This document shows, one piece after another, positions 1-64,000 of a stretch of 64,000 nt of DNA. This DNA comes from Saccharothrix syringae. Lineage in GTDB: Bacteria; Actinomycetota; Actinomycetes; Mycobacteriales; Pseudonocardiaceae. The position numbers were made by a program, and so were the translations under genes. The notes under the pieces were generated by a model. That model was not told where the DNA came from and made no database searches. It worked only from the letters and a program-made list of their open reading frames with translations. Every line of letters begins with the position of its first letter. Within the stretch, counting starts at the first letter, position 1. The DNA lies in assembly GCF_009498035.1 (NCBI RefSeq), contig NZ_CP034550.1:2666001-2730000 (forward strand), in the 5' to 3' direction.

Positions 1-2
1 TC

Positions 3-1253
3 GTGCTCGTCGAGCTGCGCGCCGCCGAACCGATGCTGCCCATGCGGTTGTTCCGCAACCGCGTGTTCACCGTGTGCACGGTGCTGAGCTTCGTCGTCGG
101 GTTCGCCATGCTGGGCGGCGTCACGTTCCTGCCCACCTACCTGCAGTACGTGCACGGCGCGTCGGCCACCGAGTCGGGCCTGCAGATGCTGCCGCTGGTG
201 CTGGGCCTGCTGGCGGCCTCGGTCACCACCGGCACCGTCATCGGCAAGACCGGCCGCTACCGGGTCTTCCCGCTGGTGGGCAGCCTGCTGATGGTCGCCG
301 GGATGCTGCTGCTGTCCCGGCTGGGCGTCGGCACGCCGTTCTGGGAGGCGTCGCTGTACATGCTCGTGCTCGGCCTGGGCGTCGGCATGTGCATGCCGGT
401 GACGATGGTGGTCGTGCAGAGCACCACCAGCTACGAGGACCTGGGCGTGGCCACCTCGGGGGTGAGCTTCCTGCGCACCCTGGGCAGCTCGTTCGGCGTG
501 GCGATCTTCGGCACGATCTACGCGGGCAACCTGCCCGAGCACCTGGCCACCGCGATCCCGCCGGGCGTGGACCCGCGCGCGGCCACGAACGTCCAGGCCC
601 TGCACGCGCTGCCCGCCGCGCAGAAGGCGCCGATCGTCGCCGCCTACGCCGACACCCTGCACCTGGTGTTCCTGTCGGCCGCGCCGGTGGCCGCGCTCGC
701 GTTCGTGGTGGCCCTGTTCCTGCGCGAGGTCCCGCTGCGCGACACCGCGCGGGCCGCCGCGAACGGCGTGGGCGACAACTTCGCCGAGCCCCGGACGTGG
801 GACTCGGGGCAGGAGCTGGAGAAGCTGGTCGCGCTGATCGTCGGCAGGGAGCGGCGCGACCCCACGCCGGACGTGCTCGCCGCGTCGGGCGTGCCGCTGA
901 CCCACGCGCAGGCGTGGCTGGTGGTCAGGGTGTTCAAGCAGGGCGTGCGCCACGGCGACGCCACCCTGGAGCGCCTGGCCGAGGCCACCGGCGTCCCGGC
1001 GGGGGTGTTCGAGCCCGTCGCGCGCCAGCTCCAGACCCGCGGCTACCTGGTGGAGCACGGGGGGCGGTACCACTTCACCCCGCAGGGCACCGAGGTGTTC
1101 ACCCAGCTGGTCGGCGCCTGGCGCGGCTGGCTGCTGGGCAGGCTGACGGACTGGCACTGCGACGACGCCGAGTTCACCGAGGCGGTGGACCGCGTGGCGG
1201 CCGAGCTGACCACGAGCGGCCGGGCGCTGGCCCGCCACCCGGTCAGCGCCTGA
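3..1253 (+). CDS. MFS multidrug efflux transporter, 5'-truncated, with C-terminal winged-helix-like tail
   Basis: This is the C-terminal part of a 14-helix (DHA2, EmrB/QacA-like) drug:proton antiporter of the cytoplasmic membrane. The reading frame is open to the window edge, so the true start lies upstream. Hydrophobic segments run through about residue 245 of the visible part, including a loop typical of the family (LPTYLQYVHG, then SATESGLQMLP). After the last helix about 160 residues of soluble sequence follow. Its middle (about 290-375) reads like a winged helix: a stretch on LERLAEATGVP, then a recognition-type helix and a YHFTPQG wing. A TetR gene lies convergently just downstream, with the two stops overlapping by 11 bp. 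Substrate unknown. The MFS assignment is secure; the tail's function is inference. Confidence 0.88.
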   Translation: MLVELRAAEPMLPMRLFRNRVFTVCTVLSFVVGFAMLGGVTFLPTYLQYVHGASATESGLQMLPLVLGLLAASVTTGTVIGKTGRYRVFPLVGSLLMVAGMLLLSRLGVGTPFWEASLYMLVLGLGVGMCMPVTMVVVQSTTSYEDLGVATSGVSFLRTLGSSFGVAIFGTIYAGNLPEHLATAIPPGVDPRAATNVQALHALPAAQKAPIVAAYADTLHLVFLSAAPVAALAFVVALFLREVPLRDTARAAANGVGDNFAEPRTWDSGQELEKLVALIVGRERRDPTPDVLAASGVPLTHAQAWLVVRVFKQGVRHGDATLERLAEATGVPAGVFEPVARQLQTRGYLVEHGGRYHFTPQGTEVFTQLVGAWRGWLLGRLTDWHCDDAEFTEAVDRVAAELTTSGRALARHPVSA

Positions 1254-1848
1254 CCCCCTCGGCGGGGAACACCGCGGCGAGCACGCCGGCGGTGGCGGCC
1301 GCGACGTCGGCGGCGGGGTCCACCGCGCGGCGCAGGGCCAGGCCGACGCCCAGCGCCCCCAGCGCGACCACCACCTGCGGCAGCGGCATCGCCGGGCGCA
1401 GGCGCAGGCGTGCGCAGTGCCGCTCCAGCAACGCGGCCAGCCGCTCGTCGTGACGTCGCTGGGCGTCCGCCACCGCCGCCGCGGCACCGGGTCGGCCCGC
1501 GGTCGCGGCCAGCACCTCCGCGGCCGCGGCGCTCCACCGGGCCGCGTCCTCGTCGGGCGGGTCGACGGGCGTCAGCGCGGCGAGCAGGTCCTCGCGGTCC
1601 GCCGCGCGGTCGAGGACGTCGTGCAGCGCCCGCAGGCGCGATTCCGCCCGGTCCTCGACGATGGCGAGCCACAGGCCCTCCTTGCCGCCGAAGTGCTTGT
1701 AGAGCGCGCCGCGCGTGTAGCCGGCCTCGGCCGCGACCTCCTCCACCGTCGCGGCCAGGTAGCCCCGGCGCAGGAACACCGCGCGCCCCGCCGCCAGCAG
1801 CCGCTCGCGGGTGCGCCGCTGCTGCTGGGCCCTGGTCGTCCGCTCCAC
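1243..1848 (-). CDS. TetR/AcrR family transcriptional regulator
   Basis: A one-component repressor of about 201 residues. The N-terminal HTH is clear: RTRERLLAAGRAVFLRRGY, then the recognition region TVEEVAAEAGYTRGALYKHFGGKEGL. The C-terminal ligand-binding half is Ala/Leu-rich and not assignable to a ligand. I chose the GTG at 1848 (VERTTRAQQQ) because the longer frame runs through the operator-like palindromes. The gene is convergent with the MFS transporter, which it may control, and divergent from a small membrane protein gene. The palindromes at 1863-1898 are the likely binding site. Confidence 0.88.
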   Translation of the reverse strand: MERTTRAQQQRRTRERLLAAGRAVFLRRGYLAATVEEVAAEAGYTRGALYKHFGGKEGLWLAIVEDRAESRLRALHDVLDRAADREDLLAALTPVDPPDEDAARWSAAAAEVLAATAGRPGAAAAVADAQRRHDERLAALLERHCARLRLRPAMPLPQVVVALGALGVGLALRRAVDPAADVAAATAGVLAAVFPAEGVRR

Positions 1849-1862
1849 CCGCCACACCCGTT

Positions 1863-1898
1863 CAGTAACAGACTGTTTCTGGATACACGATGTTACTG
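1863..1898. promoter_or_regulatory. Probable TetR operator (nested palindromes)
   Basis: CAGTAACA (1863-1870) and TGTTACTG (1891-1898) form a perfect 8-bp inverted repeat with a 20-bp spacer. A second, perfect dyad, AACAGACTGTT (1867-1877), overlaps the left arm. The block lies between the divergent TetR gene and the small membrane protein gene, 12 bp before the latter's ATG, so a bound dimer would block both promoters. The sequence is seen; the identity of the binding protein is inferred from position. Confidence 0.6.
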
Positions 1899-1910
1899 TA
1901 GCTTGGCGGC

Positions 1911-2138
1911 ATGACCGTTCTCGGGCCGTTACTGCAGGTCCTGGCATTCCTCTCGGTGCCGGCGGGCTTCGCGTGGTTCGCCACGCGGGCGCGCCGCAGC
2001 GGCAGCGGGCACTCGCTCATGGCGCCCTTCGAGGAGATCTGGGACCCCGGCGCCCACCGGACGCACCTCGAAGTCCAGGTGCGGGAGGACCGCCGGGCGC
2101 CGACGCCCTCGCCCGGGGACCCGCCGGCCCGGGCCTGA
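1911..2138 (+). CDS. Small single-helix membrane protein (75 aa)
   Basis: A 75-residue protein with one hydrophobic N-terminal helix (about residues 4-24) and a polar tail containing GHSLMAPFEEIWDPGAHRT. From memory, similar short proteins with a MAPFEE-W-PGAHR motif occur beside TetR genes in other actinomycetes, but no function is known to me. The ATG at 1911 follows the operator directly with only a weak ribosome site, so the message may be nearly leaderless. The DNA-level context suggests control by the divergent TetR protein. Confidence 0.7.
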   Translation: MTVLGPLLQVLAFLSVPAGFAWFATRARRSGSGHSLMAPFEEIWDPGAHRTHLEVQVREDRRAPTPSPGDPPARA

Positions 2139-2140
2139 CC

Positions 2141-3034
2141 TCAGCCCGCGCCCCGGCGGGCCATCAGCTCGTCCAGCTCCGCCATGGCCGTGGTGCCCTC
2201 GGCGTACAGGCGCACCTGCTCGACCAGCGCCTCCAACCCCTCCGGGTAGTGCTCGCAGGTCATCAGGATGCTGATCGCGTCGGCGCGGGCGGCGGCGTGC
2301 CGGGGCACGACACCGGCGAACGGCAGCCCGCGCACCACCAGGTTCCGCCCCTCGGGCGTGTCGAACCCGGGCACCCGCAGCAGCGCGTCGGCGAACGCCC
2401 CCAGTTGCCGCGCCGGTTCGGGGCGTCGTCGCGGCGCGGTCGCGGGCACGAACGGCCGGTCGTCGTCCACCAGCCGGATCCACACCTCGGCGCGAGTCTC
2501 CTTCACGTCCGCGTCGATCCTGCGGAACGCCTCGGGCCGCGCGGCCGGCTCGTGCCGCACCACCGCCCGGTAGAACGGGTCCGACGCGATCAGCAGCAGC
2601 GTCGCGGCCGACTCCCGCAGTGCCCGCTTGGCCTCGGGCGCGTCGAGGATGCGGTAGGTGAAGATCATCTCAGCGCTGGTCTTGCCGTGCTCGTCGTAGT
2701 GCACCTCGCCCGCGTGGACCGCCATCCGCAGGCGCAGCCGTGCCTCGGACGAGTGAATGTGGTTGTGCTCGCGCAGCGCCGCGACCAGCCGCTCCGGCAA
2801 CTGCTCGACCAGCACGTCCTTGGGCGTGTCCGCGGGCAGCAGCACCATCACCGCGTCGCCCGCGTCGTCCCGGGCCTTGTCGTCCCAGGGCAGGTCGCAG
2901 TCGGCGAACGCCCTGACCAGCACCCCGTACAGGCCCTGGCGCACGGCGGTCCGGTGCGCCGACGTCCGCACCGGGTCGCCGTAGCTCTCGACGTCCACCA
3001 CCACGAACGACCGGTGGCTCGCCCCCGACCCCAT
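2141..3034 (-). CDS. Nucleotide-cyclase-like protein with C-terminal effector-associated domain (EAD2)
   Basis: A 297-residue soluble protein. Residues 8-190 resemble a class III nucleotide cyclase fold: VVVDVESYGD (Asp14 at the first metal position), DDAGDAVMV (around 52-63) and RMAVHAGEVHYDEHGKTSAE (about 103-122). The usual transition-state Asn/Arg pair is not obvious, so catalysis is uncertain. Residues about 210-292 (ALLRVPGF, RNLVVRGLP, CEHYPEGLEALVEQVR) match the effector-associated domain EAD2, an adaptor that joins effectors to sensors in bacterial conflict systems. The start ATG is preceded by GGGGAGGTCCT. The next gene upstream is divergent and unrelated, and no partner EAD protein lies in this window. 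Domain calls are from pattern memory. Confidence 0.75.
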   Translation of the reverse strand: MGSGASHRSFVVVDVESYGDPVRTSAHRTAVRQGLYGVLVRAFADCDLPWDDKARDDAGDAVMVLLPADTPKDVLVEQLPERLVAALREHNHIHSSEARLRLRMAVHAGEVHYDEHGKTSAEMIFTYRILDAPEAKRALRESAATLLLIASDPFYRAVVRHEPAARPEAFRRIDADVKETRAEVWIRLVDDDRPFVPATAPRRRPEPARQLGAFADALLRVPGFDTPEGRNLVVRGLPFAGVVPRHAAARADAISILMTCEHYPEGLEALVEQVRLYAEGTTAMAELDELMARRGAG

Positions 3035-3164
3035 AGGACCTCCCCGACACGGTTGTAACCCACACGGGGCCCGGCGGGGCAGCCGTGCCACTCGAAATGA
3101 CCAATGCCAAGTAGCGTTGCGCGCACCTGGTCTGTTTCCACGGCATAAGGGGTAATGGGTAGGC

Positions 3165-4472
3165 GTGGACGGGTACGGATTCACCCTGGCGCTGGTCGCC
3201 GTGCTGGTGCTGCTCAACGCGCTGTTCGCCGGCTCCGAGATGGCGCTGATCTCGCTGCGCGAGGGGCAGCTGCGGGCGCTGGAGCGCGAGGACAGGCCCA
3301 GCGCGCAGACCCTCGTGCGCCTCGCGCGCGACCCCAACCGCTTCCTGGCCACCATCCAGATCGGCATCACCCTGGCCGGCTTCCTGGCCTCGGCGACGGC
3401 GGCGGTGTCGCTGGCCCGGCCGATCGTGCCGCTGCTGTCCTTCCTCGGCGCCGCGGCGGGCCCGGTGGCGATCGCGCTGGTCACGATCGTGCTGACGTTC
3501 CTGACCCTGGTGTTCGGCGAGCTGGCGCCCAAGCGCCTGGCCATGCAGTACGCGCTGCGCTGGGCGCTGCTGGCGGCCCGCCCGCTGCACGTGCTGTCCA
3601 CCGTCTCCCGGCCCGCGGTCTGGGCGTTGAGCACGTCGACGAACGTGGTGGTCCGCCTGCTCGGCGGGAAGCCCGACGTCGACTCCGAGCAGATGTCGCC
3701 GGAGGAGCTGCGCGAGCTGGTGACCGCCCAGCGCGGCCTCAACGCCGAGCAGCGGATGATCATGACCGGCGCGCTGGAGATCAGCGAGCGCAGGTTGCGC
3801 GAGGTGCTGGTGCCGCGCCGGGCGGTGGTCACCCTGGACGCCGACGCGGACGTGCCGACCGCCCGCGCCGAGCTGGCCGCGTCCGGGCACTCGCGCGCGC
3901 CGGTGGCCCGCGGCGGCCACCTGGACGAGGTGGTCGGCATCGTGCACCTGCGCGACCTGCTCGACGACGACGCCAAGCTGGCCGACGTGGTCCGCCCGCC
4001 CGTGGTGTTCCCGGACTCGGTGAAGGTCTCCGACGCGCTGCGCCGGTTCAAGGCCGAGCGCGCCCAGCTGGGCCTGGTGGTCGACGAGCACGGCGCGGTG
4101 GCCGGCATCGTCGCGCTGGAGGACCTGCTGGAGGAGATCGTCGGCGAGATCATGGACGAGACCGACCGCGACGTGATGGCGGTGCGCAACGCCGCGGACG
4201 GCTCGATGGTGCTGCCCGGCACGTTCCCGGTGCACGACCTGGTGGACATCGGGGTGGAGCTGCCCGACGCGCCCGAGGGCGACTACGCCACCATCGCCGG
4301 GCTGGTGCTGGTGCTGCTCGGGCGGATCCCGGAGCGGCCCGGTGACCGGGTCTCGGTGTCCGGCTGGAACGTCGAGGTGCTGGCCGTGGAGCACCACGCC
4401 ATCACGTCGGTCCGGTTGAGCCGCAGGCCGCGCAGGCGGGAGCCCGCCCCGGAGGACGGGCCCGGCGCCTAG
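3165..4472 (+). CDS. CNNM/CorC-type membrane protein: DUF21, two CBS domains, CorC_HlyC domain
   Basis: A 435-residue inner-membrane protein of the haemolysin-C/CorC (CNNM-like) group, usually linked to divalent cation export or homeostasis. The DUF21 membrane part (about 1-185) includes NALFAGSEMALISLREGQLRALE and a FLTLVFGELAPKRLA segment. A CBS pair follows (about 205-325, with the LVVDEHGAVAGIVALEDLLEEIVGEI signature). The C-terminal transporter-associated domain (about 340-415) contains the typical GDYATIAGLVL. The GTG start at 3165 fits the usual N terminus with a helix beginning at once. Length is normal for the family. The substrate cannot be read from the sequence. Confidence 0.93.
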   Translation: MDGYGFTLALVAVLVLLNALFAGSEMALISLREGQLRALEREDRPSAQTLVRLARDPNRFLATIQIGITLAGFLASATAAVSLARPIVPLLSFLGAAAGPVAIALVTIVLTFLTLVFGELAPKRLAMQYALRWALLAARPLHVLSTVSRPAVWALSTSTNVVVRLLGGKPDVDSEQMSPEELRELVTAQRGLNAEQRMIMTGALEISERRLREVLVPRRAVVTLDADADVPTARAELAASGHSRAPVARGGHLDEVVGIVHLRDLLDDDAKLADVVRPPVVFPDSVKVSDALRRFKAERAQLGLVVDEHGAVAGIVALEDLLEEIVGEIMDETDRDVMAVRNAADGSMVLPGTFPVHDLVDIGVELPDAPEGDYATIAGLVLVLLGRIPERPGDRVSVSGWNVEVLAVEHHAITSVRLSRRPRRREPAPEDGPGA

Positions 4473-4473
4473 G

Positions 4474-5913
4474 TCACCGCCCCGCGGCGGCCACCCAGGA
4501 CTCCAGCCCGGCGACGTCGGACGGCAGCGCCGCCGACAGCACCCGGTTGCCCTCCGGCGTCACCACCACGTTCTCCTCCAACCGCACCCCGAGCCCGCGC
4601 AGCTCCGGCGGCACGGTCTCGTCGTTGGGGTGGAAGTACAGCCCGGGTTCCACGGCCAGCGCCATGCCGACCTCCAGCACCCCGTCGTGGTACGCCTCGG
4701 CCCGCGAGTTGGCGCAGTCGTGCACGTCCAGGCCGACGAAGTGCCCCACGCCGCACGCGATGTAGCGGCGGTGGTGCTGCCCCTCGGGGGACAGCGCCTC
4801 GTCCACCGACACCGGCAGCAGGCCCCAGTCGTGCAGGCCCTCGGCCAGCACGCGCATCGCCTCGCGGTGGAACTCCCGGTACGCGGCACCCGGCCCGACC
4901 ACCGCCAGCGCGGCCGCCGAGGCGCGCTCGACCAGCTCGTGCACCCGCCGCTGCGCCGGGTTGAAGGTGCCGGACACCGGCAGGGTCCGGGTGATGTCGG
5001 CGGTGTAGAGCGTGTCCAGCTCCACGCCCGCGTCCAGCAGCAGCACGGCGTCCTCGGGCACCGGGCCGTCGTTGCGGACCCAGTGCAGCACCGGCGCGTG
5101 CGGCCCGGCCGCCACGATCGAGGCGTAGCCGGGGCCGTTGCCCGCGGTGCGCGCCCGCCGGTCGAACGTGCCCTGCAACCAGCGCTCGCCGCCGCCCTTG
5201 ACCGCCGTCGGCAGCTCGGCCGCCACGTCGGCGAAGCCCAGCAGGGTGGCGTCCACGGCGGCCTGGAGCTGGCCGACCTCCCAGTCGTCCTTGACCCGCC
5301 GCAGCTCGGCGAGCACGGTGCGCAGCGCGGCCGAGTTGTCCGGCCCGGCCAGGGCGTCCAGCAGCGGGTCCACCCCGTGCGTGGCGTGCACGGCGGGCAG
5401 CCTGCCGCGCAGCGCCGAGGGCAGCTCGTCGAGCGGGCGGCAGCGCACGCCCAGGGCCCGCGACCACTCCGCCAGGCCCGGCACGGGACCGATCCACAGC
5501 TCGCCGTCGCGGGCGTTGGCGAAGAAGTCCGGCTCCTCGGGGCCGGCGGGCGGGCGCAGGAACAGCTCCGCCTCGTGCCCGCCGCCCACCGGGCGCATGA
5601 CCAGCACCGCGCCCTCGGCGGAGCAGCCGGTCAGCCACGAGAAGTCGCTGTCGGGCCGGAACCCGAAGTCGGTGTCGTTGGACCGCACGGGCGCCCAGCC
5701 GGCCGCCACCGCGATGCGCGCGCCGGGCAGCGCGGCGCTGAGCCGGTCCCGGTGCGCGGCGGCGGCCTCGGCGACGCCGGGCGCGACGCGGGCGTCGCGG
5801 TCGGCCGGGCCCCAGCCGTGCCGGACGAACTCGCGGAACCCGGCGGCGTCGACGAGCCTGCTCGGGTCGCGGCGGGCGGGGGTGGTGCCGGGGTTGGTCC
5901 CGGGAGTGGTCAC
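4474..5913 (-). CDS. M24B aminopeptidase P family (Xaa-Pro aminopeptidase)
   Basis: A 479-residue cytosolic metallopeptidase expected to remove N-terminal residues preceding proline. The N-terminal half is the aminopeptidase P domain (SNDTDFGFRPDSDFSWLTG). The C-terminal pita-bread domain carries the dinuclear metal ligands: LLLDAGVELDTLYTADITRT (two Asp), GVGHFVGLDVHD (His), VEPGLYFHP (Glu) and RLEENVVVTPEG (Glu). Length matches the aminopeptidase P type. The gene is convergent with the CBS protein (1 bp between stops) and stands alone. Confidence 0.93.
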   Translation of the reverse strand: MTTPGTNPGTTPARRDPSRLVDAAGFREFVRHGWGPADRDARVAPGVAEAAAAHRDRLSAALPGARIAVAAGWAPVRSNDTDFGFRPDSDFSWLTGCSAEGAVLVMRPVGGGHEAELFLRPPAGPEEPDFFANARDGELWIGPVPGLAEWSRALGVRCRPLDELPSALRGRLPAVHATHGVDPLLDALAGPDNSAALRTVLAELRRVKDDWEVGQLQAAVDATLLGFADVAAELPTAVKGGGERWLQGTFDRRARTAGNGPGYASIVAAGPHAPVLHWVRNDGPVPEDAVLLLDAGVELDTLYTADITRTLPVSGTFNPAQRRVHELVERASAAALAVVGPGAAYREFHREAMRVLAEGLHDWGLLPVSVDEALSPEGQHHRRYIACGVGHFVGLDVHDCANSRAEAYHDGVLEVGMALAVEPGLYFHPNDETVPPELRGLGVRLEENVVVTPEGNRVLSAALPSDVAGLESWVAAAGR

Positions 5914-6100
5914 TGCGCGCAGCCTTTCGGGTCGGGGCCGTTACCTCGCCCGGTCGCGGTCGGCGACCGGGCCTCCGACCAGCATGCCCCTCGGCGTCCC
6001 GCGTTCACCCGGGTGGGTGCCGCTGCGGTGAAAACGACGTCACCGGACCGGCCGATCGGGTAGGCAACACGAACCCACCCGGTTGGCACGGAGGTGTCGC

Positions 6101-8569
6101 ATGCGCCCCGAGGACGTCGTCGAACTGCGGGTGCACGGCGTGTCCGGCACGCCGCCCGAGCACGTGCTGGGCGACCCGTTCCCGACCCCCGTGGCGGGTG
6201 ACGACGTGGCCCGCTTCCTGCGGGCCGTCAGGCCCGCCGCCACCCTGCCCGGTGAGCGGCCGGTGCGGGAGCGGGTGGTGGAGGCGTTCCACTGGGGCCG
6301 GTTCACCTCCGGCGGCGCCGGCCGGGCCCTGTGGCTGCTGATGGTGCCGTTCGCGGTGCTCAACCTCGCCCGGTACGCGCTGCTGGGCGCCGGCCGGTTC
6401 GCCGAGGCCGTGCTCCGGCTGCTGGGCCTGGTGCTGACCTGCACGTTCGTCACCACGATCGGGTACGTGTCGCTGGAGCTGGTGGTGCGGCAGTGCGCGG
6501 CCGTCGAGGAGTGCCGGGCCGGGCGGGCGTGGCTGGCGCCCCTCGCCGACTGGCCGTTCGGCGCGATGCTGCTGGTCGGCACGGCACCGCCGGTGCTGGT
6601 GGTGGCCGTGCTGTGGTGGTTCGGCCGGCAGACCTTCCTCTACGAGCCGCGCGGCACGCACCACGCGTGGGAGAGCAGCGCGGGCAGCCTGGGCGACTAC
6701 GCGTTCTGGCACACCTCGCCGCGCACCCCCGTGCTGCGGGACGCGCACGTGGCGTCGGCCTGCGTGGTGCTGGGCGTGCTGCACGCGGGCGCGCTGCCCG
6801 GCGCGCTGTCGTGGTCGGTGATCGGCCTGGGCCTGCCCCTGCTGGCGTGGGCGGTGGGCTGCGTGGTCGCCTCGCCGGACCGGCGCGCGGTCGACACGCG
6901 CCTGCTGAAGTGGCTCGCGGTCGGGTACCTGGTGCTCGCGACGGGCCTGGCGACCGCGTTCCTGTGGCAGGTGCCCGCCGACCCGCCGCCGGCCGGGTAC
7001 GAGGCGCTGACGAACGTGCTGACCGCGTTGGCGATGCTGCTGCTGGTGGCGCTGTTCCTGGCGTGCGCGCGGATGCGCCGCGCACCGCGCGGGGTCGAGC
7101 TGATGGCGGTGGGCGAGCGGTTCCGGCCGATGTGGCACGGGTACGCGGCGGTCGTCGTCGCGGCCCTGGCGACCACGCTGGCGGTCGGCTTCAGCGGCGG
7201 CCTGGCCTACCGGGTCGTGGCGTGGCTGGGCGAGCCCGCGCCCACCGGTCGGCCGGGGCTGGAGCTGAGCACGAGCTACCTGTTCGGCGCCGGCCTGTGG
7301 GGCGTGCTGGCGATCGCGTTCGCACTGCTGGTGCCGCCGCTCACGGCCGCGATGGTGCGGCAGGCGTCCAGCGCGCTGGTGCTCGCCGCCGGTGCCGCGG
7401 CGGCGGGTGCCGCGGTGGTGCTGCGCTGGACGACCGCCCCGCCCTGGGCGTTCTGGGCCGCGGCGGTCGGCGCCGGCGTGCTGTACGCGGTGGGCGTGTG
7501 GTCGGGCGTGCACCACGCGGTGGGCGCGGCGACCCGGGCCGGCGTGTGCGAGGACTACCCGGGCGAGCCGGACCGGCCGGGCGTCGCCAAGGTCGTGCTG
7601 AGCAGGCGGCTGGCCTCGGCCAAGTACCGGTACCACTGGGTGCTCGGCACCCTGGCCGTGCTGGGCGGGGTGCAGGTGGTGGCGAGCGGTGTCGTGGCGC
7701 TGGCGCGGCTGGCGCACCCGGACTGGCGGGCCGCGCCGCCGCCGGGCCTGGCCGACTGGCTGTCCTCGCGCCCGGCGCGGGAACTGGGCGGGTTGGGCAG
7801 CCTGGTGGTGTCCGGCCTGGTGCTGCTGCTGTTGCTGCTGGGCGTGCGGTCGTGGCAGAGCGGGAAGATGCGCACGGTCGTGGGCGTCCTGTGGGACCTG
7901 GTCGCGTTCTGGCCGCGCACCGCGCACCCCATCTGCCCGCCCCCGTACGGCGGTCGCGCGGTGATCGAGCTGACCTCGCGGGCGGTGCGGCTGACCGGGC
8001 ACCACGGTGTCGGCGCGGTCGTGCTGTCCGGGCACAGCCAGGGCAGCGTGGTGTGCTTCGCCGCGCTGGCGCTGCTGCGCCGCGAGGCGGAGCGCCCCGA
8101 CCGGGCCGACCGGCGGCGCTACATCCGGCAGCACGAGGCCGCCGAGGCGCTGCACCGGATCGGCCTGGTCACCTACGGCTCGCAGCTGCAGTGGGCCTAC
8201 TCGCGGCTGTTCCCGCACTACCTGGGGCACGCGGAGCTGTGCCGGCTGCACGCCGGGCTGGAGGGCCGGTGGTGGAACGTGCACCGGCTCACCGACCCGC
8301 TGGGCGGGCCGGTGCAGGCGTGGGCGGAGACCGAGGACGAGCGGGTGTGCGCGGGGGACAGGCTGTGGGGCGTGCGCTGCGGCTACGACGTGCGGCTGCG
8401 CGACCCGGAGTTCCTCGACCCGGACCCGGACATGGTCGCCTCGCCCCTGCGCGGCCACGGCGACTACTACCGGGACCCGGTGTTCGACGAGGTGGTGGCG
8501 CGGGTGGCCGAGGAGGTCACGGCGCGGCGGGACGCGGCGGTGCTGCGGGCGCTGAGCCCGGGCGGGTGA
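6101..8569 (+). CDS. Large membrane protein with split alpha/beta-hydrolase (lipase-like) elements
   Basis: An 822-residue protein. The N terminus (VVELRVHGVSGTPPE, about 5-20) looks like the first strand and oxyanion HG-SG turn of an alpha/beta hydrolase. Next comes a long region (about 75-590) with roughly ten hydrophobic helices. The nucleophile elbow appears only afterwards: VVLSGHSQGS, with Ser646. A candidate catalytic His786 (RGHGDYYRDPVF) lies near the end. This suggests one hydrolase domain interrupted by a membrane domain. The ATG at 6101 was preferred over TTG 6083 because GGAGG sits 6 bp before it. Two further small membrane protein genes follow. Enzymatic activity is unproven and the substrate unknown. 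Confidence 0.75.
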   Translation: MRPEDVVELRVHGVSGTPPEHVLGDPFPTPVAGDDVARFLRAVRPAATLPGERPVRERVVEAFHWGRFTSGGAGRALWLLMVPFAVLNLARYALLGAGRFAEAVLRLLGLVLTCTFVTTIGYVSLELVVRQCAAVEECRAGRAWLAPLADWPFGAMLLVGTAPPVLVVAVLWWFGRQTFLYEPRGTHHAWESSAGSLGDYAFWHTSPRTPVLRDAHVASACVVLGVLHAGALPGALSWSVIGLGLPLLAWAVGCVVASPDRRAVDTRLLKWLAVGYLVLATGLATAFLWQVPADPPPAGYEALTNVLTALAMLLLVALFLACARMRRAPRGVELMAVGERFRPMWHGYAAVVVAALATTLAVGFSGGLAYRVVAWLGEPAPTGRPGLELSTSYLFGAGLWGVLAIAFALLVPPLTAAMVRQASSALVLAAGAAAAGAAVVLRWTTAPPWAFWAAAVGAGVLYAVGVWSGVHHAVGAATRAGVCEDYPGEPDRPGVAKVVLSRRLASAKYRYHWVLGTLAVLGGVQVVASGVVALARLAHPDWRAAPPPGLADWLSSRPARELGGLGSLVVSGLVLLLLLLGVRSWQSGKMRTVVGVLWDLVAFWPRTAHPICPPPYGGRAVIELTSRAVRLTGHHGVGAVVLSGHSQGSVVCFAALALLRREAERPDRADRRRYIRQHEAAEALHRIGLVTYGSQLQWAYSRLFPHYLGHAELCRLHAGLEGRWWNVHRLTDPLGGPVQAWAETEDERVCAGDRLWGVRCGYDVRLRDPEFLDPDPDMVASPLRGHGDYYRDPVFDEVVARVAEEVTARRDAAVLRALSPGG

Positions 8570-8722
8570 GGTCGGCGGGGCGGTATCGGGCGTCGTCGCG
8601 GCTCCGGTGGAAGGCGACCCCGCGGCCGGCGTCACCGCGGTCGGGCGCGCGAGGGCCGAGGACGTGTCGACCCACCCGAACGGGGTAGGTTTCCCGGGTA
8701 TCCACCACCCCGGGAAGGACAG

Positions 8723-9118
8723 ATGACCGGAGTCCTCGCGACCGCGCTGATCGTCGTGGCGCTCGTCGGTGCCGCGTGGTCGCTCGCGCTGACCGTCGCC
8801 GACAAGCCCATCACCTTGGCCACCAAGGCGACCCTCGGCCTGGCCGGCGTCGTGGTGCTGCTCGAACTCGGCCTGCTGGTGCAGCTGGTCGTGGGCGTCC
8901 TCGACGTCCTCGACGTCGAGTCGAAGCCCGCCGGGGTCGACTTCAACGGGTTCACCTTCGTCGGCTACCTGATCGGCGCGGCCATCCTCCTGCCGGGCGG
9001 TGCCTTCTGGGCGCTGGCCGAGCGCACGCGCTGGGGTGCCGGGGTGCTGACCGCGGTCTGCCTGGGCGTGGCGGTGATGGTGGTGCGGCTCAACCAGCTC
9101 TGGCCCGTCCATGCCTGA
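8723..9118 (+). CDS. Small four-helix membrane protein of unknown function
   Basis: A 131-residue, very hydrophobic protein with about four membrane segments (about 4-25, 34-55, 75-95 and 105-122). I do not recognise a family. A GGAAGGACAG ribosome site precedes the ATG. The last 8 bases overlap the start of the next gene, so the two are translationally coupled. The pair may extend the transcription unit of the membrane hydrolase 150 bp upstream. Confidence 0.75.
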   Translation: MTGVLATALIVVALVGAAWSLALTVADKPITLATKATLGLAGVVVLLELGLLVQLVVGVLDVLDVESKPAGVDFNGFTFVGYLIGAAILLPGGAFWALAERTRWGAGVLTAVCLGVAVMVVRLNQLWPVHA

Positions 9119-9512
9119 CTCCCTGAAGGAGGCCACCCGGTCCGGTCCCGGGCGCCTGCTGGTCGCCGTCTACGGGATCTTCGCGCTGGCGGCGACCGCC
9201 CGCTCGGCCGTGCAGCTGTCCACCCGCTTCGGGCACGCGCCGCTGGCCTACCTGCTGTCGGCGTTCGCCGCCGTCGTCTACGTGGTCGCGACGGCCGCGC
9301 TGGCGGGCGCGGTGTCCCGGCGGGTGGCCTACCTCGCCTGCGGCGTCGAGCTGACCGGCGTGCTCCTGGTCGGCGCGGCGAGCCTGCTGTTCCCCGCGGC
9401 CTTCCCGGACGCCACCGTGTGGTCCGGCTTCGGCAGCGGCTACCTGTTCATCCCGCTCGTGCTGCCCGTGCTCGGCCTGCTCTGGCTTCGGCACACCGAA
9501 CGGGCCGGCTGA
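9111..9512 (+). CDS. Small four-helix membrane protein, coupled to the preceding gene
   Basis: A 133-residue protein with a short charged N terminus (MPDSLKEATRSGPG) and about four hydrophobic helices. It contains FALAATARSAVQLSTRFGHAPLAYLLSA in its first half, which from memory is like a widespread actinobacterial small membrane family with no assigned role. The start overlaps the previous gene by 8 bp. No catalytic motif is visible. Likely a co-translated membrane partner. Confidence 0.78.
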   Translation: MPDSLKEATRSGPGRLLVAVYGIFALAATARSAVQLSTRFGHAPLAYLLSAFAAVVYVVATAALAGAVSRRVAYLACGVELTGVLLVGAASLLFPAAFPDATVWSGFGSGYLFIPLVLPVLGLLWLRHTERAG

Positions 9513-9662
9513 ACCGATCCGGCCACCGCCGGCGTAATGCGGGCGGAGCCGGGGCCGGACCCGGCTGCCGTCCGTGGCGGCGGCGCGTGTGGACCACGGG
9601 TGCCCGGCAGGGGCACCGCCGCCGTGGGCGCGGGGCCGGGGGTGGGGACACCCCCGGCCTCC

Positions 9663-9676
9663 GTGATGAACATCAC
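9663..9676. promoter_or_regulatory. Crp/GlxR-type binding site 1
   Basis: GTGATGAACATCAC is a perfect GTGA-N6-TCAC dyad, the consensus of Crp-family regulators (actinobacterial GlxR/Crp). It lies about 160 bp before the RND exporter start. Binding is inferred from consensus only. Confidence 0.5.
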
Positions 9677-9696
9677 CCGTTCGGGTCTATCGATGG

Positions 9697-9710
9697 GTGA
9701 ACACGATCAC
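9697..9710. promoter_or_regulatory. Crp/GlxR-type binding site 2
   Basis: GTGAACACGATCAC also fits GTGA-N6-TCAC. Its centre is 34 bp from that of site 1. Two such sites close together upstream of one gene make chance less likely. Confidence 0.5.
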
Positions 9711-9833
9711 CGCTGGTCACGAGGATGGAACCCGGTCCGCGCCTGAGCCGGTTCTCAGGAGGGGTGTGCGACCGTTCGCGCATCAAGCGTGACGCCGCGT
9801 GCCTGCGCTCCGCCCACCAAGGAGATGCCCAAG

Positions 9834-12800
9834 ATGTCCGTGCTGGCTCGGCTGAGCCTGGCCAACCGAAGTCTCGTCGGGCTGCTCAGCCTCGTCGTGA
9901 TCGGCTTCGGCGTGCTGACGCTGCCCTCCGTCAAGCAGCAGCTGTTCCCGTCCATCGAGCTGCCCGCCGCGGTGGTCATCGCACCGTACCCGGGCGCGTC
10001 GCCGGACCTGGTGGACAGCCAGGTCGCCGAGCCCATCCAGGCCGCCCTGCGCGGCGTGGACGGCGTCGAGCAGGTGCTCACCCGCTCCGCCGAGAGCTCC
10101 GCGACCGTGCAGGTGATGTTCACCTACGGCACGGACGTCGACGCCGCCGTCACGCAGATGCAGCAGGCGGTGAACCGGCTCGCGCCGCGCCTGCCCGAGG
10201 GCGTGGAGCCCACCGTCGCGCAGGGCGGCACCGACGACATCCCGGTCGTCGCGCTCGCCGCGACCGCCGGCGCGGACGACATCGCCACCGCCGCCCGGCT
10301 GCGCGCCGAGGTCGTGCCCGAGCTGGAGGCCATCCCCGGCGTCCGCCAGGCCACCGTCAGCGGCGAGCGCGACCGCCAGGTCACCGTCACCGTCGACTAC
10401 GCCCTCCTGGGCGCCCGCCGCGTCGACCCGCAGGCCCTCACCACCGCCCTCACCACGGCCGGCGCCACCGTGCCCGCGGGCACCGTGCCCGACGCGGACA
10501 AGACGCTGACCGTCCAGGTCGGCGGCGCGGTCACGTCCGTGGACGGGCTGCGCGAGCTGCCCCTGGCCTCGCCCGCCGGTCCGGTGAAGCTCGGCGACGT
10601 GGCCACCGTGGAGTCCGCGCCCGCCCCCGCCACCGTGCTGACCCGCACCGACGGCGAGCCCACGCTGGGCATCAGCGTCACCATGAACGCCGACGGCAAC
10701 GCGGTGGAGATCTCCCGCGCCGTGCGCGACCGGCTCGACGAGCTGGGCGAGGCCGCCGACTCGAAGCTCACCGTCGCGTTCGACCAGGGCCCCGAGGTGG
10801 AGAAGGCCATCAGCGGCCTGACCACCGAGGGCCTGCTCGGCCTGCTGTTCGCCGTCGTGGTGATCCTGCTGTTCCTGCTGTCGGTGCGGTCCACCCTGGT
10901 CACGGCGGTGTCCATCCCGCTGTCCGTGGTGGTCGCGCTGATCGCCCTCTACACCGGCGACCTGTCGCTGAACCTGCTCACCCTGGGCGCGCTCACCATC
11001 GCCGTCGGCCGCGTGGTCGACGACTCGATCGTGGTGCTGGAGAACATCAAGCGGCACCTCGGCTACGGCGAGGACAAGCAGCGCGCCGTGCTCGACGGCA
11101 CCCGCGAGGTGGCGGGCGCGGTGACCGCGTCCACGCTGACCACGGTCGCGGTGTTCCTGCCCATCGCGTTCGTCGGCGGCATCGCGGGCGAGCTGTTCGG
11201 GCCGTTCTCCATCACCGTGACCGTGGCGCTGCTGGCCTCGCTGCTGGTGTCGCTGACCATCGTGCCGGTGCTGGCGTACTGGTTCCTCAAGCGGCCGGCC
11301 GCGGTCGACGCGGAGGACGCCGAGCGGGTCCGGCAGGAGGCGCTGGAGAAGGAGCGGCGCAGCCCGCTGCAGCGCGCGTACGTGCCGGTGCTGCGGTTCG
11401 CCACCACCCGCCGCTGGCTGACGCTGCTGATCGCGGTGCTCATCTTCGGCGGCACGCTCGGCCTGGCCGGCGCGCTGGAGACCAACTTCATCGACGACTC
11501 CAACGGCCGGGCGCTGCAGGGCAGCCAGAAGATGCCGCCCGGCACGAGCCTGGCCGCCCGCGACGAGGCCGCCCGCAAGCTGGAGGGCGTGCTCGCCGAG
11601 ACCGACGAGGTCGAGACCTACCAGGTCGTCGTCGGCACGGACAACAGCCTCGCCGCGTTCGGGTTCGGCGGCAACGGCGACACCTCCGTGCGCGCCACCG
11701 TGCGCGAGGGCACCGACATGGAGGCGTTGCGGGAACGGCTGACCGAGCGGTTGGCGGGCACGGAGGGCACCGGCGAGGTGACCTTCGGCGCGGCCGCCGC
11801 CGGGTTCGGCTCCGACAGCATCGACGTGCTGGTCACCGCCCCCGACGCGGACACCCTGCGCACCGCGGCCGACCGGGTCCAGCAGGCCGTCGCCGGCGCC
11901 CCCGGCGTCGGCGAGGTCACCAACGACCTCGCGGTCAGCGCGCCGCGCGTGCAGGTGAGCGTCAACCGGGACGCGGCCGCCGCCCGCGGCCTGACCGGCC
12001 AGACCATCGGCCAGTTCGCCGCGCAGGCGCTGCGCGGCGTGCCCGTGGCCGAGCTGCCCGTCGACGGCGCGCCCCAGCAGGTCGTCCTGCGCACCGGCAC
12101 CGCGCCGACGGACGTGGACGCGCTGCGCGCGCTGCCGCTGCCCGGCGGCGCCACCCTCGGCCAGGTCGCCGAGGTGTCCGTGGTGGACGGCCCGGTGCAG
12201 GTGCGGCGCACCGACGGCGCGCGCAGCACCACGGTGTCGGCCAAGGCCACCGGCTCGGACCTGGGCGCGGTGACCGCCGAGCTGACCTCGCGGCTCGACG
12301 CGGTCGACCTGCCCGCCGGCGCGGCCTACGAGATCGGCGGCGTCAGCGCCGACCAGGCCGAGACGTTCGCCGACCTCGGCCTGGCCATGCTCGCGGCCAT
12401 CGCGATCGTGTTCCTGATCATGGTGGCCACGTTCCGCAGCCTGGTGCAGCCGCTGATCCTGCTGGTGTCGATCCCGTTCGCGGCGACCGGCGCCATCGGC
12501 CTGCTGCTGCTCACCGGCACCCCGCTCGGCCTGCCCGCGCTGATCGGCATGCTGATGCTCGTCGGCATCGTGGTGACCAACGCGATCGTGCTGATCGACC
12601 TGGTCAACCAGTACCGGCGCGACGGCCTGCCGGTGCGCGAGGCGGTCGTCGAGGGCGGCCGGCGCAGGCTGCGGCCCATCCTGATGACCGCCGCGGCGAC
12701 GATCTTCGCGCTGCTGCCGATGGCGCTGGGCATCACCGGCGAGGGCGCGTTCATCGGCAAGCCGCTGGCGATCGTGGTGATCGGCGGGCTGATCAGCTCC

Positions 12801-12923
12801 ACGCTGCTGACCCTGGTGCTGGTGCCCACGCTGTACTCGATGGTGGAGGGCCGCAAGGAGCGCAGGCAGGCCAGGCGCGACGCCCGGCGGGTCGAGGAGG
12901 AGCGCGAGCCGGTCACCGTCTGA
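9834..12923 (+). CDS. RND-family efflux transporter (AcrB/HAE1-like permease)
   Basis: A 1029-residue inner-membrane proton-driven exporter. It shows the two-fold repeat of the family: a first helix at residues 9-28, a large extracytoplasmic domain, six helices including the proton-relay helix GRVVDDSIVVLENI, a second large domain (from about 550) and six more helices ending near 1005. PYPGASPDLVD and a second GATGAIGLLLLTG region are typical. I chose ATG 9834 because AAGGAG lies 9 bp upstream; the ATG at 9825 leaves no spacing. There is no membrane-fusion or outer-membrane partner, which is usual in Gram-positive bacteria. Substrate unknown. Two Crp-like sites precede it and a strong terminator follows. 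Confidence 0.93.
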   Translation: MSVLARLSLANRSLVGLLSLVVIGFGVLTLPSVKQQLFPSIELPAAVVIAPYPGASPDLVDSQVAEPIQAALRGVDGVEQVLTRSAESSATVQVMFTYGTDVDAAVTQMQQAVNRLAPRLPEGVEPTVAQGGTDDIPVVALAATAGADDIATAARLRAEVVPELEAIPGVRQATVSGERDRQVTVTVDYALLGARRVDPQALTTALTTAGATVPAGTVPDADKTLTVQVGGAVTSVDGLRELPLASPAGPVKLGDVATVESAPAPATVLTRTDGEPTLGISVTMNADGNAVEISRAVRDRLDELGEAADSKLTVAFDQGPEVEKAISGLTTEGLLGLLFAVVVILLFLLSVRSTLVTAVSIPLSVVVALIALYTGDLSLNLLTLGALTIAVGRVVDDSIVVLENIKRHLGYGEDKQRAVLDGTREVAGAVTASTLTTVAVFLPIAFVGGIAGELFGPFSITVTVALLASLLVSLTIVPVLAYWFLKRPAAVDAEDAERVRQEALEKERRSPLQRAYVPVLRFATTRRWLTLLIAVLIFGGTLGLAGALETNFIDDSNGRALQGSQKMPPGTSLAARDEAARKLEGVLAETDEVETYQVVVGTDNSLAAFGFGGNGDTSVRATVREGTDMEALRERLTERLAGTEGTGEVTFGAAAAGFGSDSIDVLVTAPDADTLRTAADRVQQAVAGAPGVGEVTNDLAVSAPRVQVSVNRDAAAARGLTGQTIGQFAAQALRGVPVAELPVDGAPQQVVLRTGTAPTDVDALRALPLPGGATLGQVAEVSVVDGPVQVRRTDGARSTTVSAKATGSDLGAVTAELTSRLDAVDLPAGAAYEIGGVSADQAETFADLGLAMLAAIAIVFLIMVATFRSLVQPLILLVSIPFAATGAIGLLLLTGTPLGLPALIGMLMLVGIVVTNAIVLIDLVNQYRRDGLPVREAVVEGGRRRLRPILMTAAATIFALLPMALGITGEGAFIGKPLAIVVIGGLISSTLLTLVLVPTLYSMVEGRKERRQARRDARRVEEEREPVTV

Positions 12924-12935
12924 GGTGGTGGCCGA

Positions 12936-12969
12936 GAGGGCCCCGTCCGGGAAACCGGGCGGGGCCCTC
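12936..12969 (+). terminator. Rho-independent-type hairpin after the RND gene
   Basis: A 15-bp stem (GAGGGCCCCGTCCGG with CCGGGCGGGGCCCTC, one G-U pair) closes a GAAA loop, 12 bp after the stop. A T-run is lacking, as is common in actinomycetes. Confidence 0.85.
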
Positions 12970-13254
12970 CGCGTTCCCCGGGCGTGATCCGGCGGCGCGG
13001 CGGACGCGGCCGAGGCCGCGGAGCGGTGCCTGGCGCTGCCCGAGCGGGAGTGGTTCGCGCCGGGCGGCCTGGACGAGTGGCGTGACCGGGGCGACGACGA
13101 CGAACGGCCCACCGGGTCCGGCTGGACCTGCTCGGCTTCCTCGACGCCCCGCGCACCCGGGCCGGGGACGCCGTGCCCGCGCAGACCGACCGGCCGACCG
13201 CCCACGTCGACCGGCGGCCGGTGATCGGCGCGCCGCCGAGGTTCCGGCGCCGCC
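12970..13254 (+). pseudogene. Possible decayed coding remnant
   Basis: In the + direction one frame reads AEAAERCLALPEREWFAPGG followed by LDEWRDRGDDDERPT. A shifted frame then continues as RVRLDLLGFLDAPRTRAGDA. Together they look like a short acidic protein broken by a frameshift. No start codon with a ribosome site is seen and I recognise no family. Position-specific base bias is the only support, so this may be non-coding. Confidence 0.25.
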
Positions 13255-16860
<3,606 letters not shown>

Positions 16861-16885
16861 GCTCAGCCTCCCGTTGAACTTCAGT

Positions 16886-16968
16886 GGGAGGCGCCCTTAC
16901 CTGCGTTGCTCACGACCGAGCGTGGCGGGCTGGTCACCCGTTGCAGCGCCTCTCGACCGCACGGTCGA
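16886..16968 (-). promoter_or_regulatory. Probable S-adenosylhomocysteine (SAH) riboswitch before metH
   Basis: Read on the minus strand, the leader has GAGAGGCGCTGC (16955-16944), then CCACGCTCGG (16924-16915), then GGGCGCC (16896-16890). UCGAG pairs with CUCGG to make P1. GAGGCGC at 16952-16946 pairs with GCGCCTC at 16895-16889 to make the pseudoknot P4. The GCGCUGC and GCUCGG words are those of the SAH class. A small extra hairpin (CGACCG/CGGTCG, 16968-16953) abuts the 5' side. The pseudoknot ends about 13 bp before the GGGAGG ribosome site, consistent with translational control. Consensus recalled from memory. Confidence 0.72.
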
Positions 16969-17020
16969 TGGTAACGCCATCCGCAAATCCGGACACCCCC
17001 TCCCACCCCCTGAGACCCGC

Positions 17021-17164
17021 GTGTCCTCCAGTCCGACACCGCGTGTCCTCCAGTCCGACACCGCGTGTCCTCCAGTCCGACCTGTGGTGCAGGTGCGCGA
17101 GTGAAGGACATGCAGTGCCTGAGCGGAGGACACGCGGTGCCGGAGTGGAGGACTCGCGCGGGTT
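17021..17164. repeat. Mosaic 22-bp repeat array 1, inverted symmetry
   Basis: Three tandem 22-bp units with the core TGTCCTCCAGTCCGACAC start at 17021, 17043 and 17065. A 12-bp centre (17087-17098) follows, and three units in the opposite orientation (core GGAGGACACGCGGTG) start at 17099, 17121 and 17143. The array can fold back on itself. Its last base touches the lutC stop codon (17165-17167). It sits between the end of lutC and the metH leader, so it may act as a terminator or insulator. Single-frame readings of it as protein are artefacts. Confidence 0.85.
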
Positions 17165-17761
17165 TCAGGTGGTGAGGATTACTTCCAGGGTTCGGGGGCC
17201 GTGGACGCCTTCCACGCGTTCCAGTTCGATGTCGCTGGTCGCGGACGGGCCGCTGATCCAGGTCTGGGTGCGCACGTCGGCCAGGGCGGCCACGGCGTCG
17301 GGCACCCCGGCGACCACCTGGGACGCCCGGACCACGACCAGGTGGTAGTCCGGCACGAGGGTCAGCGCGCGCGGGCCCTGGTCGGCGGCGTCGTGGTCCA
17401 GGACGATCGTGCCGGTCTCGGCGATGGCGACGTGGCACGCGGTCAGCACGGCGTCGGCGCGTTCCAGGGTCGCGACGTCCACGGGGGTGCGGGTGGCGTC
17501 GGGGGCCCACTCCGGCGGCGTGCCGGGAGCGGCCACCACCAGGCGCGCACCGCGTTCCCGCAGGGCGGCGGCGACGGCGGCGACCAGGTCGTCGGCCGGT
17601 ACCACGCGGACCCGCGCCCGGTAGTCGCGCAGGCGTTCGGCGAACAGCACCGGGTCACCGGGGCCGCGGGAACCGGCCGCGCGGTAGTCCCGCGGCACGG
17701 GTGCCGCCGCGCTGCCCTTCGCCCGCCGGACCCGCGCCAGCACCTCGTCACGCGCGCTCAT
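17165..17761 (-). CDS. lutC: Lactate utilization protein C (LUD domain)
   Basis: A 198-residue LUD-domain subunit of the LutABC L-lactate oxidation complex (lactate to pyruvate). Typical features are EVLARVRRAKG at the N terminus, then DAVLTACHVAIAETGTIVLDHD, LVPDYHLVVVRASQVV and SGPSATSDIELERVEGVHGPR near the C terminus. The ATG at 17761 overlaps the lutB stop by 4 bases (ATGA). It is the last gene of lutA-lutB-lutC. Its stop codon abuts repeat array 1. Confidence 0.93.
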   Translation of the reverse strand: MSARDEVLARVRRAKGSAAAPVPRDYRAAGSRGPGDPVLFAERLRDYRARVRVVPADDLVAAVAAALRERGARLVVAAPGTPPEWAPDATRTPVDVATLERADAVLTACHVAIAETGTIVLDHDAADQGPRALTLVPDYHLVVVRASQVVAGVPDAVAALADVRTQTWISGPSATSDIELERVEGVHGPRTLEVILTT

Positions 17762-19155
17762 CGCGCCTCCCACCAGTCGCGGAACGTCTGCCGCGGCGGC
17801 TGCGGCACGTCCCGGGCCGTCGACCAGCCCGGCAGCGGCACGTGCCTGCTCGCCGTCCGCCCGAACTTCCCCAGCCGCGCGAACCGCCGCCACCGCCGGG
17901 CGTCCGACATCACCCACGCCAGGGCGCGCATCGCGGTCGACTCCGGCGTCGTCCGCCCCGCCTCGACCACCTTCCCCCGCAGGTGCACCAGCATGGACGG
18001 GATGTCGATCGCCACCGGGCACACGTCGTAGCACACCCCGCACAGCGACGACGCGAACGGCAGCGTCGGGTTCCGCGCCACCCCGGTCAGCTGCGGCGAC
18101 AGCACCGCGCCGATCGGCCCGGGGTACGTCGAGCCGTACGCGTGGCCGCCCGTCCGCTCGTACACCGGGCACGAGTTCAGGCACGCCGAGCAGCGGATGC
18201 ACCGCAGCGCCGCCCGCCCGTCGGGGTCGGCGAGCACCGCCGTGCGGCCGTTGTCCACCAGCACCACGTGGCTGGTCTGCCCCTCGGTCGGCCCGGTCCA
18301 CACCGACGTGTACGGGTTCATCCGCTCCCCGGTGGACGACCGGGGCAGCAGCTGGAGGAACACCTCCAGGTCCCGCCACGTCGGCAGCATCTTCTCGATG
18401 CCCACCACGCTGATCAGCGTGCGCGGCAGCGTCAGGCACATCCGGCCGTTGCCCTCGGACTCCACCACCACCAGCGACCCGGTCTCCGCGATGCCGAAGT
18501 TCGCGCCCGAGATCGCCACGTCCGCGGTCAGGAACTTGCGCCGCAGGTGCTCGCGCGCGGCCTCGGCGAGCGCGCGCGGGTCGGCGGTCAGGTCCGGGTC
18601 CACGTCGGGCATCTCGCGCCGGAAGATCTCCCGGATCTCGGCCCGGCCGCGGTGGATCGCGGGCACCAGGATGTGGCTGGGCCGGTCGTGGCCGAGCTGC
18701 ACGATCAGCTCCGCCAGGTCTGTCTCGACCGCGTGCACGCCCGCCCGCGCCAACGCCTCGTTCAGGCCGATCTCGGCGGTGGCCATGGACTTGACCTTGA
18801 TCACCTCGCGGGTGCCGGTGGCGGTGACCAGGTCGGTGACGATCCGGTTGGCCTCGTCGGCGTCGCGCGCCCAGTGCACGTGGGTGCCGCGCGCGGTCAG
18901 CGCCTCCTCGAACCGCACCAGGTACTCGTCCAGGTTGGCCAGCACGTCGTCCTTGATCGCCGCGCCCGCCGCGCGCAGCGCCGCCCAGTCCGGCAGCTCG
19001 CCCACCACGGTCGCGCGCTTGGCCCGGATCGTGGTGGTGGCCTTGGCCAGGTTGCGGCGCAGCTGGGCGTCGCCGAGGGCCTCGCGCGCGGCCTCGGGGA
19101 ACGGCGCGCCGGTCAGGTTGCCGCGGCCGGCGGGCATGCCCAGGAAGGTGCTCAT
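17758..19155 (-). CDS. lutB: Lactate utilization iron-sulfur protein B
   Basis: A 465-residue iron-sulfur subunit of the LutABC complex. The N-terminal half is a LUD domain (EVIKVKSMATAEIGLNEAL; VVVESEGNGRMCL). The central ferredoxin-like part has two 4Fe-4S motifs: CIRCSACLNSCPVYE and CGVCYDVCPVAIDIP. The C-terminal tail with WSTARDVPQPPRQTFRDWW is usual. I placed the start at ATG 19155 (MSTFLGMPAG), which overlaps the lutA stop as ATGA. Membrane-associated or cytosolic electron transfer is expected. Confidence 0.95.
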   Translation of the reverse strand: MSTFLGMPAGRGNLTGAPFPEAAREALGDAQLRRNLAKATTTIRAKRATVVGELPDWAALRAAGAAIKDDVLANLDEYLVRFEEALTARGTHVHWARDADEANRIVTDLVTATGTREVIKVKSMATAEIGLNEALARAGVHAVETDLAELIVQLGHDRPSHILVPAIHRGRAEIREIFRREMPDVDPDLTADPRALAEAAREHLRRKFLTADVAISGANFGIAETGSLVVVESEGNGRMCLTLPRTLISVVGIEKMLPTWRDLEVFLQLLPRSSTGERMNPYTSVWTGPTEGQTSHVVLVDNGRTAVLADPDGRAALRCIRCSACLNSCPVYERTGGHAYGSTYPGPIGAVLSPQLTGVARNPTLPFASSLCGVCYDVCPVAIDIPSMLVHLRGKVVEAGRTTPESTAMRALAWVMSDARRWRRFARLGKFGRTASRHVPLPGWSTARDVPQPPRQTFRDWWEAR

Positions 19156-19880
19156 CGGGTGTGCTCCAGGACCTGCGCCAGGTGCAGCGGGCGGATGCCG
19201 CTGCGCAGCCTGCTCAGCCCGCCGCCGATGTGCATCAGGCACGACGAGTCGCCCGCGGTGAGCACGCCGGCCCGGGTGCCGATGACGTTGCTCATCTTGT
19301 CGGCGAGCATGGCGGTGGAGGTGTCGGCGTTCTTGAGCGCGAACGTGCCGCCGAAACCGCAGCACGTCTCGGCCGCGGGCAGCTCGACCAGGTCGATGCC
19401 CTCCACGGCCCGCAGCAGCCGCAGCGGCCGGTCGCCCACCTTGAGCACGCGCAGCGAGTGGCACGTCGGGTGGTAGGTGACCCGGTGCGGGAAGTACGCG
19501 CCGACGTCGGTGACGCCCAGGACGTCCACCAGGAGCTCGGACAGCTCGTAGGTGCGCCTCGCGGTGTCCTCGGCGGCCTCGGCGAGCCCGGCGTCACCGT
19601 GCTCGCGGGCGATCGCGGCGTGCTGGTGGCGCACCGAACCCGCGCACGACCCGGACGGCGCGACGACCACGTCCGCGCCCTCGAAGGCCCGCACGTGGTT
19701 GCGCACGATCGGCAGCGCCTGGCCCGCGTAGCCGGTGTTGATGTGCATCTGGCCGCAGCAGGTCTGGGCCGGCGGCACGACCACCTCGTGGCCCAGGCGC
19801 TCCAGCAGCCGGACGGTGGCCTTGCCGACGTCCGGGAACAGGCCGTCGACCAGGCACGTGACGAACAGCGCGACTCTCAC
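19152..19880 (-). CDS. lutA: Lactate utilization protein A (CCG-domain oxidoreductase)
   Basis: A 242-residue first subunit of the LutABC lactate oxidation system, with two cysteine-rich CCG domains. The motifs are CLVDG...CCGQMHINTGYAGQA in the first half and YHPTCHSLR...CCGFGGTFALKN in the second. The GTG start at 19880 (MRVALFVTCLVDG) is the conserved family start. It leads the lut operon and faces a divergent FadR-type regulator across a 70-bp spacer with two operators. Confidence 0.95.
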   Translation of the reverse strand: MRVALFVTCLVDGLFPDVGKATVRLLERLGHEVVVPPAQTCCGQMHINTGYAGQALPIVRNHVRAFEGADVVVAPSGSCAGSVRHQHAAIAREHGDAGLAEAAEDTARRTYELSELLVDVLGVTDVGAYFPHRVTYHPTCHSLRVLKVGDRPLRLLRAVEGIDLVELPAAETCCGFGGTFALKNADTSTAMLADKMSNVIGTRAGVLTAGDSSCLMHIGGGLSRLRSGIRPLHLAQVLEHTR

Positions 19881-19899
19881 GCCTCCGCAGCTTAGACTC

Positions 19900-19936
19900 T
19901 GTGGTCAGACCACACCAGGTATGTGGTCTGACCACA
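19900..19936. promoter_or_regulatory. Twin FadR-type operators controlling lutABC and its regulator
   Basis: TGTGGTCAGACCACA (19900-19914) and TGTGGTCTGACCACA (19922-19936) are two perfect 15-bp palindromes differing only at the centre base. Their centres are 22 bp apart, about two helical turns. The TGGTC-N-GACCA core is the FadR-subfamily GntR signature. They fill the divergent promoter region, which strongly suggests autoregulation plus repression of lut by the adjacent gene product. Confidence 0.85.
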
Positions 19937-19950
19937 GCGGGGAGGCGCGG

Positions 19951-20685
19951 GTGTCCGGGTACGACGCGGTGCTGCGGCACGTGGAGTCGGAGCTGACCGC
20001 GGGCAGGCTGGGCGTGGGGGAGCAGCTGCCCGCCGAGCGGCGGCTGGCCGAGGAGCTGGGCGTGAGCCGGGCGACCGTGCGCGAGGCGATCCGGGTGCTC
20101 CAGGCGATGGGCGTGGTGCGCAGCGGCGTCGGGTCCGGGCCCGACGCGGGGACGACGGTGATCGCCGATCCCGCGGGCGGCCTCGGCGCGGCGCTGCGGC
20201 TGCACCTGGCCACGCGGCGGCTGCCGATGGCGGACCTGGTCGACACCAGGGTGATGGTCGAGAGCCACTCGGTGCGCGCCGCCGCCCGGACGCCCGACCA
20301 CCCCGAGCTGGCCCGCGCCGCCGACCTGCTGGCGCGCATGGAGGCGCCGGACCTCGACGCCGACGCGTTCCACCAGCTCGACGCGGACTTCCACGTGGCC
20401 CTCACGGCGGCGGCGGGCAACGCGGTGAACACCGCGGTCATGGCGGCGCTGCGGGACGCGATCCACCGGACCGTGACGGACGCGGTGCGGGCCTTGCCCG
20501 ACTGGTCGCGCACCGCGGTCCGGCTGCGCCGCGAGCACCGGGGCATCCTGCGCGCCGTGCGGGAGGGCGACGCCGAGCTGGCGGCGACCCGGGTGACCCG
20601 CCACGTGCGCGGCTTCCACCGCGAGTGGGCCCGGCACGCGAACGTGGAACTCACCGGCCCCGAACGTTCGACACGACGGCCCTGA
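19951..20685 (+). CDS. GntR/FadR-family regulator of the lactate operon
   Basis: A 244-residue regulator, probably the lactate-responsive repressor of lutABC (LldR/LutR-like). The N-terminal winged helix reads GEQLPAERRLAEELGVSRATVREAIRVLQAMGVV. The C-terminal all-helical FCD domain keeps probable metal-binding positions (RVMVESHSVRAAAR; QLDADFHVALTAAAGN; REHRGILRAVREGD). The GTG at 19951 is chosen for the GGGGAGG 6 bp before it. The last residues (PERSTRRP) and the stop codon are encoded by the first two units of repeat array 2, so the native C terminus seems to have been replaced or extended. Confidence 0.9.
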   Translation: MSGYDAVLRHVESELTAGRLGVGEQLPAERRLAEELGVSRATVREAIRVLQAMGVVRSGVGSGPDAGTTVIADPAGGLGAALRLHLATRRLPMADLVDTRVMVESHSVRAAARTPDHPELARAADLLARMEAPDLDADAFHQLDADFHVALTAAAGNAVNTAVMAALRDAIHRTVTDAVRALPDWSRTAVRLRREHRGILRAVREGDAELAATRVTRHVRGFHREWARHANVELTGPERSTRRP

Positions 20686-21008
20686 ACGTTCGACTCGCGC
20701 GGCTTGAACGCATGACACGCCCGGCTTGAACGCATGACTCGCGCGGTTTGAACGCATGACACGCCGGGTGGGAGCGCTTTCACCGCGCGTGTCCTCCAGT
20801 CGGACACCGCGTGTCCTCCGGTCCGGCACCGCGTGTCATGCGTTCAGGCACCGCGTGTCATGCGTTCAGGCACCGCGAGTCGAACGTTCGGGACCGTCGT
20901 GTCGAACGTTCAGGAGTGGTGAGTTCTGCGTTCGTGGTGTCCGAGTGGAGGACTTGCGGTGTCCGGGTGGAGGACACGCGGTGTTGGAGTGGAGGACACG
21001 CGCGGGGG
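20661..21008. repeat. Mosaic 22-bp repeat array 2 with three interchangeable cores
   Basis: Five direct units begin at 20661, 20683, 20705, 20727 and 20749. After an 18-bp centre, ten units in the opposite sense begin at 20789 and step by exactly 22 bp to 20987. The constant part is ACACGCGG or its complement. The variable part is one of several words: CGAACGTTCG, TGAACGCATG, or GGAGGA/TCCTCC, plus one variant with TTCTGCGTTC. Word order is roughly mirrored, so a long cruciform or hairpin is possible. The array lies between two convergent genes (the GntR regulator and DoxX) and overlaps the end of the first. Confidence 0.9.
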
Positions 21009-21015
21009 CGGTGGG

Positions 21016-21035
21016 CCGGTCCCCGGGAGGACCGG
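21016..21035 (-). terminator. Short hairpin after the DoxX gene
   Basis: CCGGTCC and GGACCGG form a 7-bp stem with a 6-base loop, 20 bp beyond the DoxX stop. It is flanked by further G/C complementarity. This is a modest terminator candidate for the peroxidase-DoxX unit. Confidence 0.5.
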
Positions 21036-21054
21036 GGGCCGGCGCACCGCGTGG

Positions 21055-21492
21055 TCAGCTCGTCCGGGTGGTGGTCCGGCCCAGGAGGACCAGGACCGCG
21101 CAGACGAGCACCACGTTCTTCAGGACGAATTCGCCGTTGGTGGTGAGCAGGAGGGGGTTGCCGTGGAAGATCACCAGGGTCGGCGCCTGGACGAAGACCA
21201 GGAAGGTCCCGACCAGGTGGACCGCCGCGACGACCAGCGTCAGCCGCGGCAGCCACCCGAGCAGCAGCACCAGCCCCAGCACGACCTCGAACCAGCCGAG
21301 GGCGGGTACCAGGAACCCCGGGTCCACCCACGGCACGGCCGCCTCCACCAGCTCCGCCACCGGCGAGGCGCCGGTGACCTTGAGCGCGCCGAACCAGAGG
21401 AACACCACGGCGATCGACCACCGCAGGGCGGGAGCGGCCCAGCGGTCGAGCCGCTCCCGCGGGGTGGTCCGCTCGACCGAGCGGGTCGCCAC
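21055..21492 (-). CDS. DoxX-family membrane protein
   Basis: A 145-residue four-helix membrane protein of the DoxX/DoxD-like family. Helices lie at about 24-44 (with RWSIAVVFLWFGALKVTG), 60-80, 85-105 and 122-140. The insertion with FVQAPTLVIFHGNPLLLTTNGEFVLKN is typical of the group. The GTG at 21492 lies 2 bp beyond the stop of the haem peroxidase gene, so the two are one transcription unit. DoxX proteins act in respiratory or redox-stress membrane complexes; a quinone-linked partnership with the peroxidase is inference. Confidence 0.88.
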   Translation of the reverse strand: MATRSVERTTPRERLDRWAAPALRWSIAVVFLWFGALKVTGASPVAELVEAAVPWVDPGFLVPALGWFEVVLGLVLLLGWLPRLTLVVAAVHLVGTFLVFVQAPTLVIFHGNPLLLTTNGEFVLKNVVLVCAVLVLLGRTTTRTS

Positions 21493-21494
21493 GC

Positions 21495-23144
21495 TCAGTC
21501 CCCGAGGGGGTTGAGCAGGTCCGCCTTGCCCTCGAAGGCGAACAGGAGCAGGTCGGTCATCCGGAACGTCCGGTCGTCCGGGCCGAACGTCGGCCGCCAC
21601 GAGGGCTGGCGCACGATCGAGGTGCGGCTGCCCTCGATCGACCGGTGGAACGTCTCGGCCACGATCCGGCCGCCCACCGGCCCGAGCAGGCCGTTGTTGG
21701 CCTCGGCCTCGCGCAGCACGTAGAACCACAGCGGGGTCGCGGCGGTCACCGCGTCCTTCTGCGCGTCGGTGAGCCCGTCGAGCACGGCGCCACCGTTGCC
21801 CACGAGGATCTGCTCGGCGGTCAGCGGTGGCACGCCGAACAGCTCCGCCATCTGCTGCCCGGAGGCCAGGCGGACCATGCCCGCCCGGGTCAGGTTGCGG
21901 AAGGCGAGGTTGCGCTGGATCTCGGTGAACTCGGTGCCGCGCCCGCCGAACGTGCCCGCCGGCAGCTGCGCCAGCGGGTCCACCAGCAGGGAGTCGATCC
22001 GCTTGGTCACGTTGCCGCCGTTCGGCGTCGGCGGCACCAGGTCCGGCCGGTCGACCTCGGTGAAGTCGTACAGCCTGCGGAAGTCGGCGATCCAGTTGGT
22101 GGGCAGCACGTCCACCGTGCCGGAGTTCGGGTCGTCCAGGTCCGGCAGCGTCGAGCCCGGGTCGAAGTTGCCCGAGGTCCCGGTGAACACGAACAGCAGG
22201 AACAGCGTGGCGATCCCGCCGGGGCCGTTGGTGTTGAACACCCGGTTCCACTGGTAGGCGCCCCGGACCTGGCTGTGCCCCAACCGGTACGCGGCCACCG
22301 AGAACTCCAGCGGCATCGTGGGGCGCAGCCCCCGGCCGGGCGCCTCGAAGAAGCGCCTGCCGTTGGTGAACACGTCGTCCACGATGGCCGGGTCGACGAT
22401 CCGCGGCAGGAAGTCGTGCCGCAGCATCCACTGGTAGTGGCGCACGACCTCCTCGCGCGCCGCGGTGAACAGCCGCCGCCCGCTCAGGCCGCGCAGCGCC
22501 AGCTCGTCCACCACCCGGTTGTGGAACCTGATGAACGCCAGGTGCGTCTGGGCGACCACCAGGTTCTCGTCGTTGCGGGTGTCGGGGATCAGCGGTCGCC
22601 GCCGGTCGGCGCCCGTCGCGCCCGCCGCGCCGAACCGCGGCAGGTCGAACCCCTCCAGCGACACGTTGGTCCGCTCGTCGGGGAACGCGACGGGCGCGGT
22701 GGCGCCCACCTTGAGCTTGACCCCGTCGGCGGCGTAGAAAGCCCGGTCGTTGGGGTCGCCCGGCCCCCGCCCGTACACCGAGTCCAGGTCCAGCGCCGGC
22801 GACCGGCCCTGCACCAGGTCGTCGAGGTTGACGTCCTGCCCCAGCTGCGACTCGGTGCGGTCCATGGTCAGGTCGTGGTCGACGAACTGGCCGAGGTAGG
22901 TGAAGCCCGCCGGGATCGGCGGATTCGCGGAGTCCGGCTGCGGACCCGCCGCGGTCATGGCGGTGGCGAGGGCGATCCGGGTCTCCTCGTCGAGCGGGGT
23001 CCCCTCCGGCCCCAGGCGCGAGAAGCGGAACCGGCGCAACTCCTCCACCGTCATCGGTTGGCGCACGGTAGCCACCCCCGTGCGGTCGAACTCCAGCACT
23101 CCTTCGCCCACGACGAAGAAGCTGCTGGTGCCGTGCTTTCTCAT
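21495..23144 (-). CDS. Animal-type (peroxidase-cyclooxygenase superfamily) haem peroxidase
   Basis: A 549-residue haem peroxidase. The active-site pieces are all present: GQFVDHD with distal His90 and Gln86, PDTRNDE with distal Arg190, and the proximal helix AYRLGHSQV with His290. The HNRVVDEL stretch after the Arg is also standard. No signal peptide is seen (MRKHGTSSFFVVGEG), so the protein seems cytosolic unless bound to its DoxX partner. The length suits a minimal catalytic domain. The substrate (halide, phenol or lipid) cannot be read. The family is uncommon in bacteria and often acquired by transfer, but base composition here matches the neighbours. Confidence 0.93.
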   Translation of the reverse strand: MRKHGTSSFFVVGEGVLEFDRTGVATVRQPMTVEELRRFRFSRLGPEGTPLDEETRIALATAMTAAGPQPDSANPPIPAGFTYLGQFVDHDLTMDRTESQLGQDVNLDDLVQGRSPALDLDSVYGRGPGDPNDRAFYAADGVKLKVGATAPVAFPDERTNVSLEGFDLPRFGAAGATGADRRRPLIPDTRNDENLVVAQTHLAFIRFHNRVVDELALRGLSGRRLFTAAREEVVRHYQWMLRHDFLPRIVDPAIVDDVFTNGRRFFEAPGRGLRPTMPLEFSVAAYRLGHSQVRGAYQWNRVFNTNGPGGIATLFLLFVFTGTSGNFDPGSTLPDLDDPNSGTVDVLPTNWIADFRRLYDFTEVDRPDLVPPTPNGGNVTKRIDSLLVDPLAQLPAGTFGGRGTEFTEIQRNLAFRNLTRAGMVRLASGQQMAELFGVPPLTAEQILVGNGGAVLDGLTDAQKDAVTAATPLWFYVLREAEANNGLLGPVGGRIVAETFHRSIEGSRTSIVRQPSWRPTFGPDDRTFRMTDLLLFAFEGKADLLNPLGD

Positions 23145-23469
23145 GGACCCCCCTGGTCTGTTTCACACCTCCGGGTGAACCGGAGGCCAAGGCGAACACC
23201 CCCTGTGATCGCCCTGTACTCCACATGTACCAGGGTTCGTTGATCGGATACGTGGGTTTTCGGCGCCGGCGCCGGCCGCGTTAGTCCAGACGGCTTGGCA
23301 ACCGGCAGGTCAGGGACTTCCGGCTTGGGGCGCGGGCGTCGGAGGTCTCAGGGAGGGCGCAGGCGGGGGTGGGTGATCGTTGATCCTGGGCGAAAACGTC
23401 CTGCGGTCCGAAGAGGACGGAGGATCGATCACACGGTGAGGATCACCGGCGCGGGCCCCGACGAGGTGC
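23145..23469. other. Intergenic region upstream of the haem peroxidase
   Basis: No gene is supported. A structured block at 23373-23432 has outer arms GTGATCGTTGATCC and GGATCGATCAC and an inner stem CGTCCT (23397-23402) with AGGACG (23414-23419). It could be an RNA hairpin or a remnant element end. The peroxidase promoter should lie in 23145-23260. Confidence 0.5.
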
Positions 23470-24351
23470 CTACCTGGTCGGTGAGCCGGTGGTGCCTTGA
23501 GCGGACCCCGGGGCGGAGGCGCGGCGCGCGGCGGCCGGGCGCAGGCGGTTCATCACCCCCATGTACGAGGCGGGGAACAGGCGCGCCAGCAGGTCGGGCA
23601 CGACCGCGCTCGCCGCGATCAGCACGCGGCCCCGGCGCTTCTCCACGCCGGCCAGGATCTGCTCCGCCGCCTTGTCGGCGGGGTAGGTGAGGAGCTTCGC
23701 GAAGTTCGCCTTGCCCTCCTCGGCCTCGGCCCGGTCGACGCCCCGGGCCACGCGCGCGGTCTCGGCGATGCGGGTGCGGATGCCGCCCGGGTGGACGCAG
23801 GTCACGCCGACGCCCCGGTCGGCCAGCTCGTGCCGCAGCGCCTCGGTGAAGCCGCGCAGGGCGAACTTGCTGGCCGAGTACGCGGTCTGGCCGGGCGGGG
23901 CGATGAGGCCGAACAGGCTCGACACGTTGACCACGTGGCTGCCCGGGGACTCCAGCAGGCGGGGCAGCAGCAGGCGGGTGAGCGCCACGGGGGCGCGGAA
24001 GTTGACGTCCACCACCCAGTCGAACTCCTCGGCGGCGACCTGGTCGAAGGTGCCGCCCAGGGCGACGCCGGCGTTGTTGACCAGCAGGGTGACGCGCGGG
24101 TGCCGGGCCAGCAGGTCGGCGGCGACCGCGTCCAGGCCCGCCACGTCGGCCAGGTCCGCCACGACCCGGTCGACCGCGACGCCGCGGATGCGGCCGGCGA
24201 CCTCGGCGAGCCGGTCGGCGTCCCGGTCGACCAGCACCAGGTCGCTGCCGCGCCGGGCCAGGCCGTACGCCATCTGCTCGCCCATGCCGCTGGCCGCGCC
24301 GGTGAGGACGGCGGTGCCGCCGGCGAACCGGTAGCGGGGGAGCTGGGACAT
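23470..24351 (-). CDS. Short-chain dehydrogenase/reductase (classical SDR)
   Basis: A 293-residue NAD(P)-dependent oxidoreductase. The Rossmann start is TAVLTGAASGMGEQMAYGLA, with a D after the second strand (LVLVDRDADRL) favouring NAD(H). NNAG is present, and the catalytic Tyr-Lys pair lies in TAYSASKFALRGF. The C-terminal extension (KRRGRVLIAASAVVPDLLARLFP) resembles SDRs that act on hydrophobic or lipid substrates. The ATG at 24351 has GAGGAGG upstream. It is a single gene with an AraC regulator beyond a repeat-rich spacer. Confidence 0.9.
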   Translation of the reverse strand: MSQLPRYRFAGGTAVLTGAASGMGEQMAYGLARRGSDLVLVDRDADRLAEVAGRIRGVAVDRVVADLADVAGLDAVAADLLARHPRVTLLVNNAGVALGGTFDQVAAEEFDWVVDVNFRAPVALTRLLLPRLLESPGSHVVNVSSLFGLIAPPGQTAYSASKFALRGFTEALRHELADRGVGVTCVHPGGIRTRIAETARVARGVDRAEAEEGKANFAKLLTYPADKAAEQILAGVEKRRGRVLIAASAVVPDLLARLFPASYMGVMNRLRPAAARRASAPGSAQGTTGSPTR

Positions 24352-24454
24352 GCGGCCTCCTCGGGGGCGGTGCTGGGAACCCGGTGCGGGGCCCAGTGTG
24401 GCGGATGCGCGACGGCCCGGCTTGACCCCGGGCGACAGGAATTTGACCACAGGC

Positions 24455-24529
24455 GACGCCGGCCTGGTCGACGCCGGCCTGGTCGACGCCGGCCTGGTCG
24501 ACGCCGGCCTGGTCGGCACCGGCCTGGTC
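24455..24529. repeat. 15-bp tandem repeat (five copies)
   Basis: GACGCCGGCCTGGTC occurs four times (24455-24514), followed by GGCACCGGCCTGGTC (24515-24529) and a degenerate half unit. It lies in the 271-bp spacer between the SDR and AraC genes. It is a likely variable-number locus. The multiple-of-three period means long false frames cross it. Confidence 0.85.
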
Positions 24530-24622
24530 GGCACCGATTCGGGTGGCGTCACCCCGAGTGGTCTCGCGCTCGGTGATCTCGCGCCCGGCGACCGCACACC
24601 CGCGACCTCACCACCGGCGACC

Positions 24623-25636
24623 TCACACCCCGCCACCCCGCCCCCGGCGGCGGACGGCGCTCGGCGTGGTGCCCCACCACCGCCGGCAGCACCGGCTCAG
24701 CGCCGACTGCTCGGACAGCCCCAGCAGGCCGGCGACCTGGCTCATCGGCATCCTGGTGGTGGTCAGGTAGCGCTCGGCGGCCTCCCGGCGCACCTCGTCC
24801 AGCACCGCGGCGAACGTCGTCCCCTCGGAGGCCAGGCGGCGCTGCAGGGTGCGCGGGTGGAGGGTGACGAGCCGGGCGACCACGCCGACCTCCGGCGGCA
24901 TCGTGCCGAGGGAGCGGGTGAGCACCGCGCGCACGCGGGCGGCCGTGCTCGCGTCCTCGCCGGGGCTCTGCTCGGCCAGGAACGCCAGTGCCAGCCGCCA
25001 CGTGCGCTCGTCGCCGCCGGGCAGCGGTTCGTGCGCCAGGGCGCGCGGCAGCCGGAGCATCGGCGCCTCGCGTCCGATGTGGACGGCCGCCTGGAAGAAC
25101 TCCTCGTACACCGACAGCGGCGCGGCGGGCGTGTGCGGCAGCTCCACCGAGCGCAGCCGGTAGCGGTCGCCGAGCAGGAAGCCGATGGAGCGGTGCAGGA
25201 AACCCAGGCCCAGGTCGACCGCCTGCGCCGGCACCGGCCGCACCGGCAGGCCGTAGCGCAGCGCGGCCACGTCCGGTGCGCCGTACGGGTCGTCGACCAG
25301 GGTCAGGCTCAGCGACCGGGCGTGCACGAACAGGTAGCGGGACGCGCACTCCAGCGCGTCCGCCACGGTCGGCGAGTTCTGGATGGCCAGCGCCAGCGGG
25401 CCCAGCATGCCGAAGTCCTGGCGGGCGGCGACCCGCAGGCCCAGGTCCGGGCAGCGCAGCCCCTCGGCGGCCAGCTCCAGCACGGCGGTCAGCGCGCGGT
25501 CGGGCACCAGCAGGTCGTCGACGTCCAGCGCGGCCGGCGGCAGGCCCGCCTCGCGGGCGTAGTCCTCGGCCCGGCCGCCCAGCTCGGCCACCGTCGCCCG
25601 GAACCCCCGCAGGCCCGCGGACCGGATCACCGTCAT
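24623..25636 (-). CDS. AraC-family regulator (OruR/ArgR-type with N-terminal sensor)
   Basis: A 337-residue regulator. The N-terminal ligand domain (about 15-190) has the family pattern of REAGLPPAALDVDDLLVP and DFGMLGPLALAIQNSPTVADALE. The C-terminal double HTH (about 235-330) has HPRTLQRRLASEGTTFAAVLDEVRR, then AERYLTTTRMPMSQVAGLLGLSEQSALSRCCRRWWG. It is divergent from a flavin monooxygenase gene with 69 bp between starts, so it probably activates that gene. The ATG at 25636 is used; an in-frame TTG lies slightly upstream. Confidence 0.9.
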   Translation of the reverse strand: MTVIRSAGLRGFRATVAELGGRAEDYAREAGLPPAALDVDDLLVPDRALTAVLELAAEGLRCPDLGLRVAARQDFGMLGPLALAIQNSPTVADALECASRYLFVHARSLSLTLVDDPYGAPDVAALRYGLPVRPVPAQAVDLGLGFLHRSIGFLLGDRYRLRSVELPHTPAAPLSVYEEFFQAAVHIGREAPMLRLPRALAHEPLPGGDERTWRLALAFLAEQSPGEDASTAARVRAVLTRSLGTMPPEVGVVARLVTLHPRTLQRRLASEGTTFAAVLDEVRREAAERYLTTTRMPMSQVAGLLGLSEQSALSRCCRRWWGTTPSAVRRRGRGGGV

Positions 25637-25705
25637 GTCGTCCAGGGTCAAATAGTTGTCGCCCCCGGTCAAGAGGCCGCCGACGGCGCGGACCACACTG
25701 GTGGC

Positions 25706-27196
25706 ATGACCACTCCCGAGCACGTCGACGTCGTCATCGTGGGCGCCGGGCTGTCCGGCATCGGCGCGGCCCACCGCCTGCGCACCGGGTGCCCCGGCAA
25801 GTCCGTGGCGGTCCTGGAGGCGCGGGACTCGATGGGCGGCACGTGGGACCTGTTCCGGTACCCGGGCATCCGGTCGGACTCGGACATGTTCACGCTCGGG
25901 TACCCGTTCAAGCCCTGGCGCGACCCGAAGTCGATCGCCGACGGGCCGTCGATCCTGTCCTACATCCGGGAGACCGCCCGGGAGTCCGGCGTCGACCGGC
26001 TCGTGCGCTACCGGACCAGGGTGGTCGCCGCCGACTTCGACACCCGGACCTCGCGCTGGACGCTGACCGTGCACCGCCGCGACGAGTCCGGCGCGGTCGA
26101 GGAGGGCACGCTCACCTGCGGCTTCCTGTACTCGTGCACGGGTTACTACGACTACGAGCGCGGCTACGACCCGGTGTTCCCGGGCGTGGAGTCGTTCGGC
26201 GGCGAGGTGGTGCACCCGCAGTTCTGGCCCGAGGACCTGGACTACGCGGGCAAGCGCGTGGTGGTGATCGGCAGCGGGGCGACCGCGGTGACCCTGGTGC
26301 CCTCGATGGCCGAGACCGCCGCGCACGTGACCATGCTCCAGCGGTCGCCGACGTGGATCGGCCCGGTGCCCGGCCGGGACAAGGTCGCGGACCGGCTGCG
26401 CGAGCTGCTGCCCGCGCGCGTGGCGCACCGGCTGGCGCGCGGCAAGAACATCGCCTTCGGCGTGGCGTTCTACCAGTTCTGCCGCCGGTGGCCGCGGGCG
26501 GCGCGGCGGGTGCTGACCCGGCTGGCCGGGCGGGCGCTGGGCGACCCGGCGGCGGTGCGCGAGCACTTCACGCCCACCTACGACCCGTGGGACCAGCGGC
26601 TGTGCGCGGTGCCGGACTCGGACCTGTTCCGGGCCGTCAGGGCGGGGCGGGCGTCGGTGGTGACCGACCACGTCGACTCGTTCGTGCCCGAGGGCGTCCG
26701 GCTGCGCTCCGGGCGGGTGCTGCCCGCGGACGTCGTGGTCACCGCGACCGGGCTCCGGCTGCTGGCGCTGGGCGGGATCGCGCCGTCGGTGGACGGGCGC
26801 GAGGTCGTGCTGTCCGAGCAGTTCCTGTGGCGGGGCGCGATGATCACCGGGCTGCCGAACTTCGCGGTGTGCGTCGGCTACACCAACGCGTCGTGGACGC
26901 TGCGGGCCGACCTGACCTCGCGGCTGGTGTGCCGGGTGGTCGACTTCATGGACGAGCGGGGGTACGCGGCGGTGGTGCCGACGCCGGACCGGGCGCTCGA
27001 CCCGCGGCCGATGCTGGACCTGGCGTCCGGGTACGTCCAGCGGTCGATCCACGCCTTCCCGCGGCAGGGGGACAGCGGGCCCTGGCGGGTGCGGCAGAAC
27101 TACCCGCTCGACGCGGTGGCCACGCTGCGCGGCGACCTGGGCCGCCAGCTGACCGGCACGCCCCGGCGGCCGGTGCCGCTCGACCGGGTGCGGTGA
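25706..27196 (+). CDS. Flavin-containing (Baeyer-Villiger-type) monooxygenase
   Basis: A 496-residue FAD- and NADPH-dependent oxygenase. The FAD-binding GAGLSGIGAAHRL is at residues 13-25. The Baeyer-Villiger fingerprint F-x-G-x3-H-x3-W appears as FGGEVVHPQFW near residue 170. The NADPH-binding GSGATAV follows. It should insert oxygen into a ketone or hydroxylate a lipophilic substrate. Length is normal. The divergent AraC gene is the likely regulator, consistent with catabolism of an aliphatic or cyclic ketone. Confidence 0.93.
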   Translation: MTTPEHVDVVIVGAGLSGIGAAHRLRTGCPGKSVAVLEARDSMGGTWDLFRYPGIRSDSDMFTLGYPFKPWRDPKSIADGPSILSYIRETARESGVDRLVRYRTRVVAADFDTRTSRWTLTVHRRDESGAVEEGTLTCGFLYSCTGYYDYERGYDPVFPGVESFGGEVVHPQFWPEDLDYAGKRVVVIGSGATAVTLVPSMAETAAHVTMLQRSPTWIGPVPGRDKVADRLRELLPARVAHRLARGKNIAFGVAFYQFCRRWPRAARRVLTRLAGRALGDPAAVREHFTPTYDPWDQRLCAVPDSDLFRAVRAGRASVVTDHVDSFVPEGVRLRSGRVLPADVVVTATGLRLLALGGIAPSVDGREVVLSEQFLWRGAMITGLPNFAVCVGYTNASWTLRADLTSRLVCRVVDFMDERGYAAVVPTPDRALDPRPMLDLASGYVQRSIHAFPRQGDSGPWRVRQNYPLDAVATLRGDLGRQLTGTPRRPVPLDRVR

Positions 27197-27236
27197 GGTC
27201 GGATGCGGTGAGGTCGGGGGCGGTGGGCGCCCCCGG

Positions 27237-27773
27237 TCAGGCCCGGTAGCGCAGCCCGTCCACCACGAGGTCCAGCATGCCGTCGACCGGGCCGAGCTCG
27301 GCGGCCGCGGTGGCGATGCCGCTCACCGTGCCCAGCACGTCGGTCGGCACCACGTCGGCCCGGCCCATCGCGTCCAGCAGCCGGGCCATGGCGCCGGTGA
27401 GCAGCTCGCGGCTCTCCGAGTACGGGTCCGCGCCCGAGGCGATGACCGCGCGCAGCGCGTCCGCCATGCCGTGCTTGGTCGCCACGTACTCGACGAACCG
27501 GCCCAGCCACGCCCTGGTCGCCCGGTCCGGCGGCAGGGTCTCCAGCAGGCCGGGCACGGCGTCGCACAGCTTGCCCAGCTCGTTGCGGTAGACCGCCTCC
27601 ACCAGCGCCTCGCGGGTGGGGAAGTGGCGGTACAGGGTGCCGATGCCCACGCCCGCGCGCTTGGCGATCGACTCCAGCGCCACGTCCGCGCCCTCGGCGG
27701 AGAACGCCTCCAGCGCGGTGGCCAGCAGGCGGTCGCGGTTGCGCTGGGCGTCGGCGCGCAGCGGACGCGGCAC
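27237..27773 (-). CDS. TetR-family regulator of the adjacent SDR
   Basis: A 178-residue repressor. The HTH is RDRLLATALEAFSAEGADV followed by LESIAKRAGVGIGTLYRHFPTREALVEAVY. The GTG at 27773 has AAGGAGG upstream. It faces an SDR gene across 115 bp that contain two large palindromes. The ligand is unknown, but from memory this TetR/SDR pairing with a GGAGG-NN-CCTCC operator is common in actinomycetes. Confidence 0.9.
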   Translation of the reverse strand: MPRPLRADAQRNRDRLLATALEAFSAEGADVALESIAKRAGVGIGTLYRHFPTREALVEAVYRNELGKLCDAVPGLLETLPPDRATRAWLGRFVEYVATKHGMADALRAVIASGADPYSESRELLTGAMARLLDAMGRADVVPTDVLGTVSGIATAAAELGPVDGMLDLVVDGLRYRA

Positions 27774-27805
27774 GTGTGCCTCCTTGTGACGTGGAACACC
27801 ATGAA

Positions 27806-27855
27806 AAGCGGAGGAGCCTCCGGTTAACTGGGAGCTACCGGAGGGCCCTCCGCTT
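27806..27855. promoter_or_regulatory. Twin TetR operators between regulator and SDR
   Basis: AAGCGGAGGAGCCTCCGGTT (27806-27825) and ACCGGAGGGCCCTCCGCTT (27837-27855) are each palindromic. They are also near-perfect inverted copies of one another. The SDR start lies 34 bp downstream and the TetR start 33 bp on the other side. They are the evident binding sites for the divergent TetR protein. Confidence 0.8.
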
Positions 27856-27888
27856 GAAGTGTACGGCTACCGAGCACACGGAGCAGAC

Positions 27889-28821
27889 ATGAGTGAGCGC
27901 ATCACCACCCCGTTCGGCCGCGAGTCCACCGCGGCCGAGGTCGTGGCCGGGATCGACCTGACCGGTCGGCGCGCGATCGTCACCGGCGGTGCGTCGGGCA
28001 TCGGCGTGGAGACGGCCCGGGCCCTGGCCGGGGCGGGCGCGGAGGTCACCCTGGCGGTGCGCGACACCGCCGCCGGGCAGCGGGTGGCCGACGACATCGG
28101 CGGCGACGTCCGGGTGGCCCGGCTCGACCTGGCCGACCGGGCGTCCGTGGCCGCCTTCGTCGCCGGCTGGGACGGGCCGCTGCACCTGCTGGTCAACAAC
28201 GCGGGCGTGATGGCCGCGCCGGAGACCCGCACGCCGGAGGGCTGGGAGCTCCAGTTCGCCACCAACCACCTCGGGCACTTCGCGCTGACCCGGGGCCTGC
28301 ACCGGTACCTGGCCGCCGAGGGCGCGCGGGTGGTGCAGGTCAGCTCCAGCGCCCACCTGATGTCCGGCGTCGTCTTCGACGACATCCACTACGAGCGCCG
28401 GCCCTACGACCCGTGGACGGCCTACGGGCAGAGCAAGACGGCGAACGTCCTGTTCGCCGTCGAGGCCGCCAAGCGGTGGGCCGCCGACGGGATCACCGCC
28501 AACGCCCTGATGCCCGGCGGGATCGCGACCAACCTCCAGCGGCACGTCAGCCAGGAGGACCTCGACCGCCTGCGCGCGCAGGCGAAGGACCGGGCGGGCG
28601 AGGAGTACCGGTGGAAGACGCCCGAGCAGGGTGCCGCCACCTCCGTGCTGCTGGCCACGTCCCCGCTGCTGGAGGGCGTCGGCGGCCGGTACTTCGAGGA
28701 CTGCAACGAGGCCCTGCCCGCCGCCCCCGGCATCGCGACGAGCGGGGTCGCCGAGCACGCGCTCGACCCGGAGGCCGCGACCCGGCTGTGGGACGTCTCC
28801 GAGCGGCACCTCGGCCGCTGA
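27889..28821 (+). CDS. Short-chain dehydrogenase (retinol-dehydrogenase-like SDR)
   Basis: A 310-residue oxidoreductase. The N terminus has GRRAIVTGGASGIGVETARALA, with VRD after the second strand. LVNNAGVM, the catalytic Ser in VSSSAHL and YGQSKTANVLF with Tyr-Lys follow. The wide extension after the catalytic helix (AEEYRWKTPEQGAATSVLLAT) is typical of the retinol-dehydrogenase-like group. The ATG at 27889 is preferred over the GTG 30 bp upstream because the latter overlaps the operator zone. It is probably induced by the ligand of the divergent TetR regulator. Confidence 0.92.
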   Translation: MSERITTPFGRESTAAEVVAGIDLTGRRAIVTGGASGIGVETARALAGAGAEVTLAVRDTAAGQRVADDIGGDVRVARLDLADRASVAAFVAGWDGPLHLLVNNAGVMAAPETRTPEGWELQFATNHLGHFALTRGLHRYLAAEGARVVQVSSSAHLMSGVVFDDIHYERRPYDPWTAYGQSKTANVLFAVEAAKRWAADGITANALMPGGIATNLQRHVSQEDLDRLRAQAKDRAGEEYRWKTPEQGAATSVLLATSPLLEGVGGRYFEDCNEALPAAPGIATSGVAEHALDPEAATRLWDVSERHLGR

Positions 28822-28858
28822 CGCCCGTGCCCGGCCGGTCACGGGGACCGGCCGGGGC

Positions 28859-29620
28859 TCAGGGCAGCTCCACCCCGGTCAGCTCCGCGCACACGGCCAG
28901 CAGGCGGTCCTGCACCGCCACGTCGTAGGCCGCCGGGTTGGCGCGCAGGTCCTGGCGCCACTTGAAGTAGCGGCCGGTGACGCGGGCGGCCGGGTCCTCG
29001 GCCAGGGCCAGCCACACCGGGGTGTCCGCGCCCCTGGGCAGCTCGTCGGGCGCGCCGGCCCCGCCCAGCTTGGTCTTGATCCAGCCGGGGTCCACCGCGT
29101 TGCTGAGGGTGTCCGGCCACCGCCGCGCCACCGCGAACGCCAGCACCACGTCCAGGAGCTTGGAGTCCGAGTAGGTCTGCATCCCGTTCCACGGCCCGCG
29201 CTCGTGCTGGAGGTCGTCGAAGTCCACCCGGCCCTGCGCCTCCAGCCCGGAGGTCAGGTAGACCAGGCGGGCCGGGCGCGGCATCAGGGCGGTGAGCAGG
29301 TAGGGCGCCAGGACGTTGACCTGGAACAGCAGCTCCAGGCCGTCCTCGGTGACCGACCGCCGGGGCAGGCCGGCGCCGAGGGCCGCGTTGTGGACCACCA
29401 CGTCGAAGGCGCCTGCGGTGGTGCCCAGCTCCCGGGTCCGCGCCAGGGAGGACAGGTCGCCGACCAGCACGCCGTCGGCGGCGGGCACGGCGGCCAGCGC
29501 CTGGTCGGCCCGCTCGGCGTTCCGGGCGTGCAGCACGACGCGGTGGCCCAGGGCGGCCAGGGTCTTGGCGGTCTCCCGGCCGATGCCGTCGGCCGATCCC
29601 GTGATCAGAACGCTCACCAT
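28859..29620 (-). CDS. Short-chain dehydrogenase/reductase
   Basis: A 253-residue SDR. It starts VSVLITGSADGIGRETAKTLA and has VVVHNAALG in place of the usual NNAG. The active site is in YLTSGLEAQG and TYSDSKLLDVVLAFAV. The tail WLALAEDPAARVTGRYFKWRQ suggests a small aldehyde or ketone reductase. The ATG at 29620 fits the conserved N terminus. A LacI-type palindrome lies 15 bp upstream. It is convergent with the preceding SDR gene (37 bp apart). Confidence 0.88.
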   Translation of the reverse strand: MVSVLITGSADGIGRETAKTLAALGHRVVLHARNAERADQALAAVPAADGVLVGDLSSLARTRELGTTAGAFDVVVHNAALGAGLPRRSVTEDGLELLFQVNVLAPYLLTALMPRPARLVYLTSGLEAQGRVDFDDLQHERGPWNGMQTYSDSKLLDVVLAFAVARRWPDTLSNAVDPGWIKTKLGGAGAPDELPRGADTPVWLALAEDPAARVTGRYFKWRQDLRANPAAYDVAVQDRLLAVCAELTGVELP

Positions 29621-29634
29621 GGGCGGAGCGTACA

Positions 29635-29648
29635 TGGGAGCGCTCCCA
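29635..29648. promoter_or_regulatory. CebR/LacI-type palindrome before an SDR gene
   Basis: TGGGAGCGCTCCCA is a perfect 14-bp palindrome identical to the cellobiose-regulator (CebR) box known from Streptomyces. It ends 15 bp before the SDR start, a position suited to repression. The same word stands before the AA10 oxygenase gene at 48671. Confidence 0.6.
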
Positions 29649-29897
29649 GACGCCTGCCGGTCAGTTGGGGGCGGCGAGCAGGTCCGCCGCCGGTGCCGCC
29701 CGGCGCGCTTGTCGCGTACTCCGGTCCCGGTACGCAGTCGGCGGCGCCGCCGTCCACGCGGCACCGGTTCCCGCGGCACCGGTTCCCGCAGCGGCGGGGC
29801 GAAACCCCGGAATCGGGCGCGAACACCGGCCCGGGGGGGCGTGGGTTGATCGTCACATCACGGGGTTTGGCCGGCCCCGCCCGGGCAACACACGGGC

Positions 29898-30332
29898 ATG
29901 GCGAGCGTCTGGAAGGTGGCACCGGCCGCGCTGGTGCTGGGGTTGGGCGTCGGCGGGTTCGTCGACGGCATCGTGGCCCACCAGCTCCTGGGCTGGCACC
30001 ACATGCTGTCCGGCTGGTACCCCGACGACCTGCACCTCAACATGCGCGGCGACGGGCTGTTCCACCTGCTGTGCCTGGTGCTCGTGCTGGTCGGCGTCGC
30101 CCGGCTCAACCGGACCGCGCCGCTGCCGGGCCGGGTGCTGTGGGGCGGCGTGCTGGCCGGCTGGGGCGTGTTCAACCTGGTGGAGGGCGTGGTGGACCAC
30201 CTGGTGCTCGGTGTGCACCACGTCCGGTCGGGCCCGCGCGAACTGGCCTACGACCTCGGGTTCCTGGTCCTGGGCGCGGTGCTGGTCGGGGTGGGCGCGC
30301 TGCTGTCGCGCCGCACCGGTGCCCGCTCGTGA
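29898..30332 (+). CDS. DUF2243 family membrane protein
   Basis: A 144-residue protein with four hydrophobic helices (about 8-30, 50-70, 85-105 and 115-135). It carries the family's conserved histidines in GGFVDGIVAHQLLGWHHMLSG, NMRGDGLFHLLC, and VEGVVDHLVLGVHHVR. The His pattern in membrane helices suggests metal or haem binding, but no function is established. It overlaps recQ by 4 bases, so they are cotranslated. Confidence 0.88.
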   Translation: MASVWKVAPAALVLGLGVGGFVDGIVAHQLLGWHHMLSGWYPDDLHLNMRGDGLFHLLCLVLVLVGVARLNRTAPLPGRVLWGGVLAGWGVFNLVEGVVDHLVLGVHHVRSGPRELAYDLGFLVLGAVLVGVGALLSRRTGARS

Positions 30333-31912
30333 AGCGGCGCCTGCGCGCGGCCGCGGCCGAGGTGTTCGGGTGGCCGTCGCTGCGCGAGGAGCAGCTGGAC
30401 GCGATGGAGCAGGTGCTGGCGGGGCGGGACGTGTTCGTCGTCATGCCCACCGGCGCGGGCAAGTCGGCGGTCTACCAGGTGCCCGGCGTGCTGCTGGACG
30501 GCCTGGTCGTGGTGGTGTCGCCGCTCATCGCGCTCCAGCGGGACCAGGTGGAGTCCCTGCGCGAGGCCGGCGCGCCGCCCGCGGTGCTGGTCAACTCCGC
30601 GCAGTCCGAAGAGGACACCGCCGCGGCGTGGGAGGCGGTGGCGAGCGGTGAGGCGCGCTACCTGTTCGTGTCACCGGAGCAGTTGGCCAAGCCCGAGGTG
30701 CTGGAGCGGCTGGGCAGGCCCGCGCTGTTCGTGGTGGACGAGGCGCACTGCGTCTCCGCGTGGGGCCACGACTTCCGGCCCGACTACCTGCGGCTGGGCG
30801 CCGCGGTCGAGCGGGTCGGCAGGCCGCCGGTGCTGGCGCTGACCGCCACCGCGGGCACCACCGTGCGCGAGGACGTGATCACCCACCTGGGGATGCGTGA
30901 CCCGGTGGTGGTGGCGATCGGGTTCGACCGGCCCAACCTGTCGCTGGAGGTGCGGATGTTCGCCTCCGACGACGACAAGCGCCGCGCCCTGCTGGACTGG
31001 GTGCGCGAGGCGCCCCGACCCGGGCTGGTCTACGTGGCGACCCGCAAGGACGCCGCCCGGTACGCCGAGCAGCTGGGCGCGGAGCCGTTCCACGCGGGCA
31101 TGAAGGCCGCCGAGCGGGAACGCGTGCAGGACGCGTTCATGGGCGGCGCGGCGGACCTCGTGGTGGCCACCTCCGCGTTCGGCATGGGCATCGACAAGCC
31201 GGACGTGCGGTTCGTCGCGCACGCGTCGGCGCCGGGTTCGCTGGACGCCTACTACCAGGAGATCGGGCGGGCCGGGCGCGACGGCGAGCCGGCCGACGCC
31301 GTGCTGTTCTACCGGCCGCAGGACCTGGGGCTCCAGCGGTTCCTCCAGTCGCGGCGCGTGGACCGGGACGACCTGCTGGCGCTGGCGGCGCACGTCGGCG
31401 AGCGGCCGGGGCTGCGGGTCACCGAGCTGGCGCGCGGGTTCGGCGGGTCGCGCCGCAGGGTCACCACCGGGGTCAACCTGCTGGAGCGGGTCGGCGCGCT
31501 GGTGGTGGAGAAGGCGCGGTTCCGGCTGGTGGCCGAGCCGGCGCGGGCCGCCGACCTCGCGGTGGAGGAGGCGGAGCGGCTGCAGCGGCTGGACAAGTCG
31601 CGCATCGAGGTGCTGCGGGCCTACGCCGAGACGCGGGCGTGCCGGCGCCAGCACCTGCTCGGCTACTTCGGCGAGGTGCTGGAGCGGGCGTGCGGCAACT
31701 GCGACACGTGCCGCAGCGGTGCCGCGGGCACCGGCATCTCGGCCAACCCCGAGTACCCGGCGCAGTCGCGCGTGCACCACGCCGAGTGGGGCGCCGGGAC
31801 GGTGGTGCAGAGCGAGGCCGACCGGCTGACCGTGCTGTTCGAGGAGGTCGGCTACAAGACGCTGTCGCTGGAGGCGGTGCACGCGGCGGACGTGCTCGGC
31901 AGGCACCCCTGA
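30329..31912 (+). CDS. recQ: ATP-dependent DNA helicase RecQ
   Basis: A 527-residue 3'-5' DNA helicase. Motif 0 (FGWPSLREEQLDAM), motif I (MPTGAGKSAVYQ), motif II (VVDEAHCVSAWGHDFRPDY), motif III (ALTATA), motif V (VVATSAFGMGIDKPDVRFV) and motif VI (YYQEIGRAGRDG) are all present. The zinc-binding Cys set is CRRQHLLGYFGE...CGNCDTC. There is no HRDC domain. The C terminus instead has a small domain (HHAEWGAGTVVQSEADRLTVLFEEVGYKTL) like the DUF3553-type tail of UvrD-like helicases. The GTG start overlaps the DUF2243 stop. Confidence 0.95.
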   Translation: MKRRLRAAAAEVFGWPSLREEQLDAMEQVLAGRDVFVVMPTGAGKSAVYQVPGVLLDGLVVVVSPLIALQRDQVESLREAGAPPAVLVNSAQSEEDTAAAWEAVASGEARYLFVSPEQLAKPEVLERLGRPALFVVDEAHCVSAWGHDFRPDYLRLGAAVERVGRPPVLALTATAGTTVREDVITHLGMRDPVVVAIGFDRPNLSLEVRMFASDDDKRRALLDWVREAPRPGLVYVATRKDAARYAEQLGAEPFHAGMKAAERERVQDAFMGGAADLVVATSAFGMGIDKPDVRFVAHASAPGSLDAYYQEIGRAGRDGEPADAVLFYRPQDLGLQRFLQSRRVDRDDLLALAAHVGERPGLRVTELARGFGGSRRRVTTGVNLLERVGALVVEKARFRLVAEPARAADLAVEEAERLQRLDKSRIEVLRAYAETRACRRQHLLGYFGEVLERACGNCDTCRSGAAGTGISANPEYPAQSRVHHAEWGAGTVVQSEADRLTVLFEEVGYKTLSLEAVHAADVLGRHP

Positions 31913-31976
31913 TCGTCCGGGGGACGGTCCCGCGACTCGTCGTGCGGGGGGTGGTGACCGTGGTTAACGTCTATTC

Positions 31977-33203
31977 GTGGTCGATGTTCTGGTGGTCGGC
32001 GCGGGCCTCGCGGGGCTGAGCGCGGCGCGGGTGCTGTCGGGTGCGGGTGTCGAGGTCGCGGTGGTGGAGGCCGGCGACGGGGTCGGCGGTCGGGTGCGCA
32101 CGGACGTGGTCGACGGGGTGCGGTTCGACCGGGGTTTCCAGATCCTGCTGCCCGCCTACCCGGCGCTGGCGGCGGTGGACCTGGGCGCGTTGGACCTGCG
32201 GCACTTCCGGCCGGGGGTGTTCGTGCAGCGCGCCGGGCGGCACGACCTGCTGGCCGACCCGCGCGACGGCGTGCACGCGTGGCGCGGCGCGGTGACCCAG
32301 CGGGTGCTGGGGCCGCGGGACCTCGCCGTGCTGGCGAAGCTGTCCGTGCGCGACCTGGTCGGCCCGGTCCGGGCCATCACCGAGGGGCGGGACCGGACCA
32401 CGCGCGCCGAGCTGGCCCGCCTCGGGTTCTCCGCGCGGGCGGTGGCGGGGGTGCTCCAGCCGTTCCTCGCCGGGGTGTTCCTGGAACCGGAGCTGACCAC
32501 CTCGGCGCGGTTCTTCCACCTCGTGTGGCGCAGCTTCGCGCGCGGCGGCGCGGCCGTGCCCGCGTTCGGCATGGGCGAACTGCCCCGGCAGCTGGCGCGC
32601 GGCCTGGACGTGCGCCTGGGCACGAGGGTGGCCGGGCTCGTCGGGAACGGCGTGCGGTTGGCCGACGGCACGCGCGTGCGCGCCGACCACGTCGTGGTCG
32701 CCACCGACGGCACCACCGCCGACCGGCTGCTGCCGGGGCTCGGCGCGCCCGCCTGGAACGGCGTCACCACCTGGTACCTCCGCCCGCCGGTCGCGCCGCT
32801 GCGCGACCCGACCCTGGTGGTCGACGCCGACGCGGGCCCGGTGGTCAACACGGCGGTGCTCTCCGAGGTCGCGCCCGAGTACTCGCCGGGCGCGCCGCTG
32901 GTGCAGGCGTCGGTGCTCGGCGCGGCGACCGAGGACGAGGTGCGCGCGCACCTGTCCGTGCTGTACGGGAGGCCGACCCGCGACTGGGAGGTGCTGGCGC
33001 GCTACGAGGTGCCCCGGGCGCTGCCCGCCATGCCCGCGCCGCACCGGCTGCGCGCGCCGGTGCGGGTCGCGCCCCGCCGGTACGTGTGCGGCGACCACCG
33101 GGACACCAGCTCGATCCAGGGCGCGCTGGTGTCCGGTCGCCGCGCGGCGCGGGCAGTGCTGGAGGACATGGGGCTGCGGTCGCGCACGAGCCGCGCGGCC
33201 TAG
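31977..33203 (+). CDS. FAD-dependent oxidoreductase (amine oxidase/desaturase-like)
   Basis: A 408-residue flavoprotein. The N-terminal dinucleotide fold reads VDVLVVGAGLAGLSAARVLSG followed by an acidic second strand (VVEAGDGVGGRVRT). A C-terminal FAD contact is CGDHRDTSSIQGALVSGRRAA. It resembles NAD(P)-binding phytoene-desaturase or protoporphyrinogen-oxidase relatives of unknown substrate. The GTG start at 31977 gives the usual short N terminus. It is convergent with the ankyrin gene (4-bp overlap of ends). Confidence 0.88.
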   Translation: MVDVLVVGAGLAGLSAARVLSGAGVEVAVVEAGDGVGGRVRTDVVDGVRFDRGFQILLPAYPALAAVDLGALDLRHFRPGVFVQRAGRHDLLADPRDGVHAWRGAVTQRVLGPRDLAVLAKLSVRDLVGPVRAITEGRDRTTRAELARLGFSARAVAGVLQPFLAGVFLEPELTTSARFFHLVWRSFARGGAAVPAFGMGELPRQLARGLDVRLGTRVAGLVGNGVRLADGTRVRADHVVVATDGTTADRLLPGLGAPAWNGVTTWYLRPPVAPLRDPTLVVDADAGPVVNTAVLSEVAPEYSPGAPLVQASVLGAATEDEVRAHLSVLYGRPTRDWEVLARYEVPRALPAMPAPHRLRAPVRVAPRRYVCGDHRDTSSIQGALVSGRRAARAVLEDMGLRSRTSRAA

Positions 33204-34000
33204 GTCCGGTGGTCGGTGCGCGGCAGGCGCAACCACGCGTCCGGCGGACCGGTGACGGCGCGCGCGTCGGTCGGCCGCAGGCCGGCGTAGGCGCACGCGT
33301 ACGCCGTCGCGTCGTGCCGGTACAGGTAGGACAGCAGCACCAGGTCGGCCGGTTCGCGCTCCAGCGGTTCGCCGCCGGGGTGCAGGTCCGACCCGACGAC
33401 CTCGCCGTCGCGCGTGATGCTGCCCTGGTTGCCGCTCTTGGGGTTGGCGTAGACGCCGTAGCAGGTGGTGCCCGCGGACAGCGGGCGCGTCACGCCGGGC
33501 ATCTGCGCGGCGTAGCCCCAGGGCTGGTGCAGGACGCAGCCGCCCGGGACGTCCGTGGCACCGACGACGTCCACCTCCTCGTCGTCCTCGTGGTCGCCTT
33601 CGAGCGTGGTGGCGCCCAACCGCCGCACCGCCTCGGCCACGTCGATGCCCGACACGCACGCCAGGCTGCCGCCCTCGTCGACGTAGTCGTCGTCCTGCAG
33701 CGCGGCACGCAGGCGCGGCGCCTCCGCGACCGCGGCGGCCTCCGCCCCGGTCAGGCCGGGCCCGCCGGGGAACAGGTCGGCGTGCGGCCCGGCCGCGGCG
33801 AGCCGACCGGGCGACCAACCGGACATCATGGGCCGCCACGGGTCCGCGCCCGCGGCGAGCAGCGCTTCGACGCAGTCGCGCCGGTCGAGGTACACCGCGA
33901 GCCACAGCGCGCTGCGGCCGTCCTCCAGCACGTCGACGTCACCGGTGATCCCGTCGACCCGCCCGTGCCTCACCGCGAGGTGCGGTGAGTTCGCGTTCAC
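33200..34000 (-). CDS. Ankyrin-repeat protein
   Basis: A 266-residue soluble protein. It starts with two or three ankyrin-like repeats (SPHLAVRHGRVDGI; RSALWLAVYLDRRDCVEALLAAGADPWRPM). From about residue 75 follows a conserved actinobacterial extension (GWSPGRLAAAGPHADLF, GGSLACVSGIDVAEAVRRLG, PWGYAAQMPGV). The role is unknown, probably protein binding. The GTG start overlaps the stop of the upstream membrane protein gene by 3 bases, so it is coupled to it. Confidence 0.8.
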   Translation of the reverse strand: MNANSPHLAVRHGRVDGITGDVDVLEDGRSALWLAVYLDRRDCVEALLAAGADPWRPMMSGWSPGRLAAAGPHADLFPGGPGLTGAEAAAVAEAPRLRAALQDDDYVDEGGSLACVSGIDVAEAVRRLGATTLEGDHEDDEEVDVVGATDVPGGCVLHQPWGYAAQMPGVTRPLSAGTTCYGVYANPKSGNQGSITRDGEVVGSDLHPGGEPLEREPADLVLLSYLYRHDATAYACAYAGLRPTDARAVTGPPDAWLRLPRTDHRT

Positions 34001-34560
34001 CGCGGGACGCCCGCGGTCTGCCGCAACCCGTCGAGCAGACCCGCCGCCGCCACCGACCACAGCACCGCCGCGCCGCCGAAGCCGGGGACCGCCCGCCACG
34101 CCCACTCCGCGCCCAGCGCGCCGAGCGCGGCGCCGACGACCGCCACGCCGCACAGCAGCCACGCCAGGGTGCGGAACCGGGTGGAGCCGAAGAGCCGGAC
34201 GAACGGCAGGAAGTGCAGGCCCACCACCAGCAGCACCCACGCGGGCACGGCTTCGGGCAGGTCCAGGACCGACGACAGCACCCTGGAGCCGGCGAAGATC
34301 GCCACGAGCATGAGGGCCACCGCGATGCCGTAGCGCGGGCCGAAGGGGTTGGTGCCGCCGGGAGCCGGTGGCAGGGCCGCGCCGCGCCGGACGAGGCGGA
34401 CGAACAACGTGCCGAGCGCTACGACCGCCACTACGCCGAGGACCAGCAGCGGCACGCGCGCGGCGGGGACCGAGCCCACCGCGGAGAACCACCACCCGGC
34501 GCCGAAGGCGGTGCCGATCGCCGACGAGATCACCAGTGTGATCGCCTGTTCCCTGCCCAA
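33997..34560 (-). CDS. Five-helix membrane protein of unknown function
   Basis: A 187-residue protein with about five hydrophobic segments (about 5-28, 36-56, 74-96, 102-122 and 132-172). It contains NPFGPRYGIAVALMLVAIF and LPFVRLFGSTRFRTLAW, a pattern I have seen in uncharacterised actinobacterial membrane proteins. No catalytic motif is visible. It is coupled to the ankyrin gene by overlapping stop and start. Confidence 0.75.
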   Translation of the reverse strand: MGREQAITLVISSAIGTAFGAGWWFSAVGSVPAARVPLLVLGVVAVVALGTLFVRLVRRGAALPPAPGGTNPFGPRYGIAVALMLVAIFAGSRVLSSVLDLPEAVPAWVLLVVGLHFLPFVRLFGSTRFRTLAWLLCGVAVVGAALGALGAEWAWRAVPGFGGAAVLWSVAAAGLLDGLRQTAGVPR

Positions 34561-34575
34561 GCCGTCCCCCCGAAG

Positions 34576-35028
34576 TCACGTGGCCGGGCTGTATTCGACC
34601 ACACGCGACCGCCGGTGGTGCACCACCACCGCCACCGTCGCGGCCAGGAACACCACCTGCAGCAGCGTGCGCGGCAGGAGCTGGTCGCCCAGCGAAGGCG
34701 ACAAACCCTGCTGCGCCGCATAGACGTTGGCCGGGAACATCGCCACCAGCAGCACGCCCAACCCGGCCGCCGCCCACGGCGCGGTGCGCGCCCACAGCAG
34801 ACCCGCCACCCCCGCCAGCTCCAGCACCCCGGTCACGGTGACCAGCAGCCCGGGTTCGGGCAGCGCCGGCGGCACCATGGCGATCAGCTCCTCGCGCATG
34901 CCGACGAAGTGCGCGCCGCCGGTCAGGGTGAACATCGCGGCCAGGCCGCCGCGCAGGGCGACCGACCAGTGCCGGCGCAGCAGCAGCAGGACCAGTGAGA
35001 CCACGACCAGGGCGATGAACGGTGCCAC
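34576..35028 (-). CDS. DoxX-like membrane protein
   Basis: A 150-residue four-helix protein of the DoxX-like group: FIALVVVSLVLLLL, then GGLAAMFTLTGGAHFVGMREELIAMVPP, then GVLELAGVAGLLW and a last helix near 115-135. It starts with ATG at 35028 and lies divergent from a TetR gene with paired operators between, so it is probably the TetR target. The function may be quinone- or redox-related; this is inference from the family. Confidence 0.85.
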   Translation of the reverse strand: MAPFIALVVVSLVLLLLRRHWSVALRGGLAAMFTLTGGAHFVGMREELIAMVPPALPEPGLLVTVTGVLELAGVAGLLWARTAPWAAAGLGVLLVAMFPANVYAAQQGLSPSLGDQLLPRTLLQVVFLAATVAVVVHHRRSRVVEYSPAT

Positions 35029-35045
35029 GACTGCCTCCTCAGGAA

Positions 35046-35094
35046 CTTGTCACCGACAAGATGCACCCGCGCACACAATCTTGTCAATGACTAG
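35046..35094. promoter_or_regulatory. TetR operator pair (DoxX/TetR)
   Basis: CTTGTCACCGACAAG (35046-35060) is a perfect CTTGTC-N3-GACAAG palindrome. CTTGTCAATGACTAG (35080-35094) is a slightly degenerate second copy, 34 bp on and 13 bp before the TetR start. They fit autoregulation and control of the divergent DoxX gene. Confidence 0.75.
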
Positions 35095-35107
35095 ATAGGC
35101 TGTCGGC

Positions 35108-35647
35108 ATGAGCCCGTACCACCACGGCGACCTGAGGCGGGCGGTGCTGGCCGCCGCCGTCGCCGCGATCACCGAGCACGGACCCGCCGCGGTCAGCCTG
35201 CGCGACCTGGCCCGCCGGGTCGGCGTCTCGCACGCCGGGCCGGTGCACCACTTCAAGGACAAGGCGGGGCTGCTCACCGCGCTGGCCGCGGAGGGCTTCG
35301 CACTGCTCGCGGACGCCCTGACGGCCACCCGCGAGGCCGGTGGCGACTTCCTCGACGCCGGGGTCGCCTACGTGCGCTTCGCCCTCGACCACCGGGCGCA
35401 CTTCGAGGTCATGTTCCGCCCCGACCTCTACCACGCCGACGACGAGGCGGTGCGCGCCGCCGAGGCCCGCGCCCGCGAGGTCCTGGTCGCGGGCGCCGGG
35501 CAGACCGGCGCCGAGCCGGAGGTCGCCCGCGTCGCCGCCTGGTCCCTGGTGCACGGCTTCGCCACGCTGTGGAACACCGGCGCGCTGGCCCGCGCCGACC
35601 GGGACCCCGAGCAGCTCGCGCGGGCAGCCGCCCGCCTGCTGTTCTAG
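35108..35647 (+). CDS. TetR-family regulator
   Basis: A 179-residue repressor with the HTH HHGDLRRAVLAAAVAAITEHG, then SLRDLARRVGVSHAGPVHHFKDKAGLLTALA, and a TetR_C-type helical domain. The SPYHHGDLR start and the HHFKDK motif are typical of a group often found beside DoxX genes. Convergent with the molybdenum hydroxylase operon; the stops overlap by 4 bp. Confidence 0.92.
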   Translation: MSPYHHGDLRRAVLAAAVAAITEHGPAAVSLRDLARRVGVSHAGPVHHFKDKAGLLTALAAEGFALLADALTATREAGGDFLDAGVAYVRFALDHRAHFEVMFRPDLYHADDEAVRAAEARAREVLVAGAGQTGAEPEVARVAAWSLVHGFATLWNTGALARADRDPEQLARAAARLLF

Positions 35648-37656
35648 CCGATCCCCACGCCCACCGGCATGCCCGCCACGGCGTGCCCGGACGCGATCGC
35701 CAACGCCGCCGCGGCGGGCGGGTAGACCAGCTCGCCGAGCCCGCCCACCGGCGCCTCCGACGGCACCACCACGACGTCGACCTCCGGCACGTCGTCGATG
35801 CGCGCCCACGCGTAGTCGCGGAACGAGGACTGCACGACCTGCCCGTCCCGCACGGTGATCTGCGCGCCGAAGACGGTGGAGACCGCGTCCACCACGCCGC
35901 CCTCCACCTGCGCCCGCAGCCCGGACGGGTGCACCACCGGGCCCACGTCCACGGCCACCACGACCCGCTTCACCCCGCCGTCGGTGGAATCGGCCACCAC
36001 GGCGGCCACCGAGCCGTAGTCCTCGTGGCACGCCACCCCGCGCGTGGCACCGGCCGGCGTCGCGCCCGCCCGCTCCGCCGCCGCGTCGAGGGCCCGCCGC
36101 AGCCGCGACCCGGCGGGCAGCACCCGGCGGCGCAGCTCGACCTGGTCCAGGCCGGCCCGCCGCGCCAACGCGCCGAGGAACACCTCCTCCGCGTACTGGA
36201 AGTGCCCGGCGTAGACCGCGCGCCACAGGCCGGTGCGCAGCGGCGCGGGCCGCACCACCACGTCCACCGGGCCGGGCACGGCGTAGCGGAACTGGTCGCC
36301 GCTGCGCTTGACGAACTCGGGCGTGCCCAAAAACGGTCCCAGCGCGCTCAACGGCCAGGTGGCCACCGCGTGCGAGCGCCAGGTGGGCACGCCGGCGTCG
36401 TCGACCACCGCGGCCAGCCGGTGCACCGACATCGGCCGGTACGAGTCGTGCCGCACGTCGTCCTCGCGGGTCCACAGCACGGTCACCGGCGCGCCCGCCG
36501 CGCGCGAGCAGGCCACGGCCTCCAGCACCACGTCGTTGTCGGCGCGCCGGCCGAACGAGCCGCCGGTCAGCGCGGTCTCCACCCGCACGTCCGCCTCGGC
36601 CAGGCCGAACCGGCGGGCCAGGTCGGCGCGCAGGCCGCCGGGGTCCTGCGTGGGCGCCCACACGTCCAGCCCCGTCGCGGACAGCCGCGCGGTGGCGTTC
36701 ATCGGTTCCATCGGCGCGTGCGCGAGCAGCGGCAGCCGGTAGGTCGCCTCGAACGCCACCGGGCCGGGCGCCGCGGCGGGCGGGGGCAGCGCGGCCTCCA
36801 GCTCGGCCAGCCAGACCCGGCTGTCCGCGGTCGGCGTGCCGTCGCGCCACGTCACGCGCAGCGCCTCGCGACCGCGCAGCGCCTCCGGCATCGACCGCGC
36901 GACGACCGCCACGCCGCCCTGTCCCGCCGTTCCCGGCTCCAGGGCGGTCACCGCGACCACGCCGGGCACCGCGCGTGCCGCGGCGTCGTCGACCGCGTCG
37001 ACCCGCGCGCCGATCCACGGCGGCCGGAGCACGACCGCGACCAGCGCGCCGCGCGGCCGGTTGTCGATGCCGTAGCGGGCCCGGCCGGTCACCACGTCCT
37101 TGACGTCCACGCGGCCCGTGCGGGTCCTGCCCAGCACCCGCCACCGCTCCGGCGGCACCAGGGTCACCGGCACGGTGGCCGGGTCGAGCGCCGCCGCGTC
37201 CCGCACCAGCGCCGCGTACGGCAGCCGCCTGCCCCGGTGGAGGACCGCGCCGTCCCGGGCGGTGCACTCGTCGACCGGCACGCCCCAGCGCCGCGCGGCC
37301 GCGGTCACCAGCAGGCAGCGGGCCGTGGCGCCGGCGGTGCGCATGGGCTCCCACAGCGTCCGCACCGACAGCGAGTTGCCCACGAACTGCGACCCGTAGG
37401 CGGGGTCGCCGGGCGCCTGCACCACGGACACGTGGTTCGGGTCGACGGCCAGCTCCTCGGCCACCAGCAGCGCGACCACCGTGCGCACGCCCTGCCCGGA
37501 GTCCGGCTTCGGCGCGGTCACGGTGACCCGGCCGTGCTCGTCGAGCGCCACGAACACGTTGGGGGCGAGGGAGGTCGAACCCGACGCCGATCCCGGCAGC
37601 ACCAGCGGCGCGGACACGACCAGCACGCCGCCCAGGAACGCCCGCCGGTTGATCAC
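35644..37656 (-). CDS. Molybdopterin-binding subunit of an aldehyde/isoquinoline-type oxidoreductase
   Basis: A 670-residue large subunit like IorB, binding the molybdopterin cofactor. The N terminus (VINRRAFLGGVLVVSAPLVLPG) looks like a Tat-type signal with two Arg, implying export with the small subunit. Cofactor contacts include APKPDSGQGVRTVVALLVAEEL, TGGSFGRRADNDVV and GVACHEDYGSVAAVV. The C-terminal glutamate base of the family would lie in EAPVGGLGELVYPPAAAALAIA. The GTG at 37656 overlaps the stop of the 2Fe-2S gene. Together they should hydroxylate or oxidise an aldehyde or N-heterocycle. Confidence 0.9.
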   Translation of the reverse strand: MINRRAFLGGVLVVSAPLVLPGSASGSTSLAPNVFVALDEHGRVTVTAPKPDSGQGVRTVVALLVAEELAVDPNHVSVVQAPGDPAYGSQFVGNSLSVRTLWEPMRTAGATARCLLVTAAARRWGVPVDECTARDGAVLHRGRRLPYAALVRDAAALDPATVPVTLVPPERWRVLGRTRTGRVDVKDVVTGRARYGIDNRPRGALVAVVLRPPWIGARVDAVDDAAARAVPGVVAVTALEPGTAGQGGVAVVARSMPEALRGREALRVTWRDGTPTADSRVWLAELEAALPPPAAAPGPVAFEATYRLPLLAHAPMEPMNATARLSATGLDVWAPTQDPGGLRADLARRFGLAEADVRVETALTGGSFGRRADNDVVLEAVACSRAAGAPVTVLWTREDDVRHDSYRPMSVHRLAAVVDDAGVPTWRSHAVATWPLSALGPFLGTPEFVKRSGDQFRYAVPGPVDVVVRPAPLRTGLWRAVYAGHFQYAEEVFLGALARRAGLDQVELRRRVLPAGSRLRRALDAAAERAGATPAGATRGVACHEDYGSVAAVVADSTDGGVKRVVVAVDVGPVVHPSGLRAQVEGGVVDAVSTVFGAQITVRDGQVVQSSFRDYAWARIDDVPEVDVVVVPSEAPVGGLGELVYPPAAAALAIASGHAVAGMPVGVGIG

Positions 37657-38123
37657 CGCGCACCCCGCGCCAGCCGGGCCGCGCGGCGCACGGCCGCCCG
37701 GATCCGCGAGTACGTGCCGCAGCGGCACACGTTGTCCCGCAGCGCCTCGTCGATCTCCGCGTCGTCCGGGTCGGGGTTGCGCGACAGCAGCGCCACCGCC
37801 GCCATGATCTGCCCCGGCTGGCAGTAGCCGCACTGCGCGACGTCCAGGTGCACCCACGCCAGCTGCACCGGGTGGTCGCCGTCCTCGGACAACCCCTCGA
37901 CCGTGGTGATCCGCTTGTCCTCCACCTGCGCCACCGGCACCACGCACGGCCGCACGGCCTGACCGTCCACAAGGGACGTGCACGCACCGCACGCGCCGAC
38001 GCCGCAGCCGTACTTGGGCCCCAGCACGCCCAGCTGCTCGCGCAGCACCCACAGCAGCGGCGTGTCCCCCGGGACCTCCACGGACCGCACCCCGCCGTTG
38101 ACGCGCAACCGGAATCGCCCCAC
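37653..38123 (-). CDS. 2Fe-2S subunit of the molybdenum hydroxylase
   Basis: A 156-residue small subunit like IorA/CoxS. The plant-type ferredoxin cluster is YGCGVGACGACTSLVDG with a fourth Cys in VRPCVVP. The second, helical 2Fe-2S domain has QCGYCQPGQIMAA and DNVCRCGTYSRI. It passes electrons from the molybdopterin subunit encoded next. The GTG at 38123 is chosen for its GAGGAGG site and for the usual short N terminus. No FAD subunit gene is present, as in the two-subunit isoquinoline oxidoreductase type. Confidence 0.92.
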   Translation of the reverse strand: MGRFRLRVNGGVRSVEVPGDTPLLWVLREQLGVLGPKYGCGVGACGACTSLVDGQAVRPCVVPVAQVEDKRITTVEGLSEDGDHPVQLAWVHLDVAQCGYCQPGQIMAAVALLSRNPDPDDAEIDEALRDNVCRCGTYSRIRAAVRRAARLARGAR

Positions 38124-38206
38124 GGTGGCCTCCTCGCCGTCCGCCCGCAGGACCCATCGTGGCGCTCCGGGACGCATTCGGCAACGATGGACCCGGACAG
38201 GCGAAA

Positions 38207-39286
38207 CTATTGCGCCGCGAGCCTGCGCGGCGCCCCGCAGGACTCCCGGACGGTCAGGCTCGGCCACAGGGCCACCCGGTGGACCGGGCGGTCCAGCGGA
38301 TCGGCCACCCGGGCCAGCGCGAGCTGCGCCGCCAGCGCGCCGAGCCGGTGCTTGCGCGGCCGCACCGCGGTCAGCGGCGGGTCCGACGCCGCGGCCACCT
38401 CGTCGTCGTAGGACACCACGGCCAGCTCGGCGGGCACGCCCACGCCGCGGTCGCGGGCGCGTTCCACCAGTCCGATGGCCTCGCGGTCGGCGTGCACCAG
38501 CAGGGCGCGCACGCCCGAGCGCGCGCACCCGTCCAGCACCTCGTCGCACGCCGCCGCCCAGCCCGCCGCCCCGTAGGGCGGCACCTCGACCACCGGCGCC
38601 TGCCGCAGGTCCAGCGACGCCACCGCCGCCGCCCACCCGGCCCGGATCGCCGCCCCGTGCGGGCTCGGCCGGGACAGCACCAGGCCCACGCCGCGGTGGC
38701 CCAGGGTGGCCAGGTGCCGCACGGCCAGGCCCGCGCCCAGCGCGTGGTCGGTGACCGCGGCGTCCAGGCCGATCGCGGGCAGCTCCGGCGGCGGCACCCG
38801 CTCGATCAGCACCACCGGCACGGGCAGCCCGCCCAGCCAGCGCAGCAGCTCCAGGCCCGCCGGGCCGTCGGTGCTGGGCGCGACCAGCAGCGCCTGCACG
38901 CCCCGGTCCAGCAGCTTCACCACCTGCCGCCGGTCCTCCGCGGCGTGGTAGCACGAGGTGCGCAGCGCCAGCCGGCCACCGCCGCCCGCGGCCGCGGCCT
39001 GCGCGCCCTGGATGACGGCCGGCCAGTAGTACTCGTCCGACGGCGCGACCATGCCGATCAGGGTGTGGCCCGGCGCCGACCGCCCGACCGGCGGTTCGCC
39101 GTGGCGCGGCATGGTGATGCCGCCGTGCACCCGGGCGACCAGGCCGCGGTCGGCCAGCGCGGTGACGTCCCGGCGCACCGTCACGGCCGTGACGCCGAGC
39201 CGGTCGACCAGGTCGGCCACCCGGACCACGCCGTGCTCGCGGACCGCCGCCAGGATCAGTTCACGCCGCTGCGCCGCCAGCCTCAT
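38207..39286 (-). CDS. Hybrid transcription regulator: DeoR-type HTH plus LacI-type sensor
   Basis: A 359-residue regulator that joins an N-terminal DeoR winged helix (AAQRRELILAAVREHGVVRVADLVDRLGVTAVTVRRD...) to a periplasmic-binding-protein fold usually found in LacI regulators (LIGMVAPSDEYYWPAVIQGAQ; GHRGVGLVLSRPSPHGAAIRAGW; LAVVSYDDEVAAASDPPLTAVR). ATG 39286 is preferred because an operator-like DeoR motif lies just upstream. A GTG at 39346 would add 20 residues. It is divergent from a sugar-binding lipoprotein and is the likely controller of the rhamnose-type sugar locus. Confidence 0.88.
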   Translation of the reverse strand: MRLAAQRRELILAAVREHGVVRVADLVDRLGVTAVTVRRDVTALADRGLVARVHGGITMPRHGEPPVGRSAPGHTLIGMVAPSDEYYWPAVIQGAQAAAAGGGGRLALRTSCYHAAEDRRQVVKLLDRGVQALLVAPSTDGPAGLELLRWLGGLPVPVVLIERVPPPELPAIGLDAAVTDHALGAGLAVRHLATLGHRGVGLVLSRPSPHGAAIRAGWAAAVASLDLRQAPVVEVPPYGAAGWAAACDEVLDGCARSGVRALLVHADREAIGLVERARDRGVGVPAELAVVSYDDEVAAASDPPLTAVRPRKHRLGALAAQLALARVADPLDRPVHRVALWPSLTVRESCGAPRRLAAQ

Positions 39287-39303
39287 CGTCGGTTCCGATC
39301 GAC

Positions 39304-39330
39304 TGCGATCGTTGCTGTTCGTTTCGTTGA
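39304..39330. promoter_or_regulatory. DeoR-type operator candidate
   Basis: The stretch contains TTGCTGTTCGTTTCGTTGA, with repeated TTCGTT/TGTTCG words like those of DeoR-family operators. It lies between the hybrid regulator and the divergent sugar locus. Confidence 0.45.
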
Positions 39331-39387
39331 CCTTGGAGTCTGCCACGGGCTGGAGTGGGGATCACCACTCCAGCAGGGGGACCGGCG

Positions 39388-40668
39388 ATGACGCTGCACT
39401 CTCGACGCACCGTGCTGCGCGCGCTGGCCGCTACGCCACTCGTGGCGGCCTGCTCCGCCCAAGGGGCCCCGACCGGTGCCACCACGGTGGAGGTCTGGTC
39501 GTGGCTGACCGGGATGGACCGGTACGCGGAGGCGTTCAACGCGGCCCAGCGCGAGGTGTTCGTCGAGTTCCGGGCGCTGGAGGCGGGCCTGTCCGGCGGC
39601 TACGCCCGGCAGGCCAACGCGATCCGCGCCCGCAACGCGCCCGACGTGCTGCACCTGGAGTACCGGGCGCTGCCCCAGCTGCTGGCCACCGGCGGCCTGC
39701 GCGACCTGACCGCCGACCTCGCCGACCTGGGGCCCGCCTACCCGCCCGCGGTGTGGCGGGACGTGCGCCCGGACGGCCGCACCCGCGCCGTGCCGGTGGA
39801 CCTCGCGCCGATGGTCTTCTACCACCGGGAGGACCTGTTCGACCGGCACGGCATCCCGGTCCCGCGCACCTGGGCCGAGTTCGGCGACGCCGCGCGGGCG
39901 GTCCGGGCCGCGGACCGCGAGGCGCGCATCACCACGTTCCCGCTCGGCGACGGCTCGTTCTTCGCGGGCGTGTGCCGGCAGGCGGGCGACCCGTGGTGGA
40001 CCCGCGAGGGCGACGCCTGGCGGGTCGACGTCGACGGCGGGGGCACCCTGCGCACCGCCGCCCACTGGCAGGCCCTGATCGACGACGACCTGGTGGCCAC
40101 CGTCGACCACGGCACCGGGGACTGGCGCGCGGCCCTGCGCGACGGGCGGCTGTGGGGCCTGCTCGACGGCCCGGCCGGCGCCGACGCGCTCGACCCGGCC
40201 GACGCCCGGCGGTGGGCCGTCACGGCCATGCCCACCTGGGACGGCGTGCCCGCCGCCGGCGACCGGGGCGGCAGCGCGTTCGCGGTGTCGGCGGCCAGCC
40301 GGGTGCCCGACGCGGCCGTGCGGTTCCTGCGGTGGCTGGCCACCGACCCGGCGGTGCCGCGCCTGGGCGCGGCGGTCACCACGCCGTTCCCGGCGCACCC
40401 GGACAGCCGCCGGGTGGCCCGGGAGGCGTACCGGGGCGACCACTTCGTCGGCGAGCCGGTCTACGACGTGCTCGACGAGGCCGCGCGGCGGGTGCCCGAC
40501 TGGACGTGGGGCCCGAACGCGCTGCGGTTGTTCGCCGACCTCGCCGACCGGTTCGCCGGGGTCCGGCCGGGCACCACCACGCTGGTCGAGGCGGTGCGGC
40601 GGGCGCAGGTCGACGCGGTGGCGGACCTGCGGTCGCGCGGCCTGGTGGTGCGGGAGGGCGCCGCGTGA
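39388..40668 (+). CDS. Extracellular solute-binding lipoprotein (ABC sugar family 1)
   Basis: A 426-residue binding protein. The N terminus RRTVLRALAATPLVAACSAQ combines twin Arg with a lipobox (LVAAC), so it is a lipid-anchored secreted protein, possibly exported by Tat. The fold is the carbohydrate uptake type 1 (UgpB/MalE-like): VWSWLTGMDRYAEAFN, VDLAPMVFYHREDLFDRHGI, and WTWGPNALRLFADLADRF. Such proteins normally work with MalF/MalG permeases, which are absent here; the importer that follows is of another type with its own binding protein. It may share a distant transporter. Confidence 0.88.
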   Translation: MTLHSRRTVLRALAATPLVAACSAQGAPTGATTVEVWSWLTGMDRYAEAFNAAQREVFVEFRALEAGLSGGYARQANAIRARNAPDVLHLEYRALPQLLATGGLRDLTADLADLGPAYPPAVWRDVRPDGRTRAVPVDLAPMVFYHREDLFDRHGIPVPRTWAEFGDAARAVRAADREARITTFPLGDGSFFAGVCRQAGDPWWTREGDAWRVDVDGGGTLRTAAHWQALIDDDLVATVDHGTGDWRAALRDGRLWGLLDGPAGADALDPADARRWAVTAMPTWDGVPAAGDRGGSAFAVSAASRVPDAAVRFLRWLATDPAVPRLGAAVTTPFPAHPDSRRVAREAYRGDHFVGEPVYDVLDEAARRVPDWTWGPNALRLFADLADRFAGVRPGTTTLVEAVRRAQVDAVADLRSRGLVVREGAA

Positions 40669-40702
40669 GCGCTCACCGGTTCCCACCCCCGAGGAGTTCA
40701 CC

Positions 40703-41194
40703 ATGATCGCGCGCGGGACGCTGCTCGCCGCGTCTGCGGGCCCCGCGCGCGCCGACGCCACCGTCGGCGTCGACCCGGCGGCCGACCAGGGCGCGTGGGA
40801 GGGCTGCCACGTCGACGCCGCCACCAGGGGGTTGGTGCGCCAGGTCAACGTGCACGGCTACCAGGGCCCGGGCGGCAGGCGCGACCCGCTGGCCGACGAC
40901 GTGCGCGCGGCGGGCGAGGTGGAGAACAGGCTGTACGTGCCGGCCCGGTTCACCCGCCACACCCGCCCCGGCACGCGGGTCCTCGGCACCGGCGTTGACC
41001 ACGCCGCCGCCCACGACCCCGACGCCCGCCGGCTGGTCGTGGTGGCGGTCAACACCGGCGCGGCGCAGGACCTGCCCTTCGACCCGTCCCGGTTCGGCCG
41101 GGTGGCCGGCAGGCGGGTCACCGCGCCGTTCGCGGCGGGCCGGGTGCGGACGATCCAGGTGCGGACGATCCAGGTCGACGGGGTGGTGCGGTGA
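40703..41194 (+). pseudogene. Remnant of a GH30 (beta-1,6-galactanase type) glycoside hydrolase
   Basis: A 163-codon frame made of patches from a much longer secreted GH30 enzyme. After a reduced signal peptide comes the mature N terminus (VGVDPAADQGAWEG), then a mid-barrel piece (VNVHGYQGPGGRRDPL), then the C-terminal beta-sandwich (ARFTRHTRPGTRVLG, ARRLVVVAVNTGAAQ, FDPSRFGRV). The catalytic Glu regions of the barrel are missing, so at least two in-frame deletions have occurred and no activity is expected. A good ribosome site (GAGGAG) and 4-base coupling to the next ABC gene remain, which may preserve its translation. Family call is from motif memory. Confidence 0.7.
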
Positions 41195-42672
41195 GTGGTG
41201 AAACGTTTCAGCTGAGGGACGTGCACAAGTCCTTCGGGCCCGTCCGGGCGCTGCGCGGGGTGTCCCTCGCGCTGCGCGCGGGCGAGGTGCACGCGCTGGT
41301 CGGCGAGAACGGCGCGGGCAAGTCCACCGCGGTCGGCGTCGTCGGCGGCGAGCACCGGCCCGACCGGGGCGAGGTGCTGCTGGGCGGTCGGCCGGTGCGG
41401 TTCGCCTCGCCGCGCGACGCGCGCCGCCACGGCGTGGCCGTGATCCACCAGGAGCCCTCCGGGTTCCCGGACCTGTCGGTGACCGAGAACGTGTTCATGG
41501 GGCGCTTCCCGCTGCGCCGGGGCGGGCGGGTGGACCGGCGCGCCGCGCGCCGCCGCACGGCCGAGGTGCTGGACCGGCTCGGCGTGCCGATCGACCCGGA
41601 CCGGCCGACCCGGGGCCTGTCCGTCGCCGACCGGCAGGTGATCGAGGTCGCCAAGGCGCTGGTGTCCGACGCGCGGGTGATCGTGATGGACGAGCCGACC
41701 GCCGCGCTGTCGGAGGTGGAGGTGCGGCGGCTGTTCCGGGTCGCCCGCGACCTGGCCGCGGGCGGTGCCGCGCTGCTGTTCGTGTCCCACCGGCTCGACG
41801 AGGTCTACGAGCTGTGCGCGCGGGCGACCGTGCTGCGCGACGGGGAGCACGTGACCACGGCGCCGCTGGCCGAGCTGGACCGGGACGCGCTGGTGCGCGC
41901 CATGGTCGGCCGACCGGTCGACCGGCTCTACCCGCGCCGGGCCCACGAGCTGGGCGAGGAGGCCCTGGTGGTGTCCGGGCTGGGGCCGCACGGCGACATC
42001 TCGTTCTCGGTGCGGCGCGGCGAGGTGGTCGGGCTGGCCGGGCTGGTCGGGTCCGGCCGCTCCGGGGTGGCGCGGGCGGTGTTCGGCCTGGAGCCGCGGG
42101 CCGGGCGGGTCGTGGTCGGCGGTCGGGAGCTGCCGCCGGGCGACCCGCGGGCGGCGATCCGGCACGGCGTGGCGCTGGTGCCCGAGGACCGCCGCGACCA
42201 GGGCCTGGTGCCCGCGCTGTCGATCGAGCGCAACGCGAGCCTGACCCGGTTGCGGCAGGTCTCGCCGCTCGGGCTCACCCGCCGGTCCCGGGAGCGGTCG
42301 CTGGCGGGGGAGTGGGCGGCGCGGCTGGGCGTGAAGCACCGGCGGCTGACCGACCCGGTGGCCACCCTGTCCGGCGGCAACCAGCAGAAGGTGGTGCTGG
42401 GCAAGTGGCTGGCCACCGGGCCGTCCGTGCTGCTGGTCGACGAGCCCACGCGCGGCGTCGACGTGGGCGCCAAGGTCGAGGTGCACCGGCTGCTGGCCGA
42501 GGAGGCCGCGCGCGGCACGGCGGTGCTGCTGATCTCCTCGGAGCTGCCCGAGGTGCTGGGCATGGCCGACCGGGTGCTGGTGCTGCGCGAGGGGCGGCTG
42601 GTCGCCGAGCTGCCCCGCGGGCGGGCGACCGAGGAGGCCGTGGTGCGGGCGGCCACCGGCGGTGCCGGGTGA
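41191..42672 (+). CDS. Sugar ABC transporter ATPase (RbsA/RhaT-like, two NBDs)
   Basis: A 493-residue cytosolic double ATPase energising import of a monosaccharide. NBD1 has Walker A GENGAGKSTAV (about 42-50) and Walker B VIVMDEPTAALS. NBD2 has a degenerate Walker A (GLVGSGRSGVAR), signature LSGGNQQK, and VLLVDEPTRGVD. This asymmetry is normal for RbsA/MglA proteins. The GTG start overlaps the GH30 remnant by 4 bp and the stop overlaps the first permease gene. Best fit is the rhamnose-type importer, from its binding protein. Confidence 0.94.
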   Translation: MSGETFQLRDVHKSFGPVRALRGVSLALRAGEVHALVGENGAGKSTAVGVVGGEHRPDRGEVLLGGRPVRFASPRDARRHGVAVIHQEPSGFPDLSVTENVFMGRFPLRRGGRVDRRAARRRTAEVLDRLGVPIDPDRPTRGLSVADRQVIEVAKALVSDARVIVMDEPTAALSEVEVRRLFRVARDLAAGGAALLFVSHRLDEVYELCARATVLRDGEHVTTAPLAELDRDALVRAMVGRPVDRLYPRRAHELGEEALVVSGLGPHGDISFSVRRGEVVGLAGLVGSGRSGVARAVFGLEPRAGRVVVGGRELPPGDPRAAIRHGVALVPEDRRDQGLVPALSIERNASLTRLRQVSPLGLTRRSRERSLAGEWAARLGVKHRRLTDPVATLSGGNQQKVVLGKWLATGPSVLLVDEPTRGVDVGAKVEVHRLLAEEAARGTAVLLISSELPEVLGMADRVLVLREGRLVAELPRGRATEEAVVRAATGGAG

Positions 42673-43622
42673 GGCGGGAGGCGGGCGCCGCCGCGGCCCT
42701 GGTGCTCGTGGTGGTGGCGACCGCGCTGGTCAACCCCGGGTTCGTCGGTCCGCAGGGCCTGCGCGACCTGTTCCTCAACGCCTCGGTCACCGCGCTGCTG
42801 GCGGTCGGGCAGGCGGTGCTGGTGATCACCCGCAACGTCGACCTGTCGGTCGGCTCGGTGATGGGCCTGACCGCGTTCGGCTCGGGGCAGCTGTTCCTGG
42901 CCGACCGGGGCACGCCCGTGGTGGTCGTGGTGCTGGCCGGGGTGGCGCTGGGCGTGGCGTGCGGCGCGGTGAACGGGGCGCTGGTGGCCGCGGCCGGGGT
43001 GCCCGCGCTGGTGGTCACCCTCGGCACGCTGTACGTGTTCCGGGGCGTCGACCACGGCTGGGCCTCGGCCACCGGCGTGCACCAGGTCAACGCCGACCGG
43101 ATGGCGCCGGGGTTCCTGGAGCTGGGCAGCGGCTCGGTGCTGGGCGTGCCGAACCTCGCGCTGATCGCGCTGGTCGTGCTGGTGGTGGTCGGGTTCGTGC
43201 TGCGGGACCTGCGGTCCGGGCGCGAGCTGTACGCCATCGGCTCGGACCCGGAGGCGGCGCGGCTGGTCGGCATCCCGGTCGGCAGGCGGGTGTTCGCCGC
43301 GTTCGCGGTGTCCGGCGGCCTGGCGGGCCTGGCGGGCGTGCTGCACGCGTCGTACTTCGGCACGGTCAACGCCTCCGTCGGCACCGGGCGGGAGCTGGCC
43401 GTGGTGGCGGCGGTGGTGGTGGGCGGGGTGGCTATCTTCGGCGGCTCGGGCACGGTGCTCGGCGCGGCCCTGGGCGCGCTGTTGCTGACCACGGTGACGG
43501 GCGCGCTGCCGGTGCTGGGCGTGCCCGCGTTCTGGCAGCGGGCGGTGGACGGCGCGGCGCTGCTGCTGGCCATCTCGCTGGACCGCGCCGTGCGCGGGCG
43601 GGCGCGGGGTGCCCGTGCGTGA
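42669..43622 (+). CDS. Sugar ABC transporter permease (RbsC family), first
   Basis: A 317-residue inner-membrane permease with about 8-10 helices. The family signatures are VLVITRNVDLSVGSVMGLTAF and YAIGSDPEAARLVGIPVGRRV. GTG 42669 overlaps the ATPase stop (GTGA). It forms a heterodimer with the next permease, as in rhamnose importers with two different membrane subunits. Confidence 0.92.
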   Translation: MRREAGAAAALVLVVVATALVNPGFVGPQGLRDLFLNASVTALLAVGQAVLVITRNVDLSVGSVMGLTAFGSGQLFLADRGTPVVVVVLAGVALGVACGAVNGALVAAAGVPALVVTLGTLYVFRGVDHGWASATGVHQVNADRMAPGFLELGSGSVLGVPNLALIALVVLVVVGFVLRDLRSGRELYAIGSDPEAARLVGIPVGRRVFAAFAVSGGLAGLAGVLHASYFGTVNASVGTGRELAVVAAVVVGGVAIFGGSGTVLGAALGALLLTTVTGALPVLGVPAFWQRAVDGAALLLAISLDRAVRGRARGARA

Positions 43623-44550
43623 CCTCAAGTGGGAGTCGGTGCTGGTCGCGCTGTGCGTGGTGGTGTTCGCCGCGGCCGCGGTCACCACGCCCGGGTTCGC
43701 CGAGGCGGGCAACGTGGCGTTCCTGCTGCTCGACCACACCGCGGTGGCCCTGCTGGCGCTGGCGCTGCTGCCGGTCGTGCTCACCGGCGAGATCGACCTG
43801 TCGGTGGCCTCGACGCTGGGGCTGTGCTCGGCGCTGACGGGCGCGCTGTGGGACGGCGGCGTGCCGTTCGAGACGATCCTGCCGGTGGTGCTGGTCGCCG
43901 GGGCGGTGCTGGGCGCGGTCAACGCGGTGCTGGTGGTCGGGTTCGGCCTGCCGTCGCTGGCGGTCACCATCGGCACGCTGGGGCTCTACCGGGGCCTGGC
44001 GTACGTGGTGCTGGGCGACGGCGCGGTGACCGGGTTCCCGGAGAACTACCGGCCGCTGGCCACCGACGCGGTGCCGGGCCTGTTCGTGCCGTACTCGGTG
44101 CTGCTGCTCGTGGTGGTCGGTCTCGTGGTCGCCCTGGTCGTGCACGCCACGCCGGTCGGCCGGGCGCTCTACGCCATCGGGCTGGGCGAGCGGACCGCCC
44201 GGTACTCCGGCATCCGGGTGGACCGGGTCAAGGCCGCCCTGTACGTGGCCTCCGGCCTGTTGTGCGCGGTCGCCGCGATCGTCTACACGTTGCGCTACAA
44301 CAGCGCGCGCGCGGACAACGGCGTCGGCCTGGAGCTGGTCGCGGTGACCGCGGTGCTGCTCGGCGGCGCGTCGATCTTCGGCGGCCGCGGCACCGTGCTC
44401 GGGGTGGCCGCCGCGCTGCTGCTCACCGCGGGGCTGCGCAACGCCCTGCTGCTCAACGACGTGACCAACGAGGTCCAGAACGTGGTCAACGGCACGCTGC
44501 TGATCGTCTCCGTGCTCGTGCCCGCGATCGCGCAGAGGAGGCGACGATGA
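43609..44550 (+). CDS. Sugar ABC transporter permease (RbsC family), second
   Basis: A 313-residue permease with about 8-10 helices. It carries LPVVLTGEIDLSVASTLGL and YAIGLGERTARYSGIRVDRVKAALYV. The start overlaps the first permease gene by 14 bp; GTG 43615 is an alternative. The stop overlaps the next gene (ATGA). Divergence from the first permease supports a heterodimeric channel. Confidence 0.92.
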   Translation: MPVRDLKWESVLVALCVVVFAAAAVTTPGFAEAGNVAFLLLDHTAVALLALALLPVVLTGEIDLSVASTLGLCSALTGALWDGGVPFETILPVVLVAGAVLGAVNAVLVVGFGLPSLAVTIGTLGLYRGLAYVVLGDGAVTGFPENYRPLATDAVPGLFVPYSVLLLVVVGLVVALVVHATPVGRALYAIGLGERTARYSGIRVDRVKAALYVASGLLCAVAAIVYTLRYNSARADNGVGLELVAVTAVLLGGASIFGGRGTVLGVAAALLLTAGLRNALLLNDVTNEVQNVVNGTLLIVSVLVPAIAQRRRR

Positions 44551-45593
44551 AGCACACCCGCGCGGCCGCCCTAGGCGCGGCCCTGCTCCTGCTCGCGGGC
44601 TGCGGCACCACCACCAAGGACTCCGCGCCCACCGCGACGGGCACCACCGCGCTGACCGCGGACCCGGACGCCCCGGTCAAGCCGGGGCTGGAGGTCGCGT
44701 TCGTGCCCAAGGAGATCGACAACCCGTACGAGAACCTCATCGACCGCGGCGGCATCACCGCGATCGCGGAACTGGGCGGCCAGGGCAAGGAGGTCGGGCC
44801 GTCCGAGGCGTCGGCCTCGTCCCAGGTCTCCTACATCGCCACGCTCGCCCAGCAGGGCCAGGACGCGATCGTCATCGCCGCCAATGACCCGAACGCGGTC
44901 GCGCCCGCCCTCAAGGACGCCATGGCGCGCGGCATCGCGGTCGTCACGTTCGACTCCGACGCCGCCAAGGACGCCCGCCGCGTGTTCGTCAACCAGGCCG
45001 ACTCCGAGGACATCGGCCGCACCCAGGTCCGGTTGCTCGCCGGGCAGATCGGCGGCTCGGGGCAGATCGCGATCCTGTCCGCCACGCCGAACGCCACCAA
45101 CCAGAACACGTGGATCGGGTTCATGCGCCGGGAGCTGGCCGACCACCCGGGCATCGAGCTGGTCCAGGTCGCCTACGGGGACGACGACGACCAGAAGTCG
45201 TTCCAGGAGACCCAGGCGCTGCTGCGGTCGTACCCGGACCTCAAGGGTATCATCGCGCCGACCACGGTCGGCATCTCCGCCGCCGCCCGCTACCTGTCCA
45301 CCTCGCCGCGCAAGGGGGAGGTGGCGCTGACCGGGCTGGGCACGCCCAACCAGATGCGCCGGTTCGTCAAGGACGGCACGGTCACCGCGTTCGCCCTGTG
45401 GGACCCCGAGCAGCTGGGCTACCTCGCCGGCCACGCGGCCGCGGCGCTGGCGTCCGGGCAGATCACCGGCGCCGAGGGCGAGGTGCTGCGGGCCGGGAAG
45501 CTCGGCGAGCGCACCATCGGCCGCGACGGCGAGGTCGTGCTCGGCCCGCCCACCACCTTCACCGCCGACAACATCGACGACTACGACTTCTGA
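44547..45593 (+). CDS. Sugar-binding lipoprotein, rhamnose (RhaS)-like
   Basis: A 348-residue substrate-binding lipoprotein. The signal (RAAALGAALLLLAGCGTT) ends in a lipobox (LLAGC). The mature part follows the RhaS pattern: VAFVPKEIDNPYENLIDRGG, VIAANDPNAVAPALKDA, FDSDAAKDARRVFVNQA, and NATNQNTWIGFMRREL. The KEIDNPY motif distinguishes the rhamnose group from ribose or galactose proteins. It completes the ABC importer with the three genes before it. Confidence 0.9.
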   Translation: MKHTRAAALGAALLLLAGCGTTTKDSAPTATGTTALTADPDAPVKPGLEVAFVPKEIDNPYENLIDRGGITAIAELGGQGKEVGPSEASASSQVSYIATLAQQGQDAIVIAANDPNAVAPALKDAMARGIAVVTFDSDAAKDARRVFVNQADSEDIGRTQVRLLAGQIGGSGQIAILSATPNATNQNTWIGFMRRELADHPGIELVQVAYGDDDDQKSFQETQALLRSYPDLKGIIAPTTVGISAAARYLSTSPRKGEVALTGLGTPNQMRRFVKDGTVTAFALWDPEQLGYLAGHAAAALASGQITGAEGEVLRAGKLGERTIGRDGEVVLGPPTTFTADNIDDYDF

Positions 45594-45605
45594 GAGCAGG
45601 TCCCG

Positions 45606-46955
45606 ATGAGGAGGGCGACCACCGCGGCGCCGCCGCCCGCCGTCACCCCGCTGTCCGACACGCTGCTCGACCAGTCCGCGCTGTACTTCGTCTCCTACGA
45701 CGGGCTGGTCAACAACAACGCGTTCCAGGACGCCCTGATCACCTACAACGGCCACCAGTACGCGGCCTGGTACACGGCGGGCCGCAACGCCGTGGTGGCC
45801 CGCCGCCCGCTCGGCGGGCCGTGGGAGACCGCCGTGCTGCCGCACCGGTTGAGCGCCGACGACTCGCACAACGTGATCTCGCTGGGCGTGTCACCGCGCG
45901 ACGGCGCCCTGCACGTGGCGATGGACACCCACAACACGCGCCTGCACTACACGCGGTCGGTGACCGGGCTGGTGTCCGACCCCGGCGCGCACCGCTGGTC
46001 GCCGGCGCTGTTCGGGGCGGTGGCGCGCACCCTGGGCGGGGTCGAGCCCGGGAACATGACCTACCCGCAGTTCGTGGTCACGCCCGAGGGGCTGCTCCAG
46101 TTCAGCTACCGCACCGGCGGCTCCGGCAACGGGGTGAACGAGCTGGCCGAGTACTCCGGCGGCACGTGGCGGCGGCTGGGCGCGTGGACCTCGGCGACGG
46201 GCGACTACACCGGCCCGAACGGCGTGGTGTCCACGACCCGCAGCATGTACCTGCACGGGCTGACCTACGACCGGCGCGGCCGGCTGCACGCGGCGTTCAC
46301 CTGGCGCGAGGGCGACACCGGGGTGCTGTGCGGCGCCGGCGGCCTGACCAACCACGACACCGGCTACGCCCGCAGCGACGACCGGGGCCGCACGTGGCGC
46401 AACTCGGCCGGGGCGGTGGTGGGGACGACCGGCGGCACGGGGGTGTCGGTGACCTCGCCGGGCCTGGTCGTCGACCCGCTGGGCCCGAACCACGGGCTGA
46501 TGAACCAGGAGGGGCAGGCCGTCGACTCGACCGGCACGCCGCACGTGGTGATCAGCTACGTGCCGGGGCGGTTCACCCGGTGCGTGTCGGACTACGCCCG
46601 GCAGCGCGCCCGGTGCGGAAGGGTGTTCCACGTGTTCCGGAACGCGGACGGGACGTGGACCAAGCGGGAGGTGCCGGTGCCGCCGGGCAGCACGCAGCGC
46701 ACCAAGCTGGTCTTCGACGCCGCCGACAACGCCTACCTGGTCATGCCGCGCGGCCGGGTCGTCTCGGCGAGCCGCGCCGGCGGGTGGACCGACTGGGCCC
46801 TGGTGCACGACCGGCCGGAGATGAACGCGTTCGGCGAGGTCAACGTGGACGCGACGCGGGTGGCGGTGGACGGCGTGCTGTCGTTCCAGTACCAGCAGCG
46901 CTCCACCGGCACGACCCCGTCGCCGATCCGCGTGGCGGACCTGCGGCTGGGGTGA
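45606..46955 (+). CDS. BNR_4 repeat protein, probable rhamnose-glucuronate-acting enzyme (GH145/PL42-like)
   Basis: A 449-residue seven-bladed beta-propeller candidate. BNR_4-type blades appear at YNGHQYAAWYTAGRNAVVARR, SHNVISLGVSPRDGALHVAMD, MTYPQFVVTPEGLLQFSYR and LTYDRRGRLHAAFTWREGD. This family includes enzymes that release L-rhamnose from rhamnosyl-glucuronate caps of arabinogalactan (GH145, and PL42 lyases). Its place after a rhamnose-type importer supports that. No signal peptide is visible (MRRATTAAPPPAVTP), unlike most secreted members, so it may act on imported oligosaccharides or have lost its leader. Specificity is inference. Confidence 0.72.
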   Translation: MRRATTAAPPPAVTPLSDTLLDQSALYFVSYDGLVNNNAFQDALITYNGHQYAAWYTAGRNAVVARRPLGGPWETAVLPHRLSADDSHNVISLGVSPRDGALHVAMDTHNTRLHYTRSVTGLVSDPGAHRWSPALFGAVARTLGGVEPGNMTYPQFVVTPEGLLQFSYRTGGSGNGVNELAEYSGGTWRRLGAWTSATGDYTGPNGVVSTTRSMYLHGLTYDRRGRLHAAFTWREGDTGVLCGAGGLTNHDTGYARSDDRGRTWRNSAGAVVGTTGGTGVSVTSPGLVVDPLGPNHGLMNQEGQAVDSTGTPHVVISYVPGRFTRCVSDYARQRARCGRVFHVFRNADGTWTKREVPVPPGSTQRTKLVFDAADNAYLVMPRGRVVSASRAGGWTDWALVHDRPEMNAFGEVNVDATRVAVDGVLSFQYQQRSTGTTPSPIRVADLRLG

Positions 46956-46996
46956 CGCGCCCGGGGCGGCGTCCGGCGGCGCCGCCCCCCGCGTCC

Positions 46997-47809
46997 TCAG
47001 TAGCCGACGTAACCGCTGCCCACGGCCATCGAGACCAGGCCGGGGTGGTTGTGGAAGCCGCCGTAGCGGGCGTAGGTGTAGCGGACGCCCGCGATGATGT
47101 TGTCCACCGGGTTGTAGATGTCGTCGTGGCCCGGCAGCTTGTAGTACTGGAAGGTGGGGTCGATGCACTGCATCAGGCCCTTGGACGGCGTGCCGCGCAT
47201 GGCGTTGGAGTCCCAGGTGTTCACGGCGTTGGGGTTGCCGTTGGACTCCTTGATGATGATCGTGTAGATCTCGTCGAGGCTGCCCTCGTCGATCGGCGTG
47301 CCGTTGGCGGCGAGGATGCCGATGGCCTCGCGGATCCAGCCCTCGACCTGCCGCTGCTTGGGCGGCTTGGCCGCCTCGGCGGCCTCGCGGGCCGCCTTCT
47401 CCTCGGCCGCCTTGCGGGCCGTGTAGCTGCCCTGCGCGAAGGTGCTGGCCTGGTTGAACGCGTGCAGCGCGGTCAACTGCTCCTGCCGGACGATGCGGGC
47501 GGTCTCGGAGCCGAGGTCGATCGCGTGGACGGTCTCGACCTTGCCGGTGCGCACCACGCCCGTGTCGGGCACGCCGCCGAAGTCGGCGCCGCCCGCGACG
47601 GGGCTGAAGTGCCCGCTCATCGTGCTGGCGGCCGCGGCGCCCGCGCCGCCCACCACGCCCACGGCGACGGCCACGCCCGCGAGGCGCTTGGGCAGCACCC
47701 GCTCGGGTTCGGCCCGGTGGGCGCCCCGGTAGCCGGGCGGGGGCGTGGGTACCCGGAACCGGATCGTCTCCTGCTCAGGGTCGTTCTTGGGTCGAGCGTG
47801 CCGAGCCAA
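46997..47809 (-). CDS. Secreted transglycosylase (SLT-like) domain protein
   Basis: A 270-residue cell-wall enzyme. A single hydrophobic stretch (about 44-63; GVAVAVGVVGGAGAAAAS) anchors or exports it. A charged helical linker (KAAEEKAAREAAEAAK) follows. The C-terminal domain (about 155-270) is the actinobacterial lytic transglycosylase type: IIIKESNGNPNAVNTWDSNA with the catalytic Glu, then GTPSKGLMQCIDPTF and VDNIIAGVRYTYARYGG. The start is a TTG at 47809 with AGGAGG 8 bp upstream. It probably cleaves peptidoglycan during growth. It is a single gene, convergent with the BNR protein. Confidence 0.9.
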   Translation of the reverse strand: MARHARPKNDPEQETIRFRVPTPPPGYRGAHRAEPERVLPKRLAGVAVAVGVVGGAGAAAASTMSGHFSPVAGGADFGGVPDTGVVRTGKVETVHAIDLGSETARIVRQEQLTALHAFNQASTFAQGSYTARKAAEEKAAREAAEAAKPPKQRQVEGWIREAIGILAANGTPIDEGSLDEIYTIIIKESNGNPNAVNTWDSNAMRGTPSKGLMQCIDPTFQYYKLPGHDDIYNPVDNIIAGVRYTYARYGGFHNHPGLVSMAVGSGYVGY

Positions 47810-48577
47810 AGGTGCAGCCTCCTGCGTCGGGGAGTTCCGGCACCGGACCTGGCGGGGGATCCAGGTGGACGGGCCCGGGTTCGGGGGGTGGGCCCGTGTC
47901 CTTTCGGTGACAGAACCGTGATCTGCGCGCGAGAACGTAACCGCTCGTGATTTGGCGAGGCAAGGATTGAGCCGTTACGGGTGAGCTTCGTCACGTCCCA
48001 GTGGGGCGTGTGGTCACGGAGCGTGCGTCACCCGGTCACGAGCGTTTTGGAGGGGTGACTGCGGGGCACTGGCGCTCCCGACTTCCGCGCCCGCCCTCAC
48101 CCGGCCGCCGGCCACCTCGCCCCAGTGCGGCCAGCTGGGCGAATGCCAGTCAACAAGGCCGTAGTGGCCGCTTCGGCGAGCCGGCCGGCGCCCGGACACC
48201 GAGGCGGCCGGGACCTGCTCACCCGGCTGCGGACGCCTCGCCCACCGACCCGCGGCGTGGTTCCCGCCCCTGCGCGTGCCGGCGATGCGCGTACCGGCGA
48301 TCGTGGCGCTGCCGCTGGAGCGGCACGACGACGTGGTGCGCTACGCGTCCGACCGGACGCTGCGCGACCTCGCGCCCGACGAGTGCGGCAGCGAGACCCG
48401 CCCGTCGCTGGACGGTCACGCGGCGCTGAACCGCCAGGCGTGGCGAATGGTCCTGCTCTGCACGGCTTTTCGGCCTACAGATCCGCGTTCGGACGGCCGA
48501 ATTCGGTGATGTCGTACGTGATCACCGTCGTGCGCCGACGTTGTCGCGTATGGGCAGGTCAGTGGGGAAAGGCAGGG

Positions 48578-48591
48578 GGAGAGCGCTTTCC
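48578..48591. promoter_or_regulatory. Second LacI-type box upstream of AA10
   Basis: GGAGAGCGCTTTCC is an imperfect palindrome (one mismatch) centred on GAGCGCTT, similar to LacI-family sites. It lies about 140 bp before the AA10 start and 93 bp from the perfect box. Confidence 0.4.
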
Positions 48592-48670
48592 GAAGCGCCG
48601 CGCGAGCCGTGATCGCTACAGAAAGTTTCGTTGAAGTTTCGCAGAGTGACCTATACGCTGAGGCGTGCTC

Positions 48671-48684
48671 TGGGAGCGCTCCCA
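48671..48684. promoter_or_regulatory. Perfect CebR box upstream of AA10
   Basis: TGGGAGCGCTCCCA is identical to the CebR operator of Streptomyces cellulose-utilization genes. With flanking C and G the dyad is 16 bp. It sits 45 bp before the ATG, a position where a repressor would block transcription. This supports cello-oligosaccharide induction. Confidence 0.75.
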
Positions 48685-48728
48685 GGTCGATCACCGTTGC
48701 TCGATCATCCGGAGAAGGAGGCCCAACC

Positions 48729-49391
48729 ATGCGTCTGCGCAGCACCTTCGGGTCCGTCGGCAGGCGGCAGGGCGTCATCGCAGTGGTAGCCGCCATGCTG
48801 GCATGCATGTTCGTCGGGGCCCCGGCGGCCTCGGCGCACGGCACCATCGTCGGCCCCGCCACCCGTGCCTACCAGTGCTGGCAGGCTTGGGGCAGCCAGC
48901 ACACGAACCCCGCCATGCAGCAGCAGGACCCCATGTGCTACCAGGCGTTCCAGGCGAACGCCGACACCATGTGGAACTGGATGAGCGCACTGCGGGACGG
49001 GCTCGGCGGCAACTTCCAGGGGGCGACCCCCAACGGCCAGCTCTGCAGCAACGCCCTCGCGCGCAACAACGCCCTGAACACCCCCGGCAAGTGGCGGACC
49101 ACCAACGTCGGCAGCAGCTTCCAGATGCACCTGTACGACCAGGCCAGCCACGGCGCCGACTTCTTCCGCGTCTACATCAGCAAGCAGGGGTTCGACCCGA
49201 CCACGCAGTCCCTCGGCTGGGGCAACCTCGACCTCGTCACCACCACCGGCCGGTACGCGCCGGCCAAGGACATCACGTTCAACGTCCAGACCAACGGCTC
49301 CTACCGCGGCCACCACGTCGTGTTCACGATCTGGCAGGCGTCGCACCTGGACCAGGCGTACATGTGGTGCAGTGACGTGAACTTCGGCTGA
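48729..49391 (+). CDS. AA10 lytic polysaccharide monooxygenase (LPMO10B-like)
   Basis: A 220-residue secreted copper oxygenase that breaks crystalline polysaccharide. The signal peptide is residues 1-36, cut before His37, the N-terminal copper ligand (HGTIVGPATRAYQCW). The second ligand is His141 in DQASHGADFF, and Phe219 (CSDVNF) is the probable axial residue. The pattern NPAMQQQDPMCYQAFQ, with KQGFDPTTQSLGWG, closely follows Streptomyces LPMO10B, which oxidises cellulose. There is no binding module. GGAGAAGGAGG precedes the ATG. A CebR box upstream and a strong terminator downstream mark it as a single regulated gene. Confidence 0.94.
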   Translation: MRLRSTFGSVGRRQGVIAVVAAMLACMFVGAPAASAHGTIVGPATRAYQCWQAWGSQHTNPAMQQQDPMCYQAFQANADTMWNWMSALRDGLGGNFQGATPNGQLCSNALARNNALNTPGKWRTTNVGSSFQMHLYDQASHGADFFRVYISKQGFDPTTQSLGWGNLDLVTTTGRYAPAKDITFNVQTNGSYRGHHVVFTIWQASHLDQAYMWCSDVNFG

Positions 49392-49416
49392 CCCCGGTCA
49401 CCGGAATCCCCGCAGT

Positions 49417-49452
49417 GGCCGGCCCGGCACCAGCGTTGGTGCCGGGCCGGCC
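49417..49452 (+). terminator. Strong hairpin terminator after AA10
   Basis: GGCCGGCCCGGCACCA pairs perfectly with TGGTGCCGGGCCGGCC across a GCGT loop, followed by TTTC. It lies 25 bp after the stop. Confidence 0.92.
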
Positions 49453-49528
49453 TTTCGGCGTCCCGGGTTCGTCGCACGCGGCCCTGCTCGCCGCGTACCT
49501 GGACGACCGGTGGCCTTAGATTGGTGAC

Positions 49529-50731
49529 GTGAGCGCGACGGGCAGCGGCAGGCAGCCGCACGTGGTCTCGGGGCGGCAGTCCGAGCTGCTCGCCGTGCTG
49601 CGGGACGAGGGCGCGATGTCCCGGGTGGCGCTGGGCGAGCGGTTGGAGCTGCCCCGGGCGAAGCTGACCGCCGAGCTGGCCCGGCTGGTCGACGTCGGCC
49701 TGGTGCAGGTCGGCGGTCCGGCGGCGAGCCGGGGCGGGCGGCGGTCCACGCTGGTGCACCTGGCCGACGACCTGCGCGTGCTCGGCGTGGACGTCGGCGC
49801 CACGTCGGTGACCGTGGCGGTGACCGACGGCCGGTGCGAGGTGCTGGAGAGCCGCAGCGAGGAGTGCGACGTCCGGGACGGTCCGGCGCGGGTGCTGGGG
49901 CGCGTGGCGGAGCTGGCCGACGTCGTCCACGCCAAGGCGGCGGGGCGGCTGATCGGCGCGGGCATCGGCCTGCCGGGCCCGGTGAGCTTCCGCGACGGCA
50001 TGCCGGTGGCGCCGCCGATCATGCCCGGCTGGGACCGCTACCCGGTGCGCGACGAGCTGGCCGGCCGGTGGGGCTGCCCGGTGACGGTCGACAACGACGT
50101 CAACGCGATGGCCCTGGGCGAGCGGCACGCGGGCGTGGCCCGGTCGCTGGAGGACCTGATCTTCGTCAAGGTCGGCACCGGCATCGGGTGCGGCATCGTG
50201 CTCGGCGGCCGGGTCTACCGGGGCGTGGCGGGCACGGCCGGCGACATCGGGCACATCCGGCTGGACGACTTCGGGCCGGCGTGCGCCTGCGGTGAGGTCG
50301 GGTGCCTGGAGGCGTACTTCGGCGGCGCGGCCCTGGCCCGGGACGCCGCGGCGCTGGCCCGCGCCGGCCGGTCGCCGGCCCTGGCGAACGCGCTGCGCGA
50401 CAAGGGCGCGTTGACCGCCGAGGACGTGGGCACCGCCGCCGCGGCCGGCGACTTCGCCGCGGCCAACCTGGTGCGCGAGGGCGGGCGGCGGCTGGGGCAC
50501 GTGGTCGCGTCGCTGGTCAGCTTCCTGAACCCGGGCATGGTGGTGATCGGCGGCGGGGTGTCGCGGCTGGGCCACTCGCTGCTGGCCGAGGTGCGCAGCG
50601 CGGTCTACCGGCGCTCGCTGCCCCTGGCGACGGGCAACCTGCCGATCGTGCTGTCCGAGCTGGGCGACCTGGCCGGGGTGACCGGCGCCGCCTGGTCGGC
50701 CACGGACCGAGCCTTCTCCGCGGCGGGCTGA
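49529..50731 (+). CDS. ROK-family transcriptional regulator
   Basis: A 400-residue repressor. An N-terminal winged helix (GRQSELLAVLRDEGAMSRVALGERLELPRAKLTAELARLVDVG) is fused to a ROK sugar-kinase-like fold. The latter has VLGVDVGATSVTVAVTDG, the VDNDVNAMALGE motif, GTGIGCGIVLGG, and a zinc site GHIRLDDFGPACACGEVGCLEAY. It likely senses a sugar and controls the ABC importer and enzymes downstream. The GTG at 49529 is the ORF's natural start. Confidence 0.93.
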   Translation: MSATGSGRQPHVVSGRQSELLAVLRDEGAMSRVALGERLELPRAKLTAELARLVDVGLVQVGGPAASRGGRRSTLVHLADDLRVLGVDVGATSVTVAVTDGRCEVLESRSEECDVRDGPARVLGRVAELADVVHAKAAGRLIGAGIGLPGPVSFRDGMPVAPPIMPGWDRYPVRDELAGRWGCPVTVDNDVNAMALGERHAGVARSLEDLIFVKVGTGIGCGIVLGGRVYRGVAGTAGDIGHIRLDDFGPACACGEVGCLEAYFGGAALARDAAALARAGRSPALANALRDKGALTAEDVGTAAAAGDFAAANLVREGGRRLGHVVASLVSFLNPGMVVIGGGVSRLGHSLLAEVRSAVYRRSLPLATGNLPIVLSELGDLAGVTGAAWSATDRAFSAAG

Positions 50732-51116
50732 GGACCGCCACACCTCCGATGTCTGTCCTGCGGGCCGTGGTCGGGCCGCAGCGCTGACGCGTGCCATATT
50801 TACGACACCAGCTCGTTCCGCTTCTCGCTGAATCGAGCCAACTTTTGCAGCTTCCGTACAAAAGTACGTCCAGGTTCTTGCGGAAGTACCGGTCCAACTG
50901 CCACGATCTGCCGCAACTCACGCCGAGGGCGTGAGCTGGACCACTTCCTTCCCTGAACCCCCTCGGCGAAGTCGGAGGCGTGATGCGGGTGCGGCACCGG
51001 GTCGGGCACGAGGCGCACCGCGCCCTCCTGCCGCGAACCTCCCGCACGCACCACGCTCTCGCACCCGCCGTGAGGTCGGGTCTTTCGACGGTGCCCGCCA
51101 AGGGAGGGACCCCGGC
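50732..51116. promoter_or_regulatory. Promoter/operator region of the ROK-linked sugar operon
   Basis: No gene is supported in these 385 bases, which include an AT-richer patch at about 50795-50890. Within it lie ACTTTTG (50841-50847) paired with CAAAAGT (50859-50865), and the perfect dyad GTACAAAAGTAC (50856-50867). These are the best operator candidates for the ROK regulator. A GGGAGGG ribosome site precedes the ATPase start. Confidence 0.55.
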
Positions 51117-52679
51117 ATGACGCTGCTGAAGATGACCGGCATCGGCAAGGTCTTCCCCGGCGTGCGCGCCCTGGACGGGGTGGACCTGGAGGTCGTCGAG
51201 GGCGAGGTGCACTGCCTGCTCGGCCAGAACGGCGCCGGCAAGTCGACCCTGATCAAGGTCCTCGCGGGCGCCCACCAGCCCGACGAGGGCGAGATCACCT
51301 GGCGCGGCGAGCGCACCGCGCTGCCCTCGCCGGTGGCCGCGCTGCGCCTGGGCGTGGCGACCGTCTACCAGGAGCTGGACCTGGTGCCGGGCCTGTCGGT
51401 GGCGGAGAACGTGTTCCTCGGCCACGAGCCGAGCCGGTTCGGCTTCACCGGCGGCCGCGCGGCCCGGCGGCGCACCCGGGCCCTGCTGGCCCGCCTCGGC
51501 CACCCCGGGATCGACCCCGACCGCGAGGTCGGCCTGCTCCCCGCGGCCGGGCAGCAACTGGTGTCCCTGGCCCGCGCGCTCGCCCACGACGCCCGGCTGA
51601 TCGTGATGGACGAGCCGACCGCCGCCCTGGCCGCCGACGAGGTGGACAACCTGTTCCGCATCGTCGCCGAGCTGACCGCCGACGGCGTCGCCGTCCTCTA
51701 CATCTCGCACCGGCTGGAGGAGATCCGCCGCATCGGCACCAGGGTCACCGTGCTCAAGGACGGCCGCACGGTCGCCGCCGACCTGCCCGCCGACACCCCG
51801 ACCGCCGAGCTGGTCGACCTGATGTCCGGCCGCCGGGTGGAGGCGGTGTTCCCGCACCGCGACGCGTCCGCGGTGGACCTGACCAGGGAGGTCCTGGTCG
51901 TCGAGGGCCTGACCAGGCGCGGCGAGTTCCGCGACGTGTCCTTCCGGGTGCGCGCGGGCGAGGTGCTGGGCATCGCGGGCCTGGTCGGCGCCGGCCGCAG
52001 CGAGGTGCTGGAGACCGTGTTCGGCGCCCGCACCCCCGACGCGGGCGTGGTCCGGGTCGACGGCAGGCCGGTGACCCCGGGCAGCGTGCCCGCCGCGGTC
52101 CGGGCCGGCATCGGGCTGGCCCCCGAGGAGCGCAAGGCCCAGGGGCTGCTGCTGGACCTGACCGTCGCGCACAACGTCACCCTGGCCGCGCTGCCCGCCT
52201 ACAGCACCGCCGGGGTCGTCGACCGCGCCCGCGAGCTGCGCGACTCCCGCACCGCCCTGGAACGCCTGGACCTGCGCCCCGCCGACCCCGGCCGGCTGGT
52301 GGCCGAGTTCTCCGGCGGCAACCAGCAGAAGGTGGTGGTGGCGCGCTGGCTGGTCCGCGGCTGCCGCGTGCTGCTGCTGGACGAGCCGACCCGCGGCGTG
52401 GACGTGGGCGCGCGCGCCGAGCTGTACCGGGTGGTCCACGAGCTGGCGGCCGCCGGCGTGGCCGTCGTGCTGGTCTCCAGCGAGGTCGCCGAGGTGCTGG
52501 GCCTGGCCGACCGGGTGCTGGTGCTGCGCGACGGCGAGGTCGTCGCGGACCGCGCCGCCGACGAGCTCACCGAGTCCGACGTGCTGGACCTGGTGATGGC
52601 CGGGAGCGCCGTGACCGGGCCAATGACCGGCCCGGTGACCCGTCCAGTGACCGGCTCAGTGACCGAGGAGGGCCAGTGA
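51117..52679 (+). CDS. Sugar ABC transporter ATPase (RbsA family)
   Basis: A 520-residue protein with two nucleotide-binding domains for monosaccharide import. NBD1 has LLGQNGAGKSTLIKVLAG and LIVMDEPTAALAADEV. NBD2 has LVGAGRSEVLETVFG, FSGGNQQKVVVARWL and LLLDEPTRGVDVG. The tail has an unusual run of repeated TGP-type residues (VTGPMTGPVTRPVTGS) encoded by a short repeat near 52611-52665. ATG 51117 follows GGGAGGG; the longer upstream frame is not needed. The stop overlaps the permease start (GTGA). Confidence 0.94.
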   Translation: MTLLKMTGIGKVFPGVRALDGVDLEVVEGEVHCLLGQNGAGKSTLIKVLAGAHQPDEGEITWRGERTALPSPVAALRLGVATVYQELDLVPGLSVAENVFLGHEPSRFGFTGGRAARRRTRALLARLGHPGIDPDREVGLLPAAGQQLVSLARALAHDARLIVMDEPTAALAADEVDNLFRIVAELTADGVAVLYISHRLEEIRRIGTRVTVLKDGRTVAADLPADTPTAELVDLMSGRRVEAVFPHRDASAVDLTREVLVVEGLTRRGEFRDVSFRVRAGEVLGIAGLVGAGRSEVLETVFGARTPDAGVVRVDGRPVTPGSVPAAVRAGIGLAPEERKAQGLLLDLTVAHNVTLAALPAYSTAGVVDRARELRDSRTALERLDLRPADPGRLVAEFSGGNQQKVVVARWLVRGCRVLLLDEPTRGVDVGARAELYRVVHELAAAGVAVVLVSSEVAEVLGLADRVLVLRDGEVVADRAADELTESDVLDLVMAGSAVTGPMTGPVTRPVTGSVTEEGQ

Positions 52680-53686
52680 CCGAACTGCGGGTCGTCGACC
52701 CGAAGACCGCCCCGCCCGCCGCGCGGCCCGCCCGCGGGCTCGGCGTCGACCTGCGCCTGGCCGGCCTGGTCGGCGTGCTCGTCGTGCTGTGCCTGGTCGG
52801 CTGGGCCACCCGGCCCGACAGCTTCCTCACCGAGGCCAACATCTCCACCATGCTGCGCCTGGCCGCCGCCATCGGCGTGGTCAGCGTCGGCATGACGTTC
52901 GTGATCATCAGCGGTGGCATCGACCTGTCCGTCGGGTCGATCGTGGCGCTGTCGAGCGTGTGGATGACCACCGTGGCCACCCAGTCCTACGGGCCCGCCG
53001 TGATGGTGCTGTGCGCGCTGCTGGTGGGCCTGGGCTGCGGCCTGGTCAACGGCGTGCTCATCTCCTACGGCAGGATCGTGCCGTTCATCGCCACCCTCGC
53101 CCTGTACGCCTCCGCCAAGGGCCTGGCCGAACGCCTCTCCGGCCGCCGCACCCAGGTGGTCACCGAAACCGGGTTCACCACCGCGTTCCGCGGCGACCTG
53201 CTGGGCGTGCCGGTGCTGATCTGGCTGCTGGCCGCCGTGTTCGCGGTCGGCTGGGTGGTGCTCAACCGCACCACGTTCGGCCGCCGCACCTTCGCCGTCG
53301 GCGGCAACGCCGAGGCCGCGCGCCTGGCCGGCATCAACGTCAAGCGGCACACCGCCCTCGTCTACGGCATCGCCGGCCTGTGCTGCGGCATCGCCGCGCT
53401 CATGGTCGTCGCCCGCACCACCTCCGGCGCCTCCACCAACGGCATGTTCTACGAGCTGGACGCCATCGCCGCGGTCGTCATCGGCGGCACCCTGCTCACC
53501 GGCGGCCGCGGCTCGCTGATCGGCACCCTCGTCGGCGTCCTCATCTTCACCGTGGTCGGCAACATCTTCACCCAGAACAACCTCGACACCGACATCCAGA
53601 ACATCGCCAAGGGCGTGATCATCGTGGCCGCGGTGCTCCTCCAGCGCACCACCGCCGCCCGCCGCCGGGTACCGCGCACCACCTGA
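52676..53686 (+). CDS. Sugar ABC transporter permease (RbsC family)
   Basis: A 336-residue permease with about ten helices. The signatures are MTFVIISGGIDLSVGSIVALSSV and FAVGGNAEAARLAGINVKRHT. The single permease gene implies a homodimeric channel, unlike the rhamnose-type importer earlier in the window. Coupled to the ATPase gene by a 4-base overlap. Confidence 0.94.
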   Translation: MTELRVVDPKTAPPAARPARGLGVDLRLAGLVGVLVVLCLVGWATRPDSFLTEANISTMLRLAAAIGVVSVGMTFVIISGGIDLSVGSIVALSSVWMTTVATQSYGPAVMVLCALLVGLGCGLVNGVLISYGRIVPFIATLALYASAKGLAERLSGRRTQVVTETGFTTAFRGDLLGVPVLIWLLAAVFAVGWVVLNRTTFGRRTFAVGGNAEAARLAGINVKRHTALVYGIAGLCCGIAALMVVARTTSGASTNGMFYELDAIAAVVIGGTLLTGGRGSLIGTLVGVLIFTVVGNIFTQNNLDTDIQNIAKGVIIVAAVLLQRTTAARRRVPRTT

Positions 53687-53733
53687 GAACCCCCGCCACA
53701 CCACACCCGCCCGCCACACCCGGGAGTACCGCC

Positions 53734-54780
53734 ATGTCCTCACTCGACCGCCGCCGCTTCCTCTGGGGTACCACCGCCGTCGGCACCGCGGCCCTCCTGG
53801 CGGGCTGCACCTCCAACGAACCCGCCAGCTCCGCGCCCGACGCCGTCGCGGCCGGCTCCGGCCAGAACAGCCAACCCGGCAAGGCGGTGACCATCGGCTT
53901 CTCCGCGCCCGCCGCCGACCACGGCTGGATGGCCGCGATGACCAAGAACGCCCGGGCCCAGGCCGAGCGGTTCACCGACGTGACGTTCAAGGCCACCGAG
54001 GGCACCAACGACGTCAACCAGCAGATCGCCCAGGTCGAGACGCTCATCAACGACAAGGTGGACGTGCTCGTCGTGCTGCCGTTCGACGGCAAGGCCCTCA
54101 CCGAGGTCGGCCGCCAGGCCATGGACGCGGGCATCCCGGTCATCAACGTCGACCGGGTCTTCGACACCCCGCTGGCCTACCGCACCTGGATCGGCGGCGA
54201 CAACTACCGCATGGGCGTCAACGCCGGCGAGTTCATCGCCGCCCAGATGAAGGCCAAGGGCGTGGCCAACCCCGTCATCGCCGAGGTCGCGGGCATCGAC
54301 TCCCTGCCGCTGACCCAGGAGCGCAGCCAGGGCTTCAAGGACGCCCTGGCGCGCGGCGGCTTCCAGGTCGGCCCGCGCGTGTCCGCGCAGTTCACCTCCG
54401 AGTCCGGCGAGCAGCAGACCGCCAACCTGCTCCAGTCCGCGAGCAGGCTCGACGCGCTGTGGAACCACGACGACGACCAGGGCATCGGCGTGCTGGCCGC
54501 CATCGAGGGCGCGGGCCGCGGCGAGTTCGTCATGGTCGGCGGCGCGGGCTCGCGCAACATGATGGACCGCATCAAGGCCGACAGCGGCGTGGTCAAGGCC
54601 ACCGTCCTCTACAGCCCGTCCATGGCGTCCTCGGCGATCGCCCTGGCCCGCCTGCTGGGGCAGGCCAAGGGCATCGGCGACCTCGCCGAGCACGACATCC
54701 CCGCGTCGATCACCACCTACTCCGCCGTGGTGACCAAGGAGAACGTCGACCAGTACCTCGACGTCGGCTTCGACTCCTGA
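53734..54780 (+). CDS. Sugar-binding lipoprotein of the ROK-linked importer
   Basis: A 348-residue ribose/inositol-type periplasmic binding protein fold. The N terminus [22 protein letters not shown] has twin Arg and a lipobox, so a Tat-exported lipoprotein is likely. [42 protein letters not shown] and [11 protein letters not shown] follow the family. The bound sugar cannot be read. It is third in the operon. Confidence 0.92.
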
Positions 54781-54809
54781 CCCGCCGTCCACCCCGGAAA
54801 GGTCCCTGA

Positions 54810-55946
54810 ATGACGAAAGAGATCGGCGTGGGCATGGTCGGCCACGCGTTCATGGGCGCGGTGCACTCGCACGCCTGGCGCAGCGTGCACCGCTTCTTCG
54901 ACGTGCCCCTGACCCCCAGGCTCGCCGCGATCGGCGGGCGCGACAAGGCGCGCACCGAGGACGCGGCCGCCAAGTACGGCTGGGCCGCCGCCGAGACCGA
55001 CTGGCGCGCGCTCGTCGAGCGGGACGACGTCGACCTCGTCGACATCTGCACCCCGGGCGACACGCACGCCGAGATCGCCCTCGCCGCCCTGGCCGCGGGC
55101 AAGCACGTGCTGTGCGAGAAACCCCTGGCCAACACGGTCGCCGAAGCCGAGGCGATGACCGCCGCGGCCGAGGAGGCCGCCCGGCGCGGCGTCCGGTCCA
55201 TGGTCGCCTTCAACTACCGGCGCGTCCCCGCCGTCGCCCTGGCCCGCAGGCTCGTCGCCGAGGGCCGCGTCGGCGAGGTCCGGCACGTGCGCGCGGTGTA
55301 CCTCCAGGACTGGCTGTCCGACCCGGCGGCGCCGATGACCTGGCGGCTGCGGCGCGAGCAGGCCGGCTCCGGCGCGCTGGGCGACCTGGGCGCGCACATC
55401 GTCGACGCCGCCCAGTTCGTGACGGGGTCGGAGGTCACCGGCGTCAGCGCGGTCACCGAGACGTTCGTGCGGGAGCGCCCCGACGGCGACGGGCGCGCAC
55501 CGGTGACCGTGGACGACGCGGCGATCTTCCTCGCGCGCTTCTCCTCGGGCGCCCTGGGCACGTTCGAGGCCACCCGCTACGCCCTGGGCCGCAAGAACGC
55601 CATGCGGCTGGAGGTCAACGGCGACCGCGGCAGCCTCGCGTTCGACTTCGAGTCGATGAACGAGCTGTCGGTGTACTTCGAGGAAGGCGGGACGTCGGGC
55701 TTCCGGCGCATTCTCGTCACCGAGGCCGACCACCCGTACGTGGGAGCCTGGTGGCCACCCGGCCACCTCATCGGCTACGAGCACACGTTCACCCACGAGG
55801 CCGCGGACTTCCTGACCGCGATCGGCGGGGGTGCGGACCCGGAACCGGGCTTCGCCGACGGCCTGCGCGTGCAGCGGGTGCTGGCGGCCGTGGAGGAGAG
55901 CGCCGCCAATCGGTCCGAGTGGACCGGGATCGGAGGGACGGCATGA
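54810..55946 (+). CDS. Gfo/Idh/MocA-family oxidoreductase
   Basis: A 378-residue NAD(P)-dependent sugar or inositol dehydrogenase. The Rossmann part includes [18 protein letters not shown]. The catalytic signature [11 protein letters not shown] supplies the Lys of EKP. The C-terminal substrate domain has [23 protein letters not shown] 54810 follows GGAAAGG. It probably oxidises the imported sugar and overlaps the next gene by 4 bp. Confidence 0.94.
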
Positions 55947-56947
55947 GCCGCCCGGTCACCCTGTTCACCGGCCAGTGGGCCGACCTGCCGTTCGAGGAGG
56001 TGTGCCGGCTCGCCGCCGGCTGGGGCTACGACGGCCTGGAGATCGCCTGCGCCGGCGACCACTTCGAGGTCGACAAGGCCCTGGCGGACGAGGGGTACGT
56101 CGCGGCCAAGCGCGAGGTGCTGGCCCGCCACGGCCTGGGCGTGTGGACCATCTCCAACCACCTCGTGGGCCAGGCCGTGTGCGACGACCCGATCGACTTC
56201 CGCCACCGGGCGATCCTCCCGGCCCGCATCTGGGGCGACGGCTCACCGGAGGGCGTGCGGCAACGCGCGGCGGCGGAGATGGCGGACACGGCGCGCGCGG
56301 CGGCACTGCTCGGCGTCGACACGGTGGTCGGGTTCACCGGGTCGTCGACCTGGAAGTACGTGGCGATGTTCCCGCCCGTGCCGCAGTCGGTGATCGACGA
56401 GGGGTACGAGGACTTCGCCCGGCGCTGGAACCCGGTGCTCGACGTCTTCGACGAGGTGGGCGTGCGGTTCGCGCACGAAGTTCACCCGTCCGAGATCGCC
56501 TACGACTACTGGACGACCAAGCGCGCGCTGGAGGCCGTCGGCAACCGGGCGGCGTTCGGGCTCAACTGGGACCCGTCGCACTTCGTGTGGCAGGACCTCG
56601 ACCCGGTCGGTTTCATCCTCGACTTCGCCGACCGGATCTACCACGTGGACTGCAAGGACACCAAGAAGCGCCTCGACGGCCGCAACGGGCGGCTGGGTTC
56701 CCACCTGGCGTGGGCCGACCCGCGGCGGGGGTGGGACTTCGTGTCCACCGGGCACGGTGACGTGCCGTGGGAGTCGTGCTTCCGGGCGCTGAACGCGATC
56801 GGGTACCGGGGGCCGATCTCGGTGGAGTGGGAGGACGCGGGGATGGACCGGTTGCGGGGGGCGGAGGAGGCGGTCGGGTTCGTGCGCCGGCACCTGTTCG
56901 AGCCGCCGGCGGCGTCTTTCGACGCCGCGTTCAGCGCGGGGGAGTGA
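55943..56947 (+). CDS. Sugar phosphate isomerase/epimerase (xylose-isomerase-like TIM barrel)
   Basis: A 334-residue TIM-barrel enzyme of the AP endonuclease 2/xylose isomerase-like family. Metal ligands are expected in [11 protein letters not shown] (Glu), [11 protein letters not shown] (Asp/His), [10 protein letters not shown] (Asp/His) and [11 protein letters not shown] (Glu). ATG 55943 overlaps the oxidoreductase stop. It likely isomerises or epimerises the oxidised product in the same pathway and ends the operon before a hairpin. Confidence 0.92.
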
Positions 56948-56953
56948 GGTGGG

Positions 56954-56986
56954 GGTGTCCCGCCCTTTGGGGGTGGGCGGGACACC
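56954..56986 (+). terminator. Hairpin terminator after the sugar operon
   Basis: GGTGTCCCGCCC and GGGCGGGACACC make a perfect 12-bp stem with a 9-base loop, 6 bp after the stop. Confidence 0.9.
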
Positions 56987-57351
56987 TCGTTCCTGCGGGG
57001 GGTGGGGGTTTTCGGTAAGATCGGGTTCGGTGGGCTCGTCGGGGCTGGCGTCGCTCGATCGGGTGAACATCGGCGGAAAATGTACGGAAACGGTGTTCCC
57101 GATCATCGGTTAGATCATGAGGAGCGCCCGAACCACCCGGACTGCCCGACGGACCTCGCCCCGACGACGCCCTGACCACGGCCAGGACCACGACCCTGGC
57201 CGCGTCTCCCGACCAGGACTGCAACCCCAGCCGCAGCCGCCCGGACGAGTCGACCGACCCGCGCCACCGGTGCCGGTGCCGGTGCACACCACCGGATGGC
57301 GGAGTTCGCGGCAGCCGGACCCGTTGTGCGGCAAGGCCAAGGGGCACGGGA
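56987..57351. other. Intergenic region after the sugar operon
   Basis: No gene is supported. The block includes TGTACGGAA (57081-57089), the complement of a word found in the ROK operator zone (TTCCGTACA at 50853). The rest is Pro/Arg-coding-looking GC-rich sequence without start or ribosome site. Confidence 0.45.
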
Positions 57352-57942
57352 CTACGACGCGCCGGTCGCGGGTGGGGCCGGGCCACCCCCGGCCTGACCG
57401 TCGAACCGCCGAACCTGGGCCAGGCAGGCGGCGCGCACCTCCACCCGCAGCTCGCCCTCCGACCGGGTGCGCCGCTCCCAGTCGTCCAGCAGGTCGTGCG
57501 CCCGGTACAGCGGCAGGTCCCCGACCTCCTCCCGCGCCAGCCCTTCGGCCAGCTCCGCGACTTTCTGCAGCACCCAGTACTCGCCCGCCTGCCCGGCCAG
57601 GTACAACTCCGCGAGCCGGGAGAACGCCAGCCCGACGGCCACGCCCGCCGAACCCGGGATGGCCACCCCCAGTTCGGCGAACACCTCGGGCACCAGGTCG
57701 CGCACCGCCCCCGGATCCGTGCCGTCCAGCCCGGCCAGGGTGCGCAGCGCCGGGCCGTCGAAGCCGTGCGCCAACCAGTCGGCCGCCCACCACGGCAGGT
57801 CCTCCGGCGGCGCCTGGCCGCCGGCCCACCACGTCGCGGCGAGTGCCGGGGGCGGGGGCGAAACCGGAGCCGAGGTCGGAGCCGGCGGCGGAGGCGGGAG
57901 TGGGGGTGGAGGCGGGGGTGGGGTGTCGATTTCCTCGGTCAC
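57352..57942 (-). CDS. Proline-rich hypothetical protein
   Basis: A 196-residue protein of unknown function. The N-terminal third is disordered and rich in proline (PPPPPPPLPPPPPAP). The rest is folded and helical: PWWAADWLAHGFDGPALRTLAG, PEVFAELGVAIPG, AFSRLAELYLAGQ, and LPLYRAHDLLDDWERR. It has neither a signal peptide nor a membrane helix. GTG 57942 is used, since upstream of it lies an 18-bp tandem repeat. It follows the reductase gene in the same direction. Confidence 0.65.
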   Translation of the reverse strand: MTEEIDTPPPPPPPLPPPPPAPTSAPVSPPPPALAATWWAGGQAPPEDLPWWAADWLAHGFDGPALRTLAGLDGTDPGAVRDLVPEVFAELGVAIPGSAGVAVGLAFSRLAELYLAGQAGEYWVLQKVAELAEGLAREEVGDLPLYRAHDLLDDWERRTRSEGELRVEVRAACLAQVRRFDGQAGGGPAPPATGAS

Positions 57943-57963
57943 CGGCGCCTTTCCCCGAGCACG

Positions 57964-58026
57964 GGCACATCGCGGGTCACCGGCACATCGCGGGTCACCG
58001 GCACATAGCGGGTCATCGGTACATCG
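57964..58026. repeat. 18-bp tandem repeat (about 3.5 copies)
   Basis: GGCACATCGCGGGTCACC occurs at 57964 and 57982, then with two changes at 58000, and partly at 58018. It lies between two genes read leftward, just upstream of the proline-rich protein start. It is a possible variable locus or operator array. Confidence 0.8.
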
Positions 58027-58063
58027 TGCGCGGCGGATGCCGTTGCGGCGAGCGGATTTCCGT

Positions 58064-59023
58064 TCAACCGACCACCTCCCACCCCACCCCCAACCGGTCC
58101 AGGAACCCGGCCGGCTCCACGACCTGCGCGGGCGCCAGCACCCCCGGCCGCACGTCCCCCTCCGCCAAGCGCAAAGCCAGCTCCGCCGCCACGACCGCCG
58201 TCGTGCCGTACGGGTCGGTGCCCCATGCCGCACCGCGGGCGCGGCGGCCGTCGGGAGCGGTGGCGAATGCCGCCATACGCCACTCGTTCGTGTGACGTTC
58301 CTCCTCGCCCAGCACCGGGGGCAGGGTCTCCGCGAACTCCGCGGTGAGCCCCCCGAACGCCGCGGCCAGGTCGGGCAGCACCACGCCCTGCACCCGCCGC
58401 GCGGTCACGTGCCGGGGCACGGTGATCGTCCCGGGCAGCCCGAAGGCCACCGCCCCCGGCCCGACCTCGTCCGCCTCGACCACCAGGTCCGTGCGCCACT
58501 CGCCCCGCGAGTACTGGAACGCCCCGGTGGTCAGCCGGTCACCCGCCAGGGCCATCGACCGGCCCGTGCCGCGCGACGCCGCCCCGGACGCCTGGCGCAG
58601 GTCGGCCACGGTCAGCACGTCCACCTCCCCCAGCTCCCGCGCCACCAGGTGCGCGACCAGGTCACCGGGCACCCCGTCGTCGGTCGCGGCGGGCACCGCG
58701 GTCACCCCCGCCTCGACCGCCGCGCCGGCGAACCCGTCGAACACCTCCTTGACGAACCACTGCTCGCCGCTGGTGTCCAGGTAGTGGCACCCCGCCGCGA
58801 GGGCCGCGCGCAGCACGGGTTCGCCGTGCGCGGCGAACGGTGCCACCGCACTGACCACCACCGCGCACCCCCGGAACGCCGCCACCAGCGCGTCCGGGTC
58901 GTCCAGGGGCGCCACCACGGGCCCCCGCCGCCCCACCGGCACCACCTCGGCACCCCGCCTGCCCAACTCCTCGACCACCAGGCCACCGGTGAACCCGCCG
59001 GCCCCGTACACCGCGATCCGCAA
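58064..59023 (-). CDS. Saccharopine-dehydrogenase-like NAD(P)-binding oxidoreductase
   Basis: A 319-residue soluble reductase. The N terminus LRIAVYGAGGFTGGLVVEELGRRG is the dinucleotide fold, then VVSAVAPFAAHGEPVLRAALAAGCHYLDTSGE, the typical second signature of the family (also in trans-acting enoyl reductases). The catalytic role is not known. Start TTG 59023 is chosen for GGAGGG 6 bp upstream; the long frame before it is not family-like. It is divergent from an XRE regulator. Confidence 0.88.
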   Translation of the reverse strand: MRIAVYGAGGFTGGLVVEELGRRGAEVVPVGRRGPVVAPLDDPDALVAAFRGCAVVVSAVAPFAAHGEPVLRAALAAGCHYLDTSGEQWFVKEVFDGFAGAAVEAGVTAVPAATDDGVPGDLVAHLVARELGEVDVLTVADLRQASGAASRGTGRSMALAGDRLTTGAFQYSRGEWRTDLVVEADEVGPGAVAFGLPGTITVPRHVTARRVQGVVLPDLAAAFGGLTAEFAETLPPVLGEEERHTNEWRMAAFATAPDGRRARGAAWGTDPYGTTAVVAAELALRLAEGDVRPGVLAPAQVVEPAGFLDRLGVGWEVVG

Positions 59024-59171
59024 AGCACCCTCCGGAAGAAGAGACCAACCCTCGGCACCAAGCCCACCCCGCACCGCGCGGACCAGCCACACCCCGCGCT
59101 GGGTGGGCACCGGCTGCCTGGTCATCGCAGGGTCAGGCAGGGCACCCGGCCGCGCGGGCAGGATGGGCGGC

Positions 59172-60035
59172 ATGAGCACGACACTCGGCGACTTCCTGCG
59201 CACCAGGCGCGGCCGGCTGAGCCCCGGGGACGCGGGCATCCGCTCCTACGGCGCCCGCCGCGTCCCGGGCCTGCGCCGCGAGGAGCTGGCCCAGCTCGCG
59301 GGCGTCAGCGTCACCTACTACACCCGCCTGGAGCAGGGCCAGAGCCACCAGGCGTCGTGGTCGGTCGTCGAGGCGCTGGCCGACGCGCTGCGGCTCACCC
59401 CGGACGAGCGAGGCTACCTGCACCGCCTCGCCCGGCCGGAACCCGCGCCCGCGCGCCCACCCGCCCTCCCGGCCACCGCGCGGCCCGCGACCCGGCAGCT
59501 GATCGAGGCGATGCCGGACGTGGCGGCGCTCGTCGTCGACCACCGGACCGACGTGCTGGCCTGGAACGCCCTGGGGCACCTGCTGCTGGCCGGGCACCTG
59601 GACCCGGGCGCGCCGGACCGCCCCGCCGACCGGCCCAACCTGACCCGGATGACGTTCCGGGACGCCCACTACGCCGCCCTGGCCCCGGACTGGGACGTCG
59701 TCGCGGCGTGCGTGGTCGCCGCCCTGCGCATCACCGCCGCCCACCACAAGGACGACCCGCGGCTGGCCGGGCTGATCGGTGAGCTGACCATGCACAGCGA
59801 GGACTTCGCCGCGCTGTGGGCGGCGCACCCGGTGGCCAGCCACCCGTACGGGCCGCGCGTGGTGCGCCACCCCGAGGTCGGCGACCTGCACCTGGAGCTG
59901 GAGACCACCGAGCTGCTCGACGGCAGCGGCCACCGGCTGGTCACCTACAGCGCGGCGCCCGGCACGCCCGCGCACCACTCGCTGCGGCTGCTGAAGCTGA
60001 ACTACCAGGTGACCGGCAGCGACCTCAGCCCGTAG
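59172..60035 (+). CDS. XRE-family regulator with MmyB-like ligand domain
   Basis: A 287-residue regulator. The HTH (about 1-80) has LGDFLRTRRGRLSP, the conserved RRVPGLRREELAQLAGVSVTYYTRLEQGQ, and LRLTPDERGYLHRLA. The C-terminal MmyB-like sensor domain (about 105-280) includes DVAALVVDHRTDVLAWNALGHLLL and FAALWAAHPVASHPYG. From memory such proteins control neighbouring oxidoreductase genes, so the divergent saccharopine-dehydrogenase-like gene is the likely target. Its 3' end overlaps the P450 gene by 34 bp. Confidence 0.93.
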   Translation: MSTTLGDFLRTRRGRLSPGDAGIRSYGARRVPGLRREELAQLAGVSVTYYTRLEQGQSHQASWSVVEALADALRLTPDERGYLHRLARPEPAPARPPALPATARPATRQLIEAMPDVAALVVDHRTDVLAWNALGHLLLAGHLDPGAPDRPADRPNLTRMTFRDAHYAALAPDWDVVAACVVAALRITAAHHKDDPRLAGLIGELTMHSEDFAALWAAHPVASHPYGPRVVRHPEVGDLHLELETTELLDGSGHRLVTYSAAPGTPAHHSLRLLKLNYQVTGSDLSP

Positions 60036-61165
60036 ATCGGGGCGTCGAACCGGAACCCGACCTCCTCGAACGGCACGGCCAGGCGCAGCCCCGGCAGCTC
60101 GGCCACCAGCGCCCGCAGCGCGACCCGCATCTCCACCCGCGCCAGCAGCTGGCCGATGCACTGGTGCACGCCGCTGCCGAAGGCCAGGTGCGACTTCGCC
60201 GGTCGCCGCAGGTCGAGGCGGTCGGGGTCGGGGAACTCCGCCGGGTCCCGGTTCGCCGCGAACAGCGACGCGACCACGCCGTCGCCGGGGCCCAGCCCCC
60301 AGCCCGGGACCTCGCCGGCCACCGCGCGGACCACGCCGTGGTGCACGGGGCTGAGGTAGCGCAGCAGCTCCTCGACCGCGTCGTCGACCAGGTCCGGTTC
60401 GGCGACCAGCGCGTCCCACCACGCCCGGTCGCGCAGCAGGGCCAGCACGGACAGCGCGATGGAGTTCGCCGTGGTCTCGTGCCCGCCGACCAGCAGCAGC
60501 ACGGTCATGCCGACCGCCTCCTCGACGGTCAGCGACTCGTCGGCGACCAGCCGGCTCACCAGGTCGTCGCGCGGCCGCTCGCGCCGCGACCGCACCAGGT
60601 CCGCGAGGTAGGCGTGCAGCTCGTCCAGCGCCGCCCGCACCCGCGCCGCGGGCAGCGACCGGTCCAGGTGGGCGCGGCTGCGGGTGGAGAAGAACTCCTG
60701 GTCCGCCACCGGCACGCCGAGCAGCAGGCAGATCACGTCGGACGGCACGGGCAGCGCGAACCCGGCCACCAGGTCCGCCGGGCGCGGTCCGGCGCGCAGC
60801 GCGTCCAGCCGCTCCCGCGCGATGCGCTCGACCTCGGGCCGCAGCGCGTCCATCCGGCGGGCGGTGAACTCGCCGGTGAGCAGCCGCCGGTAGCGGGTGT
60901 GCGCGGGCGGGTCGGTCACCAGGAAGCTGCCCGGCGCGGCCGCCCGGTCCACCACCGGCCGCAGCTGCGGGTAGCCGGGCGTGGCCGGGTTCGAGCTGAA
61001 CCGCTCGTGGTCGCGCAGGACGGCGCGCACGTCGGCGTACCGGGTGACCAGGTGCGCCCGCTGGCCGTGCCGCAGTGAGACCGGGCACACCGGCGCGGAT
61101 TCGCGCAGCTCGGCGAACTCGGCGGGCGGGTCGAAGCCGGGGCGCCGCGGGATCGGGTACTCCAC
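60002..61165 (-). CDS. Cytochrome P450
   Basis: A 387-residue soluble bacterial P450. The I-helix oxygen-binding motif is GGHETTANS, the K-helix ExxR lies in ELLRYLS, and the haem-binding loop is FGSGVHQCIG with Cys336. The N terminus is short (VEYPIPRRPGFDPP), so GTG 61165 was chosen. Hydroxylation of a small molecule is expected; the substrate is unknown. No ferredoxin gene is adjacent. A CoA transferase gene starts 30 bp away on the other strand, and the 3' end overlaps the XRE gene. Confidence 0.95.
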   Translation of the reverse strand: MEYPIPRRPGFDPPAEFAELRESAPVCPVSLRHGQRAHLVTRYADVRAVLRDHERFSSNPATPGYPQLRPVVDRAAAPGSFLVTDPPAHTRYRRLLTGEFTARRMDALRPEVERIARERLDALRAGPRPADLVAGFALPVPSDVICLLLGVPVADQEFFSTRSRAHLDRSLPAARVRAALDELHAYLADLVRSRRERPRDDLVSRLVADESLTVEEAVGMTVLLLVGGHETTANSIALSVLALLRDRAWWDALVAEPDLVDDAVEELLRYLSPVHHGVVRAVAGEVPGWGLGPGDGVVASLFAANRDPAEFPDPDRLDLRRPAKSHLAFGSGVHQCIGQLLARVEMRVALRALVAELPGLRLAVPFEEVGFRFDAPIYGLRSLPVTW

Positions 61166-61195
61166 GCCACCGACCCTAGCGGCGAGACTGGTCGC

Positions 61196-62464
61196 GTGGA
61201 CGCGACGACGGCGGCGATGTGGGCGGCACTGGGCGGGCGCCCCGGGCTGGTGGCCGGGGTGACCTACCGGCGGGCGGGGGACGTGCTGGCGGCGCGCCTG
61301 CCCGTGCGGGACTTCGCGCGCGCCGCGGTCGGCGCGTGCTCGCTGGCCGCCGCCGAGCTGCTGGCCGCGCGCAACGGCACGCCCGTGCCCCGGGTCGAGG
61401 TCGACGAGGGCGCGGTGGCCGCGGCGTTCGTCAGCGAGCGCCACGGCGGCACCACGGGGTTCGCCCCGCTGTCCCGCTTCTGGCGCACCGCCGACGGGTG
61501 GGTGCGCACCCACGCCAACTACCCGCACCACCGCGACCGGCTCCTCACCGCGCTGGGCGCCGCCGACGACGACCCCGCGTCCGTCGAACGGGCCCTGGCC
61601 GCGCGCCGGGCGGTCGAGGTGCAGGAGGAGGTGTACGCGGCGGGCGGCCTGGCGGTCGCGGTCGCCGCGGCACCGGACCCGGCGCGGTACCCGCTGGTCA
61701 CGAGCCGGCCGACCGGGCACGCCAAGCGCTTGCGCCCCGCCTCCCTGCCCGCCGAGGGGGTGCGGGTGCTCGACCTGACCAGGGTGCTGGCGGGCCCGGT
61801 GGCCACCCGCACGCTCGCCCTGCTCGGCGCGGACGTGCTCCGCGTCGACCCGCCGCACCTGCCCGAGGACCCCGCGACCCACGCCGACACCGGCCGGGGC
61901 AAGCGCTCCACCCTGCTCGACCTCGACGACCCGGGCGACCGGCGCGCCTTCGACGCGCTGCTGGACCGGGCCGACGTCGTGGTCACCGGCTACCGCCCCG
62001 GCGCCCTGGACCGCCGCGGCCTGGCCCCCCGGGCGCTGCTCGACCGCAACCCGGGCCTGGTCGTCGCCCGCCTGTCCGCCTGGGGCGACCGGCCGGGCTG
62101 GGCCGGCCGCCGCGGCTTCGACAGCCTCGTGCAGGCGGGCACCGGCATCGCGGCCGTCGAGGGCGGGCCGGACCGCCCCGGCGCGCTCCCGGCGCAGGCC
62201 CTCGACCACGGCACCGGCTACCTGCTGGCCGCCGCCGTGCTGCGCGCCCTGGGCGAGGGCGGCGGGCACGTCGAGCTGTCCCTGGCCGCCACCGCGTCCT
62301 GGCTGCTGCACGAGGTCCACCGCACCCCCGCGGCGGGCGGGTACGACCCCGGGCGGTGGCTGTCCGAGACCGGCGCCCTCCCGCCGGTGCGCTACGACGG
62401 CGCGCCCGCGACGTGGGGCCGCGCGGCGACGCCGTGGGGCGGGGACGAGCCGGAATGGCTCTGA
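61196..62464 (+). CDS. CoA transferase family III (CaiB/BaiF-like)
   Basis: A 422-residue enzyme. The C-terminal half carries the family core: RVLDLTRVLAGPVATRTLALLGADVLRVDPP, GRGKRSTLLDLDDPGDR, RADVVVTGYRPGALDRRGL and AQALDHGTGYLLAAAVLRAL. The usual catalytic Asp lies in the segment HADTGRGK. The N-terminal half is a weaker second domain, as in two-domain members. It may activate an acid as its CoA ester. It is divergent from the P450 gene. Confidence 0.88.
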   Translation: MDATTAAMWAALGGRPGLVAGVTYRRAGDVLAARLPVRDFARAAVGACSLAAAELLAARNGTPVPRVEVDEGAVAAAFVSERHGGTTGFAPLSRFWRTADGWVRTHANYPHHRDRLLTALGAADDDPASVERALAARRAVEVQEEVYAAGGLAVAVAAAPDPARYPLVTSRPTGHAKRLRPASLPAEGVRVLDLTRVLAGPVATRTLALLGADVLRVDPPHLPEDPATHADTGRGKRSTLLDLDDPGDRRAFDALLDRADVVVTGYRPGALDRRGLAPRALLDRNPGLVVARLSAWGDRPGWAGRRGFDSLVQAGTGIAAVEGGPDRPGALPAQALDHGTGYLLAAAVLRALGEGGGHVELSLAATASWLLHEVHRTPAAGGYDPGRWLSETGALPPVRYDGAPATWGRAATPWGGDEPEWL

Positions 62465-62468
62465 ACTG

Positions 62469-62483
62469 AGTCCACTGTGGACT
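62469..62483. promoter_or_regulatory. Perfect palindrome upstream of the kinase gene
   Basis: AGTCCACTGTGGACT is a 15-bp perfect dyad 4 bp after the CoA transferase stop. The single-base centre does not suit a hairpin loop, so an operator is more likely than a terminator. Confidence 0.4.
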
Positions 62484-62661
62484 GTTCGTCGCCCTTGTTG
62501 AACGGGCGCGTTCTGGATGCCGCGGGCCACGTGGTGCGGGCGGACCCGCGTGGTGAGCGGACAAACCCCTACTGGAAGTGTTACGACTGAAACGCGCGTT
62601 CGAGTGATCACCCGATCGGGTACCCGTGGCGATGAACGTGCGCATGACGTTGGGAGCACCG

Positions 62662-64000
62662 GTGGAGGACCGCACGATCGCAGGCCGGTACCGGCTGACC
62701 GAGAAGATCGGCACGGGTGGGATGGGCGTGGTGTGGCGCGCCGAGGACACGAGGCTGCGCCGCATCGTCGCGGTGAAGGAGCTGATGTCCCGCTCCGGGT
62801 TCGACCAGGAGTCGGTCGACCGCGCCGTGCGCGAGGGGCGGATCGCGGCCAGGTTGCAGCACCCCAACGTGATCGCGCTCTACGACGTGGTCGAGCACGA
62901 CGGCCACCCCTGGCTGGTGATGGAGTACCTGCCGTCGCGCAGCCTGGCCGGGGTGCTGGCCGAGCGGGGCACGCTGCCGCCCGACGAGGTGGCGCGGCTC
63001 GGCGGGCAGCTCGCCTCGGGCCTGTCCGCCGCGCACGCGGCCGGGGTGGTGCACCGCGACGTCAAGCCGGGCAACGTGCTGGTCACCGAGTTCGGCACGG
63101 TCAAGCTCACCGACTTCGGCACCTCGCGCGCGGCCGACGAGGTCACCGTCACCGCGTCCGGCATGCTCGTCGGCACCCCCGCCTACCTGGCGCCGGAGGT
63201 GGCGCGCGGCGACCGGGGCGGGTTCCCGGCCGACGTGTTCGCGCTCGGCGCCACCCTGTACGCGGCGGTGGAGGGCGAGCCGCCGTTCGGCGTGGACGGC
63301 AACGCGATCGCCCTGCTGCACCGGGTGGCGGACGGGCGGTTCGCGCCACCGGAGCACGCGGGGCCGCTCGGGCCGGTGCTGATGCGCCTGCTGGACCCCA
63401 ACCCCGAGACCCGGCCGACCATGGCCGAGGCCGAGCGCATGCTCAACGACGTGCGGTTCGAGCACAAGGCCAAGGCGACCGCGCTGCTGGCCGCCCCGCT
63501 GGCCCCCGTGGAGCCGGCGGAGCAGTCGGAAGCGCCGGCACCGGTGGTCCCGGCGGCCCCGGAACCGGTGCCGGCCGCCGAACCGACCCCGCAGCCGGTG
63601 TCCCGGCCGGCGCCCGCCCCCGTCCCGGCACCCGCACCGCCGCTGTCCCAGCCGTCCCCCCGGTCCCAGCCGTCCCCGGTGTCGAGGCCGCCGGAGGAGG
63701 GGCGGGGCGACCGCAAGGCCCTCGCCGCGCTGGGCATCGCGGTGCTGCTGGTCGCGGCCCTGGTGGTCTACCTGCTCAACCGGGGCGACGACGACCCGTC
63801 GACGGGCTCGGGCCCGGGCGAGACCACCACGTCGGCCCAGCCCACGACCACCGGGCAGCAACAGCAGCCGCCCGTCGAGCCCACCACCGAGCCCCAGCAG
63901 CAGACCACCACCACGACGACCACCACCGAGCCGCCGCAGACGACGACCCAGGACACCACGCAGCCACCCGCCGAGGTCGGCGCGGCCCAGGCCCTGACCG
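62662..64000 (+). CDS. Serine/threonine protein kinase, 3'-truncated
   Basis: A Hanks-type receptor kinase, 446 residues visible. The kinase domain (about 8-265) has the glycine loop IGTGGMGVVW, the catalytic Lys in IVAVKEL, HRDVKPGNVL, the DFG motif in LTDFGTSRA and GTPAYLAPE. A Pro-rich juxtamembrane part, one membrane helix (LAALGIAVLLVAALVVYLL, about 355-373) and a Thr/Pro/Gln-rich outer linker follow. The window ends inside the extracytoplasmic part. GTG 62662 has GGGAG 5 bp upstream; ATG 62632 and 62644 are in-frame alternatives. Confidence 0.93.
   Translation, partial: MEDRTIAGRYRLTEKIGTGGMGVVWRAEDTRLRRIVAVKELMSRSGFDQESVDRAVREGRIAARLQHPNVIALYDVVEHDGHPWLVMEYLPSRSLAGVLAERGTLPPDEVARLGGQLASGLSAAHAAGVVHRDVKPGNVLVTEFGTVKLTDFGTSRAADEVTVTASGMLVGTPAYLAPEVARGDRGGFPADVFALGATLYAAVEGEPPFGVDGNAIALLHRVADGRFAPPEHAGPLGPVLMRLLDPNPETRPTMAEAERMLNDVRFEHKAKATALLAAPLAPVEPAEQSEAPAPVVPAAPEPVPAAEPTPQPVSRPAPAPVPAPAPPLSQPSPRSQPSPVSRPPEEGRGDRKALAALGIAVLLVAALVVYLLNRGDDDPSTGSGPGETTTSAQPTTTGQQQQPPVEPTTEPQQQTTTTTTTTEPPQTTTQDTTQPPAEVGAAQALT

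Follow-up and report, generated by a model that had tools for sequence, protein, structure and literature searches.

REP/BIME elements, in the passages of PMC2817692 drawn on here, are dispersed extragenic repeats that occur in more than 100 copies and have a species-specific sequence, with several copies at a given location that are frequently inverted relative to one another. Prokaryotic satellites, for example those of Chloroflexus aurantiacus, are characterized in an excerpt of PMC6749651 as scattered tandem repeats in mostly species-specific families. The DNA uptake sequences of the Neisseriaceae are short dispersed dialect words, which, according to the cited portion of PMC3630211, are thought to follow the protein that recognizes them. 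Intrinsic terminators of the hairpin-cluster type, as presented in part of PMC8355165, lie mostly <20 nt from the stop codon and have no U tract. CRISPR arrays consist of constant repeats and unique spacers. In eukaryotes, rDNA terminator-box arrays (TTF-I/Sal box) are tandem, species-specific protein sites that lie behind genes at one locus and roadblock the polymerase.

The window analyzed here is a stretch of 64,000 nucleotides, positions 2,666,001 to 2,730,000 of the 10,929,570-bp single-contig genome of Saccharothrix syringae. The gap between a regulator gene and a DoxX gene in this window carries an array of 22-bp units, one of many in the genome, which can be classed broadly as dispersed intergenic tandem repeats. 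Nothing on these arrays was found in the open full-text literature searched, and the matched excerpts of Pseudonocardiaceae genome papers contain no such repeat among the term matches. The arrays have a distinct end unit, ordered 22-bp blocks, placement at gene 3′ ends, a place and a compatible orientation that are retained in the genus, and species-typical words. The array in the window is a candidate gene-end boundary element (terminator or insulator), one of many in this bacterium and its family, a tentative reading with a probability of about 0.4.

Like REP/BIME elements, the arrays are extragenic and abundant, with 342 tandem junctions genome-wide and 75 of 78 mapped arrays lying outside any called gene. 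However, REP/BIME units are imperfect palindromes that form stem-loops and start with a GTAG-type tetranucleotide at the 5′ end, whereas the array unit is not palindromic, its matrix starts with GCGWGTC, and direct arrays show no fold beyond that of shuffled sequences. The strict tandem 22-bp step, the ordered unit types, and the retained gene-end positions are further differences. The RAYT (Y1) transposase (PF01797) was not detected in the own genome and was present in 1 of the 16 array-rich genomes searched and in 2 of 14 others; a RAYT-driven REP family was rejected because the own genome has no Y1 transposase. The missing RAYT and the missing fold of direct arrays thus argue against membership in REP/BIME and against a pure hairpin terminator. 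The arrays resemble prokaryotic satellites as related tandem repeats scattered in a genome (56 arrays in 1.25 Mb of tiles, partly chosen for arrays) but differ in their family-wide frame, anchoring near stops, and orthologous retention. The resemblance to uptake-sequence dialects is limited to species-typical wording, since uptake sequences are single 10- to 12-mers used for transformation and the arrays consist of 22-bp units repeated in tandem at the ends of genes. Proximity to stop codons is shared with hairpin-cluster terminators (of the 53 own arrays flanked by a stop, 37 overlap it or are no more than 12 nt away), but hairpins are found in 33 inverted arrays and in none of 43 direct arrays, and the unit sequence is common across the genome. 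The rDNA terminator boxes are comparable in principle to the roadblock proposed below, whereas the arrays here are bacterial, occupy many loci, and have a putative protein reader. Unlike CRISPR spacers, the cores recur across the genome, and no CRISPR family matched window positions 16500 to 21500 at an E value of ≤1. Carriage on a phage or plasmid was also rejected, with no match at an E value of ≤1e-5 (low-complexity filter on).

Architecture of the array in the window

A preliminary description had reported 15 units in two opposed blocks starting at position 20661. The repeat array at the regulator/DoxX gap is real, but it comprises 16 units in three blocks at positions 20633 to 21001, and position 20661 lies inside the second unit. 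The blocks contain six reverse, seven forward, and three reverse units (<<<<<<, >>>>>>>, <<<). According to the unit table, block 1 (20633 to 20764, minus strand) consists, from left to right, of an end unit, GAGTT-CCACGTTC, two GAACGTTC units, and three ATGCGTTC units. Block 2 (20787 to 20940, plus strand) has two CTCC, two ATGC, and two GAAC units followed by an end unit, GAGTT-CTGCGTTC, and block 3 (20936 to 21001, minus strand) has three units of the CTCC type. The core words named earlier, CTCC.., ATGC.., and the self-palindrome GAACGTTC, were all recovered, and the array carries the end-unit words CCACGTTC and CTGCGTTC in addition. The 22 nt between blocks 1 and 2 (20765 to 20786) contain a 16-bp imperfect palindrome, GTGGGAGCGCTTTCAC, a motif found four times in 850 kb and each time in the center of an array. 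The palindrome GTGRRAGCGCTYYCAC at these positions, which we take to be reminiscent of LacI-type operators, lies at the center of '<>' arrays, and its four occurrences in 850 kb are all in array centers. No named RNA family matched the array (20633 to 21001) at an E value of ≤1.

The GntR/FCD (FadR-type) regulator gene (19921 to 20685, plus strand; Pfam GntR and FCD) has its last codons and its TGA stop inside block 1. It terminates within a unit, and its product has a C terminus 10 to 14 residues longer than those of five congeners. An ordinary GC-rich hairpin, computed by folding, lies at 21018 to 21046 between the array and the convergent DoxX-family gene (21055 to 21492, minus strand; Pfam DoxX). 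A second array (17019 to 17157), with three plus and three minus units of CTCC/CTTC words, lies 7 nt behind the stop of a lutC-like LUD-domain gene (17165 to 17761, minus strand; Pfam LUD_dom). A subthreshold match to the SAH riboswitch (30.2 bits; gathering score, 37) was seen at 16883 to 16960 on the minus strand, just upstream of a methionine synthase gene.

Unit, step, and unit order across the genome

The 342 junctions, found with one tandem pattern allowing up to two mismatches, compare with 6 for the reversed control. Arrays of at least three units numbered 13 and 12 in stretches of 450 and 400 kb, for which the chance controls gave 4 arrays in 20 Markov shuffles and 0 and 1 in reversed sequences. 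The strict 22-bp step proposed in the preliminary description holds in 339 of 344 same-strand steps of the 56 own arrays and in 92 of 94 cases in three relatives, and in some other genera the matches are spaced by 21. The unit matrix, derived from 850 kb, reads G-C-G-(A/T)-G-T-C, followed by a 4-position stretch with C as its last letter, another of 4 positions whose last two are mostly TC, and a looser tail; the conservation of this frame is partly by construction because frame positions enter the score of the unit matcher.

Read on the GCGWGTC strand, a block usually has T:ATGC or T:CTCC units first, then A:GAAC, T:GAAC, and finally the GAGTT end unit, which is sometimes trailed by further CTCC units. 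Among the 76 own blocks with three or more units, the seventh position is T in the last unit of 42 and in the preceding unit of 5. The end unit was also seen in congeners. It is rarer in other genera (absent from the 8 arrays of genome G059, with units in 2 of 9 arrays of G173) and occurs in some arrays at their HPPD loci. The word order, initially described as roughly mirrored in the window, is mirrored genome-wide, with a core similarity between mirrored units of 0.683 versus 0.527 for random within-array pairing (0 of 2,000 permutations). Mirrored units were also more alike than same-rank units of other arrays (0.689 versus 0.519, P = 0.0075, 12 arrays; second set, 0.678 versus 0.484, 0 of 2,000, 13 arrays). 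Core similarity is 0.68 for adjacent units and 0.40 for units of different arrays, which means that neighbors are near copies.

Genome G048 has an array of 8 units and one of 7 whose cores match the frame after a shift of register (CCG..) and may represent a variant unit. The 61 exact-pattern clusters are unevenly spread on the own chromosome, with none at 3 to 4 and 6 to 7 Mb and one at 5 to 6 Mb (chi-square, 27.5; 11 bins). A strict polarity by replication strand was rejected: plus-only and minus-only clusters number 24 and 2 at 0 to 4.8 Mb, 9 and 15 at 7 to 10.2 Mb, and 6 and 0 beyond, with dnaA at 1.4 kb, which is not a clean pattern.

Placement behind genes

Genes were called with our own codon-usage script. 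The 78 mapped arrays include 56 from the own genome, 28 in two even tiles and 28 in stretches picked for containing arrays, and 22 from G059, G173, and G115, for which stretches were fetched for their arrays. The 37 own arrays at or near stops compare with 18.8 expected from random placement in the same gaps. Array ends facing a gene in the sense orientation begin 3 to 9 nt past the stop in 28 of 45 cases, with TGA, TAA, or TAG as the stop, and at the 39 antisense-facing ends the stop is often overlapped. Several ends lie 45 to 65 nt from the stop, with an ordinary hairpin intervening as judged by eye. Of the 28 arrays in the even tiles, 12 lie in convergent gaps, which make up 106 of all 537 gaps (P = 0.007), and 2 lie in divergent gaps (129 of 537; P = 0.04); the remaining 14 are codirectional. 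Direct arrays face neighboring genes in both orientations.

Folding and hairpins

Folding was computed for 76 arrays, with two longer arrays omitted. The direct arrays (n = 43) show no fold beyond that of shuffles, with mean z scores of -1.27 and -0.68 on the two strands, whereas the inverted arrays (n = 33) fold strongly (-12.6 and -11.8) because of their inversion; the z score of the array in the window is -11.8. Unit-level RNA hairpins were thus ruled out for direct arrays.

In the metB gap, 6 of the 8 genomes without an array have a hairpin of ≤-18 kcal/mol, as do 5 of the 13 with one when only sequence outside the array is considered. Only two of the own convergent gaps of >45 nt without an array are without a hairpin. 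The contrast within the own genome is not significant (hairpins in 5 of 12 gaps with an array and 62 of 117 without; P = 0.55), and that across species (medians of -12.9 versus -29.8; P = 0.002) is confounded because the array hides sequence. Intact hairpins stand alongside arrays at two sites and at the regulator/DoxX gap of the window.

Occurrence and retention in relatives

A stricter pattern matched in 57 of 150 genomes and 24 of 46 genera of the family (reversed control, 4 of 150), with 10 or more matches in 24 genomes of 13 genera, as counted from the table. Outside the family, single matches in 6 genomes of an order sample (n = 298; control, 3) and matches in 5 genomes besides the own of a class sample (n = 246; control, 6) are at the control level.

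Retention was followed at six gene-end sites in two loci, picked because the own genome has arrays there, in genomes with both flanking orthologues; the own genome is included, and the congeners include Saccharothrix deserti, S. carnea, S. tamanrassetensis, and S. obliqua. Arrays are present in 13 of 21, 12 of 20, 4 of 21, 7 of 15, 10 of 21, and 6 of 19 genomes of the genus at these sites. The orientation of the arms is compatible across genomes at each site, with seven arrays lacking one arm and one having an extra block. At one site, the stops are ≤5 nt apart or overlap in 4 of the 8 genomes without an array, which indicates that the array there is a clean extra piece. An array lies behind the same regulator gene in G013, G153, G417, and G002, and the gap to DoxX in G415, G007, G008, and G015 has the hairpin alone, as judged by comparing sequences by eye. 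Behind lutC, no units were found in 20 congeners.

Arrays are absent from many species, some of which are sisters of array-bearing ones. In a FastTree phylogeny of four proteins, given without support values, the array-free Saccharothrix species group together, and G093, with no matches, is paired with G059, with 160. Sharing of the same sites across genera was rejected: a looser matcher gave 6 array calls in 5 of 18 HPPD loci of other genera, one in a shared gap but in the opposite orientation (G058) and one 80 nt from the stop of the same gene (G156). Site retention is therefore a within-genus result.

Species-typical core words

The middle units carry mostly CAAC in G153, GAAC in G115, and CTCC, GAAC, and ATGC in the own genome; CTAC prevails in G001, G003, G005, G008, G013, and G417, and the words are mixed in G414 and G015. 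Word similarity within a species across sites is 0.629 versus 0.569 when species are permuted within sites (0 of 500), a moderate effect because CTAC is common to many species. Similarity at one site between species (0.563) equals the background (0.565), and the end units behave alike (0.712, 0.614, and 0.637). The array stays with its site and its words do not. Arrays kept at gene ends with species-typical words indicate that words are replaced in place.

This bears on the early suggestion that cassettes swap or spread as units. In its favor, units next to each other are close copies, and in the own genome the long arrays of one class, near-identical in sequence, adjoin copies of a palindrome of about 165 bp; within the genus, however, arrays hold the same gene ends and the words alone differ, as expected of in-place replacement. 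Unit turnover, whose absence would have counted against that suggestion, is seen as words that differ between species, species rather than strains having been compared.

The palindrome, F1, is imperfect, has TTTGACATG-type ends, and is found, for example, at genome positions 273360 to 273535 (L099:8360-8535). It is present in 13 of 25 genomes of the genus, one of them weakly, and was found in none of nine others (G006, G012, G009, G004, G416, G014, G010, G011, and G017). F1 as a general mobilizer was rejected, since just 2 of the 16 copies retrieved from other species adjoin arrays. MicroRNA matches on the second array and on F1 were below the gathering scores and probably reflect long palindromes. 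A second repeated flank, F2, of about 225 bp, precedes long direct arrays (upstream flanks at genome positions 2313517, 2371812, and 10396810), and its copies at 2313517 and 2371812 are 98.7% identical.

Alternative explanations

The main and serious rival, which is possible, is a near-neutral or selfish dispersed satellite, in which units duplicate locally and are homogenized by gene conversion or copied with small palindromic elements. Units would survive where no coding sequence is broken and would therefore accumulate behind stop codons. The near-copy neighbors, the variable unit number, the regulator gene end that runs into the array, and the patchy presence (0 versus 160 matches in the grouped pair G093/G059) all fit this account, as does the adjacency of long arrays to F1, seen in the own genome at 7 aligned loci and at 3 of 4 additional copies. 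An ordered grammar with an end unit, stop proximity above that of random placement in the same gaps, and retention across species in a compatible orientation are, however, not expected of decaying junk, and the lack of a Y1 transposase in the own genome also speaks against it.

It is unlikely that the arrays act mainly on the transcript, as an RNA-level terminator or 3′-untranslated-region element built on inverted-array hairpins or C-rich Rho-loading sites. The strong folding of the 33 inverted arrays and of the array in the window and the higher-than-chance likeness of mirrored units are consistent with such an element, but 43 of the 76 folded arrays are direct and unstructured, and the fold of the others follows from inversion. 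C exceeds G on the unit strand of the own genome (38% versus 30%), but this excess is slight, for which reason a Rho site was rejected as a general explanation, and the direct arrays occur in either orientation relative to the genes. A chromosome-topology site between converging transcription units, for gyrase or a nucleoid protein for example, as proposed for BIMEs, is very improbable: enrichment between convergent genes, two-turn phasing, and the binding of BIME-2 by gyrase (a passage of PMC2817692) agree with it, but 14 of 28 tile arrays are codirectional, and such a site would presumably need neither species-typical words nor an end unit.

Proposed function

As a gene-end boundary element, the array would restrict transcription out of the gene, terminating or insulating it where other genes rely on a hairpin in the gap. 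Such a role at transcription ends is suggested by the place of the arrays, their retention, and their partial complementarity with hairpins. Because direct arrays fold no better than shuffled RNA and lie in both orientations to genes, a double-stranded site is the simplest shared property, and the reader is likely a DNA-binding protein. This putative protein may bind the two-turn-phased units on DNA and stall RNA polymerase as a roadblock, and inverted arrays may contribute a hairpin as well. The constant frame, the two-turn step, and the unstructured direct arrays are compatible with the early idea of putative sites for several related DNA-binding proteins. Word and factor could coevolve and so give rise to species dialects. 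A broader and rather doubtful proposal is that Pseudonocardiaceae-type actinomycetes end many transcription units with two-turn-phased arrays for a putative DNA-binding factor that is dedicated to termination or insulation and has a recognition word that drifts between species, each species having rewritten the cores in place ("dialect" terminators).

If functional, the arrays would represent a factor-dependent way of ending or insulating transcription, and many gene ends in antibiotic producers among the actinomycetes would bear an element that is absent from the open literature searched. They are also a natural case of dispersed sites that remain in place as their words are rewritten from one species to the next. 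The existence of close relatives with and without arrays may make the responsible factor findable.
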